From: Nocardioides marmoriginsengisoli
GTDB lineage: Bacteria > Actinomycetota > Actinomycetes > Propionibacteriales > Nocardioidaceae
NCBI RefSeq assembly: GCF_003725695.1
Contig: NZ_RJSE01000009.1
Location: 434,001-498,000 of the forward strand
Direction of reading: 5' to 3'
DNA length: 64,000 nt
Part shown: positions 1 to 64,000 of the stretch, in pieces
How the letters are laid out: each line of letters starts with the position of its first letter
How positions within the stretch are numbered: the first letter of the stretch is position 1
Program-made: the position numbers and the translations under genes
The notes under the pieces: generated by a model
The model's input: only the letters and a program-made list of their open reading frames with translations
What the model was told of the DNA's origin: nothing
Database searches by the model: none

Positions 1-381
1 ACCGTCGCCACCGCTGCGGGTGGCGCGGGTGACCTTGGCAGTCGCGTACTTCATGCTCGGCCCGACCTCTTCGACGTCGAGCTCCATGACCGTGCGCTTC
101 TCGCCCTCACGGGTCTCGTAGCTGCGGGCCTTGAGCCGGCCCTGAGCGACGACGCGCATGCCGCGGGTCAGCGACTCGGCGACGTTCTCAGCGGCCTGAC
201 GCCAGATCGAGCAGTTGAGGAACAGCGTGTCGCCGTCCTTCCACTCGTTCGTCTGCTTGTCGAAGTTGCGCGGGGTCGACGCGATCGTGAAGTTCGCGAC
301 GGCCGCACCCGAGGGGGTGAAGCGCAATTCCGGGTCGCCCGTCAGGTTGCCGACGACGGTGATGAGGGTCTCGCCTGCCAT
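1..381 (-). CDS. ssb: Single-stranded DNA-binding protein, 3' end beyond window
   Basis: SSB binds single-stranded DNA during replication, repair and recombination. The 127 visible residues begin [19 protein letters not shown] and hold the OB-fold, including [28 protein letters not shown] and [16 protein letters not shown], all typical of actinobacterial SSB. The ATG at 381 follows AGGGAG by five bases. The left window edge cuts off the flexible C-terminal tail and the acidic tip that recruits partner proteins. The gene lies 43 bp downstream of rpsF on the same strand, the usual bacterial rpsF-ssb-rpsR order, so rpsR and rplI probably follow outside the window. The family call is secure. Confidence 0.96.
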
Positions 382-424
382 GGTTTCTCCCTAGGTCTCG
401 TGCGCTGGATCTTCGGTCCGAGGC

Positions 425-715
425 TCAGTGAGCGTCGGGTCGAAGGACCTTAGTACGAAGCACCGACTCGTTCAGCGTGAGCTGACGGTCGAGCTCCTTG
501 ACGGTGGCCGGCTCGGCCTGAAGCGTCACGACGGCGTAGATGCCTTCGGCGTTCTTGTTGATCTCGTAGGCAAGGCGGCGACGTCCCCAGACGTCGACGT
601 TGTCCACGGTGCCTCCGTCGTTGCGAACGACGTTGAGGTAGGTGTCGAGCGACGGGGCAACCGTCCGCTCTTCGAGCTCCGGGTCGAGAATGACCATGAG
701 TTCATAGCTACGCAT
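425..715 (-). CDS. rpsF: 30S ribosomal protein S6
   Basis: S6 is a small-subunit protein that pairs with S18 on the 16S rRNA central domain. The product is 96 residues, the usual size, with the opening [15 protein letters not shown] and the conserved GRRRLAYEI. An in-frame GTG at 727 would add four residues, but the AAGGAGG ribosome-binding site lies directly against that GTG. It is eleven bases before the ATG at 715, so I take the ATG. First gene of the rpsF-ssb operon. Its leader of about 90 nt can form two hairpins. Confidence 0.97.
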
Positions 716-744
716 AGCGTTCTCCACCTCCTTCGGACTTGGCG

Positions 745-803
745 GCCACGGCGTTTCCGTGGCAGGAGGGCTAGCGTTGCCGCGCTCTCATCGGGAGAGA
801 GCG
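745..803 (-). promoter_or_regulatory. rpsF leader with two perfect hairpins
   Basis: Read on the minus strand, the rpsF leader can fold GCCACGG/CCGTGGC (763-745, 5-nt loop) and CGCTCTC/GAGAGCG (803-783, 7-nt loop). A TACCCT -10 candidate at 816-811 would start the transcript almost at the first hairpin. S6-S18 autoregulatory leaders are known in other bacteria. Nothing here proves that mechanism, but two perfect 7-bp stems in a ribosomal-protein leader suggest control. Confidence 0.4.
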
Positions 804-849
804 ACGGGCAAGGGTAACCGGCGCAGGGGGGATCAGGCCAATCCCCGGC

Positions 850-1512
850 TCACCGCGGCTCCATCGCGACCGCCAGCGCCGTCCGGACCTGCTCCACCAC
901 CGCTCCACCCCAGGGCAGCCGGGCGACCCGGAGCATCGGGCCGATCAGCGGGACGGTGGCGTCGACCAGCCGGCGGGTGCGCTCCTGGCCGGGGCTGCGG
1001 TCGGTCACCCAGAACAGCGTCACGCCGAGGTGGCAGAGCCAGAGCAGCTCGGGGAGCAGGTCGCGGACCTTTTCCGGCACCCGCGGTGCCGCGCCGGCAA
1101 CGACCTCGCGGTAGATCGCCAGCGACTGCTCGCGGGCCGGCGCCGAGGTCTCGCTGAGCGGGCTGCTGGGACTGTCCGGGGCGATCGCGATCGAGACGAA
1201 CGCCGACCCGAAGCCGTGGTACGCGCCGATCACGTCGAGGAAGGCGTGCTCCACCGCGCGCAGCCGGTCCGTCAGCGGCAACCCGCCGGCGAGAATCACC
1301 GCCACCCGCTCGGCGTGGTCGGTCTGGATCCGGACGTAGAACGCCTGCACCAGCTCGTCCTTGTTGGCGAACCAGTAGTAGGCGTTGCTCGGCGAGAGAC
1401 CCGCCTCGGCCGCGATCGCACGCATCGTGGTCGCGGCGTACCCGCGCTCCTCGAAGAGGCGCAGCGCGGTGTCCAGGATCAGCTGACGGGTCTCGGCTGG
1501 GCGAGGGCTCAT
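850..1512 (-). CDS. TetR family transcriptional regulator
   Basis: A 220-residue one-component repressor. Residues 8-55 form the TetR DNA-binding domain: a helix ending LFEERGYAATTMRAIAAEAGLS, then SNAYYWFANKDEL, the recognition helix and the Y-F-x-NKDEL signature. The C-terminal ligand domain (about 80-220) matches no specific subfamily I can name. The ATG sits six bases after a TAGTCT -10 box, so the mRNA is probably leaderless. A perfect 18-bp palindrome at 1524-1541 abuts that -10 box and faces the divergent gene at 1578. This layout suggests autorepression plus control of the neighbouring membrane protein. The ligand is unknown. Confidence 0.93.
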   Translation of the reverse strand: MSPRPAETRQLILDTALRLFEERGYAATTMRAIAAEAGLSPSNAYYWFANKDELVQAFYVRIQTDHAERVAVILAGGLPLTDRLRAVEHAFLDVIGAYHGFGSAFVSIAIAPDSPSSPLSETSAPAREQSLAIYREVVAGAAPRVPEKVRDLLPELLWLCHLGVTLFWVTDRSPGQERTRRLVDATVPLIGPMLRVARLPWGGAVVEQVRTALAVAMEPR

Positions 1513-1523
1513 GAGGGAAGACT

Positions 1524-1541
1524 ATTTGAACGTGTTCAAAT
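1524..1541. promoter_or_regulatory. TetR operator, perfect palindrome
   Basis: ATTTGAACGTGTTCAAAT: 8-bp arms around a GT centre, in the 65-bp gap between the divergent TetR gene and the gene at 1578. It touches the TAGTCT -10 box of the TetR gene (1524-1519), so bound protein would block polymerase. Shape and size fit TetR-family operators. Confidence 0.85.
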
Positions 1542-1577
1542 CCGCAAGGCTCGCGCTCGGCGTCCTAGGTTGGGCCC

Positions 1578-1931
1578 ATGGACGCAGGACACCTGAGCAG
1601 CCTGGCACTGATGCTCTCCGGTGCGGCCGGAATCGCGATACCCGGACGAGTCTCCGACGCTCTCGACCTGACCGCGGGTACGGCGCGCGGCGTCGCCGAG
1701 ACCCGTGCTGGTCTCGGCGGGACGTACGCCGCGCTCGGAGCGTTCGCCCTCCTCAGCGAATCGGCCGGCGCGCAACGGGCCGTGGGCGCCACCTGGCTCG
1801 GTGCCGGCGTCGTCCGGATCGCGTCCCTCAGGATCGACCGGCCCCGGACCGACGGGGCGTACTGGGCGTACCTGGTCGCCGAGCTCGGACTGGGTACGGC
1901 GGCCCTGGTGGCGGCCCGAAAGCGCCTCTGA
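1578..1931 (+). CDS. Small DUF4267-like membrane protein
   Basis: A 117-residue protein made almost entirely of hydrophobic stretches: SLALMLSGAAGIAIPGRV, GTYAALGAFALLSES, VGATWLGAGVVRI and AYLVAELGLGTAALVAA, probably four membrane helices. It resembles the small DUF4267/DUF4345 group, whose function is unknown. The ATG is six bases after TAGGTT (1566-1571), a leaderless arrangement. It is divergent from the TetR gene and shares its operator region, so it is the likely target of that repressor. The family name is tentative. Confidence 0.7.
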   Translation: MDAGHLSSLALMLSGAAGIAIPGRVSDALDLTAGTARGVAETRAGLGGTYAALGAFALLSESAGAQRAVGATWLGAGVVRIASLRIDRPRTDGAYWAYLVAELGLGTAALVAARKRL

Positions 1932-1955
1932 CTAGCCTGTGGATTCTCGTTTGAC

Positions 1956-1971
1956 TCGAACAGATGTTCGA
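1956..1971. promoter_or_regulatory. LexA (SOS) box
   Basis: TCGAACAGATGTTCGA is a perfect inverted repeat that fits the actinobacterial SOS consensus TCGAAC-N4-GTTCGA in every fixed base. It lies 15 bp before the ATG of the DUF222/HNH gene. It is the only exact copy I found in the window. Confidence 0.9.
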
Positions 1972-1985
1972 AGGACGATCAATCC

Positions 1986-3245
1986 ATGACCTTGCTGGCA
2001 CTGCCCGAGACGACCACCGACCCGGTGGCCGCCTTGCATGCCTGCATCGATCGCCTGGCCGACCTGGACCCGGACGAGTTCGGCGCCCAGGCGAAGACGG
2101 CGCTGCTGCAGAAGCTCGGGCAGGCGGAGGCCCGGATCGCCGCGGTCGAGCTCCGGGTGCTCGGCGCCGCGCACCGCGCAGAGGTCGCCACCTCGAGCGG
2201 ACTTGCAACCACGGACCAGTGGGCGGCTCGTGCGACCAATTCGGACCCGGTCGTGCTGCACCGCGAGGTGCGCCTCTCCCAACAGCTCGAGCACCGCAGC
2301 GCCACCCAGGAAGCACTGCTGGCCGGGCACCTCAGTGCGGCGCACGCAGCAGTGATCGTGCGAGCCGTCGACCAGCTACCGCCGAGCGTCGACGCGGCTC
2401 AGCGCACGACCGTCGAGTCGGCTCTCGTGGCCAAGGCCCTGACGATGCCGCCGGGCGCACTGCGCCGATCTGCGCGTCGCGGCCTCGCGGAGATCGAAGC
2501 CGACCACCGCATCGTGGACGCACATGAAGACGACCTGGTCGCCGCCGAGGAGCGCGCCGCCCGGGCCAGGACCCGCCTCACGCTGCACGACAACGAAGAC
2601 GGCACCGTGACCGGGCACTTCACCGTCCCCCGGCTGCACGGCCACCTCCTGCGCAAGGTGCTCCAGACGATCACAGCACCGCGGCGGGGTCGGCTGGGAG
2701 CATCCCAGGCCCAGGTCGGCACCGACGTCGGGCTCCGGACGGACTGGGACCGCGCGCGGGGTTCTGCCTTCTGCGAGCTGATCGAGCATCTCCCCACCGA
2801 CCACCTGCACCCGCGCACGGCGGCAACCGTCGTGGTCTCCCTCGACGAGTCGACCCTGCGAGGGGCCCTGGCGGTGGCTCACCTCGACACGGATGCCGAC
2901 CTCAGTGCCGGCGAAGCCCGCCGACTCGCTTGCGGCGCCGGGCTCGTCCCGGTGGTGCTCGGCGGCGCATCGATCCCGCTCGACCTCGGGCGCTCCGCCC
3001 GGCTCTTCAGTGAAAGCCAGCGCATCGCCCTCGGACTTCGGCACCGGACCTGCGCGGCAGCTGCCTGCGATCGGCCGTTCGCCTGGTGCGAGCTCCACCA
3101 CCTGAACCCTTGGTCCCGAGGAGGTCGCACCGATCTGTCAGCTGCGGTGCCGGTCTGCCACTTCCACCACCAACGGATGCACGACAAGGACTACGAACAC
3201 CGTCGAGATCCGGACGGTTCCATCACCTTCCACCAGAGGACGTGA
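1986..3245 (+). CDS. DUF222/13E12-repeat HNH endonuclease
   Basis: A 419-residue protein of the actinobacterial 13E12 repeat family. It has a long N-terminal DUF222 region (about 15-300, rich in Ala and Arg helices) and a C-terminal HNH module. That module reads CAAAACDRPFAWCELHHLNPW, then a second metal-site half VCHFHHQRMHDKDY. The paired Cys and His residues are intact, so nuclease activity is plausible. Start: ATG with AGGAC nine bases upstream. A perfect LexA box ends 15 bp before the start, predicting induction by DNA damage, as known for some mycobacterial 13E12 genes. The family is repeated in many actinobacterial genomes and its physiological role is not settled. The next gene is also a DNA-repair candidate. 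Confidence 0.92.
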   Translation: MTLLALPETTTDPVAALHACIDRLADLDPDEFGAQAKTALLQKLGQAEARIAAVELRVLGAAHRAEVATSSGLATTDQWAARATNSDPVVLHREVRLSQQLEHRSATQEALLAGHLSAAHAAVIVRAVDQLPPSVDAAQRTTVESALVAKALTMPPGALRRSARRGLAEIEADHRIVDAHEDDLVAAEERAARARTRLTLHDNEDGTVTGHFTVPRLHGHLLRKVLQTITAPRRGRLGASQAQVGTDVGLRTDWDRARGSAFCELIEHLPTDHLHPRTAATVVVSLDESTLRGALAVAHLDTDADLSAGEARRLACGAGLVPVVLGGASIPLDLGRSARLFSESQRIALGLRHRTCAAAACDRPFAWCELHHLNPWSRGGRTDLSAAVPVCHFHHQRMHDKDYEHRRDPDGSITFHQRT

Positions 3246-3279
3246 GTCTTGTGGGGGCAGTCACTCCTAGGCTGGGCGC

Positions 3280-4086
3280 ATGACCTCCCAGTCCCAGCTC
3301 GCCATCGGCGCCCATGTCGACCAGACCGACCCGATCGCCGAGGCGAAGGCACGCGACACCACGCTGGTGCAGTTCTTCCTGGGCGACCCGCAGGGGTACA
3401 AGGGTCCGGAGATCGCGTACGCCCGCGGGGCCGACGGACTGCGCTCGGACGCCGAAGCCGCGGGGATCGACCTCTACGTGCACGCGCCCTACATCGTGAA
3501 CGTGGCGACCACGAACAACCGGATCCGGATCCCCAGCCGCAAGCTGCTGCAGCAGCACCTCGACGCCGCCGCCGAGATCGGGGCCAAGGGTCTGATCGTG
3601 CACGGCGGCCACGTGAACAAGGACGACGACCCGGCCAAGGGCTTCGACAACTGGCGGAAGGCGATCGAGGCGACCGACCTGAAGATCCCGCTGCTGCTGG
3701 AGAACACTGCCGGCGGCGACAACGCGATGGCGCGGCGGCTCGACCGGATCGCGTCGGTGTGGGCCGCGATCCAGCAGGCCGAGGGAGCCGAGAACGTCGG
3801 CTTCTGCCTCGACACCTGCCACGCCTGGGCCGGCGGGATCAGTCTCACGGACGCGGTCGAGCAGCTGCACGCGATCACCGGGCGGATCGACCTGGTGCAC
3901 GCCAACGACAGCCGGGACACCTTCGACTCCGGCGCCGACCGGCACGCCAACTTCGGCGCCGGTCAGCTCGACCCGGACGAGTTCGCGGCCGTCGTACGGG
4001 ATGCCGGGGCGCCGGTGATCTGCGAGACCCCCGGTGGGGCGGCCGAGCACCAGGACGACTTCGCCTGGCTGCGAGCGCGGCTCTGA
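3280..4086 (+). CDS. nfo: Deoxyribonuclease IV / AP-endonuclease family protein
   Basis: Endonuclease IV cuts the phosphodiester bond 5' to abasic sites in base-excision repair. The 268 residues show the TIM-barrel family pattern: IGAHVDQ at the start, LYVHAPYIVN, AKGLIVHGGH, PLLLENTAGG, VGFCLDTCHAWAGG, LVHANDSRDTFDSGADRHANFG and ICETPG. The metal-binding His, Glu and Asp residues are present. Start: ATG six bases after TAGGCT (3268-3273), so probably leaderless. It follows the SOS-box gene by 34 bp but has its own promoter. The next gene starts inside its stop codon. Substrate choice within this barrel family can vary, so strict AP-endonuclease activity is inferred. Confidence 0.88.
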   Translation: MTSQSQLAIGAHVDQTDPIAEAKARDTTLVQFFLGDPQGYKGPEIAYARGADGLRSDAEAAGIDLYVHAPYIVNVATTNNRIRIPSRKLLQQHLDAAAEIGAKGLIVHGGHVNKDDDPAKGFDNWRKAIEATDLKIPLLLENTAGGDNAMARRLDRIASVWAAIQQAEGAENVGFCLDTCHAWAGGISLTDAVEQLHAITGRIDLVHANDSRDTFDSGADRHANFGAGQLDPDEFAAVVRDAGAPVICETPGGAAEHQDDFAWLRARL

Positions 4087-4895
4087 ACAGGCGCGGGTTC
4101 CTCGTCGGCGCTGCCGGGGTGGTGCTGCTGGCCGCGTGCAGCAAAGGGGAAGCCGAGGCACCGCTCATGCCCTCCGAGCGCGGCAGCGACAAGATCGCCT
4201 ACGGCAAGCACCCGGACCAGTACGGCGTCCTCGCCCTGCCCGACGGGAAGCCGCTCGGTCTGGTCGTGCTGATCCACGGCGGCTTCTGGACGGACTCGTA
4301 CGGCGCCGACCTGATGGAGCCGATCGCCGCCGACCTCCGGACGCGCGGGTATGCCACCTGGAACCTGGAGTACCGACGGGTCGGTGGTGATGGCGGCTAC
4401 CCAGCCACTCTTGAGGATGTAGCTCAAGGTATCGACCACGTCCGACACATCGACGTCGATGCGCCGGTCACCGTGATCGGCCATTCCGCCGGTGGTCACC
4501 TCGGCGTCTGGGCGGCGTCCCGCAGCGAACGAACCCCTGGCGGGAAGCCGGCGGTGCTGGCCGAGACCACGATCTCGCTCTCCGGGGTCCTCGACCTGGG
4601 CTCCGCGGCCGCCGACGGTCTCGGCAACGGGGCGGTGGCGGCGTTCCTCGGCTCGGCCGACCCGGATGAGCAGCAGCTGGCCGACCCGATCCAGCTGGTG
4701 CCCGCGCACGGCTCGGTCGTCGCGGTGCACGCCCGGGACGACCGCACCGTCCCGCTCTCGCAGAGCCGGAGCTACGTCGACGCCGATCTCGCCGCAGGTG
4801 GAGCGGCCGGGCTGGTGCAGGTGCCGGGCGACCACTTCGCGCTGATCGACCCGAGCAGTGCCGCCTGGGCGAAGGTGCTCACCCAGCTCGGCTAG
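4083..4895 (+). CDS. Lipoprotein alpha/beta hydrolase (BD-FAE-like), probable CTG start
   Basis: An exported serine hydrolase of about 270 residues. The core shows VLIHGGFW (oxyanion loop HGG), the nucleophile elbow GHSAGGH, a late Asp in HARDDRTVP and the catalytic His in PGDHFALID, a pattern seen in carboxylesterases of the formamidase-like group. The N-terminus NRRGFLVGAAG then VVLLAAC is a twin-Arg-type signal with a lipobox whose Cys is codon 19 (4137-4139). No ATG, GTG or TTG precedes this signal in frame at a sensible place. CTG at 4083 does, in a CTGA overlap with the stop of the upstream gene. I therefore propose a CTG start and translational coupling. The substrate is unknown. Confidence 0.82.
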   Translation: MNRRGFLVGAAGVVLLAACSKGEAEAPLMPSERGSDKIAYGKHPDQYGVLALPDGKPLGLVVLIHGGFWTDSYGADLMEPIAADLRTRGYATWNLEYRRVGGDGGYPATLEDVAQGIDHVRHIDVDAPVTVIGHSAGGHLGVWAASRSERTPGGKPAVLAETTISLSGVLDLGSAAADGLGNGAVAAFLGSADPDEQQLADPIQLVPAHGSVVAVHARDDRTVPLSQSRSYVDADLAAGGAAGLVQVPGDHFALIDPSSAAWAKVLTQLG

Positions 4896-4907
4896 GTGCC
4901 GCGTGAG

Positions 4908-5207
4908 CTAGTGCGCCGGCGGGGCGATCCCCAGCTTCGCGCACGCCTCGTCGTGCAACGCCACCACCTCGCGCCGGATCGCAGCGCGCTCGGTGATCGG
5001 TGCCGCCGGCCACGGGACCCGTACTTCCTCCTCGGCGCCGCTGAGAGTCACCTGCCAGGTGCCGGCCTCGCCGTCGAGGCCGGTCATCCGTGCGGCCGTC
5101 GCGTCGGGACGGGCGAAGGCCTGGACGATCCGCAGGCTGTCGTCGCGGTGGTCGTCGTTCATGTGCGCCAGGACGGCGCCGACGACCTCGGCGGAGAAGG
5201 TGCTCAT
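4908..5207 (-). CDS. DUF2470 domain protein
   Basis: A 99-residue stand-alone DUF2470 domain, with the family's opening VLAHMNDDHRDDSLRIVQAF and a late helix ITERAAIRREVVALHDEACAKLG. DUF2470 is also the C-terminal half of some heme-oxygenase-like HugZ proteins and pyridoxamine-oxidase-fold proteins, so a link to heme or iron is possible but unproven for the free-standing form. The ATG at 5207 is seven bases after TAGGGT (5220-5215), a leaderless layout. A GTG at 5213 would be too close to that box. It is convergent with the lipoprotein gene and divergent from the FemX-like gene. Confidence 0.85.
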   Translation of the reverse strand: MSTFSAEVVGAVLAHMNDDHRDDSLRIVQAFARPDATAARMTGLDGEAGTWQVTLSGAEEEVRVPWPAAPITERAAIRREVVALHDEACAKLGIAPPAH

Positions 5208-5267
5208 GGTCACGACCCTAGCGACGCGTGTGCCGCCGCGACTCGCGGACCGCCTAGGCTCGGGGAC

Positions 5268-6446
5268 GTGCCATCCGCCAAGCCCCCTTCAGCGCGAGCC
5301 CAGCTCCAGGTCCGGACGATCACGGACGCCGAGCACCTGGCGTTCCTGCAGACCCGCGACTCGGCGAGCTTCCTCCAGGTTCCGGCCTGGGCCCGGGTCA
5401 AGACCGAGTGGAAGGCGGAGTCGCTCGGCTGGCTGCGCGACGGCGAGCTGGTAGGCGTCGCGCTGGTGCTCTACCGGCAGCTGCCCAAGGTCAAGCGCTA
5501 CCTGGCCTACCTCCCGGAGGGCCCGGTCATCGACTGGACGGATCCGGACATCGCCGCCTGGCTCGACCCGATGGCTGCCCACCTGAAGAAGCAGGGCGCG
5601 TTCGGCATCCGGATCGGGCCCCAGGTCGTGACCCGGCGGTGGAGCGCCACCCAGATCAAGGACGGCATCGCCGACGACGCCGTCACCTCGCTGACCGCGT
5701 TGCCGCCGACCGAGCGCAGCCAGGTCGGTGCCGCCGTGGTCTCCCAGCTGCGGGAGGCCGGCTGGCTCTGCCAGTCCGGCGAGAGCGGCTTCTCGGCCGG
5801 GCAGCCGCAGTACAACTTCCAGATCCCGCTGAGCGGCCCCGACGGACCGAAGTCCGAGGAGCAGGTGCTGGCGCAGATGAACCAGCTCTGGCGCCGCAAC
5901 ATCAAGAAAGCCGCCAAGGCCGGCGTCGAGGTGCGGGTCTCCGACGGCAGCTCCGAGGACCTCGCCGCGTTCCACGACCTGTACCGGCACACCGCCGAGC
6001 GCGACCACTTCACCCCGCGCGGCCTGTCCTACTTCCGGACGATGTACGACGCGCTCGCCGACGAGGAGGAGCGCAGCGCCGGGAAGGTCCAGATCCGCCT
6101 GTACCTGGCCACCCACGAGGACGACCTGGTCGCCGCGACGATCTGGATCCGGGTCGGCACGCACAGCTGGTACTCCTACGGCGCCTCCTCCACCGAGAAG
6201 CGCGACGTCCGCGGTTCGAACGCGATCCAGTGGCGGATGATCACGGACTCGCTCGCCACCGGCGCCACCGTCTACGACCTGCGCGGGATCACCCAGACGC
6301 TGGCCTCCGACGACCCGCACCTCGGCCTGATCCAGTTCAAGGTCGGCACCGGCGGCGAGGCCGTCGAGTACGCCGGCGAGTGGGACCTTCCGCTGAACCG
6401 CACGGTCTATCGCGCGTTTCAGCTCTACCTGAAGCGACGGGGGTGA
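5268..6446 (+). CDS. FemX/FemAB-type peptidoglycan bridge aminoacyltransferase
   Basis: A 392-residue member of the FemABX family, which uses aminoacyl-tRNA to add bridge amino acids to lipid-linked peptidoglycan precursors in the cytoplasm. Two GNAT-like lobes are visible: FLQVPAWARVKTEWKAESLGW, the central LWRRNIKKAAKAGVEVRV and HTAERDHFTPRG, and the late WYSYGASSTEKRDVRGSNAIQW and YDLRGI, ending in a short basic tail. Start: GTG at 5268, seven bases after TAGGCT, so probably leaderless. Four bp separate it from the racemase-like gene, suggesting one operon. In LL-DAP-glycine walls the expected activity is adding the first glycine, which fits Nocardioides; that substrate is inferred. Confidence 0.88.
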   Translation: MPSAKPPSARAQLQVRTITDAEHLAFLQTRDSASFLQVPAWARVKTEWKAESLGWLRDGELVGVALVLYRQLPKVKRYLAYLPEGPVIDWTDPDIAAWLDPMAAHLKKQGAFGIRIGPQVVTRRWSATQIKDGIADDAVTSLTALPPTERSQVGAAVVSQLREAGWLCQSGESGFSAGQPQYNFQIPLSGPDGPKSEEQVLAQMNQLWRRNIKKAAKAGVEVRVSDGSSEDLAAFHDLYRHTAERDHFTPRGLSYFRTMYDALADEEERSAGKVQIRLYLATHEDDLVAATIWIRVGTHSWYSYGASSTEKRDVRGSNAIQWRMITDSLATGATVYDLRGITQTLASDDPHLGLIQFKVGTGGEAVEYAGEWDLPLNRTVYRAFQLYLKRRG

Positions 6447-6450
6447 CCCG

Positions 6451-7509
6451 GTGAGCCTGGTCCTGCACGTGGACGGCGACCGCTGGCGCAGCCACCTGCG
6501 CGCCGTCGCCGAGGCCCGCCCGGGGCTGGTCCCGGTGATCAAGGGGAACGGCTACGGCTTCGGCCTCGGCCGCCTTGCCCGCAAGTCCGGCTGGCTCGGC
6601 GCCGACGTGGTGGCGGTCGGCACCCCGAGCGAGCTGACCGAGGTCGCGAACCGGTACGACGGCGACCTGCTGGTGCTGACGCCGTGGCGCGCGTTCGAGC
6701 CGCTTCCCGCCGACGTCGACCGGCGTCGGCTGATCCACACCGTCGACCGGCTCGAGGACCTGGAGGCGCTGGCCGCGACCGGTGACCGCCCCCGCGTCGT
6801 GCTGGAGCTGATCACCTCGATGAAGCGGCACGGCTTCACCCCGCGGGGTCTCCGCGAGGCAGTGCGCTCCGAAGCCGGCCAGCGGGTCCGGGTCGAGGGC
6901 GCCTCGTTGCACCTGCCGCTCGGTCCGGCCGGCGGCAACCTCGCCGAGGTCGAGACGCTGATGACCGAGGTCGTCGCGGCCGGACTCGCCGCCGGCACGG
7001 CACCGGCCGTCTGGGTCTCGCACCTGAGCACGAACGACGTCGCCACCCTGACCACCCGCTACCCCGAGATCCGGTTCCGGCAGCGGATCGGCACCGAACT
7101 CTGGCTCGGCGACCGCGGTGCGCTGCGGGTCAGCGCGCACGTGCTGGACAGCCACCCGGTCGAGCGCGGCGAGGTCTTCGGCTACCGCGGCCGCACCCTG
7201 GCCCGCTCCGGGACGATCCTGATCGTCTCCGGCGGCACCGCGCACGGCATCGGCCTGGAGTCACCCACCGGCGAGAGCAGTGCCCGGGCGCGGGTCAGCA
7301 CGCTCGCGCGCGGGGGCCTCGACGCACTCGGGCTCTCCAAGTCGCCGTTCACCGTCGCCGGGAAGAGCCGCTACTTCGCCGAGCCGCCGCACATGCAGGC
7401 GTCGATGCTGTTCCTGCCCTCAGAGGCGCCGGTGCCCGAGATCGGCGACACCGTCGACGTCCGGGTCCGGTTCACCGCGACGACCTTCGACGCGGTCGAG
7501 ATCTCCTAG
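6451..7509 (+). CDS. Alanine racemase-fold PLP protein
   Basis: A 352-residue protein with the alanine racemase N-terminal barrel. The PLP-lysine motif VIKGNGYGFGLGRLA sits at about residues 29-43 (canonical V-K-A-N-A-Y-G-H-G). Later come VVLELITSMKRHGF, VWVSHLSTNDV, GTELWLGDRGAL and a C-terminal beta domain ending VDVRVRFTATTFDAVEIS. The HG of the classical lysine motif is changed to GF, and the protein pairs with a FemX-like ligase 4 bp upstream. I therefore do not assume it is the housekeeping Alr; a cell-wall amino-acid racemase of another specificity is possible. Start: GTG 6451. Its last 90 bp overlap the end of the convergent GT87 gene. Confidence 0.78.
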   Translation: MSLVLHVDGDRWRSHLRAVAEARPGLVPVIKGNGYGFGLGRLARKSGWLGADVVAVGTPSELTEVANRYDGDLLVLTPWRAFEPLPADVDRRRLIHTVDRLEDLEALAATGDRPRVVLELITSMKRHGFTPRGLREAVRSEAGQRVRVEGASLHLPLGPAGGNLAEVETLMTEVVAAGLAAGTAPAVWVSHLSTNDVATLTTRYPEIRFRQRIGTELWLGDRGALRVSAHVLDSHPVERGEVFGYRGRTLARSGTILIVSGGTAHGIGLESPTGESSARARVSTLARGGLDALGLSKSPFTVAGKSRYFAEPPHMQASMLFLPSEAPVPEIGDTVDVRVRFTATTFDAVEIS

Positions 7510-8877
7510 CTCGGCTTCGTCGGCCAGCTCGTCCAGGTCCGCCAGGTCCGGTTCCGCCTGCCAGATGTCGCGCACGATCAGCGCCACCAGGTAGAGCTCG
7601 CCGAGCACCCGGACCACGATCGCGACGTGGTAGGCCGTCGAGGTGGTCCCCGACGCCGGTGCCAGCCAGCCGCCGAGGTAGAGCCAGACCGCGCCGAAGT
7701 AGACGAGCTCGCAGGCCTGCCAGATCAGCAGGTCGCGCCAGCGCGGCCGGGCGAGGGCCGCGAGCGGCAGCAGCCAGAGCACGTACTGCGGCGAGTAGAC
7801 CTTGTTCACGATCAGGAACGCCGCGACCACCAGGAACGCGATCTGCGCGACCTGCGGACGGCTCTTGGCGGCCAGCCCGAGCAGGAAGATCGCACCGCAG
7901 GCGAGCAGGAAGAGGACGCCGGAGACCAGGTTGATCGTGTGCGGGCCGACCTGCACGCCGCGCTGATCCAGGACCAACCAGAGCGACCCGAGGTCGGCCC
8001 CGCGGTCGGAGTTGAACGACCAGAAGAGCTTCCAGGCGGTCGAGTTGCCGAGCAGCGCCGGCAGGTTGACCAGGAACCAGGCCGCACCCGCTGCTCCCGC
8101 CGCGATCGCGATCCGGTCCGGGCGGCGCCGGCGGATCGCGTCGATCAGGAAGGCTCCGAGCAGGAAGACCGGATAGAGCTTGGTGGCGAAGCCGATGCCG
8201 ACCATCACCCCTGCGAGCCCGGGCTTGTGCCGCGCCCAGGCCCAGAGCGCGGCGGCGGTGAAGAACACCGCGAGCAGGTCCCAGTTGACGAGGGCGCTGA
8301 CCAGCAGCACCGGCGAGAGCGCCAGCCCCATCGCGTCCCAGGGCCGCCCCGGACTGGCACCGGCCAGGAAGTAGACCGAGCCGAGTCCGAAGACGAAGAG
8401 GAGCACCGCCGTCACCAGGAAGTAGGTGTTGACCTCCTTCACCATCCCGGGCAGGCCCCAGAGCGCGTCGGTGGTGCTGTCGGCGCGAACCTCCTGCGAC
8501 GGGCCCGACGGCATCAGGCCGGTCACCTGGGCAGCGGCCCACGCGAAGTAGGAGATGACGACCGGGTACTCCATCGCGTCGTACCGGTCGTCGCTCTCGC
8601 CGTACGGCCAGCGCTTCTCGGCGAAGCCGCGACCGGTGTACAGGTACGGGACGTCGGAGTAGCACATCTTCCCGTAGCGGACGTTCTCGTTGGACCAGTC
8701 GGTCTTCCCGCACGGGTACTTCTGCACCAGGCTCAGCGAGAAGACCACCGTGAAGACGGCCAGCAGGACCCGCACCGGCGTCCACCACGACCCCGGCCGG
8801 GCATGGTCGCCCACCGGCCCGCCGATGACCTCGCTCAAGGCCTCGACGACACCGTCCTCCCGGCTGGGCTGGCTCAC
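7420..8877 (-). CDS. GT87-type (DUF2029) polyprenol-dependent mannosyltransferase-like membrane protein
   Basis: A 485-residue polytopic membrane protein with about ten hydrophobic helices. Early helix VRVLLAVFTVVFSLSLVQ is followed by an extracytoplasmic Cys-containing loop and MEYPVVISYFAWAAAQ, then repeated helices such as VMVGIGFATKLYPVFLLGAFLID. The KLYP and Y-S-P-Q-Y-V-L-W-L-L-P segments are typical of DUF2029/GT87 enzymes that use polyprenyl-phosphate mannose to build cell-envelope glycans. The C-terminal 45 residues are acidic and cytoplasmic. GTG start overlaps the stop of the PBP gene by four bases (GTGA), so the two are coupled. Its last 90 bp overlap the convergent racemase-like gene. 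Confidence 0.83.
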   Translation of the reverse strand: MSQPSREDGVVEALSEVIGGPVGDHARPGSWWTPVRVLLAVFTVVFSLSLVQKYPCGKTDWSNENVRYGKMCYSDVPYLYTGRGFAEKRWPYGESDDRYDAMEYPVVISYFAWAAAQVTGLMPSGPSQEVRADSTTDALWGLPGMVKEVNTYFLVTAVLLFVFGLGSVYFLAGASPGRPWDAMGLALSPVLLVSALVNWDLLAVFFTAAALWAWARHKPGLAGVMVGIGFATKLYPVFLLGAFLIDAIRRRRPDRIAIAAGAAGAAWFLVNLPALLGNSTAWKLFWSFNSDRGADLGSLWLVLDQRGVQVGPHTINLVSGVLFLLACGAIFLLGLAAKSRPQVAQIAFLVVAAFLIVNKVYSPQYVLWLLPLAALARPRWRDLLIWQACELVYFGAVWLYLGGWLAPASGTTSTAYHVAIVVRVLGELYLVALIVRDIWQAEPDLADLDELADEAELGDLDRVEGRRGEPDPDVDGVADLGHRRL

Positions 8878-11087
8878 TCTTCGGGGCAGGGAGGCTGCAG
8901 CAGGAGCCCGCAGGTGGGAGTCGGCTCGGTCGGGGTGGGCGTCGGGGTGGGCGTCGGCGTCGGAGTCGGCGTCGGGGTGGGCGTCGGCTTGATCGTCGGC
9001 AGCACGGTGTTGGTCGGCTTCGGCGGCTTGGGCTTCTTGGTCGGAGCCGGGGCGTGACCGTTCGACGGCGCCTCACCGTCGACGTTCGCCGGCGGCGGGA
9101 AGCCCTCCTCCTCGACGCCGTCCATCAGCATCCCCATCAGCGCGGCCCAGGTCTCGGTCGGGTAGTCACCGCCGTAGAAGCTGGGCATGTAGCCGTTGAG
9201 CGGCTTCACGCCGGTGCCGCGCACGTACATCACCGCGGTGGCGACCTGCGGCGTGTAGCCGACGAACCAGGACGAGATCACGTCGCCGTCGTCGTTGGTC
9301 GCGGTGCCGGTCTTGCCGGCCGCCGGGCGGTTGATCTGCCGCGCGTCGGTACCGGTTCCGCTGCTGACCACCTTCTGCAGCGCGTAGCTCACGTCCGCGG
9401 CGATGTCCTCGTCGAGGGCGCGGTTGGATTTCTTCGGCGCGGTGTAGAGCACCTCGCCGTCGCTGGCCCGGGTCACCTTGGAGATCACGTAGGTGTCGTG
9501 GTGCAACCCGCCGTTGGCGATCGTGGCGTAGGAGTTCGCCATGTTGATCGGGCTGATCGTCGCCGAACCGAGCGCGACACCGGCGTTGGCGTCGAGACCC
9601 GGAGCGTTCTTGGGGATGCCGAGGGCGTTCGCCATGTCGACGATCTTCTGCGGCCCGTTGTCCATCGCCTGGGTCATGTCGATGAAGGCGGTGTTGACCG
9701 ACTTCTCGGTCGCGGTCAGCAAGTTGATCCGGCCGTAGCTCCGGCCGCGGCCCTCACCTTGGTTGCCGAACTCCAGGCCGCTGGGGAACTTGTACGGCGA
9801 GTTGCCGTCGAAGGTGTCCTTGAGGCTGAAGCCGTCCTTGATGCCGGCCGCCACCGCGAACGCCTTGAAGGTCGAGCCGGGCAGACCGCCGCGGGCCGCC
9901 CAGTTCAGCTGGCTGCGCAGGTAGTCCTGACCGGAGTAGAAGCCCAGCAGCGCGCCGGTCTTCACGTCGACCGAGGCGGTCGCAGCGTGCAGCTGCTTGT
10001 CGGAGAGGCCCTCGGGACGCTCCTGGTCGACCGCGTCCTTGGCCGCGTCCATCGCCTTCTGGGTGAACGTGGTGGTGACCCGGAGGCCGCCGGCCTCGAT
10101 CTCGGCGTCGTCGAAGCCGGCCTTGAGCAGCTCGTCCTTGACCATGTCGAGCATGAAGCCGGTCTGCCCGCCGAGGCTGTTGCTGGCCGCCGGCTTCCGC
10201 AGCTTCGGCAGCCGCCCGGAGATCTTCGACGCGTCGCTGCTGCTGATCGCGCCGTAGTCGACCATCGCGCCGACGACGTAGTCGTACCGGTTCAGGAGCG
10301 CGGCCCGGGCCGACTCGTTCCGGTCCGGGCTCAGGTAGTTCGGCGAGTTCAGGATCGAGGCCAGCATCGCCGCCTGGGAGGCGTTGAGGCGCTTGGCCGG
10401 GATGCCGAAGTACGCGTTCGCGGCCGCCTGGACGCCGTACGCGCCGCGGCCGAAGTAGATGGTGTTGAGGTAGCCCTCGAGGATCTCCGACTTGGACTTC
10501 TGCTGCTGGATCTTCAGCGACAGGAAGGCTTCCTTGATCTTCCGCTTGAAGGTCCGCTCCTGGGTCAGGTACAGGATCTTCACGTACTGCTGGGTGATCG
10601 TGGAGGCGCCCTGGGTCGACCCGCCCTTGGCGTTGGAGAAGGCAGCGCGCAGGATGCCCTTCGGGTCGATGCCCTTGTTGGTCCAGAAGCTCTGGTCCTC
10701 GGCCGCGACCACGGCGTCCTGCATCACCTTCGGGATGTCGGAGAGCTTGATCGACTCACGGTTCTGGGTGGCGAAGCGGCCGATCTTCTCCTTGCCGTCG
10801 GCGTAGTACACGTTGGTGGTCTGCGCCTGGAACGCCGTGTTGGGGTTCGGGATCTCGGTCTGGCGGTAGGCGAAGTAGAAGATCGAGACCATCAGCAGGG
10901 TGCCGACGACGCCGGCGATGAGGACGTACTTCAGGTACTTGCGGAACCGCTCCTTGGGAGTCGGCTTGGCCTTGCTGCTCCGGGACCTGCCCTTCGAGCC
11001 CGAGCCGGAACGGCGGGAGGTGCCGCCGGCGGAACCGGTGCGCTTCTGGCCTTGGGACGGGCGTGACCGCGGCGTGCTGGCACTCAC
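8874..11087 (-). CDS. Class A penicillin-binding protein (transglycosylase/transpeptidase)
   Basis: A 737-residue bifunctional peptidoglycan synthase, anchored by one membrane helix at about 50-73 after a basic Ser/Gly-rich cytoplasmic tail. The GT51 domain (90-270) has the catalytic AAEDQSFW, GASTITQQYVK and GRGAYGVQAAA. The transpeptidase (340-630) has STFK (nucleophile Ser), KSVNTAF and AGKTGTA. The tail (660-737) is a Thr-Pro repeat ending CGLLLQPPCPEE, with two Cys that could form a disulfide outside the cell. GTG start with GGAG nine bases upstream. Operon with the GT87-type gene. Corresponds to the PonA1-type PBP found close to ino1 in actinobacteria. Confidence 0.96.
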   Translation of the reverse strand: MSASTPRSRPSQGQKRTGSAGGTSRRSGSGSKGRSRSSKAKPTPKERFRKYLKYVLIAGVVGTLLMVSIFYFAYRQTEIPNPNTAFQAQTTNVYYADGKEKIGRFATQNRESIKLSDIPKVMQDAVVAAEDQSFWTNKGIDPKGILRAAFSNAKGGSTQGASTITQQYVKILYLTQERTFKRKIKEAFLSLKIQQQKSKSEILEGYLNTIYFGRGAYGVQAAANAYFGIPAKRLNASQAAMLASILNSPNYLSPDRNESARAALLNRYDYVVGAMVDYGAISSSDASKISGRLPKLRKPAASNSLGGQTGFMLDMVKDELLKAGFDDAEIEAGGLRVTTTFTQKAMDAAKDAVDQERPEGLSDKQLHAATASVDVKTGALLGFYSGQDYLRSQLNWAARGGLPGSTFKAFAVAAGIKDGFSLKDTFDGNSPYKFPSGLEFGNQGEGRGRSYGRINLLTATEKSVNTAFIDMTQAMDNGPQKIVDMANALGIPKNAPGLDANAGVALGSATISPINMANSYATIANGGLHHDTYVISKVTRASDGEVLYTAPKKSNRALDEDIAADVSYALQKVVSSGTGTDARQINRPAAGKTGTATNDDGDVISSWFVGYTPQVATAVMYVRGTGVKPLNGYMPSFYGGDYPTETWAALMGMLMDGVEEEGFPPPANVDGEAPSNGHAPAPTKKPKPPKPTNTVLPTIKPTPTPTPTPTPTPTPTPTPTEPTPTCGLLLQPPCPEE

Positions 11088-11386
11088 TGTGGGGGACTCC
11101 AGGGGAAGGTCGAATCGGATCTGGTCAAGCGGAGAAAGACGGTGGCTCCCGGCTGCGCAGCGACCGCTGTCCGGCCGGGGTGCTAGGTCGAGGGTACGGC
11201 GTTCGCCCAGCGGACGCGGGTTGATGCGCCCGGACGGGCGCTCATCTGGCGGCGAAGAACCCTTGTTTCGCAGATGAACGCGTGGTGAATTGGAACTCTG
11301 ATATATCGGTGCGATAGATTACTTCGATACGCCAGGTCGATATGACCGCGCGCTATGCCTGACCCGACCGACGAAAGCAGACCCAG
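11088..11386. promoter_or_regulatory. Divergent promoter region between PBP and padR-ino1
   Basis: A gap of 299 bp. Its right half (11296-11346) is A+T-rich and carries an inverted repeat TATCG-GTG-CGATA (11304-11316), a TAGATT -10 candidate (11315-11320) and two further TCGATA copies (11324-11329 and 11337-11342). This looks like a regulator target for the PadR-ino1 pair, perhaps PadR itself. The left half holds only the PBP ribosome-binding site and no other motif I recognise. Confidence 0.45.
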
Positions 11387-12001
11387 ATGCCGCCGAGCAA
11401 GGGCGCGACCCTCGAGCTGGCAGTGCTCGGACTCCTCCAGGAGTCCCCGCTGCACGGCTACGAGCTGCGTAAGCGCCTGAACCTGCTCCTCGGCTGGACC
11501 CGACTGCTCTCCTACGGCTCGCTCTACCCAGCGCTCAAGCGGATGCTGCGCGCCGGCTGGATCACCGAGGTCGTCGCCACCAGCACGCCGGTCTCCCGTC
11601 GAGCCCGGATCGTCTACCAGATCACCCCCGCGGGGGTCGAGTACTTCGGTGCCGAGATCACCGACGCCGGACCGGCCGCCTGGGAGGACGAGAACTTCAA
11701 CATGCGGTTCGCGTTCTTCTCGCGCACCGACGGCGCCGTCCGGCTCCGGATCCTCGAGGGCCGCCGTACCCGGCTGCAGGAGCGCCTGGACCGGGCGCGG
11801 GCGCTGAGCAGCGGCTCGGACCGCTACCAGACGGAGCTGCGTCGGCACGCCACCGAGTCGGTCGAGCGCGAGGTGCGCTGGCTCACCGACCTGATCGAGG
11901 CCGAGCGCACCGGCCAGGACCGCACCGGGGTGGCCGCGCGACCGCGCAACGCGACCCCGCCGACCGCGTCCCCCACAGACTTCAGCACCGAAATCAGTTG
12001 A
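11387..12001 (+). CDS. PadR family transcriptional regulator
   Basis: A 204-residue PadR repressor. The N-terminal winged helix covers about residues 5-85: [23 protein letters not shown], then [18 protein letters not shown] and [11 protein letters not shown]. The C-terminal half contains the helical dimerisation region [12 protein letters not shown] and [16 protein letters not shown]. Stop and the ino1 start are 20 bp apart, so the two are co-transcribed. The same PadR-ino1 pairing is found in mycobacteria and streptomycetes, which argues for a role in setting inositol synthesis. An A+T-rich inverted repeat at 11304-11316 is a possible operator. Confidence 0.93.
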
Positions 12002-12021
12002 GAAAGCAGGAGGAAACCGCC

Positions 12022-13113
12022 ATGGCGAAAGTTCGCGTAGGCATCGTGGGAGTCGGCAACTGCGCCAGCTCCCTTGTTCAGGGCGTCGAGTATTACAAGA
12101 ACGCCGACCCGAACAGCACCGTGCCGGGCTTGATGCACGTGATGTTCGGCGACTACCACGTCCGCGACGTGGAGTTCGTCGCCGCGTTCGACGTCGACGC
12201 CAAGAAGGTCGGCTTCGACCTCTCCGAGGCGATCAACAACTCCGAGAACAACACGATCCGGATCGCCGACGTGCCCCCGAGCGGCGTCATCGTCTCGCGC
12301 GGCGTCACCAACGACGGTCTCGGCAAGTACTACCGCGAGACCATCGAGGAGTCCGACGTCGAGCCGGTCGACGTCGTCCAGACCCTCAAGGACGCGCAGG
12401 TGGACGTTCTCGTCTCCTACCTGCCGGTGGGCTCCGAGATCGCCGACAAGTACTACGCGCAGTGCGCGATCGACGCGGGCGTCGCCTTCGTCAACGCCCT
12501 GCCGGTCTTCATCGCGTCGGACCCCGAGTGGGCCAAGAAGTTCGAGGACGCCGGCGTCCCGATCATCGGTGACGACATCAAGAGCCAGGTCGGCGCCACC
12601 ATCACCCACCGCGTGATGGCGAAGCTGTTCGAGGACCGCGGCGTCACGCTGGACCGCACCTACCAGCTCAACGTCGGCGGCAACATGGACTTCAAGAACA
12701 TGCTCGAGCGCGAGCGCCTGGAGTCCAAGAAGGTCTCCAAGACCCAGGCCGTGACCTCGAACCTGAACGGTCCGCTGTCGGGCAAGGTCTACGACAAGAA
12801 CGTGCACATCGGTCCGTCGGACTACGTCGCGTGGCTCGACGACCGCAAGTGGGCCTACGTCCGCCTCGAGGGTCGTGCCTTCGGTGACGTTCCGCTGAAC
12901 CTGGAGTACAAGCTCGAGGTCTGGGACTCCCCGAACTCGGCCGGCATCATCATCGACGCGATCCGGGCGGCGAAGATCGCCAAGGACCGCGGCGTCGGCG
13001 GGCCGCTGCTGTCGGCGAGCTCCTACCTGATGAAGTCGCCGCCGGTGCAGCGCCCCGACGACGAGGGTCACGCCTCGGTCGAGGCCTTCATCCGCGGAGA
13101 CGTCGAGCGCTGA
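12022..13113 (+). CDS. ino1: Inositol-3-phosphate synthase
   Basis: Converts glucose 6-phosphate to inositol 3-phosphate with NAD+, feeding phosphatidylinositol and mycothiol synthesis. The 363 residues start [20 protein letters not shown] (Rossmann nucleotide loop). They include [44 protein letters not shown] and [12 protein letters not shown], all conserved in actinobacterial Ino1. The ATG at 12022 has AGGAGG eight bases upstream; an earlier in-frame codon at 11998 overlaps the padR stop and lacks such a site. Two G+C-rich hairpins follow the stop codon. Mycothiol use links this gene to the thioredoxin genes further right as redox functions. Confidence 0.96.
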
Positions 13114-13124
13114 AGCTCGGCTGA

Positions 13125-13197
13125 CCCCGCTGCACTGCGGGGACGCACCCTCAACTGATTTCCACGTCGGACCCCGGGCCTCCTGGCCCGGGGTCCG
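13125..13197 (+). terminator. ino1 terminator, two successive hairpins
   Basis: A weak stem CCCCGC/GCGGGG at 13125-13142 is followed by a perfect 13-bp stem CGGACCCCGGGCC/GGCCCGGGGTCCG with a TCCT loop at 13168-13197. There is no clear U-tract afterwards, as is common for high-G+C terminators. Confidence 0.8.
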
Positions 13198-13278
13198 ATG
13201 CGTTTCTGCACCGTTGCGTTCAGATTTCAACCCATCCAGGGATGGGCAGGCCGGTCCCGGGTCACTACGGTTACCCGC

Positions 13279-14160
13279 ATGAGCGATGACACCACACCCC
13301 CGCAGCCTCCGTCCGGAGCCGTACCGCCGCCCCCGCCGCCGACCCCGCCCGGGTCGGTTCCGCCGCCGCCCCCGCCCCCGCCGGCGTACGGGACCCCGGC
13401 CCCGCCGGTGCCCCCCGAGTACGGCGCACCGCCCGCCGGTGCCGGCGGCTACGACGCCGTCGAGGCGATCAAGTACGGCTGGGCGACCTTCACGAAGAGC
13501 CCGGCCACGCTGCTGGTGCCGGCCCTGGTGGTGATCCTCGCGGTCGGCGTCGTCTCGTTCCTCGCGCAGCTGCTCTTCGCCGGCATCCTGATCGACGACC
13601 CCAGCTGCAGCACCTCGACCGGCGACGGTGCCTTCCGGGTCAGCTGTGACTCGGGCTCCGGCCTCTTCACCGGCCTGCTGGTCGCGGCACTGGCATCCGC
13701 AGTGACCACCTTCGTCGGGCAGATCCTGGCTGCCGGTCTGATCAAGTCGTCGCTCAACATCGTCGACGGCCAGCCCGCCCTGGACATCGGCGGCGTCTTC
13801 TCCTGGGCCGGAAAGCCCGGCGTGATCGCCACGGCCGGCCTGCTGGCCGCGCTGAGCTTCGTCGGCACGTTCCTGTTCTACGTACCGGCGATCATCGTCA
13901 GCTTCTTCACCGCGTTCGCGATGTACTTCGTCGTCGACAAGGGACTCTCCGGGGTCGCGGCGCTGAAGGCGAGCTTCGACTTCATGCTGAGCAAGATCGG
14001 CGACACGATCATCTTCTTCCTGCTGACGATCGCCACCGTCATCGTCGGTCTGATCGCCTGCCTGGTCGGCATCTTCGTCGCCATCCCGGTGATCGTCGTC
14101 GCTGCGGCGTACACCTTCCGGGTGCTGCAGAACCAGCCGGTCGCGCCGCTGGCTCCCTGA
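13279..14160 (+). CDS. Proline-rich multi-span membrane protein, first of a paralogous pair
   Basis: A 293-residue protein. Residues 1-60 are a Pro/Gly-rich cytoplasmic stretch (runs of six to eight prolines, then PEYGAPPAG). The rest is a membrane domain with about six helices, including LLVPALVVILAVGVVSFLAQ and VIFFLL-type segments, and the internal motif IVDGQPALDIGGVF. Similar regions occur in proteins annotated as GlpQ-type membrane domains or DUF975-like; function unknown. The in-frame ATG at 13198 lies inside the terminator hairpin. The ATG at 13279 sits seven bases after TACGGT (13266-13271), so I use it. The next gene has the same architecture without the proline tail. Confidence 0.75.
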   Translation: MSDDTTPPQPPSGAVPPPPPPTPPGSVPPPPPPPPAYGTPAPPVPPEYGAPPAGAGGYDAVEAIKYGWATFTKSPATLLVPALVVILAVGVVSFLAQLLFAGILIDDPSCSTSTGDGAFRVSCDSGSGLFTGLLVAALASAVTTFVGQILAAGLIKSSLNIVDGQPALDIGGVFSWAGKPGVIATAGLLAALSFVGTFLFYVPAIIVSFFTAFAMYFVVDKGLSGVAALKASFDFMLSKIGDTIIFFLLTIATVIVGLIACLVGIFVAIPVIVVAAAYTFRVLQNQPVAPLAP

Positions 14161-14219
14161 CAGCCCGATCTGATCGCCTGACCTCGGTCACGCCCGGCAT
14201 CCCACCTAGGATGCCGGGC

Positions 14220-14921
14220 GTGACTGTTTCAGCAGTTGTCTCCGCGGGCGCCTCCGGACCGCCCTCTGGAACGCTGCGTGCCGGCTGGCGCGCTGTGATC
14301 GCCCAGCCCGAACGGATCCTGGTCACCACGATCGCGCTGGCGGTGCCGGCGATCGCCCTGCACGTGCTCGTCCAGCACCTGATCGGGGTCTGGGTCGTCC
14401 GCGGCACCGAGTGCGAGCGGCACTTCGGCTCCGCCACCCTGATCGCCGACTGCGGCCCGACGAACGGGGCCGCCGGGGCCGGCCTGCTGCTCGGGCTCTT
14501 CGCCCTCTTCGTGATCGGCCACCTGGTCGTCGCCGGGATGTACCGGTGCTTCCTCGACGTCGTCGACGGCCGGCCGGCCCGGAACCCGTACGGCGGCTAC
14601 CTGCTCCGGGTGCTCCCGACCGCCCTGGTCCTCGGTGCGGCGCTCACGATCGGCACCCTGGTGATGCTGGTCCCGGGTCTGGTGATCGGCTTCTTCACCC
14701 GGTACGCGCTGCTCTTCGCGGTCGACCGGGAGCTCGGCGTCCTCGCCGCGATCGGGGCGAGCTTCGCGTTCTGCGGCACCCGGCTGCTCAGCGAGGCCGG
14801 CTTCGTCCTCCGCGCGAGCGGCGTGCTGCTGCTCGGCCTGCTCTGCCTCGGGGCCGGGTTGTTCGTCGCGATCCCGGTGGTGCTGATCGCGCAGACGCTT
14901 CGCTACCGGGATGCCGGATGA
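14220..14921 (+). CDS. Multi-span membrane protein, second of the paralogous pair
   Basis: A 233-residue membrane protein resembling the preceding one. It has the same order of helices, an equivalent LDVVDGRPARNPYGGYLL motif, a comparable VPGLVIGFFTRYALLFAVDRELGVLAAIGASFAF block, and an ending AIPVVLIAQTLRYRD matching AIPVIVVAAAYTFRV. The GTG at 14220 is seven bases after TAGGAT (14207-14212), giving a leaderless start. An upstream in-frame ATG at 14211 overlaps that -10 box and is rejected. Its stop overlaps the next ATG (ATGA), so the histidine phosphatase gene is coupled to it. Function unknown. Confidence 0.72.
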   Translation: MTVSAVVSAGASGPPSGTLRAGWRAVIAQPERILVTTIALAVPAIALHVLVQHLIGVWVVRGTECERHFGSATLIADCGPTNGAAGAGLLLGLFALFVIGHLVVAGMYRCFLDVVDGRPARNPYGGYLLRVLPTALVLGAALTIGTLVMLVPGLVIGFFTRYALLFAVDRELGVLAAIGASFAFCGTRLLSEAGFVLRASGVLLLGLLCLGAGLFVAIPVVLIAQTLRYRDAG

Positions 14922-15529
14922 GTGATCTCATGTGCGCGGCGACGCTGGTGGTCGCCCGGCACGGCGACGCCGCATACGTCGAGTCCCGGTTCTCCGACGA
15001 GGGCGGATCGCTGACCGCCGAAGGCCGGTCGCAGGCTCGCGCGCTGGCCGACCTGGTCAGCAGCCGGCGGGTGGCGCACGTCTGGACCTCGGACACCTCC
15101 CGCGCCGTGCAGACCGCCGAGATCGTGGCCGCCCGGCTCAGCCTGGGCGTGACCGTCACCCCGGCGCTGCGCGAGGTCGACATCGGCGGCCTGCGCGGCC
15201 AGGAGTTCTCCATCGACGCGATCCACGCGGTCACCGACCGCTGGTTCGAAGGCGACCTGGAGGCCCGCTTCGCCGGCGGCGAGTCCGGCGCCGAGGTCGT
15301 CGGCCGCTACCGCGCGGTGCTGGAGCAGATCGTCGACCAGCACCGCGGGGAGACCGTGCTGGTCGTCAGCCACCAGACTGCCGGCGGCATCGCGCTGCCC
15401 AGCCTGGCGCAGAACGTCACGCCGTCGTACGCCGAGCACCACCTGCTCGAGAACGGCGCCAGTGCCGAGCTGGTCGCCGACAACGATACCTGGCACCTCA
15501 CCCGGTGGGGCGACCGGCAGCTCGGGTAG
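14918..15529 (+). CDS. Histidine phosphatase family (phosphoglycerate mutase-like) protein
   Basis: A 203-residue protein of the histidine phosphatase superfamily. The phosphohistidine motif is VVARHGDAAY (canonical RHG), followed by SDTSRAVQTAEI with the second Arg, LREVDIGGLRGQEF with the acid donor Glu, and the C-terminal VVSHQTAGGIAL with the second catalytic His. The substrate could be a sugar phosphate, cobalamin precursor or nucleotide; the sequence does not decide it. Start: ATG overlapping the previous stop by four bases, so it is translationally coupled to the membrane protein gene. Confidence 0.87.
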   Translation: MSDLMCAATLVVARHGDAAYVESRFSDEGGSLTAEGRSQARALADLVSSRRVAHVWTSDTSRAVQTAEIVAARLSLGVTVTPALREVDIGGLRGQEFSIDAIHAVTDRWFEGDLEARFAGGESGAEVVGRYRAVLEQIVDQHRGETVLVVSHQTAGGIALPSLAQNVTPSYAEHHLLENGASAELVADNDTWHLTRWGDRQLG

Positions 15530-15533
15530 CGGC

Positions 15534-16526
15534 TCAGCGCGGTCCGTGCGTGTTCAGCCAGAGCACCGGCCCGGGCAGGTCCGAACTCGACCCGGCGTTG
15601 AGGTCCGCGATCGCGGCCAGTGCCTTCCCGGTGTAGACCGGCTCCAGCTCGAGGCCGAGCCCGGCCGCCTTCGCCACCATTGCCACCGAGGCCGGCGTCG
15701 GGTCGCCGTACGTGCTGCCGAGCCAGGCGTCCGAGGTGGTCAGGTCGGACTGCCCGATCAGCGGCAGGTCCTCCGCGCCGCGGTCCCGCAGCAGCTCGGC
15801 GGTACGGTCTGCCAGCCGGGCGATCACCGGTGCGTCCAGCGCGAACGCGTCGTTGACCACCACGCCGTAGACCCGCGTGGACAACCCGGCCAGCCGCAGG
15901 CCCAGGGTCAGTCCGGCGGCGGTGCCTCCCGAGCCGATCGCGGTGACCAGGGAGCGCGGCTCGGGCAGCTCCCCGGCGGCCACCTGGGCCGCCAGCTCGA
16001 GGGCGGTCTCCACGTAGCCGAGGCTGCCGACCGGGTTCGACCCGCCGGCCGGCAGGTACCAGGGCACCGACCCGCCGCGGATGTTGCTGGCGATCAGCCA
16101 GGGCGCGGCCAACCGGAGCTGGCGGGCGTTCGGGTAGCGGTGCAGCTTGGCACCGGACGCCTCCAGCCGGGCGAGCTGCTCCCGGACGTGGTCGTCGACC
16201 GGCTGGTCGACCAGGCCGAGCACCGTCCGCAGGCCGTGCTCCTTGCCGTAGAGCGCGCAGGCCAGACCCCAGTGCGTGCCGATCCCGCCGACCGTGAACA
16301 GCGTCCGGGCCCCGCGCCGCTTCGCCTCCGGGATGATCCACTCGAGCTTGCGGACCTTGTTGCCGGCCCAGGCACCGTCGCCGAACCGGCTCTCGTCCTT
16401 GATCCAGAGGTCGACGCCGTCGACCAGGCCGTCGAGGCGTCGTACCGGGGTCGGACCGGTCCCCAACGCAACGTGGCCCAGATCGAGTCCGGGCCAGCGT
16501 TGGTGGAGCAGGGTTGCGGTGGTCAT
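15534..16526 (-). CDS. D-cysteine desulfhydrase / ACC deaminase-like PLP enzyme
   Basis: A 330-residue fold-type II PLP enzyme. Visible features are LWIKDESRFGDGAWAGNKVRKLEW with the PLP lysine in GNKVRKLE, TVGGIGTHWGLACALYGKEHGL, the phosphate-binding ATAIGSGGTAAGLTLG-type loop (TAIGSGGTAAG) and PVYTGKALAAI near the end. This pattern is shared by D-cysteine desulfhydrase and 1-aminocyclopropane-1-carboxylate deaminase; D-amino-acid breakdown is more likely, but the choice is not certain. The ATG is six bases after TAGCCT (16538-16533), hence leaderless. It is convergent with the phosphatase gene, four bp apart. Confidence 0.83.
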   Translation of the reverse strand: MTTATLLHQRWPGLDLGHVALGTGPTPVRRLDGLVDGVDLWIKDESRFGDGAWAGNKVRKLEWIIPEAKRRGARTLFTVGGIGTHWGLACALYGKEHGLRTVLGLVDQPVDDHVREQLARLEASGAKLHRYPNARQLRLAAPWLIASNIRGGSVPWYLPAGGSNPVGSLGYVETALELAAQVAAGELPEPRSLVTAIGSGGTAAGLTLGLRLAGLSTRVYGVVVNDAFALDAPVIARLADRTAELLRDRGAEDLPLIGQSDLTTSDAWLGSTYGDPTPASVAMVAKAAGLGLELEPVYTGKALAAIADLNAGSSSDLPGPVLWLNTHGPR

Positions 16527-16552
16527 AGGCGAAGGCTAGAGCCTGACCGCGG

Positions 16553-17032
16553 TTACGCCTCGACGGCCGCCTTGATCTTCGCCAGGGTCTTCCCCATGTC
16601 GGTCTCCAGCTGGCTGGTGAACTTCGGGACGCCGCCGAAGGCGACCTTGGTCAGCCGGACCGAGACGTCCGAGATGCCCTCGGGCGCCTCACGGGTCGAG
16701 GTCAGCTTGGTGCCGCCGTCGGTGGTCGGCTCCAGGCGCAGGCTCCAGATCGTGTAGTTCTCCTTGACGCGCCAGGCGATCTCGCCCGTCGAGTCGGCAC
16801 CAGGCTCGTCGAAGCGCACGATCTTGGTCTGCGTGGGCCAGACCAGCGGGCCCTTGCGGTTGATGTTGATGAAGCGCGCCCCGAGTCCGTTCTCGCCGCG
16901 CAGGATCGACTTGGCCGTCTGCGGGCTCCACTGGGACATGTTGCGCAGGTCCGAGACCTGGGCCCAGACCTGGGCCGGGGGTGCGGCGATCTCGATGCTG
17001 GCCGAGATGGGGGCGACGTCGGTGAGCGGCAT
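16553..17032 (-). CDS. SRPBCC family protein
   Basis: A 159-residue START/Bet v1-fold protein: ISASIEIAAPPAQVWAQVSDLRNMSQWSP is the family's opening strand-helix, followed by GARFININRKGPLVWPTQTKIV and a long C-terminal helix TSQLETDMGKTLAKIKAAVEA. Such proteins bind a hydrophobic ligand in a cavity; some act as polyketide cyclases. No catalytic function can be read here. The ATG has AGGAG seven bases upstream. It runs head-to-head with the large secreted protein gene at 17196. Confidence 0.85.
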   Translation of the reverse strand: MPLTDVAPISASIEIAAPPAQVWAQVSDLRNMSQWSPQTAKSILRGENGLGARFININRKGPLVWPTQTKIVRFDEPGADSTGEIAWRVKENYTIWSLRLEPTTDGGTKLTSTREAPEGISDVSVRLTKVAFGGVPKFTSQLETDMGKTLAKIKAAVEA

Positions 17033-17111
17033 AGGGGTCTCCTGGGAAGTAGGTGCCGTGATGCTACCGGCGGGTAGGAATCCGGCGCTATGACCGTCAT
17101 CACCAGTTTCC

Positions 17112-17141
17112 CCGACAAGTATGGAGGTCCGGACCTACCCT
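17112..17141 (+). promoter_or_regulatory. Candidate promoter with operator-like palindrome for the RCC1 gene
   Basis: CCGACA (17112-17117) and TACCCT (17136-17141) are 18 bp apart. Between them lies the perfect 12-bp palindrome AGGTCCGGACCT (17125-17136), overlapping the first base of the -10 box. Placement between -35 and -10 suggests a repressor site. The gene start is 54 bp downstream. Confidence 0.5.
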
Positions 17142-17195
17142 GATGAAGGATCCGGGGGGACCCCTCCACCCCCACGAGCCCCACAGGTTGCCACG

Positions 17196-19766
17196 ATGCC
17201 GTCACGTCTGCTCGTACTCCGGCCGATCATCGCCCTGCTCGCCGCGCTCCTGGTGATCGGCGCGCTGCAGCCTCCCGCCGGCGCGGCCACCAAGCGCGCC
17301 CTCAGCATCACCGCGAGCCCGACCAGCGCGGTGGCCAAGTCCGCGGTGACGGTCAGCGGCAAGCTGACCCGGTCGCCCCGGGGGACCGTGGTCAAGATCC
17401 AGCGCAAGGTCGGCACGAAGTGGGTGGCCGCCGGATCGACGCGGACCAAGACCGCCGCCGGCGCGTACGCCGCCAAGGTGACCCTCCCCGCCACCGCCGC
17501 CGTCTACAGCTACCGGGCGATCGCGGTGAAGACCAAGAAGCTCAAGGCCGCCACGTCGCGCACCATCAAGATCAGCGCGCTGGCCCGGGTGGTCGCCACC
17601 CTCAAGTCCAGTGCCGACGTCGTCCCCGCCGGCCAGTCCGTCACCCTCTCCGGGACGGTCAAGCCGTTCACCAAGTTCGCGATCGTCTCGATCCAGAAGA
17701 AGGTCGGCAGCACCTGGCAGACCGCCGCCGTCGCCGGCCTCGGCACGACCGGCACCTTCAGCCAGGCGATCCCGCTCACCGAGACCACGACCTTCCGGCT
17801 CTCGGTCCCGCGCAAGGGCCTCTACCTCGCGGCCGTCTCGGCCGAGAAGAAGGTCACCACCAACCCGGTGATCACCACCTCGCAGCTGCCCGCCGGCACC
17901 GTCGGGACGTCGTACTCGCAGACGCTGAGCGTCGTCGGCAACCCGGCCGGCACCTGGTCGGTCACCCCGACCCTGCCCGCCGGGCTCTCGCTGAACACCG
18001 CCACCGGCGCGATCACCGGCACCCCGACCACCGCCGAGACCAAGGCCCTGACGTTCGGGTTCACCCAGACCAGCACCGGTCTCGCCGCGGCCCCGGCCGC
18101 CCTCAGCCTGACGATCAATCCGGCCACGCCGCCGGTGATCAGCACCACCTCGCTGCCGGGCGGAACCGCCGGTACGGCGTACAGCGCCCAGCTCGCCGTC
18201 ACCGGCAACCCGGCCGGAACCTGGACGGTCAGCCCCGGCCTGCCCGGCGGGCTCTCGCTCAACGGGATGACCGGCGCGATCACCGGGACGCCGACCGTGG
18301 CCTCCTCGGTGAGTCACACCTTCACCTTCCACCAGACCAACACCGGTCTCTCCGGGACCAAGGCGCTCACCCTGGACGTCGTGATGCCGCCGGCCCCGGT
18401 GATCCTGACGTTGTCGCTGCCGGACGCCCGGCCGCTGGTGAACTACTCGGCCCAGCTCTTCGTCTCCGGCGGCGTCCCCGGCATCTGGTCCGCGACCGGG
18501 CTGCCCGGCGGACTGACCCTCGACCCGGCGACCGGGGCGATCTCCGGCAAGGCGGCGGACTTCACCAAGACGTACAACGTGACCGTGGGCTTCACCCGTG
18601 CGGGAACCGGTCAAGCCGCGTCCCCCGTGGTGATCCCGCTCAAGCTCGCCAACGTCGCCCCGGCCGTCCCGGTAGCGGTCGGCGCAGGCGGCCAGTTCAG
18701 CTGCCGTACGGACGCGGACCAGAAGCTCTGGTGCTGGGGCTACAACGAGAGCGGCCAGCTCGGTATCAACGGCACCATCGGCGACGGGCCCGGCAAGCTC
18801 ACCCCGCAGCAGGTCGGCACCGCGACTGACTGGTCCGGGATCACCACCGGCAACAACAACCTGATCACCGAGCGGCACGCCTGCGCGCTTCGCGGCACCG
18901 ACGCCTGGTGCTGGGGTTCGGACAAGAACGGCGAGATCGGTGCCGGCGGTACCGCGGCCGGAAACACCGCCGTGCCGGTCAAGGTCGTCGGCGGACTCTC
19001 CTGGGCGAAGCTCGACGCCGGCTGGAACTCCACCTGCGGCGTCACCACCACCGGCGCGCTCTACTGCTGGGGGAAGAACGACCAGGGTCAGCTCGGCATC
19101 GGGTCGGCGAGCGTCAACGACGTGAATGCCCCGGCCCGGGTCGGGGTCGCCAACGACTGGACCTCGGTCTCGACCGGCTACAACTTCGGGTGCGCGATCA
19201 AGGCCACCGGCACCCTTTGGTGCTGGGGCGCCAACCACCGCGGCCAGCTCGGCACCGGCGGCACCACCTCGACCAGCGCGCCGGTCCAGGTCGGCACCGC
19301 CACCGACTGGAGCAAGGTCCGGGTCGGCTACGGGTACACCTGCGGCATCCGTACCAACGGCACCTTGTGGTGCTGGGGAATCACCGACGGCGGATCCCTC
19401 GGCAACGGCGAGACCGCCAACGACACCGCCAAGGACGTCCTCGCCCCGGTCCAGGTCGGCACCGCCACCAACTGGTCCGACGTCACCGCCGGATCGGGCC
19501 AGACCTGCGCGGTCAACACCGCCGGCCAGCTCTGGTGCTGGGGCAAGAACGGCAACGGTCAGGTCGGCAACAACTCGCTCGCCGACCAGGGCACGCCGAT
19601 CCGGATCGGGACCGCCAGCAACTGGGAGACGGTCTCGGCCGGCGACACCCACACCTGCGGAGTCCAGACCGACGGAGACATCTTCTGCTGGGGGGCGAAC
19701 ACCAAGGGGCAGCTGGGGAACAACTCGACCGCGCAGTCGCGGGTTCCGGTTGGGGTGGTTGGTTAG
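17196..19766 (+). CDS. Large secreted protein: Ig-like repeats plus seven-bladed RCC1 propeller
   Basis: An 856-residue exported protein. A signal peptide (MPSRLLVLRP then a hydrophobic run to PPAGAAT, about 1-32) is followed by two Ig-like repeats with KVGTKW/KVGSTW cores (30-225). Next come three putative-Ig (He_PIG-type) repeats marked by LPAGTVGTSYS, LPGGTAGTAYS and a weaker LPDARPLVNYS copy (about 226-490), each with GLSLN or GLTLD and AITGTP or AISGKA. Last are seven RCC1 repeats (about 494-856), each with W-C-W-G or a variant and a partner Cys 10-12 residues earlier. Seven repeats make a closed propeller. No anchor or sorting signal follows, so it is probably released or bound non-covalently. 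An adhesion or binding role is inferred. The ATG at 17196 starts the signal; an upstream in-frame start is ignored. Confidence 0.88.
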   Translation: MPSRLLVLRPIIALLAALLVIGALQPPAGAATKRALSITASPTSAVAKSAVTVSGKLTRSPRGTVVKIQRKVGTKWVAAGSTRTKTAAGAYAAKVTLPATAAVYSYRAIAVKTKKLKAATSRTIKISALARVVATLKSSADVVPAGQSVTLSGTVKPFTKFAIVSIQKKVGSTWQTAAVAGLGTTGTFSQAIPLTETTTFRLSVPRKGLYLAAVSAEKKVTTNPVITTSQLPAGTVGTSYSQTLSVVGNPAGTWSVTPTLPAGLSLNTATGAITGTPTTAETKALTFGFTQTSTGLAAAPAALSLTINPATPPVISTTSLPGGTAGTAYSAQLAVTGNPAGTWTVSPGLPGGLSLNGMTGAITGTPTVASSVSHTFTFHQTNTGLSGTKALTLDVVMPPAPVILTLSLPDARPLVNYSAQLFVSGGVPGIWSATGLPGGLTLDPATGAISGKAADFTKTYNVTVGFTRAGTGQAASPVVIPLKLANVAPAVPVAVGAGGQFSCRTDADQKLWCWGYNESGQLGINGTIGDGPGKLTPQQVGTATDWSGITTGNNNLITERHACALRGTDAWCWGSDKNGEIGAGGTAAGNTAVPVKVVGGLSWAKLDAGWNSTCGVTTTGALYCWGKNDQGQLGIGSASVNDVNAPARVGVANDWTSVSTGYNFGCAIKATGTLWCWGANHRGQLGTGGTTSTSAPVQVGTATDWSKVRVGYGYTCGIRTNGTLWCWGITDGGSLGNGETANDTAKDVLAPVQVGTATNWSDVTAGSGQTCAVNTAGQLWCWGKNGNGQVGNNSLADQGTPIRIGTASNWETVSAGDTHTCGVQTDGDIFCWGANTKGQLGNNSTAQSRVPVGVVG

Positions 19767-19815
19767 GGCTTTTTTGCCCTTCGGGCTTTTTTGCCCTTCG
19801 GGCTTTTTGCCCTTC
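19766..19815 (+). repeat. Tandem terminator-like 17-bp repeats
   Basis: GGGCTTTTTTGCCCTTC occurs twice in tandem (19766-19782, 19783-19799) and a third time with one T fewer (19800-19815), starting on the last base of the RCC1 stop codon. Each unit can form GCCC/GGGC stems next to T-runs, so it can act as a stack of small intrinsic terminators. Confidence 0.8.
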
Positions 19816-20154
19816 GGGCTTGCGCCTGCGGCTCTTCGCCTGCGGCGGGGTGCGCCTGCGGCGGGCTCCGTGGCTGGGTTTGCGGGGCGTGCCGGGGAGA
19901 GGTCCTCGCACCAGCGGGCTTACCGCGTCGCTGCGACTTCTGTGCCGCGCACGAGCTTTGCTTGCAGCGCCGCGCTGCGCTTTATGCTGGCTGCTCCGGC
20001 CTCTCCCCGTCCCACCCCGCCTTGCCCGGCCCCTCTGGTGGGGGTTCTGGAAAGCTCCGAACGGACCGTCTTGTCGTGGGGTCTCTGCCCCCCGGACGTC
20101 GAGCTTGTCGAGACGTGGTGAGGTGCGCGCAAAGCCGACACCGTTTCCGGGTCT
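19816..20154. other. Gene-free stretch with simple repeats and an interspersed repeat
   Basis: After the terminator array come three GCCTGCGGC copies (19824-19862 region), then about 200 bp of G+C-rich sequence without a credible gene. Open frames here are short and use atypical Cys/Arg-rich codons. A copy of the repeat GTCGAGCTTGTCGAGACG lies at 20098-20115 and recurs between gyrB and gyrA at 48933-48950. pcnA ends at 20155. Confidence 0.6.
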
Positions 20155-21618
20155 TTAGCGGGCGGCGCTCCACTCGAGGAGGGCGGTCTTTGCGTCCTCG
20201 TAGCTCATCGGGCCGTTGTCGAGGCGCAGCTCGAGGAGGTGCTTGTACGCCTCGCCCACCTCGCGTCCGGCGGGGATCCCGAGGATCTCCATGATCTGGT
20301 TCCCGTCGAGGTCGGGGCGGATCGAGGCCAGCTCCTCCTGCTCGGACAGGCGGGCGATCCGCTCCTCCAGCTCGTCGTAGGTACGGCGCAGCCGATCGGC
20401 CTTGCGCTGGTTGCGGGTCGTGCAGTCCGCGCGGGTGAGGATGTGCAGCCGGGAGAGGAGCGGGCCGGCGTCGCGGACGTAGCGGCGGACGGCCGAGTCG
20501 GTCCACTGACCGTCGCCGTACCCGTGGAACCGGAGGTGCAGCTCGACCAGGGTGCTGACGTCGGCGGTCTCGTCGTTGGAGAACTTCAGCGCCTGCATCC
20601 GCTTCCGGGTGATCTTGGCGCCGACGACGTCGTGGTGGTGGAAGGTGACCGTCCCGTCGCCCTGGAACTTGCGGGTCCTCGGCTTGCCGACGTCGTGCAT
20701 CAGGGCCGCGAACCGGGAGACGAAGTCCGGCCCGCCCTCGGGCAGGCGGTCCTCCAGGTCGATCGACTGCTCGAGCACCGTCAGGGTGTGCTCGTAGACG
20801 TCCTTGTGCCGGTGGTGCTCGTCGCGCTCCAGGGCCAGCGCCGGCAGCTCCGGGAGCACGTGCTCGGCGAGACCGGTCTCGACCAGGAGCAGCAGACCGG
20901 CGCGGGGACGGGGCGAGCAGACCAGCTTCACCAGCTCGTCGCGGACGCGCTCGGCGGAGATGATCGTGATCCGGTCCGCCATCTCGGTCATCGCCTGCTT
21001 GACCTCGGGCGCGACCGTGAAACCGAGCTGGGAGGCGAACCGGGCGGCGCGCATCATCCGCAGCGGGTCGTCGCTGAACGAGTCCTCGGGGCGGCCCGGC
21101 GTCCGGAGCACCTGGTGCGCCAGGTCCACGATGCCGCCGTACGGGTCCTCGAACTCGCGCCCGGGCAGGGCCACTGCCATCGCGTTGACGGTGAAGTCGC
21201 GGCGGCCGAGGTCACCGGCGAGCGAGTCGCCGTACGAGACGTCGGGCTTGCGGCTGGCGGGGTCGTAGGTCTCCGAGCGGTACGTCGTGATCTCGATCTG
21301 CCAGTCGCCGCGGCGGCAGCCGATCGTGCCGAAGTCCCGGCCGATGTCCCAGATCGCGTCGGCCCAGCCCTTGAGCAGCCGTTCGGTGACCTCCGGGCGG
21401 GCCGAGGTGGTGAAGTCGAGGTCGTTCTGGAGCCGGCCGAGCATGGCGTCCCGGACCGGTCCGCCGACCAGCGCGATCTGCTCCCCGGCGGCGACGAACC
21501 GCTCGCCGAGCTCGTCGATCACCGGCGCGATCCGGAGCAACTCGGAGACCGCGCGCGCCTGGACCTCCGACATCAGCAGGGGAGCAGTCGGAGGTGCAGA
21601 AGGAGGCTCGGCGGACAC
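20155..21618 (-). CDS. pcnA: CCA tRNA nucleotidyltransferase / poly(A) polymerase family
   Basis: Adds or repairs the 3' CCA of tRNAs. The 487 residues begin the class II nucleotidyltransferase head with ALVGGPVRDAMLGR and DLDFTTSARPE (catalytic Asp pair). Then come GTIGC, RRDFTVNAMAV, RMMRAARFASQLGF (tRNA and nucleotide binding) and an HD domain HRHKDVYEHTLTVLE with FAALMHDVGKPRT. TTG at 21627 lies inside a TACAGT -10 box (21632-21627), whereas GTG at 21618 is eight bases after it, so GTG is preferred. Divergent from DUF6049 with only 40 bp between starts. This is the pcnA-DUF6049-murJ order of mycobacteria. Confidence 0.93.
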   Translation of the reverse strand: MSAEPPSAPPTAPLLMSEVQARAVSELLRIAPVIDELGERFVAAGEQIALVGGPVRDAMLGRLQNDLDFTTSARPEVTERLLKGWADAIWDIGRDFGTIGCRRGDWQIEITTYRSETYDPASRKPDVSYGDSLAGDLGRRDFTVNAMAVALPGREFEDPYGGIVDLAHQVLRTPGRPEDSFSDDPLRMMRAARFASQLGFTVAPEVKQAMTEMADRITIISAERVRDELVKLVCSPRPRAGLLLLVETGLAEHVLPELPALALERDEHHRHKDVYEHTLTVLEQSIDLEDRLPEGGPDFVSRFAALMHDVGKPRTRKFQGDGTVTFHHHDVVGAKITRKRMQALKFSNDETADVSTLVELHLRFHGYGDGQWTDSAVRRYVRDAGPLLSRLHILTRADCTTRNQRKADRLRRTYDELEERIARLSEQEELASIRPDLDGNQIMEILGIPAGREVGEAYKHLLELRLDNGPMSYEDAKTALLEWSAAR

Positions 21619-21658
21619 GGGAGACAACTGTAGTGCCCGGACTGGTTAGCATCGCGGG

Positions 21659-23785
21659 GTGACTCTCCCCCACCCCGACGCCGGAATTCGTTCCGCGCGT
21701 GCGGGCGTGGCGGGACTGCTGGCGCTGCTGATCGCCACCCTGCTGCCGGTCCTGGCCGGCTCTCCGGCGCTCGCCGCCGATCCCGCCGCCGAGGCGACCC
21801 CGCTCACGGTGCGACTGGTCCGGATGACGCCCGCGGCCCTGCCCAGCAAGGGCAAGGTGGTCTTCGCGGGGACGGTCAGCAACGACTCCGAGTCGGCCTA
21901 CACCGCGGTCAACCTGCACCCCTTCATGTCGAGCACGCCGATCCGGACCCGGGCCGAGCTGGCCACCGCCGCGGACTCGGATCCGGCGACCGACGTCGGC
22001 ACCCGGCTGGTCGAGCCGGGGCAGTTCGCCGCGCTCGGCGACTTGGCCCCCGGGCAGACCGTCACCTTCCGGATCGCGCTGCCGGTCAAGGACCTGCCGG
22101 TCACCACCGGCACCGGTGAGGCGGGGGTCTACTGGATCGGCCTGCACGCGCTCGGCCAGGACCACAACGGCGTCCGCGAGGTGATCGGCCGGGCGCGCAC
22201 CTTCATCCCGCTGGTCAAGGGCTCGCGGACGACCACGTTCGCGCTCGTCGTCCCGGTGCGCGAGCAGGTACGCCGGGACGCAGACGGCCGCGTCCTCGGC
22301 ACCACCCGCTGGTCCGACGCCCTCGCGCCGACCGGTCGCCTCGGCCGGCTCGGCGGCTTCATCGCGTCGGCCGGCGGCCGGGCCGCGACGCTGCTCATCG
22401 ACCCGTCCGTGCTGGACGCGGTGGCGGACCTGAAGGAGAAGAATCCGCCGCTCTCCCTCGGTGACGGCGAGCCCGAGGAGACCCCGAGTCCGTCGGCCAC
22501 CCCCAGCCCGAACCTGTCCCGCTCGGTGAACCGGCTCGACCCGGCCGACCTGGCCAACGCCGACGCCTGGCTGTCGACGGTGACCGCGGCCGCGCGCACC
22601 CACACCGTGCTCGGCCTCGGGTACGCCGACCCGGACGTCTCCGCGCTCTCCCGCCGCCGCCCGTCGATGCTCGAGCTCTCCACCAAGCTCGCCGCCACCA
22701 CCTTCGGCAACCTCGACATCGCCGCGGTCCCGGCGGTGGCACCGGCCGACGGCTGGTTGGCGCCGGACGCCCTGGAGCGGATCGCGCCGGAGTCGATGGT
22801 GCTGCTCTCCGACCAGGGCCGGACCCGCTACCGGCAGCAGTGGCGGACCGGCACCGACCAGGACCTCGTCTTCGCCGACGGCCAGGCCGCCAGCGGGGGT
22901 CCGGGTCCGACCGAGCCGACCGACGCCCTGGCACTGCGGCAACGGATCATCTCGGACGCGGCCCTGCGCAGCCGGACCGGTGCACCGGGACCGCTGGTGG
23001 TCGACCTGCCGGCGAACTGGGACCCGGGCCCGGCCTGGCAGCTCGCCGACTTCTTCACCGAGCTCGACACCGACTGGCTGGACCTGGTGCCGCTGTCCGG
23101 GTCGACCGACCTGTCCACGCCGACCTACACCGGCGACCTGCCGTACGCCGCGGACCAGCGCCGCGAGGAGCTCGGCACCGCGAACATCAGCGCCGCCCGC
23201 ACCCTGGTGGTCACCACCAGCGCGCTCAACAACCTGCTGCGCTCGAAGAACACCGTCGGCCATGACCTCTCCGGGATCGCCCTGAACGCGGTCTCGCTGC
23301 ACGCCCGCCGGGACGCGCGCAGCACCCGCGACCAGGTCGGCGCCACCAACGCCCGGATGCGGGCGACCCTGGGCAAGGTCCAGGTCCTCGGCACCGACTT
23401 CGTCACCCTCTCCGGCGGATCGGGAACGCTCGCGGTCACCCTCGTCAACGGCCTCGACCAGCCGATCACCGTCGGCGTGGAGCCGCGGGTGGGCTCGGCC
23501 GACGTCACCATCGAGTCCGCCAAGCCCCTGGAGATGGCACCCGGCCAGCGCACCGTGCTGCGCCTGAAGACCGAGGCCTCCCGGATCGGGGTCACCCAGG
23601 TCGTCCTCACCCCGGTCACCGAGAACGGCACCGCGATCGGCTCGCCGCTCACCTTCAGCCTGCGGACCAGCCAGGTCGGCAAGCTGATCTGGATCATCCT
23701 GCTGGCGGGCGGGCTGCTGCTGATCGTGATGATCGCGCGCCGGATCCGCCGCGCGGTCCGCGACCACCACTGGCGGCGCGCGTGA
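21659..23785 (+). CDS. DUF6049 family secreted/membrane-anchored protein
   Basis: A 708-residue protein with an N-terminal signal (GVAGLLALLIATLLPVLAGS), a long extracytoplasmic region and a single C-terminal membrane helix LIWIILLAGGLLLIVMIARR followed by a basic tail RRIRRAVRDHHWRR. The order matches DUF6049 proteins that always precede murJ in actinobacteria (Rv3909-type). Residues about 260-285 are a Pro/Ser/Glu-rich linker. Biochemical role unknown; the tight link to MurJ suggests a part in envelope assembly. GTG at 21659 is six bases after TAGCAT, thus leaderless. Its stop overlaps the murJ start by four bases (GTGA), so MurJ synthesis is probably coupled to it. Confidence 0.88.
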   Translation: MTLPHPDAGIRSARAGVAGLLALLIATLLPVLAGSPALAADPAAEATPLTVRLVRMTPAALPSKGKVVFAGTVSNDSESAYTAVNLHPFMSSTPIRTRAELATAADSDPATDVGTRLVEPGQFAALGDLAPGQTVTFRIALPVKDLPVTTGTGEAGVYWIGLHALGQDHNGVREVIGRARTFIPLVKGSRTTTFALVVPVREQVRRDADGRVLGTTRWSDALAPTGRLGRLGGFIASAGGRAATLLIDPSVLDAVADLKEKNPPLSLGDGEPEETPSPSATPSPNLSRSVNRLDPADLANADAWLSTVTAAARTHTVLGLGYADPDVSALSRRRPSMLELSTKLAATTFGNLDIAAVPAVAPADGWLAPDALERIAPESMVLLSDQGRTRYRQQWRTGTDQDLVFADGQAASGGPGPTEPTDALALRQRIISDAALRSRTGAPGPLVVDLPANWDPGPAWQLADFFTELDTDWLDLVPLSGSTDLSTPTYTGDLPYAADQRREELGTANISAARTLVVTTSALNNLLRSKNTVGHDLSGIALNAVSLHARRDARSTRDQVGATNARMRATLGKVQVLGTDFVTLSGGSGTLAVTLVNGLDQPITVGVEPRVGSADVTIESAKPLEMAPGQRTVLRLKTEASRIGVTQVVLTPVTENGTAIGSPLTFSLRTSQVGKLIWIILLAGGLLLIVMIARRIRRAVRDHHWRRA

Positions 23786-25437
23786 GCACGTCCGAGCAGC
23801 CGGAGGAGGAGCCGAAGGAACCGTCGGTCCTCGGGTCCAGCGCGCTGATGGCCGCCGGCACCGTGGTGTCCCGGCTCTCCGGCTTCGTGCGCGCGTCGCT
23901 CCTGGCCGCCGCGCTCGGCACCGGGTTGCACGCCGATGTCTTCAACATCGCGAACACGATCCCGAACATGCTCTACATCCTGCTCGCCGGCGGTGTCTTC
24001 AACGCCGTCCTGGTGCCGCAGCTGGTGAAGGCGATCCGGAACGACCCGGACGGCGGTGCCGCGTACACCAACCGGGTGATCACGCTGGCCGCGCTCTTCC
24101 TCGGCCTGGTCTCGATCCTGCTGGTGGTCGCCGCACCGTTGGTGATGCGCGTGCTCGTCGACCCGTCGTACTTCGACGCGTCCAACGCCGAGGCACGCGA
24201 CTCGATGATCACCTTCGCCCGGTACTGCCTGCCGCAGGTCTTCTTCTACGGCATGTTCGTCCTGGTCGGCCAGGTGCTCAACGCCCGGCGCAGCTTCGGG
24301 CCGATGATGTGGGCCCCGATCGCGAACAACGTGATCTCGGTCGGGGTGCTGGTGATCTACCTGTTCACCATCGGCGTCGAGAAGGACGCGATCGGCTACT
24401 CCGCCGGCGCCGAGGCGCTGCTCGGGATCGGCTCGACGCTGGGCATCGCCGCCCAGTTCCTGATCCTGATCCCGTACCTCCGGCGCTCGGGCTTCACCTT
24501 CCGCCCGCGCTTCGACTTCCGCGGCAGCGGACTGGGGCTGACCTTCCGGCTCGGCGTCTGGACGGTCGCGTTCGTGATCGTCAACCAGATCGCGTACACG
24601 GTCGTGGTCCGGCTGGCCTCGTCCGGCTCGGCCGACGGCGGTACCGGCTACACCGTCTACTCGAACGCGTTCCTGCTGGTGATGGTGCCGCACGCGATCA
24701 TCACCGTCTCGCTGGCCACGGCCGTGCTCCCCCGGCTGGCCGGGTTCGCGGTCGCCGACGACCTGCGCGGGCTGGCCGGCACCGTCACCTCGACGATCCG
24801 GTCGACCTACGCCCTGGCGCTGCCGGTGCTCGCGCTGATCCCGGTGCTGGCGCCGTACCTGGCCAGCCTGGTCTTCGGCTGGGGCGCCGCCGCGGACACC
24901 TACTCCGACTTCGTCCCGGCGCTCTCCTTCTTCGCGCTCGGGATCTTCTTCTTCACCAGTCACTACCTGGTGCTGCGCGGGTTCTACGCCCTCGAGCAGA
25001 CCCGGCGGGTGTTCTTCATCCAGTGCGCGATCGCGGTGGTCAACATCGTCGCCGCGGTGGCGCTGACCCGCGGGGTCGACCCGGAGCAGACCGCTCCCCG
25101 TCTGGTGATCGCGTACGCGATCGCCTACGCGGTCGGTGCGGCGATCTCGTACCGGCAGCTGTCCGTCGTGCTCGGCGGACTAGGCGGCCGGGAGCTGCTC
25201 CGGTTCGCGGTCCGGATCGCGGTCGTGGTGGGACTCGCCACCGGCATCGCGTACGGCGCCCGCGAGGGACTCGAGCAACTCCTCGACGACACCTCCAAGG
25301 TCGCGGTCCTGCTCCGTCTCGCGGTGATCTCCGGCATCGGGCTGGGTGCCTACCTCGGACTGGCCCGGTTGTTCCGGGTCGCCGAGGTCACCGAGGTGAC
25401 CGCGTTGGTGACGTCCCGGTTCCGGCGCCCGCGATGA
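23782..25437 (+). CDS. murJ: Lipid II flippase MurJ
   Basis: Flips the peptidoglycan precursor lipid II across the membrane. The 551 residues carry the MurJ/MviN pattern: MAAGTVVSRLSGFVRASLLAAALG at the first helix, VFNIANTIPNMLYILLAGGVFNAVLVPQLV, FYGMFVLVGQVLNARRSFGPMMWAPI, MVPHAIITVSLATAVLPRLA and FFTSHYLVLRGFYALEQTRRVF. Fourteen helices are expected. Short cytoplasmic ends; no fused pseudokinase, which in mycobacterial MurJ is the C-terminal half but here is the next gene. GTG start in a GTGA overlap with DUF6049. Confidence 0.95.
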   Translation: MSTSEQPEEEPKEPSVLGSSALMAAGTVVSRLSGFVRASLLAAALGTGLHADVFNIANTIPNMLYILLAGGVFNAVLVPQLVKAIRNDPDGGAAYTNRVITLAALFLGLVSILLVVAAPLVMRVLVDPSYFDASNAEARDSMITFARYCLPQVFFYGMFVLVGQVLNARRSFGPMMWAPIANNVISVGVLVIYLFTIGVEKDAIGYSAGAEALLGIGSTLGIAAQFLILIPYLRRSGFTFRPRFDFRGSGLGLTFRLGVWTVAFVIVNQIAYTVVVRLASSGSADGGTGYTVYSNAFLLVMVPHAIITVSLATAVLPRLAGFAVADDLRGLAGTVTSTIRSTYALALPVLALIPVLAPYLASLVFGWGAAADTYSDFVPALSFFALGIFFFTSHYLVLRGFYALEQTRRVFFIQCAIAVVNIVAAVALTRGVDPEQTAPRLVIAYAIAYAVGAAISYRQLSVVLGGLGGRELLRFAVRIAVVVGLATGIAYGAREGLEQLLDDTSKVAVLLRLAVISGIGLGAYLGLARLFRVAEVTEVTALVTSRFRRPR

Positions 25438-25488
25438 CGACGCGTCTACGATGGGCGCGGTCGCCGCACTCGAGGAGGGCGTGAGCAG

Positions 25489-27771
25489 GTGAACGACGTG
25501 CCCCCCAACCCGATCAAGCCCGGGCTGATGAGCCCCGGGACGATGCTCGACGGGCGCTACCGGCTCGAGGTGCTGCTCTCCGAGCACAACGGCGCCCGGT
25601 TCTGGCGTGCCACCGACACCGTCCTGGCCCGGAGCGTGGCCGTGCACGTCGTCGCCAGCACGGACTCCCGGGCTCAGGCCGTCCTCGCGGCCGCGCGGCA
25701 CTCCGCCGGGATCAGCGAGCAGCACTTCCTGCGGGTGCTGGACTGCGACGACGTCGACGGCGTCACCTGGGTGATCAACGAGTGGGGTGAGGGCACCTCC
25801 CTCGACGTGATGCTGGCCCAGGGCACGCTGCCACCGATGCGGGCGGCGTGGCTGGCCCGCGAGGTCGCCGAGGCGATCGCCGCGGCGCACGCCAAGGGAC
25901 TCGTGCACGGGCGGCTGAACCCGGAGGCGGTGCTGGTCACCGAGTCCGGCACCGTCAAGATCATCGGATTCGTCGTCAACGCGGCGTTCGACCGGCCGCG
26001 CTCCCCGGTCTCCCCGTACGGCGCGATCAGTGCCCGTGAGGCGGACGTGGTCGACCTGGCCGGGATCCTCTACGCGGCGCTCACCGGCCGGTGGCCGGGG
26101 GTTGCCCCGTCGGCACTGCCGCCGGCACCGCGGGAGGGGAGCCGGCCGCTGCGCCCGCGCCAGGTCCGGGCCGGCGTGCCGCGGACCCTGGACGCGATCT
26201 GCGACCGGGTGCTGCACAAGGAAGCCGCCCAGCACGTGATGCCGATCGAGACCGCGCACGAGATCGCCGCCGCGCTGAGCGACTTCGTCGGCGACCCGGC
26301 CGCGGTCGCGCCCGTCGACGTCCCGAGCATGCACGACGACCCCGAGGCGCCGGTTGCCCCCGCACCTCCCGCGCCGCCGGTAGTCGCGCCTGGCGTCGCA
26401 CCGCTGGCCGGCGAGCCGGAAGCGTCGGCCGACGAGCCGGGAGCCACGGGCGGAGCCGCCGCGGCCGCGCCCGGCGCCGTGCCGGGAGCCAGCGTGCCGG
26501 AACGGTCCGCCGGCGAGCCGGGAACCACGGACGGAACCGCCGCGGCCGCGACCGGCGTCGTGCCGGGAGCCGCGCTGGGAGCCGCGCCCGGAGCCAGCGT
26601 GCCGGAACCGTCCGCCGCCGAGCCGGGAACCACGGACGGAACCGCCGCGGGCGCGCCGGGGGCAGTTCCCGCGACCGGCGCCGCCCCGTCGCCCGGGGCA
26701 GCTGCACCGCCGGCAGCTGCACCGCCAGCCGCCGCACCGCCAGCCGCAGCTTCCGCGGCTGCGTCGGCAGACGCGGCCCCCGAGGCGGCAGCTCTCGACG
26801 GGGCAGCGCCCGTCGGGGCCGAGTCCGACGCGCCCGGTGAGGCGGACAAGCCCCGCGGTCCGACCCCGGCCCGGATGCCGACCCCTCCTGCCGCCGTACC
26901 GGACCCGCGGGTCCCGACCGACCCGGACGCGACGATGGCCGCCCCGGCCCCGTTCTCCCCGTCGGGCATCGAGCTCCTGGAACCGGAGGAGTGGGAACCG
27001 GCCCCGCCGCCGCCCCCGTTCGAGCTCCCCGAGGCCCGACCGCTCTTCGCCTCCGAGGAGCGCCGGGTCCCGCCGGGTGCGCCGACCCTGCCTCCGCCGG
27101 ACTCGGCGAGCTGGCCCTACGAGGACGAACCAGCCCCGTACGTCGCTCCCCCGCGCCGGCGCTCCCGGCTGCGGATCGTCCTGGTGGTGGCGATGCTGAT
27201 CGGCCTGATCGCCGCCGGCTACGTCGGCTACCGTTCCGCGACCGACGACCCGAGCACCCCGAAGCGGCCCGCCGCCACACCGACCACCTCGGCACCGCCG
27301 ACGCCGGTGATCACCGGATCCCCGCTGCCGATCGTGGCGGTCGGCGACTTCGACCCCGAGGGCGATCCGCCGGAGGAGAACCCGAAGCAGGCGCCCCTCG
27401 CCATCGACGGCAAGCCCGCCACCGGCTGGCGGACGAGCGCGTACACCCAGGCCGACCTCGGCGGTCTGAAGAGCGGTGTCGGCCTGGTCCTCGACCTCGG
27501 CAAGGACCGCGACGTCGGCTCGGTCCAGGTCGACCTGGTCGGCGTACCGACCTCGCTGGAGCTCTGGGCGACCCCGCCCGGGGTGACCGACCCTCCGCTC
27601 GAGCTGGCCGACGCCGAACGGAAGGGCGGGCTCACCGCCGACAACGACAGCGCGATCATCCGTCTCGACGCCAACACCCGGACCCGGTACCTGATCGTCT
27701 GGCTCACCGGGCTCCCCAAGGTCGGCGACGAGTTCCGCGGCCAGATAGCCGAGATCACGGTCCGCTCGTGA
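25489..27771 (+). CDS. MurJ-associated pseudokinase with discoidin-like extracellular domain
   Basis: A 760-residue membrane protein. Residues about 15-265 have a Ser/Thr-kinase fold (GRYRLEVLLSEHNGARFWRA, HAKGLVHGRLNPEAVL). The VAIK lysine is His in VAVHVV, the HRD aspartate is lost (HGR), and the DFG motif is GFV, so no kinase activity is expected. Then comes a 280-residue Ala/Pro-rich linker with repeated GASVPE...EPGTTDGTAA units, a membrane helix at about 562-585, and a C-terminal discoidin-like beta domain (610-760) with LAIDGKPATGWRTS. In mycobacteria the equivalent pseudokinase is fused to MurJ and binds an FHA protein to regulate lipid II export. GTG start with GAGGAGG about nine bases upstream. 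Confidence 0.88.
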   Translation: MNDVPPNPIKPGLMSPGTMLDGRYRLEVLLSEHNGARFWRATDTVLARSVAVHVVASTDSRAQAVLAAARHSAGISEQHFLRVLDCDDVDGVTWVINEWGEGTSLDVMLAQGTLPPMRAAWLAREVAEAIAAAHAKGLVHGRLNPEAVLVTESGTVKIIGFVVNAAFDRPRSPVSPYGAISAREADVVDLAGILYAALTGRWPGVAPSALPPAPREGSRPLRPRQVRAGVPRTLDAICDRVLHKEAAQHVMPIETAHEIAAALSDFVGDPAAVAPVDVPSMHDDPEAPVAPAPPAPPVVAPGVAPLAGEPEASADEPGATGGAAAAAPGAVPGASVPERSAGEPGTTDGTAAAATGVVPGAALGAAPGASVPEPSAAEPGTTDGTAAGAPGAVPATGAAPSPGAAAPPAAAPPAAAPPAAASAAASADAAPEAAALDGAAPVGAESDAPGEADKPRGPTPARMPTPPAAVPDPRVPTDPDATMAAPAPFSPSGIELLEPEEWEPAPPPPPFELPEARPLFASEERRVPPGAPTLPPPDSASWPYEDEPAPYVAPPRRRSRLRIVLVVAMLIGLIAAGYVGYRSATDDPSTPKRPAATPTTSAPPTPVITGSPLPIVAVGDFDPEGDPPEENPKQAPLAIDGKPATGWRTSAYTQADLGGLKSGVGLVLDLGKDRDVGSVQVDLVGVPTSLELWATPPGVTDPPLELADAERKGGLTADNDSAIIRLDANTRTRYLIVWLTGLPKVGDEFRGQIAEITVRS
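26485..26655 (+). repeat. 66-bp imperfect direct repeat in the pseudokinase linker
   Basis: The segment 26485-26550 recurs at 26590-26655, offset by 105 bp (35 codons), with only a few C/G changes. It encodes GASVPE(R/P)SA(G/A)EPGTTDGTAA. The linker therefore grew by in-frame duplication and its length likely varies between strains. Confidence 0.85.
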
Positions 27772-28430
27772 CCGCCGGACTGCCCGAGCTGGACGACCGC
27801 GCCCTGCTGGCCGCCCACGGTGCCGGCGACCCGGACGCCTTCGGGGTGCTCTTCACCCGCCACCGGGACCGGCTCTGGGCGGTGGCGCTACGCACCACCG
27901 GCAGCCCGGAGGACGCCGCCGACGCCCTGCAGGAGGCGATGATCTCGGCGTTCAAGCGAGCCGCGGACTTCCGGGGCGACGCCCAGGTCACCACCTGGCT
28001 GCACCGGATCGTGGTGAACGCCAGCCTGGACCGACTGCGCCGCAACAAGGTCCGTGCCGCGCAGCCGCTGCCCGACGACCTCGAGGACTACGCGAGCCGG
28101 GGCGCGGTGATCGGCTCCGAGGCCGCCGCCACGGACCCGGCCACGGCGGCTGTCCGCGCGGACCAGCGGGCCGCCGTCCTGGGCGCTCTGGCCGAGCTGC
28201 CCGCGGACCAGCGCGCTGCCCTGGTGCTCGTCGACATGGAGGGCTACCCGGTCGACGAGGTGGCCAGGATCCTCGGCTGTCCGACCGGAACGGTGAAGAG
28301 TCGCTGCGCCCGGGGCCGACGGCGCCTGCTCGGTCTGCTGGCTGAGACCGGGATCACCGGAACCGCTCCGGGCACCGGTGCGTCCGATCAGGGAACCGAT
28401 CGAGCCTCGACTGGAGGAGGTGCACGATGA
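27768..28430 (+). CDS. sigM: ECF RNA polymerase sigma factor SigM
   Basis: A 220-residue extracytoplasmic-function sigma factor. Region 2 covers DPDAFGVLFTRHRDRLWAVALRTTGSPEDAADALQEAM, then FRGDAQVTTWLHRIVVNASLDRLRRNK (-10 recognition). Region 4 covers LGALAELPADQRAALVLVDMEGYPVDEVARILGCPTGTVKSRCARGRRRLL (-35 recognition). The GTG start overlaps the pseudokinase stop (GTGA) and its stop overlaps the next ATG, so pseudokinase, sigma and anti-sigma form one unit. Placement between murJ and trxB is that of SigM in mycobacteria and streptomycetes. Its target promoters cannot be derived from the window. Confidence 0.94.
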   Translation: MTAGLPELDDRALLAAHGAGDPDAFGVLFTRHRDRLWAVALRTTGSPEDAADALQEAMISAFKRAADFRGDAQVTTWLHRIVVNASLDRLRRNKVRAAQPLPDDLEDYASRGAVIGSEAAATDPATAAVRADQRAAVLGALAELPADQRAALVLVDMEGYPVDEVARILGCPTGTVKSRCARGRRRLLGLLAETGITGTAPGTGASDQGTDRASTGGGAR

Positions 28431-29344
28431 CCGATCACGAGGATCCGTCCCTCGACGCCGACTTCGACGACCCCGCGTACGACGAGCTGCGCGGCCTGCT
28501 CGCGGCTGCGCGCCTCGACGCCCCGATCCCGGCCGAGGTCGCCGCGCGCCTCGACGACACCCTGGCCGAGCTCACCGCGGACCGCCGCCCGGCCGCGGGT
28601 CTGCGTGCGGTCGAGACGGCCGACCCCGAAACCGGCCCCGAAGCCGACCCCGAAACCAACCCCGAAACCAACCCGGTCGCGGTTCCGCTCCGGCGCCGGT
28701 CCCGGCTCGCCCCTCGACTGCTCGTAGCCGCCGCGGCGGTCGTGCTGGTGGGTGCGGGCGGCGTCGGCGTGAACCAGGTCCTCAAGAACTCCGCCGACTC
28801 GGGCAGTCCGGCTGCCGGCACAGCGGCGAAGGATGCCCCGAGGGTCACGGCGGACGCCCCTGAGGTAGCGCCCCAGCAGACGCCCGAACCTGCAAGTGGC
28901 AACGGAGCACTCCTCGACGGCGTGACCTCGTCCAAGGCCGACGCGGCCGGGTTCAATTTCTCCTCGGCACGGTTCGAGACCCAGGTGGACGCGTTCTTCG
29001 GCAGTACCGACGTCGCCGGGCGGGCTCCGGACCAGGACCGGGGCGACAACGCGCCCAGCAACGGCGGTTCGGCCGCGGAGGAGCAGCCGATGCCGGCGCC
29101 CACCAACCCGACCCCGCGCGCCCGCACCTCGGACGGCCTCTCGATGCTCAACAAGGAGCTCAACGGCTACTCAGCCACCGTCTGCCCCGGCCCGGCCGAC
29201 CCGGGCGGCGACGTGCTGCCGATCCGGCTCGACGGCAAGCCGGCGGCCCTGGTCGTCGGCCCGTTGGTCGACGGATCCCGGCTGGTCCGGGCCTGGTCCT
29301 GCGACGGCACCGCCGTCCTGGCGTCGGCCTCGATCGACCGCTGA
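28427..29344 (+). CDS. Putative anti-sigma factor for SigM
   Basis: A 305-residue single-pass membrane protein. A cytoplasmic N-terminus of about 95 residues (YDELRGLLAAARLDAPIPAEVAARLDDTL, then a Pro-Glu-Thr stretch PETNPETNP) precedes a membrane helix LLVAAAAVVLVGAGGVGVNQ (about 100-117). An exported domain ending SCDGTAVLASASIDR follows. Start ATG overlaps the sigM stop. No zinc-binding HxxxCxxC motif is visible, so it is not a ZAS-type anti-sigma factor. Position and topology match the membrane anti-sigma factor encoded after sigM in mycobacteria (Rv3912-like). Function by context, not by motif. Confidence 0.72.
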   Translation: MTDHEDPSLDADFDDPAYDELRGLLAAARLDAPIPAEVAARLDDTLAELTADRRPAAGLRAVETADPETGPEADPETNPETNPVAVPLRRRSRLAPRLLVAAAAVVLVGAGGVGVNQVLKNSADSGSPAAGTAAKDAPRVTADAPEVAPQQTPEPASGNGALLDGVTSSKADAAGFNFSSARFETQVDAFFGSTDVAGRAPDQDRGDNAPSNGGSAAEEQPMPAPTNPTPRARTSDGLSMLNKELNGYSATVCPGPADPGGDVLPIRLDGKPAALVVGPLVDGSRLVRAWSCDGTAVLASASIDR

Positions 29345-29431
29345 GCCCGGACCTAGCGGCGGACCGGGCACGACCCGGGCGCGACCCGGGCACGGTTCTG
29401 GGTGGACTACCCGCTGGGACGGGTCGTGCCG

Positions 29432-29458
29432 GGGAATGCGGTATGCCTACGATCTGTT
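29432..29458 (+). promoter_or_regulatory. SigR/SigH-type oxidative-stress promoter of trxB-trxA
   Basis: GGGAAT (29432-29437), exactly 18 bp, then GTT (29456-29458): the GGGAAT-N18-GTT pattern recognised by the thiol-stress sigma factor SigR of Streptomyces and SigH of mycobacteria, whose classical target is trxBA. A TACGAT element (29448-29453) inside the spacer could serve the housekeeping sigma factor. The trxB start is 87 bp downstream. Confidence 0.82.
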
Positions 29459-29545
29459 CTGGCAACAGCTGATCGGCACCCGCGCACCGCGGCGCCGGCA
29501 GACCCAGATCGACCACCGAAGACCGACTAGCAGAGCAGGCAGCAG

Positions 29546-30508
29546 ATGTCCGAGACCCGCAACGTGATCATCATCGGCTCCGGCCCGGCCGGCTACACGG
29601 CCGCTGTGTACGCCGCCCGCGCCAACCTCGCGCCCCTGGTCTTCGAGGGCGCGGTCACCGCCGGCGGCGCCCTGATGAACACCACCGAGGTGGAGAACTT
29701 CCCCGGCTTCCGCGATGGCATCCAGGGCCCGGCGCTGATGGACGAGATGCGCGCCCAGGCCGAGCGCTTCGGCGCCGAGCTGGTCGCTGACGACGTGATC
29801 GAGGTCGACCTCACCGGCGACATCAAGGTCGTCAAGACCGAGGAGGGCACCTTCACCGCGAAGGCCGTCATCCTCGCGATGGGCTCGGGCTACAAGAAGC
29901 TCGGCAACCCCGACGAGGACCGGCTCTCCGGCCACGGCGTCTCCTGGTGCGCGACCTGCGACGGCTTCTTCTTCCGCGAGCAGCACATCGCCGTGGTCGG
30001 CGGCGGCGACTCGGCCGTCGAGGAGGCCACCTTCCTGTCCCGGTTCGGGTCCAAGGTCACCCTGATCGTGCGGCGCGACGAGCTGCGGGCCTCGAAGATC
30101 ATGGCCGAGCGCGCGTTCGCCGACCCGAAGATCGAGATCGCCTGGAACTCCGCGGTCGAGACCATCCACGGCGACGAGAAGCTCACCGGCGTGACCCTGA
30201 AGGACACCGTCACCGGCGAGACCCGCGAGCTCGACGCCACCGGGCTGTTCATCGCGATCGGCCACGACCCGCGCTCCGAGCTGCTGCCCGGCCAGGTCGA
30301 CCTCGACGACGAGGGCTACGTCCTCGCCGAGGGGCGCAGCACCCGGACCAACCTGCCCGGTGTCTTCGCCTGCGGCGACCTGGTCGACCACACGTACCGC
30401 CAGGCGATCACCGCCGCCGGCAGCGGCTGCGCGGCCGCCCTGGACGCCGAGCGCTACCTGGCCGACCTCGAGCACGCCTCGGCGACCGCGGTCCCGGCTA
30501 CAGTCTGA
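29546..30508 (+). CDS. trxB: Thioredoxin reductase
   Basis: NADPH-dependent flavoenzyme that reduces thioredoxin. The 320 residues show the FAD loop [21 protein letters not shown], the redox-active CATC in [12 protein letters not shown], the NADPH loop [18 protein letters not shown] and the C-terminal FAD site [23 protein letters not shown]. Length is normal for low-molecular-weight TrxB. Forms an operon with trxA 106 bp downstream. A SigR-type promoter lies upstream, predicting induction by disulfide stress. Start ATG at 29546 with a weak purine-rich site. Confidence 0.97.
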
Positions 30509-30614
30509 AGCGGCCCCGTCGCGACACTGATCTTCGGTGGCGCAGGACGGAAGATTTGTCGCCGCTCGCGTGTTCAATCAGAGCAAGCCCCATCCGAGAC
30601 AACGAGGAGCAACC

Positions 30615-30941
30615 ATGGCCAACCTTCAGGCCGTCACCGACGCCGACTTCGAGGCCGAGGTGCTCAAGTCGGAAACCCCCGTGCTGGTCGACTTCTGGGC
30701 CGAGTGGTGCGGTCCGTGCCGCCAGGTCGCCCCGATCCTGGACGAGATCGCCGCTGAGAACGAGGGCAAGATCCGCCTGGTGAAGTTGAACGTCGACGAG
30801 AACCCGGTGACCCCGGCGACGTACCGCGTGACCGGCATCCCGACGCTCAACGTGTACCAGAACGGCGAGGTCGTGAAGCAGATCGTCGGCGCCAAGCCCA
30901 AGGCTGCCCTGCTCCGCGAGCTGGCCGACATCCTCGGCTGA
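30615..30941 (+). CDS. trxA: Thioredoxin
   Basis: A 108-residue thioredoxin with the active site WCGPC at residues 31-35, preceded by PVLVDFWAE, the cis-proline loop in GIPTLNVYQNGEVV and the final helix KAALLRELADIL. It reduces protein disulfides using electrons from TrxB just upstream. The ATG at 30615 follows GAGGAG; the earlier in-frame start at 30537 has no such site and would add 26 unconserved residues. A strong compound hairpin follows the stop. Confidence 0.97.
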   Translation: MANLQAVTDADFEAEVLKSETPVLVDFWAEWCGPCRQVAPILDEIAAENEGKIRLVKLNVDENPVTPATYRVTGIPTLNVYQNGEVVKQIVGAKPKAALLRELADILG

Positions 30942-30962
30942 GCGTCGCCCCGCACCATCCCG

Positions 30963-31012
30963 CGCGCGCTCGGAGCCCCGATCCGGTATCGGACTGGTGC
31001 TCCGGGCGCGCG
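30963..31012 (+). terminator. Compound terminator after trxA
   Basis: A 14-bp stem CGCGCGCTCGGAGC/GCTCCGGGCGCGCG (30963-30976 with 30999-31012, one G-U pair) encloses a second small hairpin CCGAT/ATCGG (30978-30992). It is followed by ATCTGTTT. It separates the trx operon from the CwlM-like gene. Confidence 0.85.
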
Positions 31013-31080
31013 ATCTGTTTCAGTTGTCCTGCGACCGGGAAGTCTTCGGCGGTTGCCACCAGTCGAGAGGGGAGTACTGC

Positions 31081-32262
31081 GTGAGCACGATCGTCGGCAC
31101 TGGTGACACGGGTCCCGCAGTCACGCAGATCGTCGGCCTGCTCGCCCACCTCGGTCTGATCGACGGAACCGACCTCCCCGCGTCGTACGACGACCGGGTC
31201 GAGCTGGCCGTTCGTACCTTCCAGCAGCAGCGCGGCCTGCACGTCGACGGCGTCGTCGGTACGGCGACCTTCCGCCGCCTCGACGAGGCCCGCTGGAACC
31301 TCGGTGACCGGATCCTGACCCACCTGCCCGGCAACCTGATGGCCGGGGACGACGTCTTCGCGTTGCAGCGACGCCTGCTCGAGCTCGGCTTCAAGGTGGG
31401 CCGGGTCGACGGCTACTTCGGCGCCGAGACCGAGGCCGGGCTGCGCGACTTCCAGCGCAACGTCGGCATCCCGGCGGACGGCACCTGCGGTCCGTTCACG
31501 CTCCGCCAGCTCGCCCAGCTCGCGCCGATGGTGAGCGGCGGCGCCCCGAACGCGATGCGCGCCCAGGAGCGGATCCGCAACGCGGGGCCGCAGCTCGGCG
31601 GCAAGATCGTGGTGATCGACCCGTCCCCCGGACAGCACCTGCCGCCCGAGTACGCCGAAGCCGCGGCGGAGATCGTGCACGACCTCGCGGCCCGGATCGA
31701 GGGCCGTCTGGTCGCCACCGGCGTCCAGGCCTTCCTGACCGCGTCACGGGCCGGTCGGCACCGAGCGGTCGCCGTGGACGCCGAGGTCATCGAAGAGGTC
31801 GAGCGGGCCGCCTTCGCCAACCGGGCGAATGCGCACCTGTCGATCTCGCTGGCGGTCGACGCCTCCACCAACCCCGATGCCTGCGGCGTCGCGACGTACT
31901 TCTTCGGCTCGGAGAAGCACCACACCCGCTCCTCGACCGGCGAGCGGTTCGCCAGCCTCGTCCAGCGCGAGATCGTCGCGCGTACCGATCTGGTGGACCT
32001 GCGCTGCCACGCCAAGGCCTGGGACTTCCTGCGCCGGACCCGGATGCCGGCGGTGCAGCTGGACGCCGGCTACCTCTCCAACACCGGCGATGCCCGGCGG
32101 CTGGCGGACCCGGGCTTCCGCGACGTCCTGGCCGAGGCGGTCGTGGTCGCGGTGCAGCGGTTCTACCTGAGCCCGGAGACCGACGCGCACACCGGCGTGC
32201 TCCGGGTCAGCGAGCTCCGACAGGCCCTGGGGTCGCCCCGGGGCGCGGACCTTCCGCACTGA
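31081..32262 (+). CDS. CwlM-like peptidoglycan-binding pseudo-amidase
   Basis: A 393-residue protein with two peptidoglycan-binding repeats (about 8-65, DDRVELAVRTFQQQRGLHVDGVVG; about 85-145, GYFGAETEAGLRDFQRNVGIPADG) and an amidase_3-like domain (175-375). The zinc-site motif that should read DPGHGG is DPSPGQ. The middle SIHAN-type motif is SISLAVDAS, and the catalytic Glu position is Asp in VQLDAGYLSN. The active site is thus largely lost. There is no signal peptide. In mycobacteria CwlM is a cytoplasmic regulator that activates MurA and contacts MurJ; a similar role is inferred here. GTG at 31081 with AGGGGAG eight bases upstream. Its 3' end overlaps the convergent GNAT gene by 56 bp. Confidence 0.88.
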   Translation: MSTIVGTGDTGPAVTQIVGLLAHLGLIDGTDLPASYDDRVELAVRTFQQQRGLHVDGVVGTATFRRLDEARWNLGDRILTHLPGNLMAGDDVFALQRRLLELGFKVGRVDGYFGAETEAGLRDFQRNVGIPADGTCGPFTLRQLAQLAPMVSGGAPNAMRAQERIRNAGPQLGGKIVVIDPSPGQHLPPEYAEAAAEIVHDLAARIEGRLVATGVQAFLTASRAGRHRAVAVDAEVIEEVERAAFANRANAHLSISLAVDASTNPDACGVATYFFGSEKHHTRSSTGERFASLVQREIVARTDLVDLRCHAKAWDFLRRTRMPAVQLDAGYLSNTGDARRLADPGFRDVLAEAVVVAVQRFYLSPETDAHTGVLRVSELRQALGSPRGADLPH

Positions 32263-32935
32263 GCAGACCGCGCGTCGCTGAACCGCCCGCCTCACGGAAC
32301 GGCACGCCGCGCGGGGACGGGTGCGGGGCGGGTTGCCTCGCGGGTCGTTTCACCACCTCGAGCAGACGCCCGGCTGCGACCTCGAACTCCTCGCGCCAGG
32401 TGATCGTGCTCCGCAGGTCCATCCGCATCCGCGGGTAGCGCGGGTGGCCGCGGTGCGTCTTGAACCCGACCGCGAGGAGGAAGTCCACGGGAAGCACGCA
32501 GACGTCGGCACGGGGCCGGTGCGCGCCGAAGGTCTCCACCGCGCCGATCCCGCCGTGCTTGATCAGGTCCTTGGCCATCGACTGGATCAGCACCCGGCCG
32601 AGGCCCTGGCCGCGGAACTCGTCGTCGACGTACAGCTCACCGAGCAGGACCGCGTCGGTGCTCACCGGCGCAGTCGCGAACCCGTCGCCACCGGGAAGGT
32701 GCAGGGCGGGCGCCCAGATCACGTGCCCGGCTGGCACGCCGTCCACCGAGACGACCCGGCCGACGGATCCCCAGTCGCGGAGCATCCCCGACAGCCAGGC
32801 GGCCTTCTCCTCGGCCTCGTGGCCGCGGATCCGACCGCGCCGTACGGGTTCGAGCTCCCAGAACGTGCACGTGGCTCCGTGCCCGGGCAGGCTGCCCAGG
32901 TTGTCGAGCGTGAGCCGGTCGACCTTCCGTGCCAC
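32207..32935 (-). CDS. GNAT family N-acetyltransferase
   Basis: A 242-residue acyltransferase. The acetyl-CoA loop is visible in VDDEFRGQGLGRVLIQSMAKDLIKHG (R-G-Q-G-L-G), preceded by a strand LLGELYVDD. Upstream are the N-terminal CTFWELEPVRRGR and AEEKAAWLSGML. The last 40 residues are Pro/Arg-rich and unconserved. The GTG start is seven bases after TACCAT (32948-32943), hence leaderless. It lies between CwlM-like and aminotransferase genes, as the equivalent Rv3916c does in mycobacteria. Substrate unknown. Confidence 0.83.
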   Translation of the reverse strand: MARKVDRLTLDNLGSLPGHGATCTFWELEPVRRGRIRGHEAEEKAAWLSGMLRDWGSVGRVVSVDGVPAGHVIWAPALHLPGGDGFATAPVSTDAVLLGELYVDDEFRGQGLGRVLIQSMAKDLIKHGGIGAVETFGAHRPRADVCVLPVDFLLAVGFKTHRGHPRYPRMRMDLRSTITWREEFEVAAGRLLEVVKRPARQPAPHPSPRGVPFREAGGSATRGLLSAEGPRPGATPGPVGAR

Positions 32936-32956
32936 AGCACCGATGGTACGTCGACG

Positions 32957-34174
32957 CTACCGTCGCAATGTGCTCAGGAAGTCGGCGATCCGCCCGATGC
33001 CCTCGGTGAGCTGGTCCATGTCCGGCAGCGTCACCAGCCGGAAGTGGTCCGGCTCGAACCAGTTGAACCCGGTGCCGTGGGTGACCAGGATCTTCTTGGC
33101 CCGGAGCAGCTCGATCACGAACTTCTCGTCGTCGTCGATGCCGAACATCTCGGTGTCCAGCTTGGGGAAGCAGTAGAGCGCTCCCCTCGGCTCGACGCAG
33201 GTGACTCCGTCGATCTCGTTGAGCATCGCGGTCGCCGCCTTGGCCTGCTCGTAGAAGCGCCCGCCCGGCACGATGTACTCGTTCACCGACTGGTACCCGC
33301 CGAGCGCGGTCTGGATCGCGTGCTGGGCGGGGACGTTGGAGCACATCCGCATGTTCGCCAGCAGGGTCAGGCCCTCGAGGAAGTCCGACGCCATGTGCTT
33401 GGGCCCGGAGACCATCACCCAGCCCGCCCGGTAGCCGCAGACCCGGTAGGCCTTGGAGAGGCCGCTGAAGGTCAGGCAGAGGACGTCCTCGCCGGCGTAG
33501 GTGGCGCTGTGGTGGTGCACCGCGTCGTCGAAGAGGATCTTCTCGTAGATCTCGTCGCTGAAGACGACGAGCTCGTGCCGGCGGGCGATGTCGATCAGAC
33601 CCTTCACGGTCTCCTCGCTGTAGACCGCGCCGGTGGGGTTGTTGGGGTTGATGATCACGATCCCGTGGGTGTTCGGGGTGATCTTCGATTCGATGTCCTC
33701 GAGGTCCGGGTTCCAGCCGTTCTCCTCGTCGCACCGGTAGTGCACCGGGGTGCCGCCGGAGAGCGTCACGGCGCCGGTCCACAGCGGGTAGTCCGGAGCC
33801 GGCACCAGGATCTCGTTGCCGTCGTCCAGGAACGCCTGCAGCACCAACGTGATCAGCTCGGAGACACCGTTGCCGATGAAGACGTCGTCGACCTGGGTGT
33901 CGGTCAGGCCGCGGCCCTGGTAGTACTGGGCGACGGCCGTCCGCGCCGAGTAGATCCCGCGGGAGTCGGAGTACCCCTGCGCGTCCGGCAGGTTGTGGAT
34001 CATGTCCGCGACGATCGCCTCCGGCGCCTCGAAGCCGAACGGCGCCGGGTTGCCGATGTTGAGCTTGAGGATCTTGTGACCCTCGGCCTCCAGGCGCTGT
34101 GCCTCGACCAGGATCGGACCGCGGACGTCGTACCGGACGTGTTGGAGCTTGCGGCTCTGGACGATGGGGCGCAT
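32957..34174 (-). CDS. Class I PLP aminotransferase (alanine transaminase-like)
   Basis: A 405-residue aminotransferase. NIGNPAPFGFEAPEAI, GYSDSRGIYSARTAVAQYY, NPNNPTGAVYS, VVFSDEIYEKILFDD and the PLP lysine in TFSGLSKAYRVCGYRAGW are those of the AlaA-type pyruvate/alanine or aromatic aminotransferase group. The first residues MRPIVQSRKLQHVRYDVRGPI support the ATG at 34174. A weaker CAGACT box is six bases upstream. The exact amino donor is not determined by sequence. It is divergent from the acyltransferase gene. Confidence 0.88.
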   Translation of the reverse strand: MRPIVQSRKLQHVRYDVRGPILVEAQRLEAEGHKILKLNIGNPAPFGFEAPEAIVADMIHNLPDAQGYSDSRGIYSARTAVAQYYQGRGLTDTQVDDVFIGNGVSELITLVLQAFLDDGNEILVPAPDYPLWTGAVTLSGGTPVHYRCDEENGWNPDLEDIESKITPNTHGIVIINPNNPTGAVYSEETVKGLIDIARRHELVVFSDEIYEKILFDDAVHHHSATYAGEDVLCLTFSGLSKAYRVCGYRAGWVMVSGPKHMASDFLEGLTLLANMRMCSNVPAQHAIQTALGGYQSVNEYIVPGGRFYEQAKAATAMLNEIDGVTCVEPRGALYCFPKLDTEMFGIDDDEKFVIELLRAKKILVTHGTGFNWFEPDHFRLVTLPDMDQLTEGIGRIADFLSTLRR

Positions 34175-34252
34175 GGGGCAAGTCTGGCAGATCGCCGACC
34201 GCCGTCGCCTGGGGATATCTGCCCGTGAACGGTCCTCCCGTAGGGTTCGCCC

Positions 34253-35026
34253 ATGCGAGATCTCAGCTACCCGGTCGTCATCGCGGCCGCCAAGACCTGG
34301 TTCAAGGTCGGGGCCATCGACATCCGGATGACCGGGATCGAGAACATCCCCGAGAAGGGCGGTGCGCTGCTCGCGGTGAACCACCTCTCGTTCGTGGACT
34401 ACGTGATGGCCGGCTTCCCCGGCGTCGAGCGCGGCCGGCTCACCCGGTTCATGGCGAAGAAGGAGATCTTCGACCACGCGATCGGCGGTCCGGTGATGCG
34501 GTCGTTCCACCACATCGCGATCGACCGGGGTGCCGGCCAGCAGGGCATGGCGAAGGCGCGCGAGTACCTCGACGCCGGCGAGCTGGTCGGGATCTTCCCC
34601 GAGGGCACCATCTCGCAGAGCTTCGAGCTGCAGCCCTTGAAGACGGGTGCGGTCCGGATCGCCGCGGATGCCGGCGTCCCGTTGGTCCCGATCGTCGTCT
34701 GGGGCACCCAGCGCTTCCTGACGAAGGGCAAGCCGCGCGACTTCAAGCGCCACAAGACGGTCGGGATCGAGGTCGGCGAGCCGCTGCACCCGAAGCCCGA
34801 GGACAACGCCAACCAGGTCACCGCCGAGCTCCAGACCCGGATGCAGGCGATGCTCGACCGGCTGATCCGCAGCCACCCGCAGGAGGAGCAGCCCCCGGGC
34901 TCCTGGTGGCTGCCGGCCTCGTACGGCGGCTCGGCTCCGACCCCCGAGGAGGCGGCCGCGATGTACGCCGAGGAACGTCGCCTGCGTGCGGAGCGGAAGG
35001 CCGCGAAGAAGCGTAAGAGCTCCTGA
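34253..35026 (+). CDS. Lysophospholipid (1-acylglycerol-3-phosphate) acyltransferase
   Basis: A 257-residue PlsC-type enzyme making phosphatidic acid or related lipids at the membrane. Motif I NHLSFVD (H-x4-D) is at about 43-49, motif III is FPEGTISQSFELQPLKTGAVRIA, and VPLVPIVVWGTQRF gives motif IV. The C-terminus is a Lys/Arg-rich tail RRLRAERKAAKKRKSS. The ATG is six bases after TAGGGT (34241-34246), so leaderless. It converges on parB across an 81-bp gap that holds a perfect inverted repeat. Acyl acceptor is inferred from motifs only. Confidence 0.88.
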   Translation: MRDLSYPVVIAAAKTWFKVGAIDIRMTGIENIPEKGGALLAVNHLSFVDYVMAGFPGVERGRLTRFMAKKEIFDHAIGGPVMRSFHHIAIDRGAGQQGMAKAREYLDAGELVGIFPEGTISQSFELQPLKTGAVRIAADAGVPLVPIVVWGTQRFLTKGKPRDFKRHKTVGIEVGEPLHPKPEDNANQVTAELQTRMQAMLDRLIRSHPQEEQPPGSWWLPASYGGSAPTPEEAAAMYAEERRLRAERKAAKKRKSS

Positions 35027-35081
35027 CGAGCCTCTGACCTGCGCTTTCGCACTGGATCTCTAGAGTTATCTATTGCTTTGT

Positions 35082-35099
35082 CGACTTATTGATAAGTCG
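35082..35099. terminator. Perfect A+T-rich inverted repeat between plsC-type gene and parB
   Basis: CGACTTAT-TG-ATAAGTCG: 8-bp arms with a 2-nt centre, in the gap between two converging genes. It may terminate both, but no T-run follows on either side, and the 2-nt centre is too short for a good RNA loop. It could equally be a protein site. It overlaps the end of the GCTTTGTCGAC motif at 35075-35085. Confidence 0.45.
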
Positions 35100-35107
35100 C
35101 TTAAGTA

Positions 35108-36049
35108 CTAGATAGGCCTGTCGTCACGGTTGCGGGGATCGATCACACCGACGATCCGCTGGAGGTCGCCGAGCGAGGCGAACTCGATCGTGATCCGGCC
35201 CTTCGACTTCCCCATCGCCACCTTCACCCGGGTGTCCAGGCGATCCGACAGCCGGTCGTTGAGCTCGGCCAGTCCCGGCGCCGTCGGACGGTTCGCCTTG
35301 AACCGAACGGTCTCGCCGTCATCACTGCCACCACCGACCGCGACGATCTCCTCGAGGCCGCGGACCGAGATTCCCTCCGCCACGACCCGACTGGCGAGCC
35401 GGTCCTGAGCACCCGCGTCGGTCACACCGAGAAGGGCCCGAGCGTGGCCGGCCGAGAGCACGCCGGCGGCGACCCGGCGCTGGACCGCGGGCGAGAGCTT
35501 CAGCAGCCGGAGCGTGTTGCTGATCTGCGGACGGCTGCGGCCGATCCGGGTCGAGAGCTCCTCGTGGGTGCACCCGAAGTCGTCGAGGAGCTGCTGGTAG
35601 GCGGCCGCCTCCTCCAGTGCGTTGAGCTGAGACCGGTGCAGGTTCTCCAGCAACGCATCCCGGAGCATGTCGTCGTCTTCGGTCTGGCGGACGATCGCCG
35701 GGATCGCGGTCAGCCCCGCTTCGGTGGTGGCGCGCCAGCGCCGCTCCCCCATGATCAGCTCGTACTGCCCGTCGCCCACGGTGCGGACGACGATCGGCTG
35801 CAGCAGGCCGACCTCCTTGATGGAGTGGACGAGCTCCGCCATCGCCTCCTCGTCGAAGACCTGGCGCGGCTGCTTGGTGTTGGGCCGGATCGCGCTGATC
35901 GGCAGCTCGGCGAAGTAGGCGCCGGCGACGGTCTCCTGGGGCTGGGCCACGGCCACCGCCCCTGCGGCTGCTTCCTGCTCCGTCGGCTCGGGCTGGGTCG
36001 GGATCAGCGATCCCAGTCCGCGCCCGAGTCCACGCCGCTTCTCACTCAT
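35108..36049 (-). CDS. parB: Chromosome partitioning protein ParB
   Basis: A 313-residue CTP-dependent DNA-clamp protein that loads at parS and spreads. [15 protein letters not shown] at the start contacts ParA. Motifs [17 protein letters not shown] and [17 protein letters not shown] form the CTP-binding GERRxR core. The HTH region [41 protein letters not shown] binds parS, and the C-terminal helices dimerise. ATG overlaps the parA stop by four bases. Two parS sites lie 1.0 and 1.8 kb upstream. Confidence 0.97.
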
Positions 36050-37038
36050 GCACTTGCTCCCTTGATCGCCATCTCGCGCGCCGCCTCCAGGTAGCTGAGC
36101 GCTCCCGGAGATCCCGGATCGTATGTCATCACGCTCTGGCCGTAGCTGGGCGCCTCGGAGACGCGCACCGACCGCGGGATGGCGGTTCGCAGTACCTGGT
36201 CCTTGAAGTGCTCCCGGACCTCCTCGGCGACACCGGCCGCGAGGTTGGTGCGGGCGTCGTACATCGTGATCAGGATCGTGCTGATCGACAGCTCGTGGTT
36301 GAGGTGCTGCTTGACCATCTCGACGGTCTCGATCAGCTGGCCCAGCCCCTCGAGCGCGTAGTACTCGGCCTGGATCGGGATCAGCATCTCGACACCGGCG
36401 ACCAGCGCGTTCAGGGTGAGCAGCCCGAGAGAGGGCGGGCAGTCGATCAGGACGTAGTCAAGACGGTCCTCGTCCTGGCTGCCGATCAACGGGTACGCCG
36501 CCAACGCCTTCTTGAGCCGCGATTCGCGGGCCACCACGCTGACCAACTCGATCTCCGCGCCGGCGAGGTCGATGGTGGCCGGGACGACGAACAGGCCCGG
36601 AAGGTCCGGGTGCTGCTGCACGGCGTCCGCGAGCGGCATCCCGTCCACCAGCATGTCGTAGGACGACGGAGTCCCCCGCCGGTGGTCGACAGCCAGAGCA
36701 GTTGACGCGTTGCCCTGAGGGTCCAGGTCGACGACGAGCACTCGCTGCCCGCCCTGGGCGAGCGCCACCGCAAGGTTGACGGTCGACGTCGTCTTGCCGA
36801 CGCCACCCTTCTGGTTGGCGACGACCATGACCCGGGTGGCCGCCGGCCGGGGCAAGGGGTCCTGGAAGTTGACGCTCTCCCGCGCGCGCAGCTCGGCCTC
36901 GATAGCACGGGCGAGCGGAGTCGTCTGGTCTCCGTACGCCGTCGGAGCGGCGTCGAGATCCGCGGCGGTTCGTACGGACGGCGGTACTGACGACGGTGCA
37001 ACGTGGTCCGATTCGGCCACGCCTTCCTTCTCGTTCAA
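36046..37038 (-). CDS. parA: Chromosome partitioning ATPase ParA/Soj
   Basis: A 330-residue deviant Walker ATPase that moves ParB-parS complexes. [20 protein letters not shown] is the P-loop; [15 protein letters not shown] and [18 protein letters not shown] are the Walker A' and B segments. About 65 residues before the P-loop form a disordered N-terminal extension common in actinobacteria. Start: TTG at 37038 with AGGAG five bases upstream; the next candidate, GTG six codons in, lacks this spacing. A perfect parS begins 18 bp upstream of the start, followed by DnaA boxes. In operon with parB, start/stop overlap ATGA. Confidence 0.96.
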
Positions 37039-37055
37039 CAGGACTCCTGAGGCAA

Positions 37056-37071
37056 TGTTTCACGTGAAACA
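37056..37071. promoter_or_regulatory. parS: parS centromere site 1
   Basis: TGTTTCACGTGAAACA, a perfect 16-bp match to the bacterial parS consensus, in the leader of parA. ParB bound here could also affect parAB transcription. Confidence 0.95.
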
Positions 37072-37083
37072 GACCCGAGGGCC

Positions 37084-37147
37084 TGTGGATAACTTGGTTG
37101 GATCTGTGGACAGTCCCGCTCGGCGGTCCGTCAAAGTCGGTGGATAA
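37084..37147 (-). promoter_or_regulatory. DnaA-box cluster beside parS
   Basis: Read on the minus strand these are TTATCCACA (37092-37084, perfect) and two single-mismatch boxes (37113-37105 and 37147-37139) within 64 bp between parA and rsmG. They lie about 5.3 kb left of the unwinding site. Role is inferred: titration of DnaA or control of parA transcription. Confidence 0.7.
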
Positions 37148-37195
37148 CTCCCCGGGTGATGCCAGGGCGGATTCGCTCGAACAGGGGTGATCCGG

Positions 37196-37855
37196 TCATC
37201 GCTTGACGATCCGGACCACGCGCACCGGGGTCTCCAGGAGGCCTGTGCCGAGTTCGATGACGCCTTGGACCTGACCCTTCTCCTTGCCGATGACCTTGGC
37301 TGCATCCGCGACCTCGGTCTCCGCAGAGGAGCCTTTCATGGCTAGGAACGACCCGCCAGACCTCACCAGCGGCAAAGACCACCGGCTCAGCCGATCCATG
37401 GGCGCAACCGCCCTCGACGTGACTACGTCGAAGGTCGCCACGCCATGCAAGTCCTCGGCGCGACCGCGGCGTACCCGGACGTTCTTGAGCGCGAGGATCC
37501 CGACCGCCTCCTCGAGGAAGGTCGTCCGCCGGAGCAGGGGCTCGACGAGCGTGACCATCAGATCAGGACGCCGGATCGCCATCACCAGTCCTGGGAGGCC
37601 GGCTCCGGAGCCGATGTCGCACACCGAGGCACCCTGGTCGACGGCGTCGGTCACGACCGCGCAGTTGAGCAGGTGCCGATCCCAGAGACGCGGAACCTCA
37701 CGCGGCCCGATCAACCCCCGGACGATTCCATCGGTCGCCAGCAGCTCGGCGTACGCCTCGGCTGTGGGGAGGGATTGCGAAAACACCCTCCGCGCCACGT
37801 CCGGCGCGGAGGGTGAGTTCGAGGTATCGGGATCCGTTGGTTTCACGTGAAACAC
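37196..37855 (-). CDS. rsmG: 16S rRNA m7G527 methyltransferase
   Basis: Methylates guanine 527 of 16S rRNA with S-adenosylmethionine. The 219 residues include the SAM loop DIGSGAGLPGLVMAIRRPDLMVTLVEPL, NVRVRRGRAEDL and VTSRAVAPMDRLSRWSLPLV. The first residues MFHVKP are spelled by a second parS-like site: GTG TTT CAC GTG AAA. So the GTG at 37855 is fixed by coding and by the DNA element together. A few bases separate it from jag; it belongs to the leftward rpmH-rnpA-yidD-yidC-jag-rsmG cluster. Confidence 0.96.
   Translation of the reverse strand: MFHVKPTDPDTSNSPSAPDVARRVFSQSLPTAEAYAELLATDGIVRGLIGPREVPRLWDRHLLNCAVVTDAVDQGASVCDIGSGAGLPGLVMAIRRPDLMVTLVEPLLRRTTFLEEAVGILALKNVRVRRGRAEDLHGVATFDVVTSRAVAPMDRLSRWSLPLVRSGGSFLAMKGSSAETEVADAAKVIGKEKGQVQGVIELGTGLLETPVRVVRIVKR
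37839..37854. promoter_or_regulatory. parS: parS centromere site 2, inside rsmG start
   Basis: GGTTTCACGTGAAACA has one mismatch to the consensus and a perfect 14-bp palindromic core (37840-37853). It overlaps the first codons of rsmG, giving its MFHVK N-terminus. Confidence 0.92.
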
Positions 37856-37859
37856 CGCA

Positions 37860-38420
37860 TCAAGCGGGGAGGACCACCACGCAGCGACGCGGCTCGACGC
37901 CTTCGGACTCGGACTTGAGACCGGCGGCGGCCACCGCGTCGTGGACGACCTTGCGCTCGAACGGGGACATCGGCTCCAGAGTCACGGACTCGCCGGACTC
38001 CTGGACCTCCGCCACGACCTTCGCCGCCTGCTCCTCCAGCGCCGCCCGGCGGGCAGCCCGGTGGCCGGAGACATCGAGCATCAGCCGAGACCGCTCACCT
38101 GTCTCCCGGTAGACCGCCAGCCGGGTCAACTCCTGGAGCGCGTCCAGCACCTCGCCGTTGTCACCGACCAGCTGCGGCAGGTTCGCTCCCACGATGGAGA
38201 CGGTGGCGCGGTCACCCTCGACGTCCATGTCCAGGTCGCCGTCGAGGTCGGCGATCTCCAGGAGCTCCTCGAGGTAGTCGGCCGCGATCTCACCTTCCTG
38301 CTCGAGGCGCTTCACCCGGGGAAGACGCTCGGAGCCCTGGTCGGTGGCCTCGACGTCGACGACGGTCTCGTCCACAGCGACGTCGTCGGCCAGGGTCTCG
38401 GTGTCAGTGGTCTCGCTCAT
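37860..38420 (-). CDS. Jag/KhpB-type RNA-binding protein (KH-R3H)
   Basis: A 186-residue RNA-binding protein. After an acidic N-terminus (about 1-40), residues 45-110 form a KH-like domain (DYLEELLEIADLDGDLDMDVEGDRATVSIVGANLPQLVGDNGEVLDAL). A C-terminal R3H domain follows, with VTLEPMSPFERKVVHDAVAAAGLKSESEGVEPRRCVVV. The usual short Jag-N domain is not apparent. KhpB with KhpA binds small RNAs and mRNAs affecting cell division. ATG overlaps the yidC stop (ATGA), so it is coupled to it. Confidence 0.9.
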   Translation of the reverse strand: MSETTDTETLADDVAVDETVVDVEATDQGSERLPRVKRLEQEGEIAADYLEELLEIADLDGDLDMDVEGDRATVSIVGANLPQLVGDNGEVLDALQELTRLAVYRETGERSRLMLDVSGHRAARRAALEEQAAKVVAEVQESGESVTLEPMSPFERKVVHDAVAAAGLKSESEGVEPRRCVVVLPA

Positions 38421-39424
38421 TCGGAATCTCCCTGCTCGGTGCTGTCGCCCTGCGGCGATGGGTTCTTGGGTGCCTGCGCACGGCGCTGCTGGCGGGACTG
38501 CTTCTTGGGCTGCTGACGCTGAGACGGCCGGCGGTCCACCACGGGCTCCTCCACCGCAACGGCGCTGTCGGCGCCGGGAGCAGGCAGGCCCTTGGCCTTC
38601 GCCTTGGCTTCGTCCCGCAGCTGCTTGGCGCGGGCGGCCTCGGTGTTGGGAGCCGGGTTGTTCCGGATCACGTAGAACTGCTGGCCCATCGTCCACAGGT
38701 TCGACGTCGTCCAGTACAGGAGAACGCCGATCGGGAACGCGATACCGCCGACAGCGAAGACCAGCGGCAGCACGTAGAGGAGGAGCTTCTGCTGCTGGGC
38801 GTACGGACCGGACAGCGCGTCGGCCGGCATGTTCTTGCTCATCAGCTGGCGCTGGGTGAGGAAGGTGGTGGCGGTCATCGCCAGCACCAGGATGATCGCG
38901 ATGATCTGAACCGTGGAGTTGCCGTCCGAGTTCAGGAACGTCGAGGAGATCTCGCCGCCGAAGAGCTTCGCGTCAGCGAGCTGCTTGGCGCGGTCGTCAC
39001 TCAGGACACCGTGGCCGTTGCCCTTCTTGGCCGCCTGGTCCAGCAGCCGGAAGAGCGCGAGGAAGATCGGCATCTGCACGATCAGTGGCAGGCAGGAGGA
39101 GAACGGGTTGGTCCCGGTGTCCTTGTAGAGCGCCATCGTCTCCTGGGTCAGGCGCTCACGGTCGTGGCCGTACTTCTTCTGCAGCTCCTTGACCTTGGGC
39201 TGGAGCAGCTGCATGTTCCGGCTGGACTTGATCTGCTTGACGAACAGCGGGATCAGCGCGGCCCGGATCACCAGCGTCAGGCCGACGATCGAGAGTGCCC
39301 AGGAGACGCCGGACTCCGGCCCGAAGACCGAGCCCCAGAGCTCGTGCCAGCCGACCAGGACCACCGACACCACGTAGTACAGCGGCGTCATGATGAAGCT
39401 GCCGATATCGCCGAGGAAACCCAC
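38417..39424 (-). CDS. yidC: Membrane protein insertase YidC
   Basis: Inserts and folds membrane proteins, alone or with Sec. The 335 residues have helices at GVSWALSIVGLTLVIRAALIPLFV, MPIFLALFRLL, IIAIILVLAMTATTFL and LLYVLPLVFAVGGIAFPIGVLLYWTTSNLW. Also present are the hydrophilic-groove arginine region IRAAL and the coiled loop QLLQPKVKELQKKYGHDRERLTQETMALYKDTGTNP. The C-terminal 65 residues are Lys/Arg/Gln-rich and probably contact the ribosome. GTG at 39424 with AAGGAG five bases upstream, directly after the yidD stop. Confidence 0.96.
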   Translation of the reverse strand: MGFLGDIGSFIMTPLYYVVSVVLVGWHELWGSVFGPESGVSWALSIVGLTLVIRAALIPLFVKQIKSSRNMQLLQPKVKELQKKYGHDRERLTQETMALYKDTGTNPFSSCLPLIVQMPIFLALFRLLDQAAKKGNGHGVLSDDRAKQLADAKLFGGEISSTFLNSDGNSTVQIIAIILVLAMTATTFLTQRQLMSKNMPADALSGPYAQQQKLLLYVLPLVFAVGGIAFPIGVLLYWTTSNLWTMGQQFYVIRNNPAPNTEAARAKQLRDEAKAKAKGLPAPGADSAVAVEEPVVDRRPSQRQQPKKQSRQQRRAQAPKNPSPQGDSTEQGDSE

Positions 39425-39763
39425 TCAGACTCCTTGAGTCGTGTTCACGGACCCAGCGGACGCTGGGGTCATGTCGATCGAAAGTTCGCTGTGGTCGTGC
39501 TGGGTGCGGGCCTTGGTCGCCTTCGCAGGCACCGGGTCGTACCCGCCGGCCGCCCACGGGTGGCACGAGGCAACTCGACGTACGGCCAGCCAGCTGCCCT
39601 TGATCCCGCCGTGCACCGAGACCGCTTCGAGCGCGTACGCCGAGCAGGTCGGGTGGTAGCGGCAGACCTGGCCGTAGAGGGGGCTGATCGCGAACCGGTA
39701 GCCCTTGAGGAGACCGATGAGGATCCACCTCAGAGGCGAGAACCGCATCCATCCCTCCCTCAT
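39425..39763 (-). CDS. yidD: Membrane protein insertion efficiency factor YidD
   Basis: A small membrane-associated helper of Yid[15 protein letters not shown] with two Cys, [40 protein letters not shown] are the family core. Two starts compete: ATG 39763 overlaps the rnpA stop (ATGA), whereas ATG 39748 directly follows GAGGGAGG and begins MRFSPLRW, closer to the usual family start. Coordinates use the longer form (112 residues); the shorter has 107. The tail after the core (about 30 residues) is unconserved. Confidence 0.92.
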
Positions 39764-40101
39764 GCTCGACCCAGACAACGATCGAGTTCGACGGAAAGAG
39801 CCCGCGAATCTGCATCGGCTGACGGCGGGAGCGCCCGGACCACGAGCATGCTGCCGACCGGGAGCGAATCGATCCGCTCCCGCACCAGGTGCCGGAGCCG
39901 GCGCTTCACGCGGTTCCGGGTCACGGCGGGGCCGACCGACTTCGCGACGACGAACCCCACCTGAGTGGGTGAACTTATCGCTTTGTCGACATTCGGCTCC
40001 ACCAGGTGCACCACCATCAAGGGACCGCCGGCACGGCGGCCCCGGCGGACCACGTGCCGAAATCCTTCGGCAGTGGTCAGACGGTTGTTCGAGGGCAGCA
40101 C
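39760..40101 (-). CDS. rnpA: Ribonuclease P protein component
   Basis: Protein subunit that helps RNase P mature tRNA 5' ends. 113 residues with the RNR motif [14 protein letters not shown], preceded by [13 protein letters not shown], and a start [20 protein letters not shown] typical of the family. GTG start 17 bp after rpmH. Codons 35-47 are unusually A+T-rich, and in them lies one of three copies of the motif GCTTTGTCGAC (read on the opposite strand, 39980-39990). Confidence 0.95.
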
Positions 40102-40118
40102 CTCAGGTCAGCAGGAGC

Positions 40119-40256
40119 TCAGACCGCGAGGCTGCTGCGACCCTTGCGGCGGCGCGAGGACAGGATCGCGCGACCCGCGCGGGTCCGCATCCGGAGACGG
40201 AAGCCGTGCACCTTGTGACGGCGACGGTTGTTCGGCTGGTACGTACGCTTGCTCAT
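40119..40256 (-). CDS. rpmH: 50S ribosomal protein L34
   Basis: A 45-residue, strongly basic ribosomal protein: [19 protein letters not shown], then [21 protein letters not shown]. Start ATG at 40256 with GGAGA seven bases upstream. First gene of the leftward rpmH-to-rsmG cluster; divergent from dnaA, the almost universal layout at bacterial origins. Confidence 0.98.
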
Positions 40257-40472
40257 GAAGATCTCCACGCGCTTCTGTTGGGGATACTGCTGGGAAGTGC
40301 CCAGTGACACGTGTCTACTACCGGGTCGCACGACGCAGAACGTCGCCAGTCGGCCGGAGATCCGGTACGGATATCCAGCAGCTCGACTGGCACCGCCTGC
40401 CCGCGCGGCAGAACCCAGAACTGGGTCCGATCGTGGACATGCGGCACCGGTCGAACCGGTATCGACCTTCCC

Positions 40473-40502
40473 ACGGTACGCGGCATCCGATTGGACGGTC
40501 AA
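40473..40502 (-). promoter_or_regulatory. rpmH promoter
   Basis: On the minus strand TTGACC (40502-40497) and TACCGT (40478-40473) are 18 bp apart, a good housekeeping-type promoter about 215 bp upstream of rpmH. The long leader leaves room for further control. Confidence 0.7.
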
Positions 40503-40617
40503 TTCGCAGAATGACACGGAGCCCCAAGGCCCGGTCAAAAGAGGCGACTATGCACCCTGAGTACGCCTAGGCGCGCAGCGACACGCCGGGAAAACGACGA
40601 AACCTGTGGACGACCAG

Positions 40618-40646
40618 TTGATCGCCGACGGCATCAGTTGTTAAGT
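40618..40646 (+). promoter_or_regulatory. Candidate dnaA promoter
   Basis: TTGATC (40618-40623), 17-bp spacer, TTAAGT (40641-40646). It lies 122 bp upstream of the dnaA start, between a one-mismatch DnaA box (40605-40613) and the perfect one (40716-40724). Confidence 0.55.
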
Positions 40647-40767
40647 TCGCACACCGACCCGCCTGAAAACGCTGAGTTCACCACTCAATTTCATGCTCGC
40701 GCACCCTGCACAACCTGTGGACAAAGGTGTGGATCGGACAACCAGGACGAGGGAGCACGAGGCGCAC

Positions 40768-42264
40768 GTGGATTCAGCAGCAGGCACCGGTTCGACGAAC
40801 ACCGGTGGATCAGCCAATCGGGAGCTGGACGCCCTCTGGCCGACCATCCTCGACAGCCTTGCTCCGAACCAGCGCGTCTGGTTGGCCACGAGCAAGCCGG
40901 TGATGCTCGCCGAGTCGACCGCCGTCATCGCCGTCCCCAACGAGTTCACCAGGACCCAGCTCGAGGGCCGGCTCCGCACCCGTCTCGAGGACGCGCTCAG
41001 CGACAGCCTCAACCGGCCGATCCGGATCGCCGTGAGCGTCGACGACTCGCTGGCCACCGACGAGACCAACGACCCGCAGCTGGCGATCACTGCGGACGCA
41101 CCGGTCGAGGACGTCGAACCGGCCACCGCGTTCGACCAGGCACCGAACATCAATACATCGTTTAATCAACAAGGTGCTTTGTCGACAAACATCCAGGGCA
41201 GCACGTCGTTGACCACGGGCATCCCGGACAGCCCGCTGAACCCGCGGTACACCTTCGAGACCTTCGTCATCGGCTCGTCCAACCGGTTCGCCCACGCCGC
41301 GGCCGTCGCCGTCGCCGAGGCACCCGGCAAGGCCTACAACCCGTTGCTGGTCTACGGCGACTCCGGTCTCGGCAAGACCCACCTGCTGCACGCGATCGGC
41401 CACTACGTCCGGAGCCTCTACACCGGGGCGAAGATCCGGTACGTCTCCTCGGAGGCGTTCACCAACGACGTGATCAACGCGATCAAGGACGCGAACACGG
41501 CGGCACTGCAGCGCCGGTACCGCGACGTCGACGTGCTCCTGATCGACGACATCCAGTTCCTGGAAGGCAAGCAGCAGACGCAGGAGGAGTTCTTCCACAC
41601 CTTCAACACGCTGCACAACGCCAACAAGCAGATCGTGATCAGCTCGGATCGGCCGCCGAAGCGACTGACCCAGCTCGAGGACCGGTTGCGGAACCGGTTC
41701 GAGTGGGGTCTGCTCACCGACGTCCAGCCGCCCGACCTCGAGACCCGGATCGCGATCCTGCGCAAGAAGGCCGCGGCCGATCGCCTGCACGCGCCGGCCG
41801 ACGTGCTCGAGTTCATCGCCAGCCGGATCCAGACCAACATCCGCGAGCTCGAGGGTGCGCTGATCCGGGTGACCGCCTTCGCGAGCATCAACCACCAGGA
41901 GGTCGACATGACCCTGGCGGAGATCGTGCTCAAGGACCTGATCCCCGAGGGCGGCGAGCCGCAGGTGACCGCCGGGCTGATCATCGCGCAGACCGCGTCG
42001 TACCACTCGTTCAGCATCGAGGACCTCTGCGGCCCGAGCCGGACCCGTGCCCTGGTGACGGCCCGCCAGATCGCGATGTACCTGTGTCGCGAGCTGACCG
42101 ACCTCTCGCTCCCGAAGATCGGCCAGCAGTTCGGCGGCCGCGACCACACCACCGTGATGAACGCCGAACGACGGATCCGCAAGGACCTGGCCGAGCGCCA
42201 GACCACCTACAAGACGGTCAACGAGCTCACCATGCGGATCAAGCAGCAAGCCAAGCAGCCGTAG
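40768..42264 (+). CDS. dnaA: Chromosomal replication initiator DnaA
   Basis: ATP-dependent origin-unwinding protein of 498 residues. Domain I (about 10-90) is LWPTILDSLAPNQRVWLATSKPV. A variable linker follows; its codons 127-140 are strikingly A+T-rich. The AAA+ domain has Walker A YGDSGLGKTHLLHAIGHY, Walker B VLLIDDIQFLEGKQQTQEEFFHTFN, and sensor motifs ISSDRPPKRL and NIRELEGALIRV. Domain IV ends in the DNA-binding signature GGRDHTTVMNAERRI. GTG at 40768 gives the usual domain I start; an upstream ATG at 40693 would run through the DnaA-box region and is rejected. Confidence 0.97.
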   Translation: MDSAAGTGSTNTGGSANRELDALWPTILDSLAPNQRVWLATSKPVMLAESTAVIAVPNEFTRTQLEGRLRTRLEDALSDSLNRPIRIAVSVDDSLATDETNDPQLAITADAPVEDVEPATAFDQAPNINTSFNQQGALSTNIQGSTSLTTGIPDSPLNPRYTFETFVIGSSNRFAHAAAVAVAEAPGKAYNPLLVYGDSGLGKTHLLHAIGHYVRSLYTGAKIRYVSSEAFTNDVINAIKDANTAALQRRYRDVDVLLIDDIQFLEGKQQTQEEFFHTFNTLHNANKQIVISSDRPPKRLTQLEDRLRNRFEWGLLTDVQPPDLETRIAILRKKAAADRLHAPADVLEFIASRIQTNIRELEGALIRVTAFASINHQEVDMTLAEIVLKDLIPEGGEPQVTAGLIIAQTASYHSFSIEDLCGPSRTRALVTARQIAMYLCRELTDLSLPKIGQQFGGRDHTTVMNAERRIRKDLAERQTTYKTVNELTMRIKQQAKQP

Positions 42265-42645
42265 GAACCACCGTGAATTCCTGTGGTTCACCGGGTCGAT
42301 TCCGGTGGACAGCCTGGGGACTCACTGTGGAGAAGCGGACAAGACCGTGCACAACCACCTCCTGGAACCACAGGAACGTGTCGTTCCACCACCGGAGATC
42401 CACAGCCCTCGTGGATCACAAAACTGTCGGTGACCTGCAGTTATCTGGGTTATCCACAGAATCCACCGGCCCTACTACTACGACTAGATCTACTAATTCA
42501 TCCTTCGCCGCGCCACAACCGGGACCGACTCGACTTGGGGACAACCTCCCGGGTGAAACACGAGCGTGGCAGGATGCCCAGTCCCAGGGACCCGTCCCAG
42601 GCATGAGTCCTCAACCTTGAGGTAGACCCGCAGGAGGCAACACCC
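42265..42645. other. oriC: Origin of replication (dnaA-dnaN intergenic region)
   Basis: 381 bp without a gene. It contains one perfect DnaA box TTATCCACA (42450-42458), a one-mismatch box TGTGGAGAA (42326-42334) and several degenerate ones (42282-42290, 42397-42405, 42410-42418). A DnaA-trio-like run lies at 42472-42498, and the A+T-rich 42482-42502 is the likely first-melting stretch. Position and content agree with actinobacterial origins. Confidence 0.9.
42450..42498 (+). promoter_or_regulatory. DnaA box plus DnaA-trio: basal unwinding element
   Basis: TTATCCACA (42450-42458), then 13 bp including a G+C cluster, then a run of CTA triplets from 42472 to 42498 (CTACTACTA, CGA, CTA, GAT, CTACTA, ATT). 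On the other strand this reads as repeated TAG trios, the element DnaA filaments use to open the duplex in Bacillus subtilis. Confidence 0.78.
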
Positions 42646-43809
42646 GTGAAGTTCCGCGTCGAGCGCGATGTTCTCGCTGATGCCGTTGCATGGACGGCCC
42701 GCGCTCTCCCCTTGCGTCCCAGCGCACCTGTCCTCGCCGGCCTGCTGATCGAAGCCGGGAACATCGACGGGACGGACGGCCTGCAGCTGTCCACCTTCGA
42801 CTACGAGACCTCCGCGCGGGCCACCTTGAACGCCGACGTCTCGATCGAGGGCCGGGCCCTGGTCTCCGGTCGGCTCCTCGCCGACATCTGCCGCAGCCTG
42901 CCGAACAAGCCGGTCGAGATGTCGATCGAGGGCGCGAAGGTCACCCTGACCTGCGGTTCGGCGCGGTTCAGCCTGCAGACCATGCCGGTCGAGGACTACC
43001 CGTCGCTGCCGCCGATGCCGGAAGCCCGCGGCCGGGTCAAGAGCGAGCTGTTCGCCCACGCCGTCGGCCAGGCGGTCACCGCCGCCGGCCGGGACGACAT
43101 GCTGCCGGTGCTGACCGGTGTCCGGCTGGAGCTCGACGGCAGCTCGATCTCGATGCTCGCCACCGACCGCTTCCGGCTCTCCCAGCGCGAGCTCGAGTGG
43201 GAGCCGGGCGCACCCGATCTGTCGGCCGCCGCGCTGGTGCCGGCGAAGGTCCTCGCCGATACCGCCAAGTCGCTGACCGGGGGTGCCGAGATCGCGATCG
43301 CCCTCTCCGCCTCCGGCGCCGGTGAAGGCATCATCGGCTTCGAGGGTTCCGCCGGCGGCGGCATCCGTCGTACGACGACCCGGTTGCTCGACGGCGAGTT
43401 CCCCAAGGTCCGGTCCCTCTTCCCGAGCGAGCACCTCACCCTGGCGCGGGTCGACCGCTCGGTGCTGATCGACGCGGTGAAGCGGGTCGCCCTGGTCGCC
43501 GAGCGCAACACCGCCGTCCAGCTGGCGTTCGCCGACGGGGTCCTCACCCTCGACGCCGGGTCCGGCGAGGAGGCGATGGCGAGCGAGTCGATCGAGGCCA
43601 ACATCACCGGTGACGACCTGACCACCGGCTTCAACCCGCAGTTCCTGCTCGACGGACTGACGGCCCTGGAGACCCCGTTCGTGGAGCTGGCCTTCACCAC
43701 GTCGGCCAAGCCCGTCGTACTCTCGGGAGTGGACACGTTGGAGTCTTCCGGCGACGCGACCGACTCGACCTTCAAGTACCTCCTGATGCCTCGCCGCCTG
43801 CTCTCCTGA
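42646..43809 (+). CDS. dnaN: DNA polymerase III beta sliding clamp
   Basis: The 387-residue processivity clamp. Three repeated clamp folds: FRVERDVLADAVAWTARALPLRPSAPVLAGLLIEA, RGRVKSELFAHAVGQAVTAAGRDDMLPVLTGVRLE and SVLIDAVKRVALVAERNTAVQLAFADGVLTLDAG. The conserved C-terminus is YLLMPRRL. GTG at 42646 with CAGGAGG eight bases upstream. Directly follows oriC and precedes gnd and recF. Confidence 0.98.
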   Translation: MKFRVERDVLADAVAWTARALPLRPSAPVLAGLLIEAGNIDGTDGLQLSTFDYETSARATLNADVSIEGRALVSGRLLADICRSLPNKPVEMSIEGAKVTLTCGSARFSLQTMPVEDYPSLPPMPEARGRVKSELFAHAVGQAVTAAGRDDMLPVLTGVRLELDGSSISMLATDRFRLSQRELEWEPGAPDLSAAALVPAKVLADTAKSLTGGAEIAIALSASGAGEGIIGFEGSAGGGIRRTTTRLLDGEFPKVRSLFPSEHLTLARVDRSVLIDAVKRVALVAERNTAVQLAFADGVLTLDAGSGEEAMASESIEANITGDDLTTGFNPQFLLDGLTALETPFVELAFTTSAKPVVLSGVDTLESSGDATDSTFKYLLMPRRLLS

Positions 43810-43826
43810 CCGAAAGGACGCAGCGC

Positions 43827-44732
43827 ATGCACCTCGGACTCGTCGGCCTCGGCAAGATGGGCGGCAACATGCGCACCCGGTTGCGCAACGCCGGCCACAC
43901 GGTCACCGGGTTCGACCGCAACCCGGAGGTCTCGGACGCGGCCAGCCTCGAGGAGCTGGTCGCGGCGCTGCCGAGTCCCAAGGTCGTCTGGGTGATGGTT
44001 CCGGCCGGCGGTCCGACCGACGACACCGTGGTCGCGCTGAACGGACTGCTCGGTGAGGGCGACCTCGTCGTCGACGGCGGCAACTCGCGCTGGACCGAGG
44101 ACCTTCGGCACGCCGAGCTGCTGGCCGCGAAGGGCATCGGGTTCGTGGACTGCGGTGTATCCGGCGGCGTCTGGGGGCTGGAGAACGGCTACGCGCTGAT
44201 GGCCGGCGGCAGTGCTGCCGACATCGCCAAGGTGCAGCCGGCGTTCGATGCGTTGAAGCCGGCGGGCGAGTACGGCTGGGTGCACGCCGGCAAGGTCGGC
44301 GCCGGGCACTTCTCCAAGATGGTTCACAACGGCATCGAGTACGCGATCATGCAGTCCTACGCCGAGGGCTGGGAGCTCCTCGAGACGGTCGACCTGGTCG
44401 AGAACGTCACCGAGGTCTTCCGCTCCTGGAAGGAGGGCACGGTCATCCGGTCGTGGCTGCTCGACCTGCTGGTCGCTGCCCTCGACGAGAAGCCCGGCCT
44501 CGAGGGGATCCGCGGCTACGCCGACGATTCCGGTGAGGGTCGGTGGACGGTCGAGGCCGGCATCGAGCACGCCGTCGCGACACCCGCGATCACGGCCGCG
44601 CTCTACGCCCGGTTCGTCTCGCGCCAGGACGACAGCCCGGCGATGAAGGCGATCGCGGCGATGCGCAACCAGTTCGGCGGTCACGCGCTGCACACCGAGC
44701 CGCCGGCCGGCGGAGACGCCGCCAGCGCGTAG
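43827..44732 (+). CDS. gnd: 6-phosphogluconate dehydrogenase, decarboxylating (short type)
   Basis: Oxidises 6-phosphogluconate to ribulose 5-phosphate, CO2 and NAD(P)H. The 301 residues begin with the cofactor loop [51 protein letters not shown] and the substrate motif HSK-like [20 protein letters not shown] are visible. The length is that of the short YqeC/Gnd type. Sits between dnaN and recF, an arrangement of streptomycetes and relatives rather than of most bacteria. Ends two bases before recF. Confidence 0.93.
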
Positions 44733-44734
44733 CG

Positions 44735-45862
44735 ATGTACGTCGCCCACCTCTCCCTGCACGACTTCCGTTCGTATCCCGCCGTCGAGGTCGAGATCGGT
44801 CCGGGGGTCACCGCCTTCGTCGGCCGCAACGGCCAGGGCAAGACCAACCTGGTCGAGGCGATCGACTACCTGTCGAGCCTCTCCTCGCACCGGGTTGCGT
44901 CGGACGCGCCGCTGGTCCGCCAAGGCGCCCAGCAGGCGATCGTCCGGGCCGCGGTGATCCGTGACGAGCGCCGTGCGGTGCTGGAGATCGAGATCAACCC
45001 CGGCAAGTCGAACCGGGCCCGGATCAACAAGTCGCCGCTCCCGAAGGCGAAGGAGCTCCTCGGCCTGGTCCGTACCGTGGTGTTCGCCCCCGACGACCTC
45101 TCCCTGGTGAAGGGGGACCCGTCGGAGCGCCGGAAGTTCGCCGACGACCTCCTCGTCCAGATCTCGCCCCGCTTCGCGGGGATCCGTGCCGACTACGAGC
45201 GGGTGCTCAAGCAGCGCAACTCGCTCCTGAAGACGGCTCGGACCAACCGGCGCGCCCGCGACGCCGACGAGACCCTGCTCTCCACGCTGGCGGTCTGGGA
45301 CTCCCGGCTCTCCGAGCTCGGCGCCGAGATCCTGCGCCGCCGTCTCCAGCTCGTCGCCGACCTCGCCCCGCTGATCGGGAAGGCGTACGAAGCGGTGGCC
45401 CGCGGCGCGCGGCGCGACGACACCACGGTGGACTACAAGCCGAGCCTGGACCTGGTCCCCGACGTACCGCTGGAGCAGCAGCTGCTCGACGAGCTCGGCC
45501 GCCGCCGCGCCGACGAGCTCGAGCGCGGCCTGACCCTGGTCGGCCCGCACCGCGACGACCTGCTGCTCGGGCTCGGCGACCTGCCGGTGAAGGGCTACGC
45601 CAGCCACGGCGAATCCTGGTCGTTCGCGCTGGCGCTGCGGCTGGCCTCCTACGACCTGCTCCGTGCCAGTGGTGACGACCCGGTGCTGATCCTCGACGAC
45701 GTGTTCGCCGAGCTCGACTCCGGCCGGCGTGCCCAGCTCGCCGACCTGGTCGCCGATGCGGAGCAGGTGCTGATCACCGCGGCGGTTCCCGAGGACATCC
45801 CCGAACAGCTCCGCGGTCGTCGCTTCATCGTCGCCGGCGGGGAGGTGACCTTGGATGAGTGA
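44735..45862 (+). CDS. recF: DNA replication and repair protein RecF
   Basis: A 375-residue SMC-like ATPase that loads RecA at gaps. [42 protein letters not shown] holds Walker [29 protein letters not shown] (ABC signature) and [17 protein letters not shown] (Walker B and D-loop) complete the ATPase. Start ATG two bases after gnd. Its last eight bases overlap the next gene. Confidence 0.96.
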
Positions 45863-46454
45863 CGGGACCCCGGACCCGGAGGTCGAGCCGGAGCTCGAGC
45901 CCGCGGTCGACCCGGAGACCGAGCCTGTCGAGATCACGGACGGCTCCCCGAAAGCCTCGACGTCCGAGCACGACGACGGCGGACTCGAGCTGGCCAAGAG
46001 CATCGCCCGCGGCTTGGCCGGAACGACCGGTCCGCTGCGGCGGAAGGGGAAGGCGCCGCGGCGTACCCCCGTCCAGTCGAGCTCGGCCCACCCCGACGAC
46101 CGCGACCCGCAGACCCTCGACGCGACCCTCGGCCGGTTCGTCACCGAGCAGGGCTGGCAGACCGAGCTCCGGGTGCACGGCGTGTTCACCCGGTGGCCGG
46201 CGATCGTCGGCAAGGAGGTCGCCGAGCACGTCACCCCGGAGTCCTACGTCGAGGGCCGCCTGGTGGTGCGCACCGACTCCACGGCCTGGGCGACGCAGAT
46301 GAAGATGCTGGCTGCGAACGTCGTACGACGACTCAACGAGGAGCTGGGCGACGGCACCATCGAGGTGATCGACGTGCTCGGTCCGCACGTGCCCCGCTGG
46401 ACCAGTGGGCGGCTGCGGGTCAAGGGCCGCGGGCCGCGGGACACCTACGGCTGA
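45855..46454 (+). CDS. DUF721 (DciA-like) protein
   Basis: A 199-residue protein. About 75 acidic and disordered residues come first, then a DUF721 domain from [77 protein letters not shown]721 proteins include DciA, the ancestral helicase operator that loads DnaB. The position between recF and gyrB, as in mycobacteria (Rv0004), supports a replication role. Translationally coupled to recF by an 8-base overlap. Confidence 0.93.
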
Positions 46455-46619
46455 TCGGGATCGCTTCAGTGCCGATCTGCGGGCATCGCAGCGGTACACC
46501 CCCTCACCTGAAGCCCTGCGGTGAGGCTGGAGACGCCTTCGGAGGCCTCCAGGGGCCACATTTCGTCGAAGATCCCCCCAAACCTGTGGATGGACACGTG
46601 ATTTAAGAGGCCTGGCGGG

Positions 46620-46625
46620 TAGACT
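46620..46625 (+). promoter_or_regulatory. Candidate gyrB -10 box
   Basis: TAGACT in the 279-bp gap before gyrB, about 108 bp upstream of the start. No matching -35 box at normal spacing. Just upstream is CTGTGGATGG, a degenerate DnaA box. The remainder of the gap is featureless to me. Confidence 0.45.
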
Positions 46626-46733
46626 GAGGTGTGGTCGTCCTAGTGATGGAGACATTGCGCCGGCGGCCATTTTCCGTGCGTGCACACCGTTTCGAACGTG
46701 CACGCCGTCTTTCTCCGAACGAAGAGGTAGCTC

Positions 46734-48881
46734 GTGGCTGACCCGGCGCACAACGAAGTAGGGCAATCCGAATCCGGGACCACCGGTTCAGCCGTCGAGG
46801 ATGGCAACTACGACGCCAGCGCGATCCAGGTCCTCGAGGGCCTGGAAGCCGTTCGCAAGCGGCCCGGCATGTACATCGGCTCCACCGGGGAGCGCGGTCT
46901 GCACCACCTGATCTGGGAGGTCGTCGACAACTCGGTCGACGAGGCGCTCGCCGGCCACTGCGACAAGATCATCCTGACGCTGCAGGCCGACGGCGGCGTC
47001 CGGGTCGAGGACAACGGTCGCGGTATCCCGACCGACATCCACCCGACCGAGGGCATCTCCGCGCTGACGATGGCGCTGACCATGCTGCACGCCGGCGGCA
47101 AGTTCGGCGGCGGCGGCTACAAGGTCTCCGGCGGTCTGCACGGCGTCGGCATCTCGGTGGTCAACGCCCTCTCCACCAAGGTCATCGCCGAGGTGAAGAA
47201 TCGCGGGCACCTCTGGCGGCAGACCTTCACCGTCGGCGTACCGGACGCGGACCTGGCCGAGGTGCGTCCGATGGAGGACGGCGAGCGGACCGGCACCACG
47301 ATCACGTACTACGCCTCCGACGACATCTTCGAGACGACCACCTACAACCTGGAGACGGTCACCAACCGGATCCGGGAGATGGCCTTCCTCAACAAGGGCC
47401 TGGAGATCATCGTCCGCGACGAGCGGCCGCCGGCCGAGGGTCTTGAGGACATCCTCGACGACGCGATGCAGACCGATGTCGACGACGCCGTCATCGAGGA
47501 CCCGGACGCCCAGGTCGACCCGATGACCGACGATGAGGCGACCGAGAACGAGGGTCGCAAGGGCGGCGTTCTCGAGCGTCGGTTCAAGTTCGACCGCGGC
47601 CTGGTCGACTACGTCGAGCACCTGAACCGCCGCAAGGTGGTGGCGAACGCCACCATCATCAGCTTCGAGGCGGAGACCCCCGAGGGCTCCGAGAACCACA
47701 TGAGCCTCGAGCTCGCGATGCAGTGGAACACCTCCTACCAGGAGTCGGTGCACACCTTCGCGAACACGATCAACACCCACGAGGGCGGTACTCACGAAGA
47801 GGGCTTCCGTGCTTCGCTCACCACGCTGGTCAACAGCTGGGGCGAGGAGTGGGGCCTGATCAAGAAGCGCGAGGACCGGGTCTCCGGCGACGACATCCGT
47901 GAGGGCCTGACCGCGATCATCTCGATCAAGCTGGGCGAGCCGCAGTTCGAGGGCCAGACCAAGACCAAGCTCGGCAACACCGAGGCCAAGGGCTTCGTGC
48001 AGCGGATCGTCAACGACCAGCTCGGTGCCTGGCTCGAGGAGAACCCGGCCGAGGGCAAGGAGATCATCCGCAAGTCGCAGGCAGCGGCGCAGGCCCGGCT
48101 GGCCGCGCGCAAGGCCCGCGACCTGGCCCGCAACCGCAAGGGCCTGCTCGGCGGCGGCGGGCTCCCCGGCAAGCTCAGCGACTGCCAGTCGACCAACCCG
48201 GAGGAGTGCGAGGTCTTCATCGTCGAGGGTGACTCGGCCGGCGGCTCCGCGCGTCAGGGCCGGGACCCGCGGGTGCAGGCGATCCTGCCGATCCGCGGAA
48301 AGATCCTCAACGTCGAGAAGGCCCGGATCGACAAGGTCCTCGCCAACACCGAGGTCCAGGCGATCATCTCCGCGCTCGGTACCGGCATCCACGAGGAGTT
48401 CAACGTGGAGAAGCTGAGGTACCACAAGGTCGTGCTGATGGCGGACGCCGACGTCGACGGCCACCACATCAACACCCTGCTGCTGACGCTGCTGTTCCGG
48501 TTCATGCGGCCGCTGATCGAGCTCGGCTACGTCTACATGGCGCAGCCGCCGCTCTACCGGATCCGGTGGAACAAGCCGGCTGACCACGAGTTCGTGTACT
48601 CCGACGCGGAGCGCGACGCGGTGATGGCCGACGGTCTGGACAACGGCAAGAAGCTGCCGAAGGAGAACCCGGTCCAGCGGTACAAGGGTCTCGGTGAGAT
48701 GAACGCCGAGGAGCTGTGGGAGACCACGATGAACCCGGACGCGCGGCTGATGCTCCAGGTGACGCTCGACGACGCCGCCCAGGCCGACGAGGTGTTCTCG
48801 ACGCTGATGGGTGAGGACGTGGAGCAGCGCAGGTCCTTCATCCAGAGGAACGCGAAGGACGTTCGCTTCCTGGACATCTAG
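46734..48881 (+). CDS. gyrB: DNA gyrase subunit B
   Basis: ATPase subunit of gyrase, 715 residues. ATP-binding GHKL motifs: [14 protein letters not shown] and [14 protein letters not shown] with [60 protein letters not shown] and [12 protein letters not shown]. The family usually has about 640-690 residues; here a strongly acidic insertion at about 240-275 ([20 protein letters not shown] onward, many Asp/Glu) extends the transducer region. GTG at 46734 with GAGG six bases upstream. Confidence 0.97.
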
Positions 48882-48899
48882 CTCTGCAAGGTCCGGGGA

Positions 48900-48948
48900 T
48901 CTCGACAGGCTCGATCTCCGCGTGACCCGGATGTCGAGCTTGTCGAGA
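48900..48948 (+). terminator. Hairpin between gyrB and gyrA
   Basis: TCTCGACAGGCTCGA (48900-48914) pairs with TCGAGCTTGTCGAGA (48934-48948) over 15 positions, one being G-U, around a 19-nt loop. It stands 33 bp before gyrA, so it could attenuate gyrA relative to gyrB. There is no T-run, so it may instead be an mRNA processing signal. The right arm belongs to an interspersed repeat seen also at 20098. Confidence 0.65.
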
Positions 48949-48980
48949 CGCCGTACGACGAAGGAAAAAGGGAACCAAGG

Positions 48981-51641
48981 ATGACTGAGACCCCCACCGA
49001 GAACCCGGGCCCCAGCGGCCGGATCGAGCCGATCGAGCTGCAGACCTCGATGCAGCGCGCCTACATCGACTACGCGATGGCGGTCATCGTCGGGCGTGCG
49101 CTGCCCGACGTACGGGACGGTCTGAAGCCGGTGCACCGCCGGGTGCTCTACGCGATGTACGACGGCGGCTACCGTCCGGACCGCGGCTTCTCGAAGTGCT
49201 CGCGCGTCGTCGGTGACGTGATGGGTCAGTACCACCCGCACGGCGACACCGCGATCTACGACACCTTGGTGCGGCTCGCGCAGCCGTGGGTGATGCGCGC
49301 GCCGCTGATCCACGGCCAGGGCAACTTCGGCTCGCCGGGCAACGACTCGGCCGCGGCGATGCGGTACACCGAGTGCCGGATGGCGCCGCTGGCGCTGGAG
49401 ATGGTCCGGGACATCACCGAGGAGACCGTCGACTTCCAGCCGAACTACGACGGCCGCTCCGAGGAGCCGACCGTGCTGCCGGCCCGCTACCCGAACCTGC
49501 TGGTCAACGGTTCCGCCGGCATCGCCGTCGGGATGGCGACCAACATCCCGCCGCACAACCTCCGCGAGGTCGCCGAGGGTGCGCAGTGGGCGCTCGAGCA
49601 CCCGGACGCCAGCCGCGAGGAGCTGCAGGACGCGCTGATCGAGCGGATCAAGGGACCCGACTTCCCGAACGGCGCGCTGATCGTCGGCCGCCAGGGCATC
49701 GAGCAGGCGTACCGGACCGGGCGCGGCTCGGTCACCCAGCGCGCGGTCATCGAGATCGACGAGGACAGCAAGGGCCGCACCTGCCTCTCGATCACCGAGC
49801 TGCCGTACATGGTGAACCCGGACAACCTCGCGCTGAAGATCGCCGAGCTCGCCGACTCCGGCAAGGTCCAGGGCATCTCCGACGTCCGCGACGACTCCTC
49901 GGGCCGGACCGGTCAGCGCCTGGTCGTCGTGCTGAAGCGCGACGCGGTGGCCCGGGTGGTGCTGAACAACCTGCTCAAGCACACCGAGCTGCAGACCAAC
50001 TTCTCCGCGAACATGCTGGCGCTCGTCGACGGCGTCCCGCGGACGCTGACGATCGACCAGTTCATCTCCAACTGGGTCGCGCACCAGATCGAGGTCATCC
50101 AGCGGCGGACCACCTTCCGGCTGCGCAAGGCCGAGGAGCGCGCCCACATCCTGCGTGGTCTGGTCAAGGCGCTCGACATGCTGGACGAGGTGATCGCCCT
50201 CATCCGGAACTCCCCCGACGCGAACGACGCGCGCGAGGGGCTGATCGCGCTGCTCGACATCGACGAGCTCCAGGCCAACGCGATCCTCGACATGCAGCTG
50301 CGCCAGCTGGCCGCACTGCAGCGTCAGCGGATCATCGACGACCTGGCGGAGATCGAGCTCGAGATCGCCGACCTCAACGACATCCTCGCGAACGTCAGCC
50401 GGCAGCGCTCGATCGTCTCCGAGGAGCTGGCCGCGATCGTGGAGAAGTACGGCGACGACCGTCGTACCCAGATCATCGCGGCCGACGGCGACCTGTCGAT
50501 GGAGGACCTGATCCCGGACGAGGACCTGGTCGTCACCATCACCCGCGGCGGCTACGCCAAGCGCACCCGGGCCGACCAGTACAGGACCCAGAAGCGGGGA
50601 GGCAAGGGCGTCCGCGGCGCGACCCTGCGCGGCGACGACGTGGTGGATCACTTCATCTCCACGTCGAACCACCACTGGCTGCTGTTCTTCACGACCGCCG
50701 GGCGCGTCTATCGGACGAAGGCGTACAACCTCCCGGAGGCGTCGCGCGACGCGAAGGGCGGCCACGTCGCCGGGCTGCTCAGCTTCCAGCCCGACGAGAG
50801 CATCGCCCAGGTGCTGGCGATCCGGGACTACGAGCAGTCGCCGTACCTGGTGCTCGCGACCCGCAACGGCCTGGTCAAGAAGACCCGGCTCGGGGACTAC
50901 AACAGCCCGCGCCAGGCCGGCGTCATCGCGATCAACTTCCGCGAGGACGACGACGAGCTGATCGGTGCCGAGCTGGTGGACTCCGAGGACCACATCCTGC
51001 TGGTCTCTCGGAAGGGTCAGGCGATCCGGTTCCCGGCGGACGACAGCCAGCTGCGCCCGATGGGCCGGGCCACGTCCGGCGTCCAGGGGATGAAGTTCCG
51101 CGAGGGTGACTCGCTGCTGTCGATGTCGGTGATCCGCGCGGACCAGGTCGCGAACGAGGCCCTCGAGGAAGGTGCCGAGGGCGGCGACGAGATCAAGGTG
51201 CAGTACGTCTTCACGATCACCGATGGCGGCTTCGCCAAGCGCTCCCGGATCTCGGAGTACCGGATCCAGTCGCGCGGCGGTATCGGCATCAAGGCGATGT
51301 CGCTGGCCAACGAGGACCGCGGTGGCCTGGTCGGCGCCTTCATCGTGGTCGAGGGCGACGAGATCCTGTCGATCACCTCCGGCGGTCAGGTCGTCCGCAG
51401 CCCGATCAACGCCGACTTCCGGGCCACCGGTCGCTCGACGATGGGCGTGAAGTTCGTGACGCCCAAGAAGGACGACTCGGTGGCGGTCGTGGCGCGCAGC
51501 GTCGAGCGGTCCTCCGAGGACGACGAGGACCTCGTCGAGGGCGAGGGTGTCGAGGGCGCCGAGGGCGAGGGCGTCGAGACGGCGGAGGCTCAGGCCCCGG
51601 ATGCAACAATCGAGGCAACTGAGACCGGCGAGGAGAGTTGA
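48981..51641 (+). CDS. gyrA: DNA gyrase subunit A
   Basis: DNA-cleaving subunit of gyrase, 886 residues. The winged-helix region carries [26 protein letters not shown] and the catalytic tyrosine in [16 protein letters not shown]. The C-terminal propeller carries the GyrA box [10 protein letters not shown]. The last 45 residues are highly acidic ([19 protein letters not shown]). The quinolone-determining stretch [19 protein letters not shown] shows no obvious resistance substitution. ATG 48981. It overlaps the DUF3566 start by one base. Confidence 0.98.
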
Positions 51642-52231
51642 TGGCTTCGAAACGCGAGACCTCGCCGATCGCTCCCGCGCGCACGCTGGCGGCCGAGGGA
51701 GAGACCCAGATGGTGAAGGGGCCGAAGGTTCCGGCACAGCCCGGGACGGCCGGTGACGACAAGGTCTCGCTGACCTCGCGGTTCCGCCGTACCGAGCGCG
51801 AAGGTCTGCAGCCGGCCGCCGGTCCCGGTACGCCGGGTGCTGCCGAGGGCGCGCCCCGCCAGGTGCGGCAGGCGAAGCTCCGCCTCGTCCAGGTCGAGCC
51901 CTGGTCGGTGATGAAGGCGGCGTTCGTACTCTCCGTCGCGATCGCGATCGTCACCGTCGTCGCGGTCGCCATCGTCTGGGGCGTGCTCGGCGCGGCCGGG
52001 CTCTGGGACTCGGTGAACTCGATCGTGCAGGACTCGATCGGGGACAGCAAGGGAGCGCCGTTCCAGATCCAGGACTACCTCGGGACCTCGCGGATCCTCG
52101 GCTTCACGATGCTGGTCGCCGTCGCCGACATCGTCCTGATCACCGCCATCGCCACCTTGGCGGCGTTCCTCTACAACCTCGCGGCGACCCTCGTCGGGGG
52201 TATCGAGGTCACCTTCGCCGAGGACAAGTGA
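51641..52231 (+). CDS. DUF3566 membrane protein
   Basis: A 196-residue protein with a disordered N-terminus of about 75 residues. The DUF3566 domain starts at RLVQVEPWSVMKAAFVLSVAIAIVTVVAVAIVWGVLGAAGLW and has a second helix ITAIATLAAFLYNLAATLVGGIEVTFAED, typical of the family that follows gyrA in actinobacteria (Rv0007-like). Probably a membrane partner of division or polar growth; function unproven. ATG 51641 with AGGAG five bases upstream, one base shared with the gyrA stop. Confidence 0.92.
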   Translation: MASKRETSPIAPARTLAAEGETQMVKGPKVPAQPGTAGDDKVSLTSRFRRTEREGLQPAAGPGTPGAAEGAPRQVRQAKLRLVQVEPWSVMKAAFVLSVAIAIVTVVAVAIVWGVLGAAGLWDSVNSIVQDSIGDSKGAPFQIQDYLGTSRILGFTMLVAVADIVLITAIATLAAFLYNLAATLVGGIEVTFAEDK

Positions 52232-52325
52232 GCCGCAGCTCCACGAGGGCCGACCTCGTTTTGTAGGGGCCGAACCGCATGGGGTAATCTTCGCTGTCGG
52301 TCACGCAGGCAACTGCCGGCCACCC

Positions 52326-52399
52326 GGGCCTATAGCTCAGACGGTTAGAGCGCTTCCCTGATAAGGAAGAGGTCAGAGGTTCAAGTCCTCTTAGGCCCA
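52326..52399 (+). tRNA. tRNA-Ile (GAU)
   Basis: 74 nt. Acceptor arms GGGCCTA/TAGGCCC; anticodon stem CTTCC/GGAAG around CTGATAA gives anticodon GAU. T-arm AGAGG-TTCAAGT-CCTCT; A discriminator; no encoded CCA. First of the two tRNAs that commonly follow gyrA in actinobacteria. Confidence 0.97.
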
Positions 52400-52424
52400 C
52401 AAAGGATCCACCATGGAGGTCGGA

Positions 52425-52550
52425 ATGAAGAAGATCCTGTTCGTAGTCCTCGCCGCAGTTGCCGGTGTCTTCGTCAAGAAGAAGATCGACCAAGGGCGCA
52501 ACGAGCAGGATCTCTGGCAGCAGGCGACCGACCCGGTCACGAAGGCCTGA
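52425..52550 (+). CDS. DLW-39 family small protein
   Basis: A 41-residue protein, MKKILFVVLAAVAGVFVKKK then IDQGRNEQDLWQQATDPV. The EQDLW-x2-ATDPV signature and the single N-terminal helix identify the small DLW-39 family, almost always encoded between the two tRNAs here. Start ATG 52425 preceded by GGAGG; an upstream ATG at 52413 overlaps that site. Function unknown. Confidence 0.9.
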   Translation: MKKILFVVLAAVAGVFVKKKIDQGRNEQDLWQQATDPVTKA

Positions 52551-52586
52551 TCCACCTCCACTCCCACCGCCGGCCCACGTCGGCTC

Positions 52587-52662
52587 GGGGCCTTGGCGCA
52601 ATTGGTAGCGCACCTGCTTTGCAAGCAGGGGGTTAGGGGTTCGAGTCCCCTAGGCTCCACCA
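52587..52662 (+). tRNA. tRNA-Ala (UGC)
   Basis: 76 nt including an encoded CCA. Acceptor GGGGCCT/AGGCTCC, D-arm GCGC/GCGC, anticodon stem CCTGC/GCAGG around TTTGCAA gives UGC, T-arm AGGGG-TTCGAGT-CCCCT. A degenerate copy of its 3' end lies 24 bp downstream (52673-52691). Confidence 0.97.
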
Positions 52663-52672
52663 TGCTCGTCTG

Positions 52673-52692
52673 TCGAGTCCGCTGGCTCCACT
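52673..52692 (+). repeat. Degenerate copy of the tRNA-Ala 3' end (att-like remnant)
   Basis: TCGAGTCC-GCT-GGCTCCACT repeats the tRNA 3' segment TCGAGTCCCCTAGGCTCCAC with one base missing and one changed. Tyrosine recombinase elements that enter tRNA genes leave such duplicates. It may mark an old integration event. Confidence 0.55.
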
Positions 52693-52778
52693 GAGGTCAT
52701 ACGTCGAGCTCACGGAGATAGCGGTCAGTCCTGAGTGACTGCACCACCATTCCGGAACGGGCTTCCCCTCAAAGGCTA

Positions 52779-52817
52779 TGTAAAGGTACCGTTACAAATG
52801 TAAAGATTTCTTTACAT
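52779..52817. promoter_or_regulatory. Double A+T-rich operator before the orphan nucleotidyltransferase
   Basis: Two inverted repeats in a row: TGTAA-AGGTACCG-TTACA (52779-52796) and ATGTAAAG-ATTT-CTTTACAT (52798-52817, perfect 8-bp arms). The half-site ATGTAAAG occurs at 52778-52785 and 52798-52805, 20 bp apart, about two helix turns. The start codon is 13 bp further on. Such an A+T-rich block stands out in this genome. Confidence 0.75.
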
Positions 52818-52830
52818 AGTGGAGGTGCCA

Positions 52831-53460
52831 ATGGACTGGAACGACCCGACGACAGCGGCAGTGTCGTCACTGGACGGTGCTGTCCTCGCTGTGCTTGCGC
52901 AGACCAATCGGGGTCTGACCGGGCGAGACGTTCACCGGCAGTCGCGGCGTGGGACGGCGCCGAGTATCAACAAGGCGCTGAACCGACTGGTCGACCAAGG
53001 TGTCGTCTTCTCGGAGGCGACCGGCAACGCCTACGTGTATCTCCTGAACCGCGACCACATCGCGGCCGGCATCGCGGTCGCCCTGGCCGGACTGAGGGGC
53101 GAGTTCTTCAACCGCTTGCGCAGCCAACTGTCCGCATGGTCGGTGCCCGCCGTCGGCGCCGCGGTGTTCGGGTCGGTCGCTCGCGGCGACGCCACGACGG
53201 AGTCCGACATCGACCTCCTGATCGTGCGCCCCAATGATCTCGCCGAGAACGATGTCGAGTGGACCTCCCAGATAGACCGGCTCCGGGACTCCGTCACCCG
53301 TTGGACCGGGAACGATGCCAGCATGCTCCAGGTGACCGAGCGCGACCTGCGTGGCGTCGTGGATCGCGACGCACCCATCCGTGAGTCGTTGATGAACGAT
53401 GCGATCGACCTCCTCGACCAACCGATCCGTGAACTCCTTGGGCGGAGGACTCCGGGGTAA
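52831..53460 (+). CDS. Orphan nucleotidyltransferase with N-terminal winged helix
   Basis: A 209-residue protein. Residues about 10-75 make a winged helix (LAQTNRGLTGRDVHRQSRRGTAPSINKALNRLVDQGVVF). Residues about 100-160 form a minimal (MNT-type) nucleotidyltransferase with AAVFGSVARGDATTESDIDLLIVRP, i.e. GS-x10-DxD. It resembles transcriptional regulators fused to nucleotidyltransferases and, more distantly, AMPylating or NMP-transferring toxin/antitoxin partners; no HEPN or other TA partner is adjacent. Start ATG 52831 after GGAGG (52821-52825). Two A+T-rich palindromes just upstream suggest autorepression by its own winged helix. Likely acquired. Confidence 0.78.
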   Translation: MDWNDPTTAAVSSLDGAVLAVLAQTNRGLTGRDVHRQSRRGTAPSINKALNRLVDQGVVFSEATGNAYVYLLNRDHIAAGIAVALAGLRGEFFNRLRSQLSAWSVPAVGAAVFGSVARGDATTESDIDLLIVRPNDLAENDVEWTSQIDRLRDSVTRWTGNDASMLQVTERDLRGVVDRDAPIRESLMNDAIDLLDQPIRELLGRRTPG

Positions 53461-53489
53461 CCCCGGAACCACCCCTTCGTTGTGGTGGT

Positions 53490-54230
53490 GTGACGAACTG
53501 GTGGAGCCCTGCCCGAAACACTCGGGCCTGCGCGAGTCTCCTGGCCGTGGTGCTGGTGCAGGCACTCCTGACCGAGTCCGGATCCGCCCAGTCCGGAGCA
53601 GCTGCGTCGGGAGCAGCCGAACCGGTCGTGAAGGCTCAGGTGCAGACCCAGGCGAGGGCGTGCACCCGACCGGCTCGCGGCTTCGTGCCGACCCGGGCGG
53701 CGATCCCCTCGATCGGGCGGAGCGTACGCGTCATCCAGGTCCGTCGTACGGCGAGCGGTGCGGCCGGTGCGGGCCCGGTGACGAGGGCCGGGAAGTGGCT
53801 GATGGCGATGGACCCGCACAACCGCGCGGCCAGCCGCCGGGGCAGCGTGCTGCTCTCGGGTCACACCTGGCCCGACGGATCCGCACTCGGCAACGCGATG
53901 CTGCGGAACCTCCACGAGGGCGACGGCATCGTCCTGCGCGGCAAGAAGGGCCGGAAGGCCTGCTACGTGATCTTCAAGCGGAAGAGCTATCCGGCGAAGA
54001 AGGTGCCGACCCGCAGCGCCTTCCGTACCTCCGGTCCCGAGCGCGTTGTCATCGTGACCTGCTCCGGGAAGCGGCGAGGTCCGGGGAACTGGTCGCGACG
54101 GACGCTCTGGTACGCCAAGCCGCTGACCCCCGCTCGGCCGCCCGCGCCGAGTACCCCTCCCCCGCCGCCGGCTCCGAACAACGGCGGCCTGCTCGGTGGT
54201 CTGCTGGGTGGTCTGCTCGGCGGCTCGTAG
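53490..54230 (+). CDS. Sortase family protein with Gly-Leu repeat tail
   Basis: A 246-residue exported protein of the class E/F-like sortase fold. A signal region SLLAVVLVQALLTESGS is followed by a catalytic His in VLLSGHTWPDGSALGNAML, the active Cys in VIVTCSGKRRG and a likely catalytic Arg in NWSRRTLWYAKP. The C-terminal 40 residues are Pro-rich then GGLLGGLLGGLLGG. Such tails could be membrane-active or a self-association segment. No cell-wall sorting (LPXTG-like) substrate is encoded nearby. GTG 53490 is the first start after the previous stop. Confidence 0.78.
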   Translation: MTNWWSPARNTRACASLLAVVLVQALLTESGSAQSGAAASGAAEPVVKAQVQTQARACTRPARGFVPTRAAIPSIGRSVRVIQVRRTASGAAGAGPVTRAGKWLMAMDPHNRAASRRGSVLLSGHTWPDGSALGNAMLRNLHEGDGIVLRGKKGRKACYVIFKRKSYPAKKVPTRSAFRTSGPERVVIVTCSGKRRGPGNWSRRTLWYAKPLTPARPPAPSTPPPPPAPNNGGLLGGLLGGLLGGS

Positions 54231-54270
54231 GCCGACCCGTTCGAGGTCCGGCTCACGGAACCCTGGCGCA

Positions 54271-54286
54271 CTAGAACACGTTCTAG
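54271..54286. promoter_or_regulatory. TetR/KstR-type operator A
   Basis: CTAGAACACGTTCTAG, perfect 7-bp arms, immediately before the -10 TACGGT (54288-54293) of the DUF1295 gene. It fits TNNAACNNGTTNNA, the mycobacterial KstR motif. The same arms recur at 57380-57395. Confidence 0.85.
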
Positions 54287-54299
54287 ATACGGTCCTCCC

Positions 54300-55193
54300 A
54301 TGGACACCGGCCGGATGAGCAAGACCGAGTCGATCGCGCGCGTCGGCATCTCCTACCTGTTCGCCTTCGGGGCCGGCGGTGCCTGGATGGCCTGGGGGCC
54401 GAACACCGACCACCTCTGGCTGGACGGGTTGATCGCCGACCTGATCGCCACGCTGGTCGTCTTCGCCGCCAGCCGCCTGCACCGGAACTCCAGCTTCTAC
54501 GACGCGTACTGGAGCGTGCTGCCGCCGTTGCTGATGCTGACGTGGTGGATCGAGTCCGGCACGCCCGCAGACGATCCGCGCGCCTGGTTGGTCGCCGTGG
54601 TGATGCTGGTCTGGTCGATCCGGCTGACCGGCAACTGGATCTACGCCTTCCCAGGACTGCACCACGAGGACTGGCGCTACTCGATGCTGCGCGACCGTGC
54701 CGGCAAGGCGGAGGCGGTGGTCGACCTGGTCGGCATCCACCTGGTGCCGACCCTCCAGGTCTTCCTCGGCATGGTGCCGGTGTACGTCGTCCTCACCCGC
54801 ACCGGTCGTGAGATCGGCTGGCTCGACGTCGTCGCGGTCGTCGTCGGGCTGGGCGCGGTGGTCCTCGCGTTCGTCGCCGACCTGCAGATGTACCGCTTCG
54901 CGTGCTCCCGCCAGCCGGGGCAGGCGATGGATCGCGGGCTCTGGTCCTGGTCCCGGCACCCGAACTACTTCGGTGAGTTCGCCTTCTGGCTCTCCCTCGG
55001 CCTCTTCGCAGTGGCCGCCGACCCGGACGCGTGGTGGGCCCTGGTCGGAGCGCTCGGCATCTACGCGATGTTCCAGGGCGCCAGCATCCCGATGATGGAG
55101 CAGCGCAGCCTCGAGCGGAGGCCGTCGTACGCCGACGTGGTGGCGCGGGTTCCGCGCTTCGTGCCCCGCCCGCCGCGGAAGGCCGCCGCATGA
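54300..55193 (+). CDS. DUF1295 membrane enzyme (steroid 5-alpha-reductase-like)
   Basis: A 297-residue multi-span membrane protein. DUF1295 members relate to steroid 5-alpha reductases and isoprenylcysteine methyltransferases. The family signature is WSWSRHPNYFGEFAFWLSLGLFAVA, with MMEQRSLERRPSYADVVARVPRFVPR near the C-terminus. ATG 54300 is six bases after TACGGT, so leaderless, and the perfect palindrome 54271-54286 abuts that box. Its stop overlaps the next ATG. A role in lipid or sterol modification is inferred from family and from the KstR-like operator; no steroid genes are visible nearby. Confidence 0.85.
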   Translation: MDTGRMSKTESIARVGISYLFAFGAGGAWMAWGPNTDHLWLDGLIADLIATLVVFAASRLHRNSSFYDAYWSVLPPLLMLTWWIESGTPADDPRAWLVAVVMLVWSIRLTGNWIYAFPGLHHEDWRYSMLRDRAGKAEAVVDLVGIHLVPTLQVFLGMVPVYVVLTRTGREIGWLDVVAVVVGLGAVVLAFVADLQMYRFACSRQPGQAMDRGLWSWSRHPNYFGEFAFWLSLGLFAVAADPDAWWALVGALGIYAMFQGASIPMMEQRSLERRPSYADVVARVPRFVPRPPRKAAA

Positions 55194-56287
55194 GCCGCCC
55201 CCGCATCGTCGTCGCCGGGCTCGGCGACACCGGCCTGCTCACCGCGATCCACCTGCACAAGCACGCCGACGTCGTCGGGATCTCGGCGAAACCCGGCCTG
55301 GTCAGCGGGCAGGAGCTCGGCCTCCGCCTGGCCCGGCCGCAGGAGTGGGCGCGGGACTATTGGAACCACTTCGACCGCTACCGCAAGCTCGACCGCGTCC
55401 GGACGGTGCACGGCTCGCTGGCCGGTCTCGACCTGGAGAAACGTGCCGTGCAGGTGGTCGGCGCCGACGGCACCCCCAGCACCGAGCCGTACGACGCCCT
55501 GGTGATCGCCACCGGGGTGACCAACGGGTTCTGGCGCCGGCCCGACCTGCAGACCGCCGCCGAGATCGACGCGGAGATCGCGGCGGCGCACCAGCGGCTC
55601 GCGGAGGCGGCGACCGTGATCGTGATCGGCGGCGGGGCGGCCGCGGTCAGCAGCGCGCTCAACGCCGCGACGACCTGGCCCGAGAAGCGGGTCGACCTGT
55701 ACTTCCCCGGCGACCGCGCGCTGCCGCACCATCACGGCAAGGTGTGGACCATCCTGCGCGGCAGGTTGGAGAGGGCCGGTGTGGGCGTGCACCCGGGGCA
55801 CCGCGCCGTCGTACCGGCGGGGTTCGGTGACGGTCTCGCCGCCGGCGAGGTCACCTGGAGCACCGGCCAGCCGGCGAGCACGGCCGATGCGGTCCTCTGG
55901 ACGATCGGCCGGGTCACCCCGAACACCGGCTGGTTGCCGCCGTCGCTCCTCGACCCGGACGGGTTCGTGGCGGTCGACGAGTACCTGCGGGTCCCCGGCG
56001 CGCCCGGGGTGTACGCGATCGGCGACGTCGCCGCCACCGACCCGCTGCGGACCTCGGCACGCGGCCGGGCCGACGGGCTGCTCGCGCGGAACATCCGCGC
56101 CGACCTCGGTGACGGTACGGCGAAGCGGTTCGAGCCGGCCACCCGTCGGTGGGGCTCGGTGGTCGGCGCCCAGGGCAACAAGCTCGAGGTGTTCACCGCA
56201 GGCGGGCAGTCGTTCTCGCTGCCGGCCTGGTCGTTCCTGCAGCCGTGGGTCGTCCGGCGCGCGATCTACAAGGGCATGCGTCGCTGA
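55190..56287 (+). CDS. FAD/NAD(P)-dependent oxidoreductase
   Basis: A 365-residue flavoprotein of the pyridine-nucleotide disulfide reductase-like superfamily (NDH-2/AIF type). FAD loop IVVAGLGDTGLLTAIHLHKHADVVG; second Rossmann loop VIVIGGGAAAVSSALNAATTWPEK; the conserved VPGAPGVYAIGDVAATDPLRTSARGRADGL near the C-terminus. ATG overlaps the DUF1295 stop (ATGA), so both are made together. It may supply electrons to the DUF1295 enzyme. It ends one base before the convergent DUF985 gene. Confidence 0.85.
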   Translation: MSRPRIVVAGLGDTGLLTAIHLHKHADVVGISAKPGLVSGQELGLRLARPQEWARDYWNHFDRYRKLDRVRTVHGSLAGLDLEKRAVQVVGADGTPSTEPYDALVIATGVTNGFWRRPDLQTAAEIDAEIAAAHQRLAEAATVIVIGGGAAAVSSALNAATTWPEKRVDLYFPGDRALPHHHGKVWTILRGRLERAGVGVHPGHRAVVPAGFGDGLAAGEVTWSTGQPASTADAVLWTIGRVTPNTGWLPPSLLDPDGFVAVDEYLRVPGAPGVYAIGDVAATDPLRTSARGRADGLLARNIRADLGDGTAKRFEPATRRWGSVVGAQGNKLEVFTAGGQSFSLPAWSFLQPWVVRRAIYKGMRR

Positions 56288-56716
56288 TCAGTTCGGTGCC
56301 GCGCCGCCGAGCTCGAAGTCGGCGAAGTCGAAGCCCGGGACGACGACGCAGCTGACCAGGACGGCGTCGTCCACCGGGCGGGCTGCCTGCCACCGGCCGC
56401 CCGGGACCAGAAGCTGCGGCCGCTCGCCGGCCGCGATGTCCGGTCCGAGGACCTGCTCCGAGGCGGTCTCCGGGTCGTCCCCGATCCAGAGCCGCAGTGC
56501 ACCGCCGCGGTGGTGGAACCAGAGCTCGTCGGAGGCGACCCGGTGCCAGGCCGACGACTCCCCGGGGAGCAGGAGGAAGTAGATCGCCGTCCCGAGCGAC
56601 CGGGTGCCCGCGCCGGTCTCGACGTCGGCGTGGTGCCGGTAGGTCTCGGCGTACCAGCCGCCTTCGGGGTGCGGGCGCAGGTCGAGGTCGGCGGCCCAGT
56701 CGGGGAGGTCGGTCAT
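56288..56716 (-). CDS. DUF985 cupin protein
   Basis: A 142-residue single-domain cupin. LRPHPEGGWYAETYRH, GTAIYFLLLPGESSAWHRVASDELWFHHRGGALRLWIG and VPGGRWQAAR are the DUF985 fingerprint. Members are metal-binding beta barrels with poorly defined roles. ATG 56716. Ten bases separate it from the VapC stop, so it may be read from the vapB promoter. Confidence 0.88.
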   Translation of the reverse strand: MTDLPDWAADLDLRPHPEGGWYAETYRHHADVETGAGTRSLGTAIYFLLLPGESSAWHRVASDELWFHHRGGALRLWIGDDPETASEQVLGPDIAAGERPQLLVPGGRWQAARPVDDAVLVSCVVVPGFDFADFELGGAAPN

Positions 56717-56725
56717 GGTGCTCCT

Positions 56726-57334
<609 letters not shown>

Positions 57335-57344
57335 ACAGAGTTAC

Positions 57345-57368
57345 CCACAGCTGTGGATTCGAATCCAC
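57345..57368. promoter_or_regulatory. Two overlapping perfect palindromes
   Basis: CCACAGCTGTGG (57345-57356) overlaps GTGGATTCGAATCCAC (57353-57368). Both are perfect. They lie between the VapBC operator and the SDR operator; bound protein not known. Confidence 0.6.
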
Positions 57369-57379
57369 GCGGGATTGCC

Positions 57380-57395
57380 CTAGAACATGTTCTAG
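57380..57395. promoter_or_regulatory. TetR/KstR-type operator B
   Basis: CTAGAACATGTTCTAG, same arms as at 54271-54286 with centre AT. It lies 10 bp upstream of TACCGT (57405-57410), the -10 candidate of the SDR gene. Confidence 0.85.
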
Positions 57396-57442
57396 TTCTG
57401 CTGCTACCGTCCGAGCAACGCCTCACGAGCCCAGGAGCCCGC

Positions 57443-58168
57443 ATGTCTGAGACCACCCCGCGCGTCGTCGTCATCACCGGAGCCGCGTCCGGCATCGGGT
57501 ACGCCACCGCCGAGCTCTTCCGCGACCTCGGCGACATCGTCTACGGCTTCGACATCCACCCGACCGTGCCCGACGGCGTGACCTACGTCGAGTGCAACGT
57601 CGGCAGCCGGGAGTCGGTCAAGGCCGCGATCGCCAAGGCCGCGGAGCACGGGCGCATCGACGTGCTCGCCAACGTCGCCGGCATCGTCCAGTTCGGCCGG
57701 TTCGACACCATCACCGACGACGAGTGGGACCGGATCCACGCCGTCGACCTCAAGGGGCCGTTCATGGTGATGCAGGAGGCGCTGCCGCACCTGCGCGCCA
57801 CCCGGAACGCCAACATCGTCAACGTCTCGTCGGTCGCCGGGCGGGTGCCGCAGGGATACACCACCGCGTACTCCGCAGCCAAGGGCGGACTGACCCAGCT
57901 GACCCGGTCGCTGGCGCTCGAGCTCGCTCCGGAGCGGATCCGGGTCAACGCGATCTGCCCCGGAACCGTCGACACCCCGATCGTCTCCGAGGTCGCCGAG
58001 AAGTACCCGGACGACCTGGACCCCCGCGTCGCCGACCGGCTGATGATGATGCTGCCCGGACGCGCGATCTCACCCGGAGAGATCGGTGCGTCGATCGTCT
58101 ACCTGGCGAGCCCGGCGGCCCGGATGATCACGGGGTGCGTGCTGGCCCACGACGGCGGGATGTCGTAG
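57443..58168 (+). CDS. Short-chain dehydrogenase/reductase
   Basis: A 241-residue classical SDR. NAD(P) loop VVITGAASGIGYATAELF; NVAGIVQFG; catalytic Ser in NIVNVSSVAG; catalytic Tyr and Lys in YTTAYSAAKGG; C-terminal GCVLAHDGGMS. An Asp in FDIHPT after beta-2 suggests NAD preference. ATG 57443 with AGGAG about six bases upstream. A perfect CTAGAAC-AT-GTTCTAG palindrome precedes its promoter, matching the one before the DUF1295 gene, so both are likely controlled by one TetR-type repressor. Substrate unknown; a hydroxysteroid or fatty alcohol is possible. Confidence 0.88.
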   Translation: MSETTPRVVVITGAASGIGYATAELFRDLGDIVYGFDIHPTVPDGVTYVECNVGSRESVKAAIAKAAEHGRIDVLANVAGIVQFGRFDTITDDEWDRIHAVDLKGPFMVMQEALPHLRATRNANIVNVSSVAGRVPQGYTTAYSAAKGGLTQLTRSLALELAPERIRVNAICPGTVDTPIVSEVAEKYPDDLDPRVADRLMMMLPGRAISPGEIGASIVYLASPAARMITGCVLAHDGGMS

Positions 58169-58232
58169 GACTGCGGGTCCGTCACGACAGCTCGACCTGC
58201 TCGGTCGCCGAGTTCGCCGCTCGACGGCCATC

Positions 58233-58260
58233 GATCAAGTCCGCTGACGCGTCCTTGATC
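58233..58260. terminator. Possible bidirectional hairpin
   Basis: GATCAAG (58233-58239) pairs with CTTGATC (58254-58260) around a 14-nt loop in the convergent gap between the SDR and MBL-fold genes, overlapping the stop of the latter. No T-run, weak stem. Confidence 0.35.
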
Positions 58261-59080
58261 AGTCGGTGACGTCCGCCAGGGCGTCGTACTCGACGGCGTC
58301 GTGGGCGCTGAAGATGGTGACGATCTCGGCGGCACCGGAGTCGGGGCCGTGCTCGGCGTGCAGGGAGCGCAACCGGTCCTGGTTGGCGTGCCGCGCCTTC
58401 TTGTCCATCTGCACCATCGTCTGGAACATCGACAGACCGCTCGGGCAGGTGGGCGGGGTCTCCTTCTCGCCGTGCGAGAAGTACGCGTCGCCGGCGTGCA
58501 GGAACCACCCTCCGGAGGGGCGGCGTACGGCGACACCGGAATGTCCCCGTGTGTGCCCGCGCAACGGCACTAGCAGGATGTCCTCGCTGACGGCCTGGAC
58601 GGACTCGAAGCCGAGCCACTGGTCCCCGGCCACCGTGTGCTCGATCCAGTTCGGGCCGTGCGCCCACTGCGCCTCGATGTAGCGGTTCTTCTCCTTGACC
58701 GAGGCCCGCTTGCGCGCCGCGTCGAGCTCGTCGGCGAAGACGTGCACGCGGGCGTTCGGGAAGTCCCCGAGCCCGCCCGCGTGGTCGAGGTCGAGGTGGG
58801 TCACCACGACGTCGGTCACGTCCTCGACCTGGTGCCCGGCCGCGCGGACCTGCGAGATCGCCGTCTCGGACGGGTCCAGTGCGGCGCCCATCAGCGCAAT
58901 GAAGCCTCGGCCCATCCGCTTCTCGGCGATGTCGGCGGTGCCGAACCCGGTGTCGATCAGGGTCAGCCCGTTGGGTCCCTCGACGAGCAGGCAGTGCGCC
59001 ACCATCCGGGCGGGAGTGAGCCCGCCGGGTGCGCGCGGGGACATGGTCACGCAGTTCAGATGCCGAATGGAAGAGGTCAC
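58259..59080 (-). CDS. MBL-fold metallo-hydrolase
   Basis: A 273-residue metallo-beta-lactamase-fold enzyme. The metal motif is VVTHLDLDHAGGL (H-x-D-x-D-H; the second His of the classical HxHxDH is Asp), with later ligands in RGHTRGHSGVAV and HAGDAYFSHG and the C-terminal FSAHDAVEYD. This subset includes lactonases and hydrolases of unknown substrate. GTG start at 59080; an ATG 12 codons on is possible. No promoter box is clear. Confidence 0.83.
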   Translation of the reverse strand: MTSSIRHLNCVTMSPRAPGGLTPARMVAHCLLVEGPNGLTLIDTGFGTADIAEKRMGRGFIALMGAALDPSETAISQVRAAGHQVEDVTDVVVTHLDLDHAGGLGDFPNARVHVFADELDAARKRASVKEKNRYIEAQWAHGPNWIEHTVAGDQWLGFESVQAVSEDILLVPLRGHTRGHSGVAVRRPSGGWFLHAGDAYFSHGEKETPPTCPSGLSMFQTMVQMDKKARHANQDRLRSLHAEHGPDSGAAEIVTIFSAHDAVEYDALADVTD

Positions 59081-59117
59081 GAACGTGATCGTTGCACCTC
59101 ACCCGTAGGCTGGTCGA

Positions 59118-59879
59118 GTGTTCGTGATGCTGCTTCGGCCGCGGTACTGGCCGGGGCACCTGGCGATGGTGGTCTGCGTCTCGATCGCGGTGGGCCTCGG
59201 AGTGTGGCAGCTGGACGCCTGGCAGACCCGTCGCGCCGACGCCGCTCGGGATATCTCGAACGACGCTCCCGTCGCGCTCGCCACGCTGATGAGCGGCGAC
59301 AGCCCGTTCCCCGGGCGCTCGCTCGGCCGGCCGGTCACCCTCAGCGGCACCTGGATGAGCGACTCGACCGTCTACGTCTCCGACCGCTTCCGCAAGAAGG
59401 AGCGCGGCTACTGGGTGGTCACGCCGGTCAAGGTCGACGGGAGCGAGTCGGCGATGCCGGTGGTCCGCGGCTGGGCACCGGAGCCGAAGGCCCCGGCACC
59501 GAGCGGAGACGTCACCGTGACCGGGTGGTTGCAGGCGACCGAGGGCAGCGGACCGATCGACGAGGACCCGCACGACGACGTGATTCCGATGATGCGGCTA
59601 GCCACCCTGGTCGAGCACGTCGACGCCGACCTGTTCAGCGCGTACGTCGTCGCCCGCGACGTCTCCGGCGCGCCCGACGGCCTGGAGAGCGTCACCCTCG
59701 CCGCGATCCCGGAGGTCTCCGGGTTCACCGCGCTGCGCAACTTCCTCTACGCGATCGAGTGGTGGGTCTTCGCCGCCTTCGCGTTCTTCGTCTGGTTCCG
59801 GTGGTGCCGGGACAGCTACGAGGTCGCGACCGCCGTACCGGACGAGGACGACGGGAACGACGAGGACACCGACGCATGA
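59118..59879 (+). CDS. SURF1 family cytochrome oxidase assembly protein
   Basis: A 253-residue protein with N- and C-terminal membrane helices (MLLRPRYWPGHLAMVVCVSIAVGLGVWQLDAWQTRRAD and LRNFLYAIEWWVFAAFAFFVWFRW). The exported domain between them has GRPVTLSGTWMSDSTVYVSDR and VVRGWAPE, as in SURF1, which aids insertion of heme a into cytochrome c oxidase. GTG is six bases after TAGGCT (59106-59111), hence leaderless. Its stop overlaps the cobQ start (ATGA), which makes cobQ translation coupled to it. Confidence 0.92.
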   Translation: MFVMLLRPRYWPGHLAMVVCVSIAVGLGVWQLDAWQTRRADAARDISNDAPVALATLMSGDSPFPGRSLGRPVTLSGTWMSDSTVYVSDRFRKKERGYWVVTPVKVDGSESAMPVVRGWAPEPKAPAPSGDVTVTGWLQATEGSGPIDEDPHDDVIPMMRLATLVEHVDADLFSAYVVARDVSGAPDGLESVTLAAIPEVSGFTALRNFLYAIEWWVFAAFAFFVWFRWCRDSYEVATAVPDEDDGNDEDTDA

Positions 59880-61363
59880 GCGGGCTGCTGATCGCCGGCA
59901 CCACCTCGGACGCCGGCAAGAGCATCGTCACCACCGGCCTGTGCCGCGCACTGCTCCGCCGCGGGATCAAGGTGGCGCCGTACAAGGCCCAGAACATGTC
60001 GAACAACTCGATGGTCTGCGAGGACGGCGCCGAGATCGGCCGGGCGCAGTGGGTCCAGGCCCGCGCCGCTCGTGCCGAGCCCGAGGCCGCGATGAACCCG
60101 GTCCTGCTCAAGCCCGGCGGTGACACCCGCAGTCACGTCGTGGTGATGGGCAAGCCCGGCGGGACCGTCTCCTCCTCCGACTGGGAGTCCGGTCGGCGCC
60201 ACCTCGCCACCGCCGCGCACGCCGCTTACGACGACCTGGCGAGCCGGTACGACGTGATCGTCGCCGAGGGCGCCGGCAGCCCGACCGAGATCAACCTGCG
60301 TTCTGGTGACTACGTGAACATGGGCCTCGCCCGGCACGCGAACCTGCCGGTCGTGGTCGTCGGCGACATCGACCGCGGCGGGCTCTTCGCCGCGCTGCAC
60401 GGGACGGTCGCGCTGCTGGAGGCCGCCGACCAGGCGCTGATCGCCGGGTTCGTCGCGAACAAGTTCCGCGGCGACCTCGACCTGCTGCGCCCCGGCATCG
60501 ACGAGCTGACCCGGCTCACCGGCCGGCCGACGTACGGGGTGCTGCCGTGGCACCCGGAGCTGTGGCTGGACTCCGAGGACGCCCTGGACCTCGACGGCCG
60601 CCGGTCCCGCGACGACGCGACGCAGGTGCTCAAGGTCGCGGTCGTCCGGTTGCCGCGGATCAGCAACTTCACCGACGTCGACGCCCTCGGCCTGGAGGCC
60701 GACCTGGACGTCTCGTTCGCGGCCTCGCCCCGGGACCTGATTGGGGTCGACCTGATCGTCCTCCCCGGGACCCGCGCGACGCTGGCCGACTTGGAGTGGC
60801 TGCGCTCCCGCGGCCTGGACCAGGCGATCCTGGAGCACGCCCGCGCCGGCCGCGCCGTGCTCGGGATCTGCGGCGGAGCGCAGATGCTCGGCACCGAGAT
60901 CGCCGACCCGGACGGGGTCGAGGGCCGGGCCGGTGGCGCGGCCGAGGGTCTCGGCCTACTGCCTGCGCGGACCAGCTTCGGTGCCGAGAAGGTGCTGCGG
61001 CTGCCGACCGGCCAGGGCCTGGGCCAGCCGGTCTCCGGCTACGAGATCCACCACGGCCGGCTGCAGGTCGACGCCGGGGAGGACTTCCCGGGAGGGGTCC
61101 GCGACGGTGCCGTGTTCGGCACGATGTGGCACGGCAGCCTGGAGAGCGACGCGTTCCGGCAGGCACTGCTGAGCGAGGTGGCCGCCGCGGTCGGACGGAC
61201 CCGGACGCCGTCGTCGGTGGTCTTCGCGGAACGGCGCGAGGCACGGCTCGACCTGCTCGGCGACCTCGTCGAGGAGCACCTCGACGTCGATGCGCTGCTC
61301 GACCTCGCGGTCACCGGGGCGCCGCCCGGGCTGCCGTTGCTGCCGCCGGGTGCCGACCGGTGA
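59876..61363 (+). CDS. cobQ: Adenosylcobyric acid synthase
   Basis: Amidates the b, d, e and g side chains of adenosylcobyrinic acid a,c-diamide with glutamine and ATP. The 495 residues have GLLIAGTTSDAGKSIVTTGLCRAL (P-loop), APYKAQNMSNNSMV, NPVLLKPGGDTRSHVVVMG, YVNMGLARHANLPVVVVGDIDRGG, the class I glutaminase Cys in GRAVLGICGGAQML, and the His in GTMWHGSLE. ATG 59876 overlaps the SURF1 stop, so the cobalamin block starts as an add-on to a respiration gene. No cobalamin riboswitch was recognised upstream. Confidence 0.95.
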   Translation: MSGLLIAGTTSDAGKSIVTTGLCRALLRRGIKVAPYKAQNMSNNSMVCEDGAEIGRAQWVQARAARAEPEAAMNPVLLKPGGDTRSHVVVMGKPGGTVSSSDWESGRRHLATAAHAAYDDLASRYDVIVAEGAGSPTEINLRSGDYVNMGLARHANLPVVVVGDIDRGGLFAALHGTVALLEAADQALIAGFVANKFRGDLDLLRPGIDELTRLTGRPTYGVLPWHPELWLDSEDALDLDGRRSRDDATQVLKVAVVRLPRISNFTDVDALGLEADLDVSFAASPRDLIGVDLIVLPGTRATLADLEWLRSRGLDQAILEHARAGRAVLGICGGAQMLGTEIADPDGVEGRAGGAAEGLGLLPARTSFGAEKVLRLPTGQGLGQPVSGYEIHHGRLQVDAGEDFPGGVRDGAVFGTMWHGSLESDAFRQALLSEVAAAVGRTRTPSSVVFAERREARLDLLGDLVEEHLDVDALLDLAVTGAPPGLPLLPPGADR

Positions 61364-61398
61364 CGGTGCTGGTGCTCGGGGGGAGGGCCGAGGCTCGG
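61360..61398 (+). repeat. Degenerate duplicate of the cobK start
   Basis: From GTG 61360, 32 of 39 bases match the first 39 bases of cobK at 61467 (VTVLVLGGRAEAR against VKVLVLGGTAEAR). The GTG overlaps the cobQ stop in the GTGA manner typical of coupled genes. The frame stays open only to 61470. It looks like a relic of an earlier cobK start or a partial tandem duplication. Confidence 0.75.
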
Positions 61399-61466
61399 CC
61401 ACCGACGACGGTTCCGCGGGTCGGCCCTGCGCCCCGGTGTTGCGTGCTGCCGAGGAGGGCTGTCCG

Positions 61467-62210
61467 GTGAAGGTGCTGGTGCTCGGCGGCACCGCCGAAG
61501 CTCGCGAGGTGGCGGCGCTGCTGCTGAACGCCGGGGTGGACCTCACCTCGTCGCTCGCCGGCCGGGTGGCCCGCCCGCGGTTGCCGGTAGGCCCCGTGCG
61601 GATCGGCGGCTTCGGCGGCGTCGACGGGCTGATCGCCTACCTGCGCGACCAAGCGGTGACGGCGGTCGTCGACGCGACCCATCCGTTCGCCGCTGGGATT
61701 TCGGCGAACGCGACCGCTGCCTGCGCTGCCGTGCAGGTCCCGCTGCTCCGGCTGGAACGTCCCGGCTGGGGCGGTGCTCCGCAGGCGGAGACTTGGCACT
61801 GGGTCGACACCCACGAGGAGGCTGCTGCGGTGGCGGCCCGGCTCGGGGCCCGTCCGTTCCTGACCATCGGCCGGCAATCGCTCGGCTCGTTCGTGCCGGC
61901 GTTGGGCCGGCTGGCGGTGACCGCGCGAGTCGTCGACGAGCCTGACCTGGAGGTGCCGGCTTCGTGGCGGATCCTGCTGAGCCGGGGGCCGTACGAGCTC
62001 GCGTCCGAGAAGCAGCTACTCGTGGAAGCCGGTGCCGACGTCCTGGTCACCAAGGACTCCGGAGGCGACTGGACCTGGCCGAAGATGGCGGCTGCGGGTG
62101 AGCTCGGGATCCCGGTGGTCGTCGTACGACGGAAGCCGGCGGTGTCGGGAGTCGAGGTGGTCGGTGACCCGGCCGCGGCGGCTGCGTGGGTCATCCGCTC
62201 CAGCGGATAG
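61467..62210 (+). CDS. cobK: Precorrin-6A reductase
   Basis: Reduces a ring double bond of precorrin-6A (or cobalt-precorrin-6A) with NADPH. The 247 residues show VLVLGGTAEAREVAALLLNAG, VDATHPFAAGISANATAACAAV, LRLERPGW, FLTIGRQSLGSFV, LLSRGPY and LVTKDSGGDWTWPKMAAAGELGIPVVVVRRKP, all CobK/CbiJ hallmarks. GTG 61467 with GAGGAGGG about nine bases upstream. It lies 103 bp after cobQ with a duplicated copy of its own start between. Ends 9 bp from the convergent cobD. Confidence 0.93.
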   Translation: MKVLVLGGTAEAREVAALLLNAGVDLTSSLAGRVARPRLPVGPVRIGGFGGVDGLIAYLRDQAVTAVVDATHPFAAGISANATAACAAVQVPLLRLERPGWGGAPQAETWHWVDTHEEAAAVAARLGARPFLTIGRQSLGSFVPALGRLAVTARVVDEPDLEVPASWRILLSRGPYELASEKQLLVEAGADVLVTKDSGGDWTWPKMAAAGELGIPVVVVRRKPAVSGVEVVGDPAAAAAWVIRSSG

Positions 62211-62219
62211 GCGCTCCGG

Positions 62220-63137
62220 CTACCGGGACCGGCGCCACGCGACGACGGTGACGAGCACCAGGGCAGCGAGGTCGATGCGCCGGGCCAGGTCGCGGGCGCG
62301 GCCGATGTCCCGGGTCGTGGCGGGCCGGCCGTCGCCCAGGCGGGCGCGATCCTCCACCTGGTCGCCGTAGACGTTGGTGCCGCCGAGCCGGATGCCGAGG
62401 GCGCCGGCGAAGGCTGCTTCGATCGGGCCGGCGTTCGGGCTCGGGTGCGCGGCCGCGTCCCGGCGCCAGGCGGCGACCGCGGCGGGTCGGTCGTCGGCGA
62501 GGGCCACCGCGAGAGCCGCGGTCAACCGGGAGCCGGGGAGGTTGAGGACGTCGTCGGCGCGGGCGCTGGCCCAGCCGAACCGGGTGTAGCGGACGCTGCG
62601 GTGGCCGACCATCGCGTCCAGCGTGTTCGCCGCCCGGTGGCCGAGCAGTCCGGGGATCCCGAAGAGCCCGCCGAGGACGAGCGAGGAGACCACCGCGTCC
62701 GAGGTGTTCTCGGCGACCGACTCGACCACGGCGCGGGCGACGCCGGCCTCGTCCAGGGACCGGGTGTCCCGGCCGACGAGGTGGGTCAGGCGCTGGCGCG
62801 CCGCCGGCAGGTCGTCGGCGAGCAGCGACTCGACGGCGGCGGCCTCGCGGTCCAGCGACCGGGCGCCGAGGACCGCCCAGGTCGCTGCGGCAGTCAGCAG
62901 CGCGTGCGGGACCGGGCGGTGCCGGGAGGCACGCTCGACCGCGATCCCGGCCGCCGTGGTCCCGCCGACCAGCACCAGCCAGTACGCCGCGCCGCGGGCC
63001 CGGCTGTCGGCGTACAGGCGCTGCTCGAGCCGGGCGGCGACCTGACCGAACCCGGCGACCGGGTGGAAGCGGCGGGGGTCGCCGAGCAGCCGGTCGGCGG
63101 CGAAGCCGAGAACCAGCCCGGCCGCGCGGCTCCTCAC
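62220..63137 (-). CDS. cobD: Adenosylcobinamide-phosphate synthase
   Basis: A membrane protein of about 305 residues (CobD/CbiB) that attaches aminopropanol phosphate to cobyric acid. FAADRLLGDPRRFHPVAGFGQVAARLEQRLY near the start, LVGRDTRSLDEAGVARAVVESVAENTSDAVVSSL and PNAGPIEAAFAGALGIRLGGTNVYG are the family motifs. Start: GTG 63137 in a GTGA overlap with the cobU stop; the open frame extends further but the homologous part begins here. Confidence 0.93.
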   Translation of the reverse strand: MRSRAAGLVLGFAADRLLGDPRRFHPVAGFGQVAARLEQRLYADSRARGAAYWLVLVGGTTAAGIAVERASRHRPVPHALLTAAATWAVLGARSLDREAAAVESLLADDLPAARQRLTHLVGRDTRSLDEAGVARAVVESVAENTSDAVVSSLVLGGLFGIPGLLGHRAANTLDAMVGHRSVRYTRFGWASARADDVLNLPGSRLTAALAVALADDRPAAVAAWRRDAAAHPSPNAGPIEAAFAGALGIRLGGTNVYGDQVEDRARLGDGRPATTRDIGRARDLARRIDLAALVLVTVVAWRRSR

Positions 63138-63652
63138 AGCACCAGGACGCGCCCGGCGACGACCAGGTGCACCTCGTCGCAGACCGCCGCGAACCGCTGG
63201 TTGACGGTGCCGAGCAGGTCCCGGAAGAGGCGACCAGAGGCGTGCTCGGGGACGACCCCGAGGCCGACTTCGTTGGTGACCAGCACCAGGTCCGCCGCGG
63301 TCGACGCGGCGGTGACCGCGGCGTCGAGGCGTGCGTCGAACCGGGTCCGCCAGGTGGAAGCGGCGTTCGCCTCCCACGCACCGAGCTCGTCGAGCTGAGC
63401 CGTCAACCAGGTGCCGAGGCAGTCGACCAGCACGCTGCCGCCGGGGAGGTCGCCCAGGTCGGTACTCTCCCGGGTCGTCCAGGTCGCCGGTCGCCGGGCC
63501 CGGTGCGCCGCGACCCGGGCCGCCCACTCGGCGTCGTCGGCCGACGGCATCGGTCCGGGCGCGACGTACGTGACGGTGTCCCGGTCCCGGAGCAGGGCTT
63601 CGGCGTGGGCCGACTTGCCCGACCGCACCCCTCCGGTGACCAGGATCCGCAC
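63134..63652 (-). CDS. cobU: Adenosylcobinamide kinase / guanylyltransferase
   Basis: Phosphorylates and GMP-loads adenosylcobinamide in nucleotide-loop assembly. 172 residues with the P-loop ILVTGGVRSGKSAHAE at the start, TYVAPGPMPSADDAEWAARVAAHRARRPATW (active His in the V-x-x-H-R-x-R-R-P motif), VLVDCLGTWLTAQL and LVLVTNEVGLGVVPEHASGRLFRDLLGTVNQ. GTG 63652 lies just after the cobT stop at 63657. Coupled to cobD. Confidence 0.94.
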   Translation of the reverse strand: MRILVTGGVRSGKSAHAEALLRDRDTVTYVAPGPMPSADDAEWAARVAAHRARRPATWTTRESTDLGDLPGGSVLVDCLGTWLTAQLDELGAWEANAASTWRTRFDARLDAAVTAASTAADLVLVTNEVGLGVVPEHASGRLFRDLLGTVNQRFAAVCDEVHLVVAGRVLVL

Positions 63653-63656
63653 GGCT

Positions 63657-64000
63657 CTAGATCGCGAGCTCGGAGAGCAGCGCCACGTCGCGCAGCACCG
63701 CCGCCGCCGAGCGCACCACCGGCACCGCGGCGACGGCCCCGCTGCCCTCGCCCAGGCGCATCCCCAGGTCGAGCAGCGGCACCAGGCCGAGCTTGTCCAG
63801 GGCGAGCGACTGGGCGGGCTCGGTCGAGCGGTGGCCGGCGGCGAACCAGTCGGCCGCACCGGGCTCGATCCGGTCCGCCATCACCGCGCACGCGACCGCG
63901 ATCACGCCGTCGAGCAGTACCGGTACGCCGGCCCGCGCCGCCGCCACCAGGTACCCGGTCGAGGCGGCCAGGTCGGCGCCGCCGAGGGCGGCCAGGGTCT
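63657..64000 (-). CDS. cobT: Nicotinate-nucleotide-dimethylbenzimidazole phosphoribosyltransferase, 5' part beyond window
   Basis: Makes alpha-ribazole phosphate, the lower ligand of cobalamin. The C-terminal 113 residues are visible: LGGADLAASTGYLVAAARAGVPVLLDGVIAVACAVMADR, then a late HRSTEPAQSLALDKLGLVPLLDLGMRLGEGSGAVAAVPVVRSAAAVL. The STEPAQ and GMRLGEGSGA segments include the catalytic Glu region typical of CobT. The start lies right of the window edge. Third gene of the leftward cobT-cobU-cobD operon. Confidence 0.93.
   Translation of the reverse strand, partial: TLAALGGADLAASTGYLVAAARAGVPVLLDGVIAVACAVMADRIEPGAADWFAAGHRSTEPAQSLALDKLGLVPLLDLGMRLGEGSGAVAAVPVVRSAAAVLRDVALLSELAI

Follow-up and report, generated by a model that had tools for sequence, protein, structure and literature searches.

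A probable DnaA-trio strand-opening module between dnaA and dnaN of Nocardioides marmoriginsengisoli, and signs of a broader middle-base code in its class

The gap between dnaA and dnaN in the 64,000-nucleotide stretch of Nocardioides marmoriginsengisoli DNA analysed here (the window) very probably contains, at 42450-42486, an origin strand-opening module of the basal unwinding system (BUS) type, in which DnaA would be guided from a pair of boxes onto five trios with the code 3'-purine-(A or C)-pyrimidine-5'. In the proposed mechanism, DnaA would dock on the duplex DNA of boxes 1 and 2, and its AAA+ domains would continue as an oligomer along the minus strand from 42472, taking one protomer step per trio over the five trios, with the first two bases of each flipped out and captured. 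Strand separation would follow over the trios and the adjoining A+T-rich tract. The middle-base requirement would be for the exocyclic amino group common to A and C and not for A itself. DnaA binding, base capture and unwinding are extrapolated to the window DnaA from the B. subtilis structure.

RESULTS

Anatomy of the dnaA-dnaN gap

The elements of the gap are listed in Table 1. A first-pass annotation of this DNA had described a perfect box, a short G+C spacer and a run of CTA triplets that give TAG-type trios on the other strand, and this order is indeed present at 42450-42486. Two details needed amendment. The G+C spacer holds for GGCC (42468-42471) and not for the whole interval, as 42459-42467 is a second, degenerate box; the 13 nt from box 1 to the first trio are thus made up of box 2 plus GGCC. 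The triplets are phased, but the run is not pure CTA: the plus strand from 42472 reads CTA CTA CTA CGA CTA, then GAT CTA CTA ATT, so that the fourth triplet is CGA (trio 3'-GCT-5') and the array consists of five trios. The annotation's assignment to the order of the B. subtilis BUS is borne out, with order, strand, 13-nt spacing and tandem boxes all matching.

Table 1. Features of the dnaA-dnaN gap and of a second group of DnaA-box-like sites (positions in the window)
Feature	Position	Strand	Basis
dnaA, initiator protein (start codon provisional)	40693..42264	+	ORF list, phmmer alignment to 8btg, residue table
Upstream element GTGACCTGC (class consensus CTGACCTGC)	42430..42438	+	20 nt before box 1; class conservation
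DnaA box 1, TTATCCACA	42450..42458	+	sequence, perfect box
DnaA box 2, GAATCCACC, degenerate (3 mismatches), abuts box 1	42459..42467	+	sequence; TCCAC core across 74 genera, a core that the anchor score itself rewards
GGCC, G+C step from box 2 to first trio	42468..42471	.	sequence, class comparison
Five predicted DnaA-trios, 3'->5' on the minus strand GAT GAT GAT GCT GAT	42472..42486	-	register conserved
A+T-rich tract behind the trios	42487..42501	.	nearest-neighbour stability
Inverted DnaA-box-like site, TGGGGACAA on +, i.e. TTGTCCCCA	42536..42544	-	64 nt from first trio base
dnaN, sliding clamp	42646..43809	+	ORF list
DnaA-box-like sites near palindrome TGTTTCACGTGAAACA	37084-37092, 37105-37113, 37139-37147	-	

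The box letters TTATCCACA occur twice without mismatch in the 64-kb window, at 42450-42458 and at one other place, and with at most one mismatch they are matched 8 times against 1.41 expected. A combined pattern (a pair of TCCAC cores offset by 9 nt, then 5 nt, then four phased trios) is matched exactly only once across the 4.46-Mb genome, by the 42450-42486 site; with up to two mismatches it matches five more places, and a reversed-pattern control matches 3. An opening point at about 42472-42500, as put forward in the annotation, would agree with the least stable 30-mer of 42201-42700, which lies at 42472-42501 and begins with the first trio (tied to two decimals with the 30-mer starting at 42473).

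About 5 kb from oriC, at 37056-37147, we also observed a palindrome, TGTTTCACGTGAAACA, beside three minus-strand DnaA-box-like sites. The palindrome resembles parS and, by eye, adjoins the start of an apparent ParA gene. Separately, more than one DnaN-like match, either two or three, was seen in all 14 genomes of family f68 and in 13 of the 14 genomes of family f69, pointing to a second clamp-like gene.

The trio register is conserved across the class

The annotation had proposed, as a test that could refute it, that trio phasing be compared across the dnaA-dnaN gaps of Nocardioides and its relatives, and the register proved to be kept at the level of genus, family and class. Among named relatives, it is kept in 15 loci besides the window (L002-L016, from Marmoricola, Nocardioides, Nocardioidaceae or Propionibacteriales bacteria), with occasional misfits such as CAA in L008 and L013. 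The exact letters of box 1 are not conserved: TTATCCACA is found in 3 of 23 genus loci, window included, while TTCTCCACA and TTGTCCACA take its place in 8 of 23 loci each.

The class sample comprised 166 loci including the window; from one set of 148 class genomes it took in the loci supplied with the search plus 52 further ones, about one per genus. Of the 166, 160 had dnaA upstream (83 genera, 31 families) and 6 did not. A tandem box pair scored above threshold in 147 of the 160 (74 genera), which form the anchored set, and below it in 13. The anchor uses no trio base, and its score was devised after the family alignments and related loci had been seen; the threshold was reached on the reverse strand in 20 of 160 gaps and in shuffled gaps in 3 of 160. 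In the 147 anchored gaps the layout is a box pair, then 4 nt, then five phased trios. The fit to 3'-purine-[A/C]-pyrimidine-5' is 94, 77, 51, 64 and 61% at slots 1-5, with trio 3 the loosest slot, and falls to 3% at slot 6, compared with 12% at random places for the same trio pattern. At least three of the five trios fit in 126/147 loci (0.86) versus 0.019 of random places, and fewer than three fit in the other 21.

A triplet periodicity of this kind might instead reflect a short coding or transcribed dnaN leader, or a regulator site, in place of an origin element. Open frames do cross the gap, for example at 42283-42606, and 160 nt lie between the end of the array and dnaN. However, slot 2 is TGA in 37 of the 147 loci, which stops that reading frame, the array breaks off abruptly after its fifth unit, and it stays locked to the box pair even though gap length ranges from 304 to 1924 nt. 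We regard a leader or regulator site as extremely improbable and retain the DnaA-read trio array as the preferred interpretation.

Outside the class, the same box pair was found in 10 of 29 loci from other classes of the phylum, with a weak trio signal in these ten, and in 5 of 32 loci from other phyla, with none in that register in these five. Since the exact box-pair anchor mostly fails in other phyla, the class trio rule is not carried over to them.

The middle base of the trios is A or C

We then compared the base at the middle of each trio, weighting by genus. Trio 1 has A at 0.82 and C at 0.15, and trios 2-5 pooled have C 0.54, A 0.25, G 0.18 and T 0.03, against a whole-gap background on the same strand of A 0.17, C 0.29, G 0.34 and T 0.20. 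Over trios 1-5 the middle base is A or C in 82% of cases, compared with 46% when anchors were placed at random within these gaps; the largest of 1000 random draws reached 55%, and shifted registers gave 17-29%. Results were similar when the window's family was left out (51 genera), with A 0.39, C 0.50, G 0.08 and T 0.04 at trio 2. Central C outnumbers central G in 53 genera and the reverse holds in 15. Counted by families, C exceeds G by 8 to 1 at trio 1, 17 to 2 at trio 2 and 17 to 5 at trio 5, and the sign test is weak at trio 3 (16 vs 8) and trio 4 (16 vs 7). Central G still reaches 0.27, 0.21 and 0.18 at trios 3, 4 and 5, so the A/C rule is strict only at trios 1 and 2.

Substitutions were reconstructed by parsimony on a 134-tip DnaA tree, from which 13 of the 147 loci without enough DnaA were left out. 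At trio middles, A<->C changes numbered 100 and A<->G changes 23, compared with 229 and 321 in 30 downstream control columns (odds ratio 6.1), and random tie-breaking gave 96 vs 23 and 209 vs 312. C<->G changes at trio middles numbered 41. Without the window's family, the A<->C and A<->G counts were 39 vs 18 at the middles and 99 vs 130 in the control (p = 0.001). At first and third trio bases the commonest changes were transitions: A<->G at first bases (58/124), followed by G<->T, and C<->T at third bases (57/116). The 34 G<->T changes at first bases are also common, so the preference for a purine there is a loose one.

In B. subtilis, the amino group of the middle trio base is contacted by Asn187 of DnaA; in vitro, a central C in trio 1 gives strand separation at a rate like that of A, with G and T lower, and in vivo C in trios 1-3 gives faster growth than G or T (PMC10721633). 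The natural substitutions in the class follow this chemistry, as A and C share the Asn187-contacted amino group and the control columns instead favour A<->G. Judged from these sequence comparisons, the class trio code looks like 3'-R[A/C]Y-5' and not 3'-NAN-5', which suggests that the trio signal read by DnaA is looser than published, with a middle A or C.

The array might still act simply as an A+T-rich unwinding element of the ordinary kind, with no reading of individual triplets, given that the trios and the tract behind them form the least stable 30-mer and that the class-mean stability minimum lies just after trio 5. Yet trios 2-5 are mostly G:C in the middle across the class and the register is nonetheless kept, A<->C exceeds A<->G at the middles and not in the controls, and the fit drops at slot 6 as described above. 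Drift in G+C content was rejected as the source of central C, which does not correlate with the G+C of the retrieved stretches (rho -0.07, p 0.57), and this also speaks against a plain A+T-rich element. In B. subtilis, unwinding is lost when the trios are scrambled at constant base composition (PMC6669920). We consider an unread A+T-rich element very unlikely and trios read one by one the better account.

A pattern search of 296 class genomes gave a similar picture, although not all matches were placed relative to dnaA and one (G532) may be chance. The [A/C] pattern was found in 52 genomes, always at a single place, and in 42 of them the array has one or more central C; its reversed control matched once. 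The [A/G] pattern was found in 12 genomes, 10 of them with all-A arrays also in the [A/C] list and 2 with a central G, and its reversed control matched 4 times. In the subset G393-G536, the [A/C] pattern gave 25 matches (21 with central C) and the [A/G] pattern 4, all of them all-A.

Beyond the phylum, CGA was seen within the CTA arrays of six named Oscillospiraceae loci (L027, L031, L041, L043, L044 and L051). Of 33 named non-actinobacterial loci (L019-L052, L028 excepted), 14 have arrays of at least three C[T/G]A triplets, a pattern that admitted CGA by construction, and CGA occurs in 6 of these 14, the loci just named. In view of the Oscillospiraceae arrays, central C may extend beyond the actinobacteria.

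The base-reading residues of DnaA are conserved

The best named relatives of the window DnaA are up to 90% identical to it, and the genome is close to Marmoricola and Nocardioides. Aligned to 8btg, the window DnaA retains Glu183, Asn187, Ile190, Ile193, Lys222 and Glu228 of the B. subtilis protein. Some contacts are altered, with Arg202 replaced by Gln and Asn196 by Ala; the residue matching Glu223 is Gln. Glu183, Asn187 and Ile190 are present in all 64 readable genera of 74, Asn187 being unreadable in the other 10. Residue 202, the arginine of which contacts guanine in B. subtilis (PMC10721633), is Gln in about 38 of 66 genera (weighted) and Arg or Lys in others; the mean central-C fraction is 0.66 with Gln, 0.49 with Arg and 0.25 with Lys, uncorrected for descent.

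Elements flanking the box pair and trios

A CTGACCTGC-like element lies at -19 to -21 from box 1 in 114 of the 147 loci, and 33 are without it. At offset -20, at least 7 of 9 positions match CTGACCTGC in 60% of genera (genus-weighted) versus 0.4% at random places. We found no name for the element, and a literature text search with the letters TGACCTGC returned no replication-origin title among the matches listed. The element is possibly a site for another origin protein.

On the other side of the array, a site resembling an inverted DnaA box and matching it at 7 or more of 9 positions was found in 127 of the 147 loci, compared with 12% of shuffles. Its distance from the first trio base is 61-64 nt in 91 loci and 49-54 nt in 21. 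As a control, forward boxes in the same stretch were found in 36 loci, 11 of them at 51 nt.

The inverted site bears on a third alternative, namely that the trios are real but that DnaA gets to them by loop-back of the E. coli type, starting either from remote boxes or from the inverted box at 42536-42544. The nearly fixed distance of that box, with spacings of about 63 and 52 nt that are roughly one helical turn apart, speaks for such an arrangement. Against this, the distance from box pair to trios is invariant to the base across genera, and PMC6669920 argues for cis loading from the adjacent boxes. Loop-back thus appears unlikely, and we favor loading from the tandem boxes onto the trios.

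Comparison with known unwinding systems

By the published definition, a BUS has one DnaA box separated by no more than 16 nt from three or more 3'-NAN-5' trios, and a second box is frequent; such systems were predicted in 1755 of 2070 species, most commonly with a 13-nt spacer (PMC8287927). In the window, TTATCCACA lies 13 nt from the trios, inside the 16-nt limit set for a box, which may carry up to 2 mismatches; GAT GAT GAT GCT GAT supplies three consecutive 3'-NAN-5' trios; and GAATCCACC, with 3 mismatches, is a co-oriented second box (common but optional, up to 4 mismatches). The trio register is conserved relative to the boxes, and the trio-holding residues Glu183, Asn187, Ile190, Ile193 and Glu228 are present in the window DnaA. 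These five base-reading residues are thus common to the window DnaA and the B. subtilis BUS (box 6/7 plus trios; PMC6669920, PMC10721633), which also has co-oriented tandem boxes, a G+C step and the same trio strand and order. The two differ in that the B. subtilis structure has six trios (PMC10721633) and the array here five. In the class, moreover, the central base is mostly C from trio 2 on, Arg202 is often Gln, and the inverted box and CTGACCTGC stand at nearly fixed distances.

The BUS predicted in PMC8287927 have the same architecture as the module described here, but that search demands 3'-NAN-5' three times. Three 3'-NAN-5' trios in register are found in 47 of the 147 class loci, compared with 117 when a middle A or C is allowed (2% and 26% at random anchors). 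In our own approximation of the PMC8287927 rule, which is not the original program, 70 of the 147 gaps were positive, 42 at the conserved array and 28 only elsewhere, against 7 of 147 shuffled gaps.

DnaA-trios have already been annotated in print in the oriC of Kocuria rhizophila, likewise an actinobacterial dnaA-dnaN origin (PMC12500396); the available text of that account gives no trio rule, register or conservation. Deviant trios without a middle adenine have been suspected (PMC8287927), and the natural use of cytosine for the middle adenine has been raised as a possibility (PMC10721633). We found no report of natural central-C trios in the open-licence DnaA-trio literature, which here means the accessible main text of PMC8287927, PMC10721633, PMC12500396, PMC6669920, PMC13220808 and PMC10225481; supplements fall outside this scope, and a report elsewhere is possible.

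DISCUSSION

Taken alone, the window site is a further predicted BUS; the class comparison makes it a variant with an apparently broader base code. We think it reasonably likely that the trio is a chemical code, 3'-purine/amino base (A or C)/pyrimidine-5', and that the Actinomycetia amount to a natural experiment on it, with central C the norm from trio 2 on and often swapped with A, G disfavoured and T nearly absent. The same reading describes a fixed five-trio machine with CTGACCTGC on one side, 20 nt ahead of the boxes, and an inverted box on the other, at one of two distances, and from this flanking geometry a further protein may take part.

The class-wide comparison lends support to the natural use of cytosine in trios, and the same data provide an evolutionary test of the amino-group model. 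They also suggest a wider search rule, as a NAN-type rule sees the conserved array in fewer than one third of the actinomycete loci examined. For this high-G+C group, the analysis names a 15-base candidate target for strand opening.
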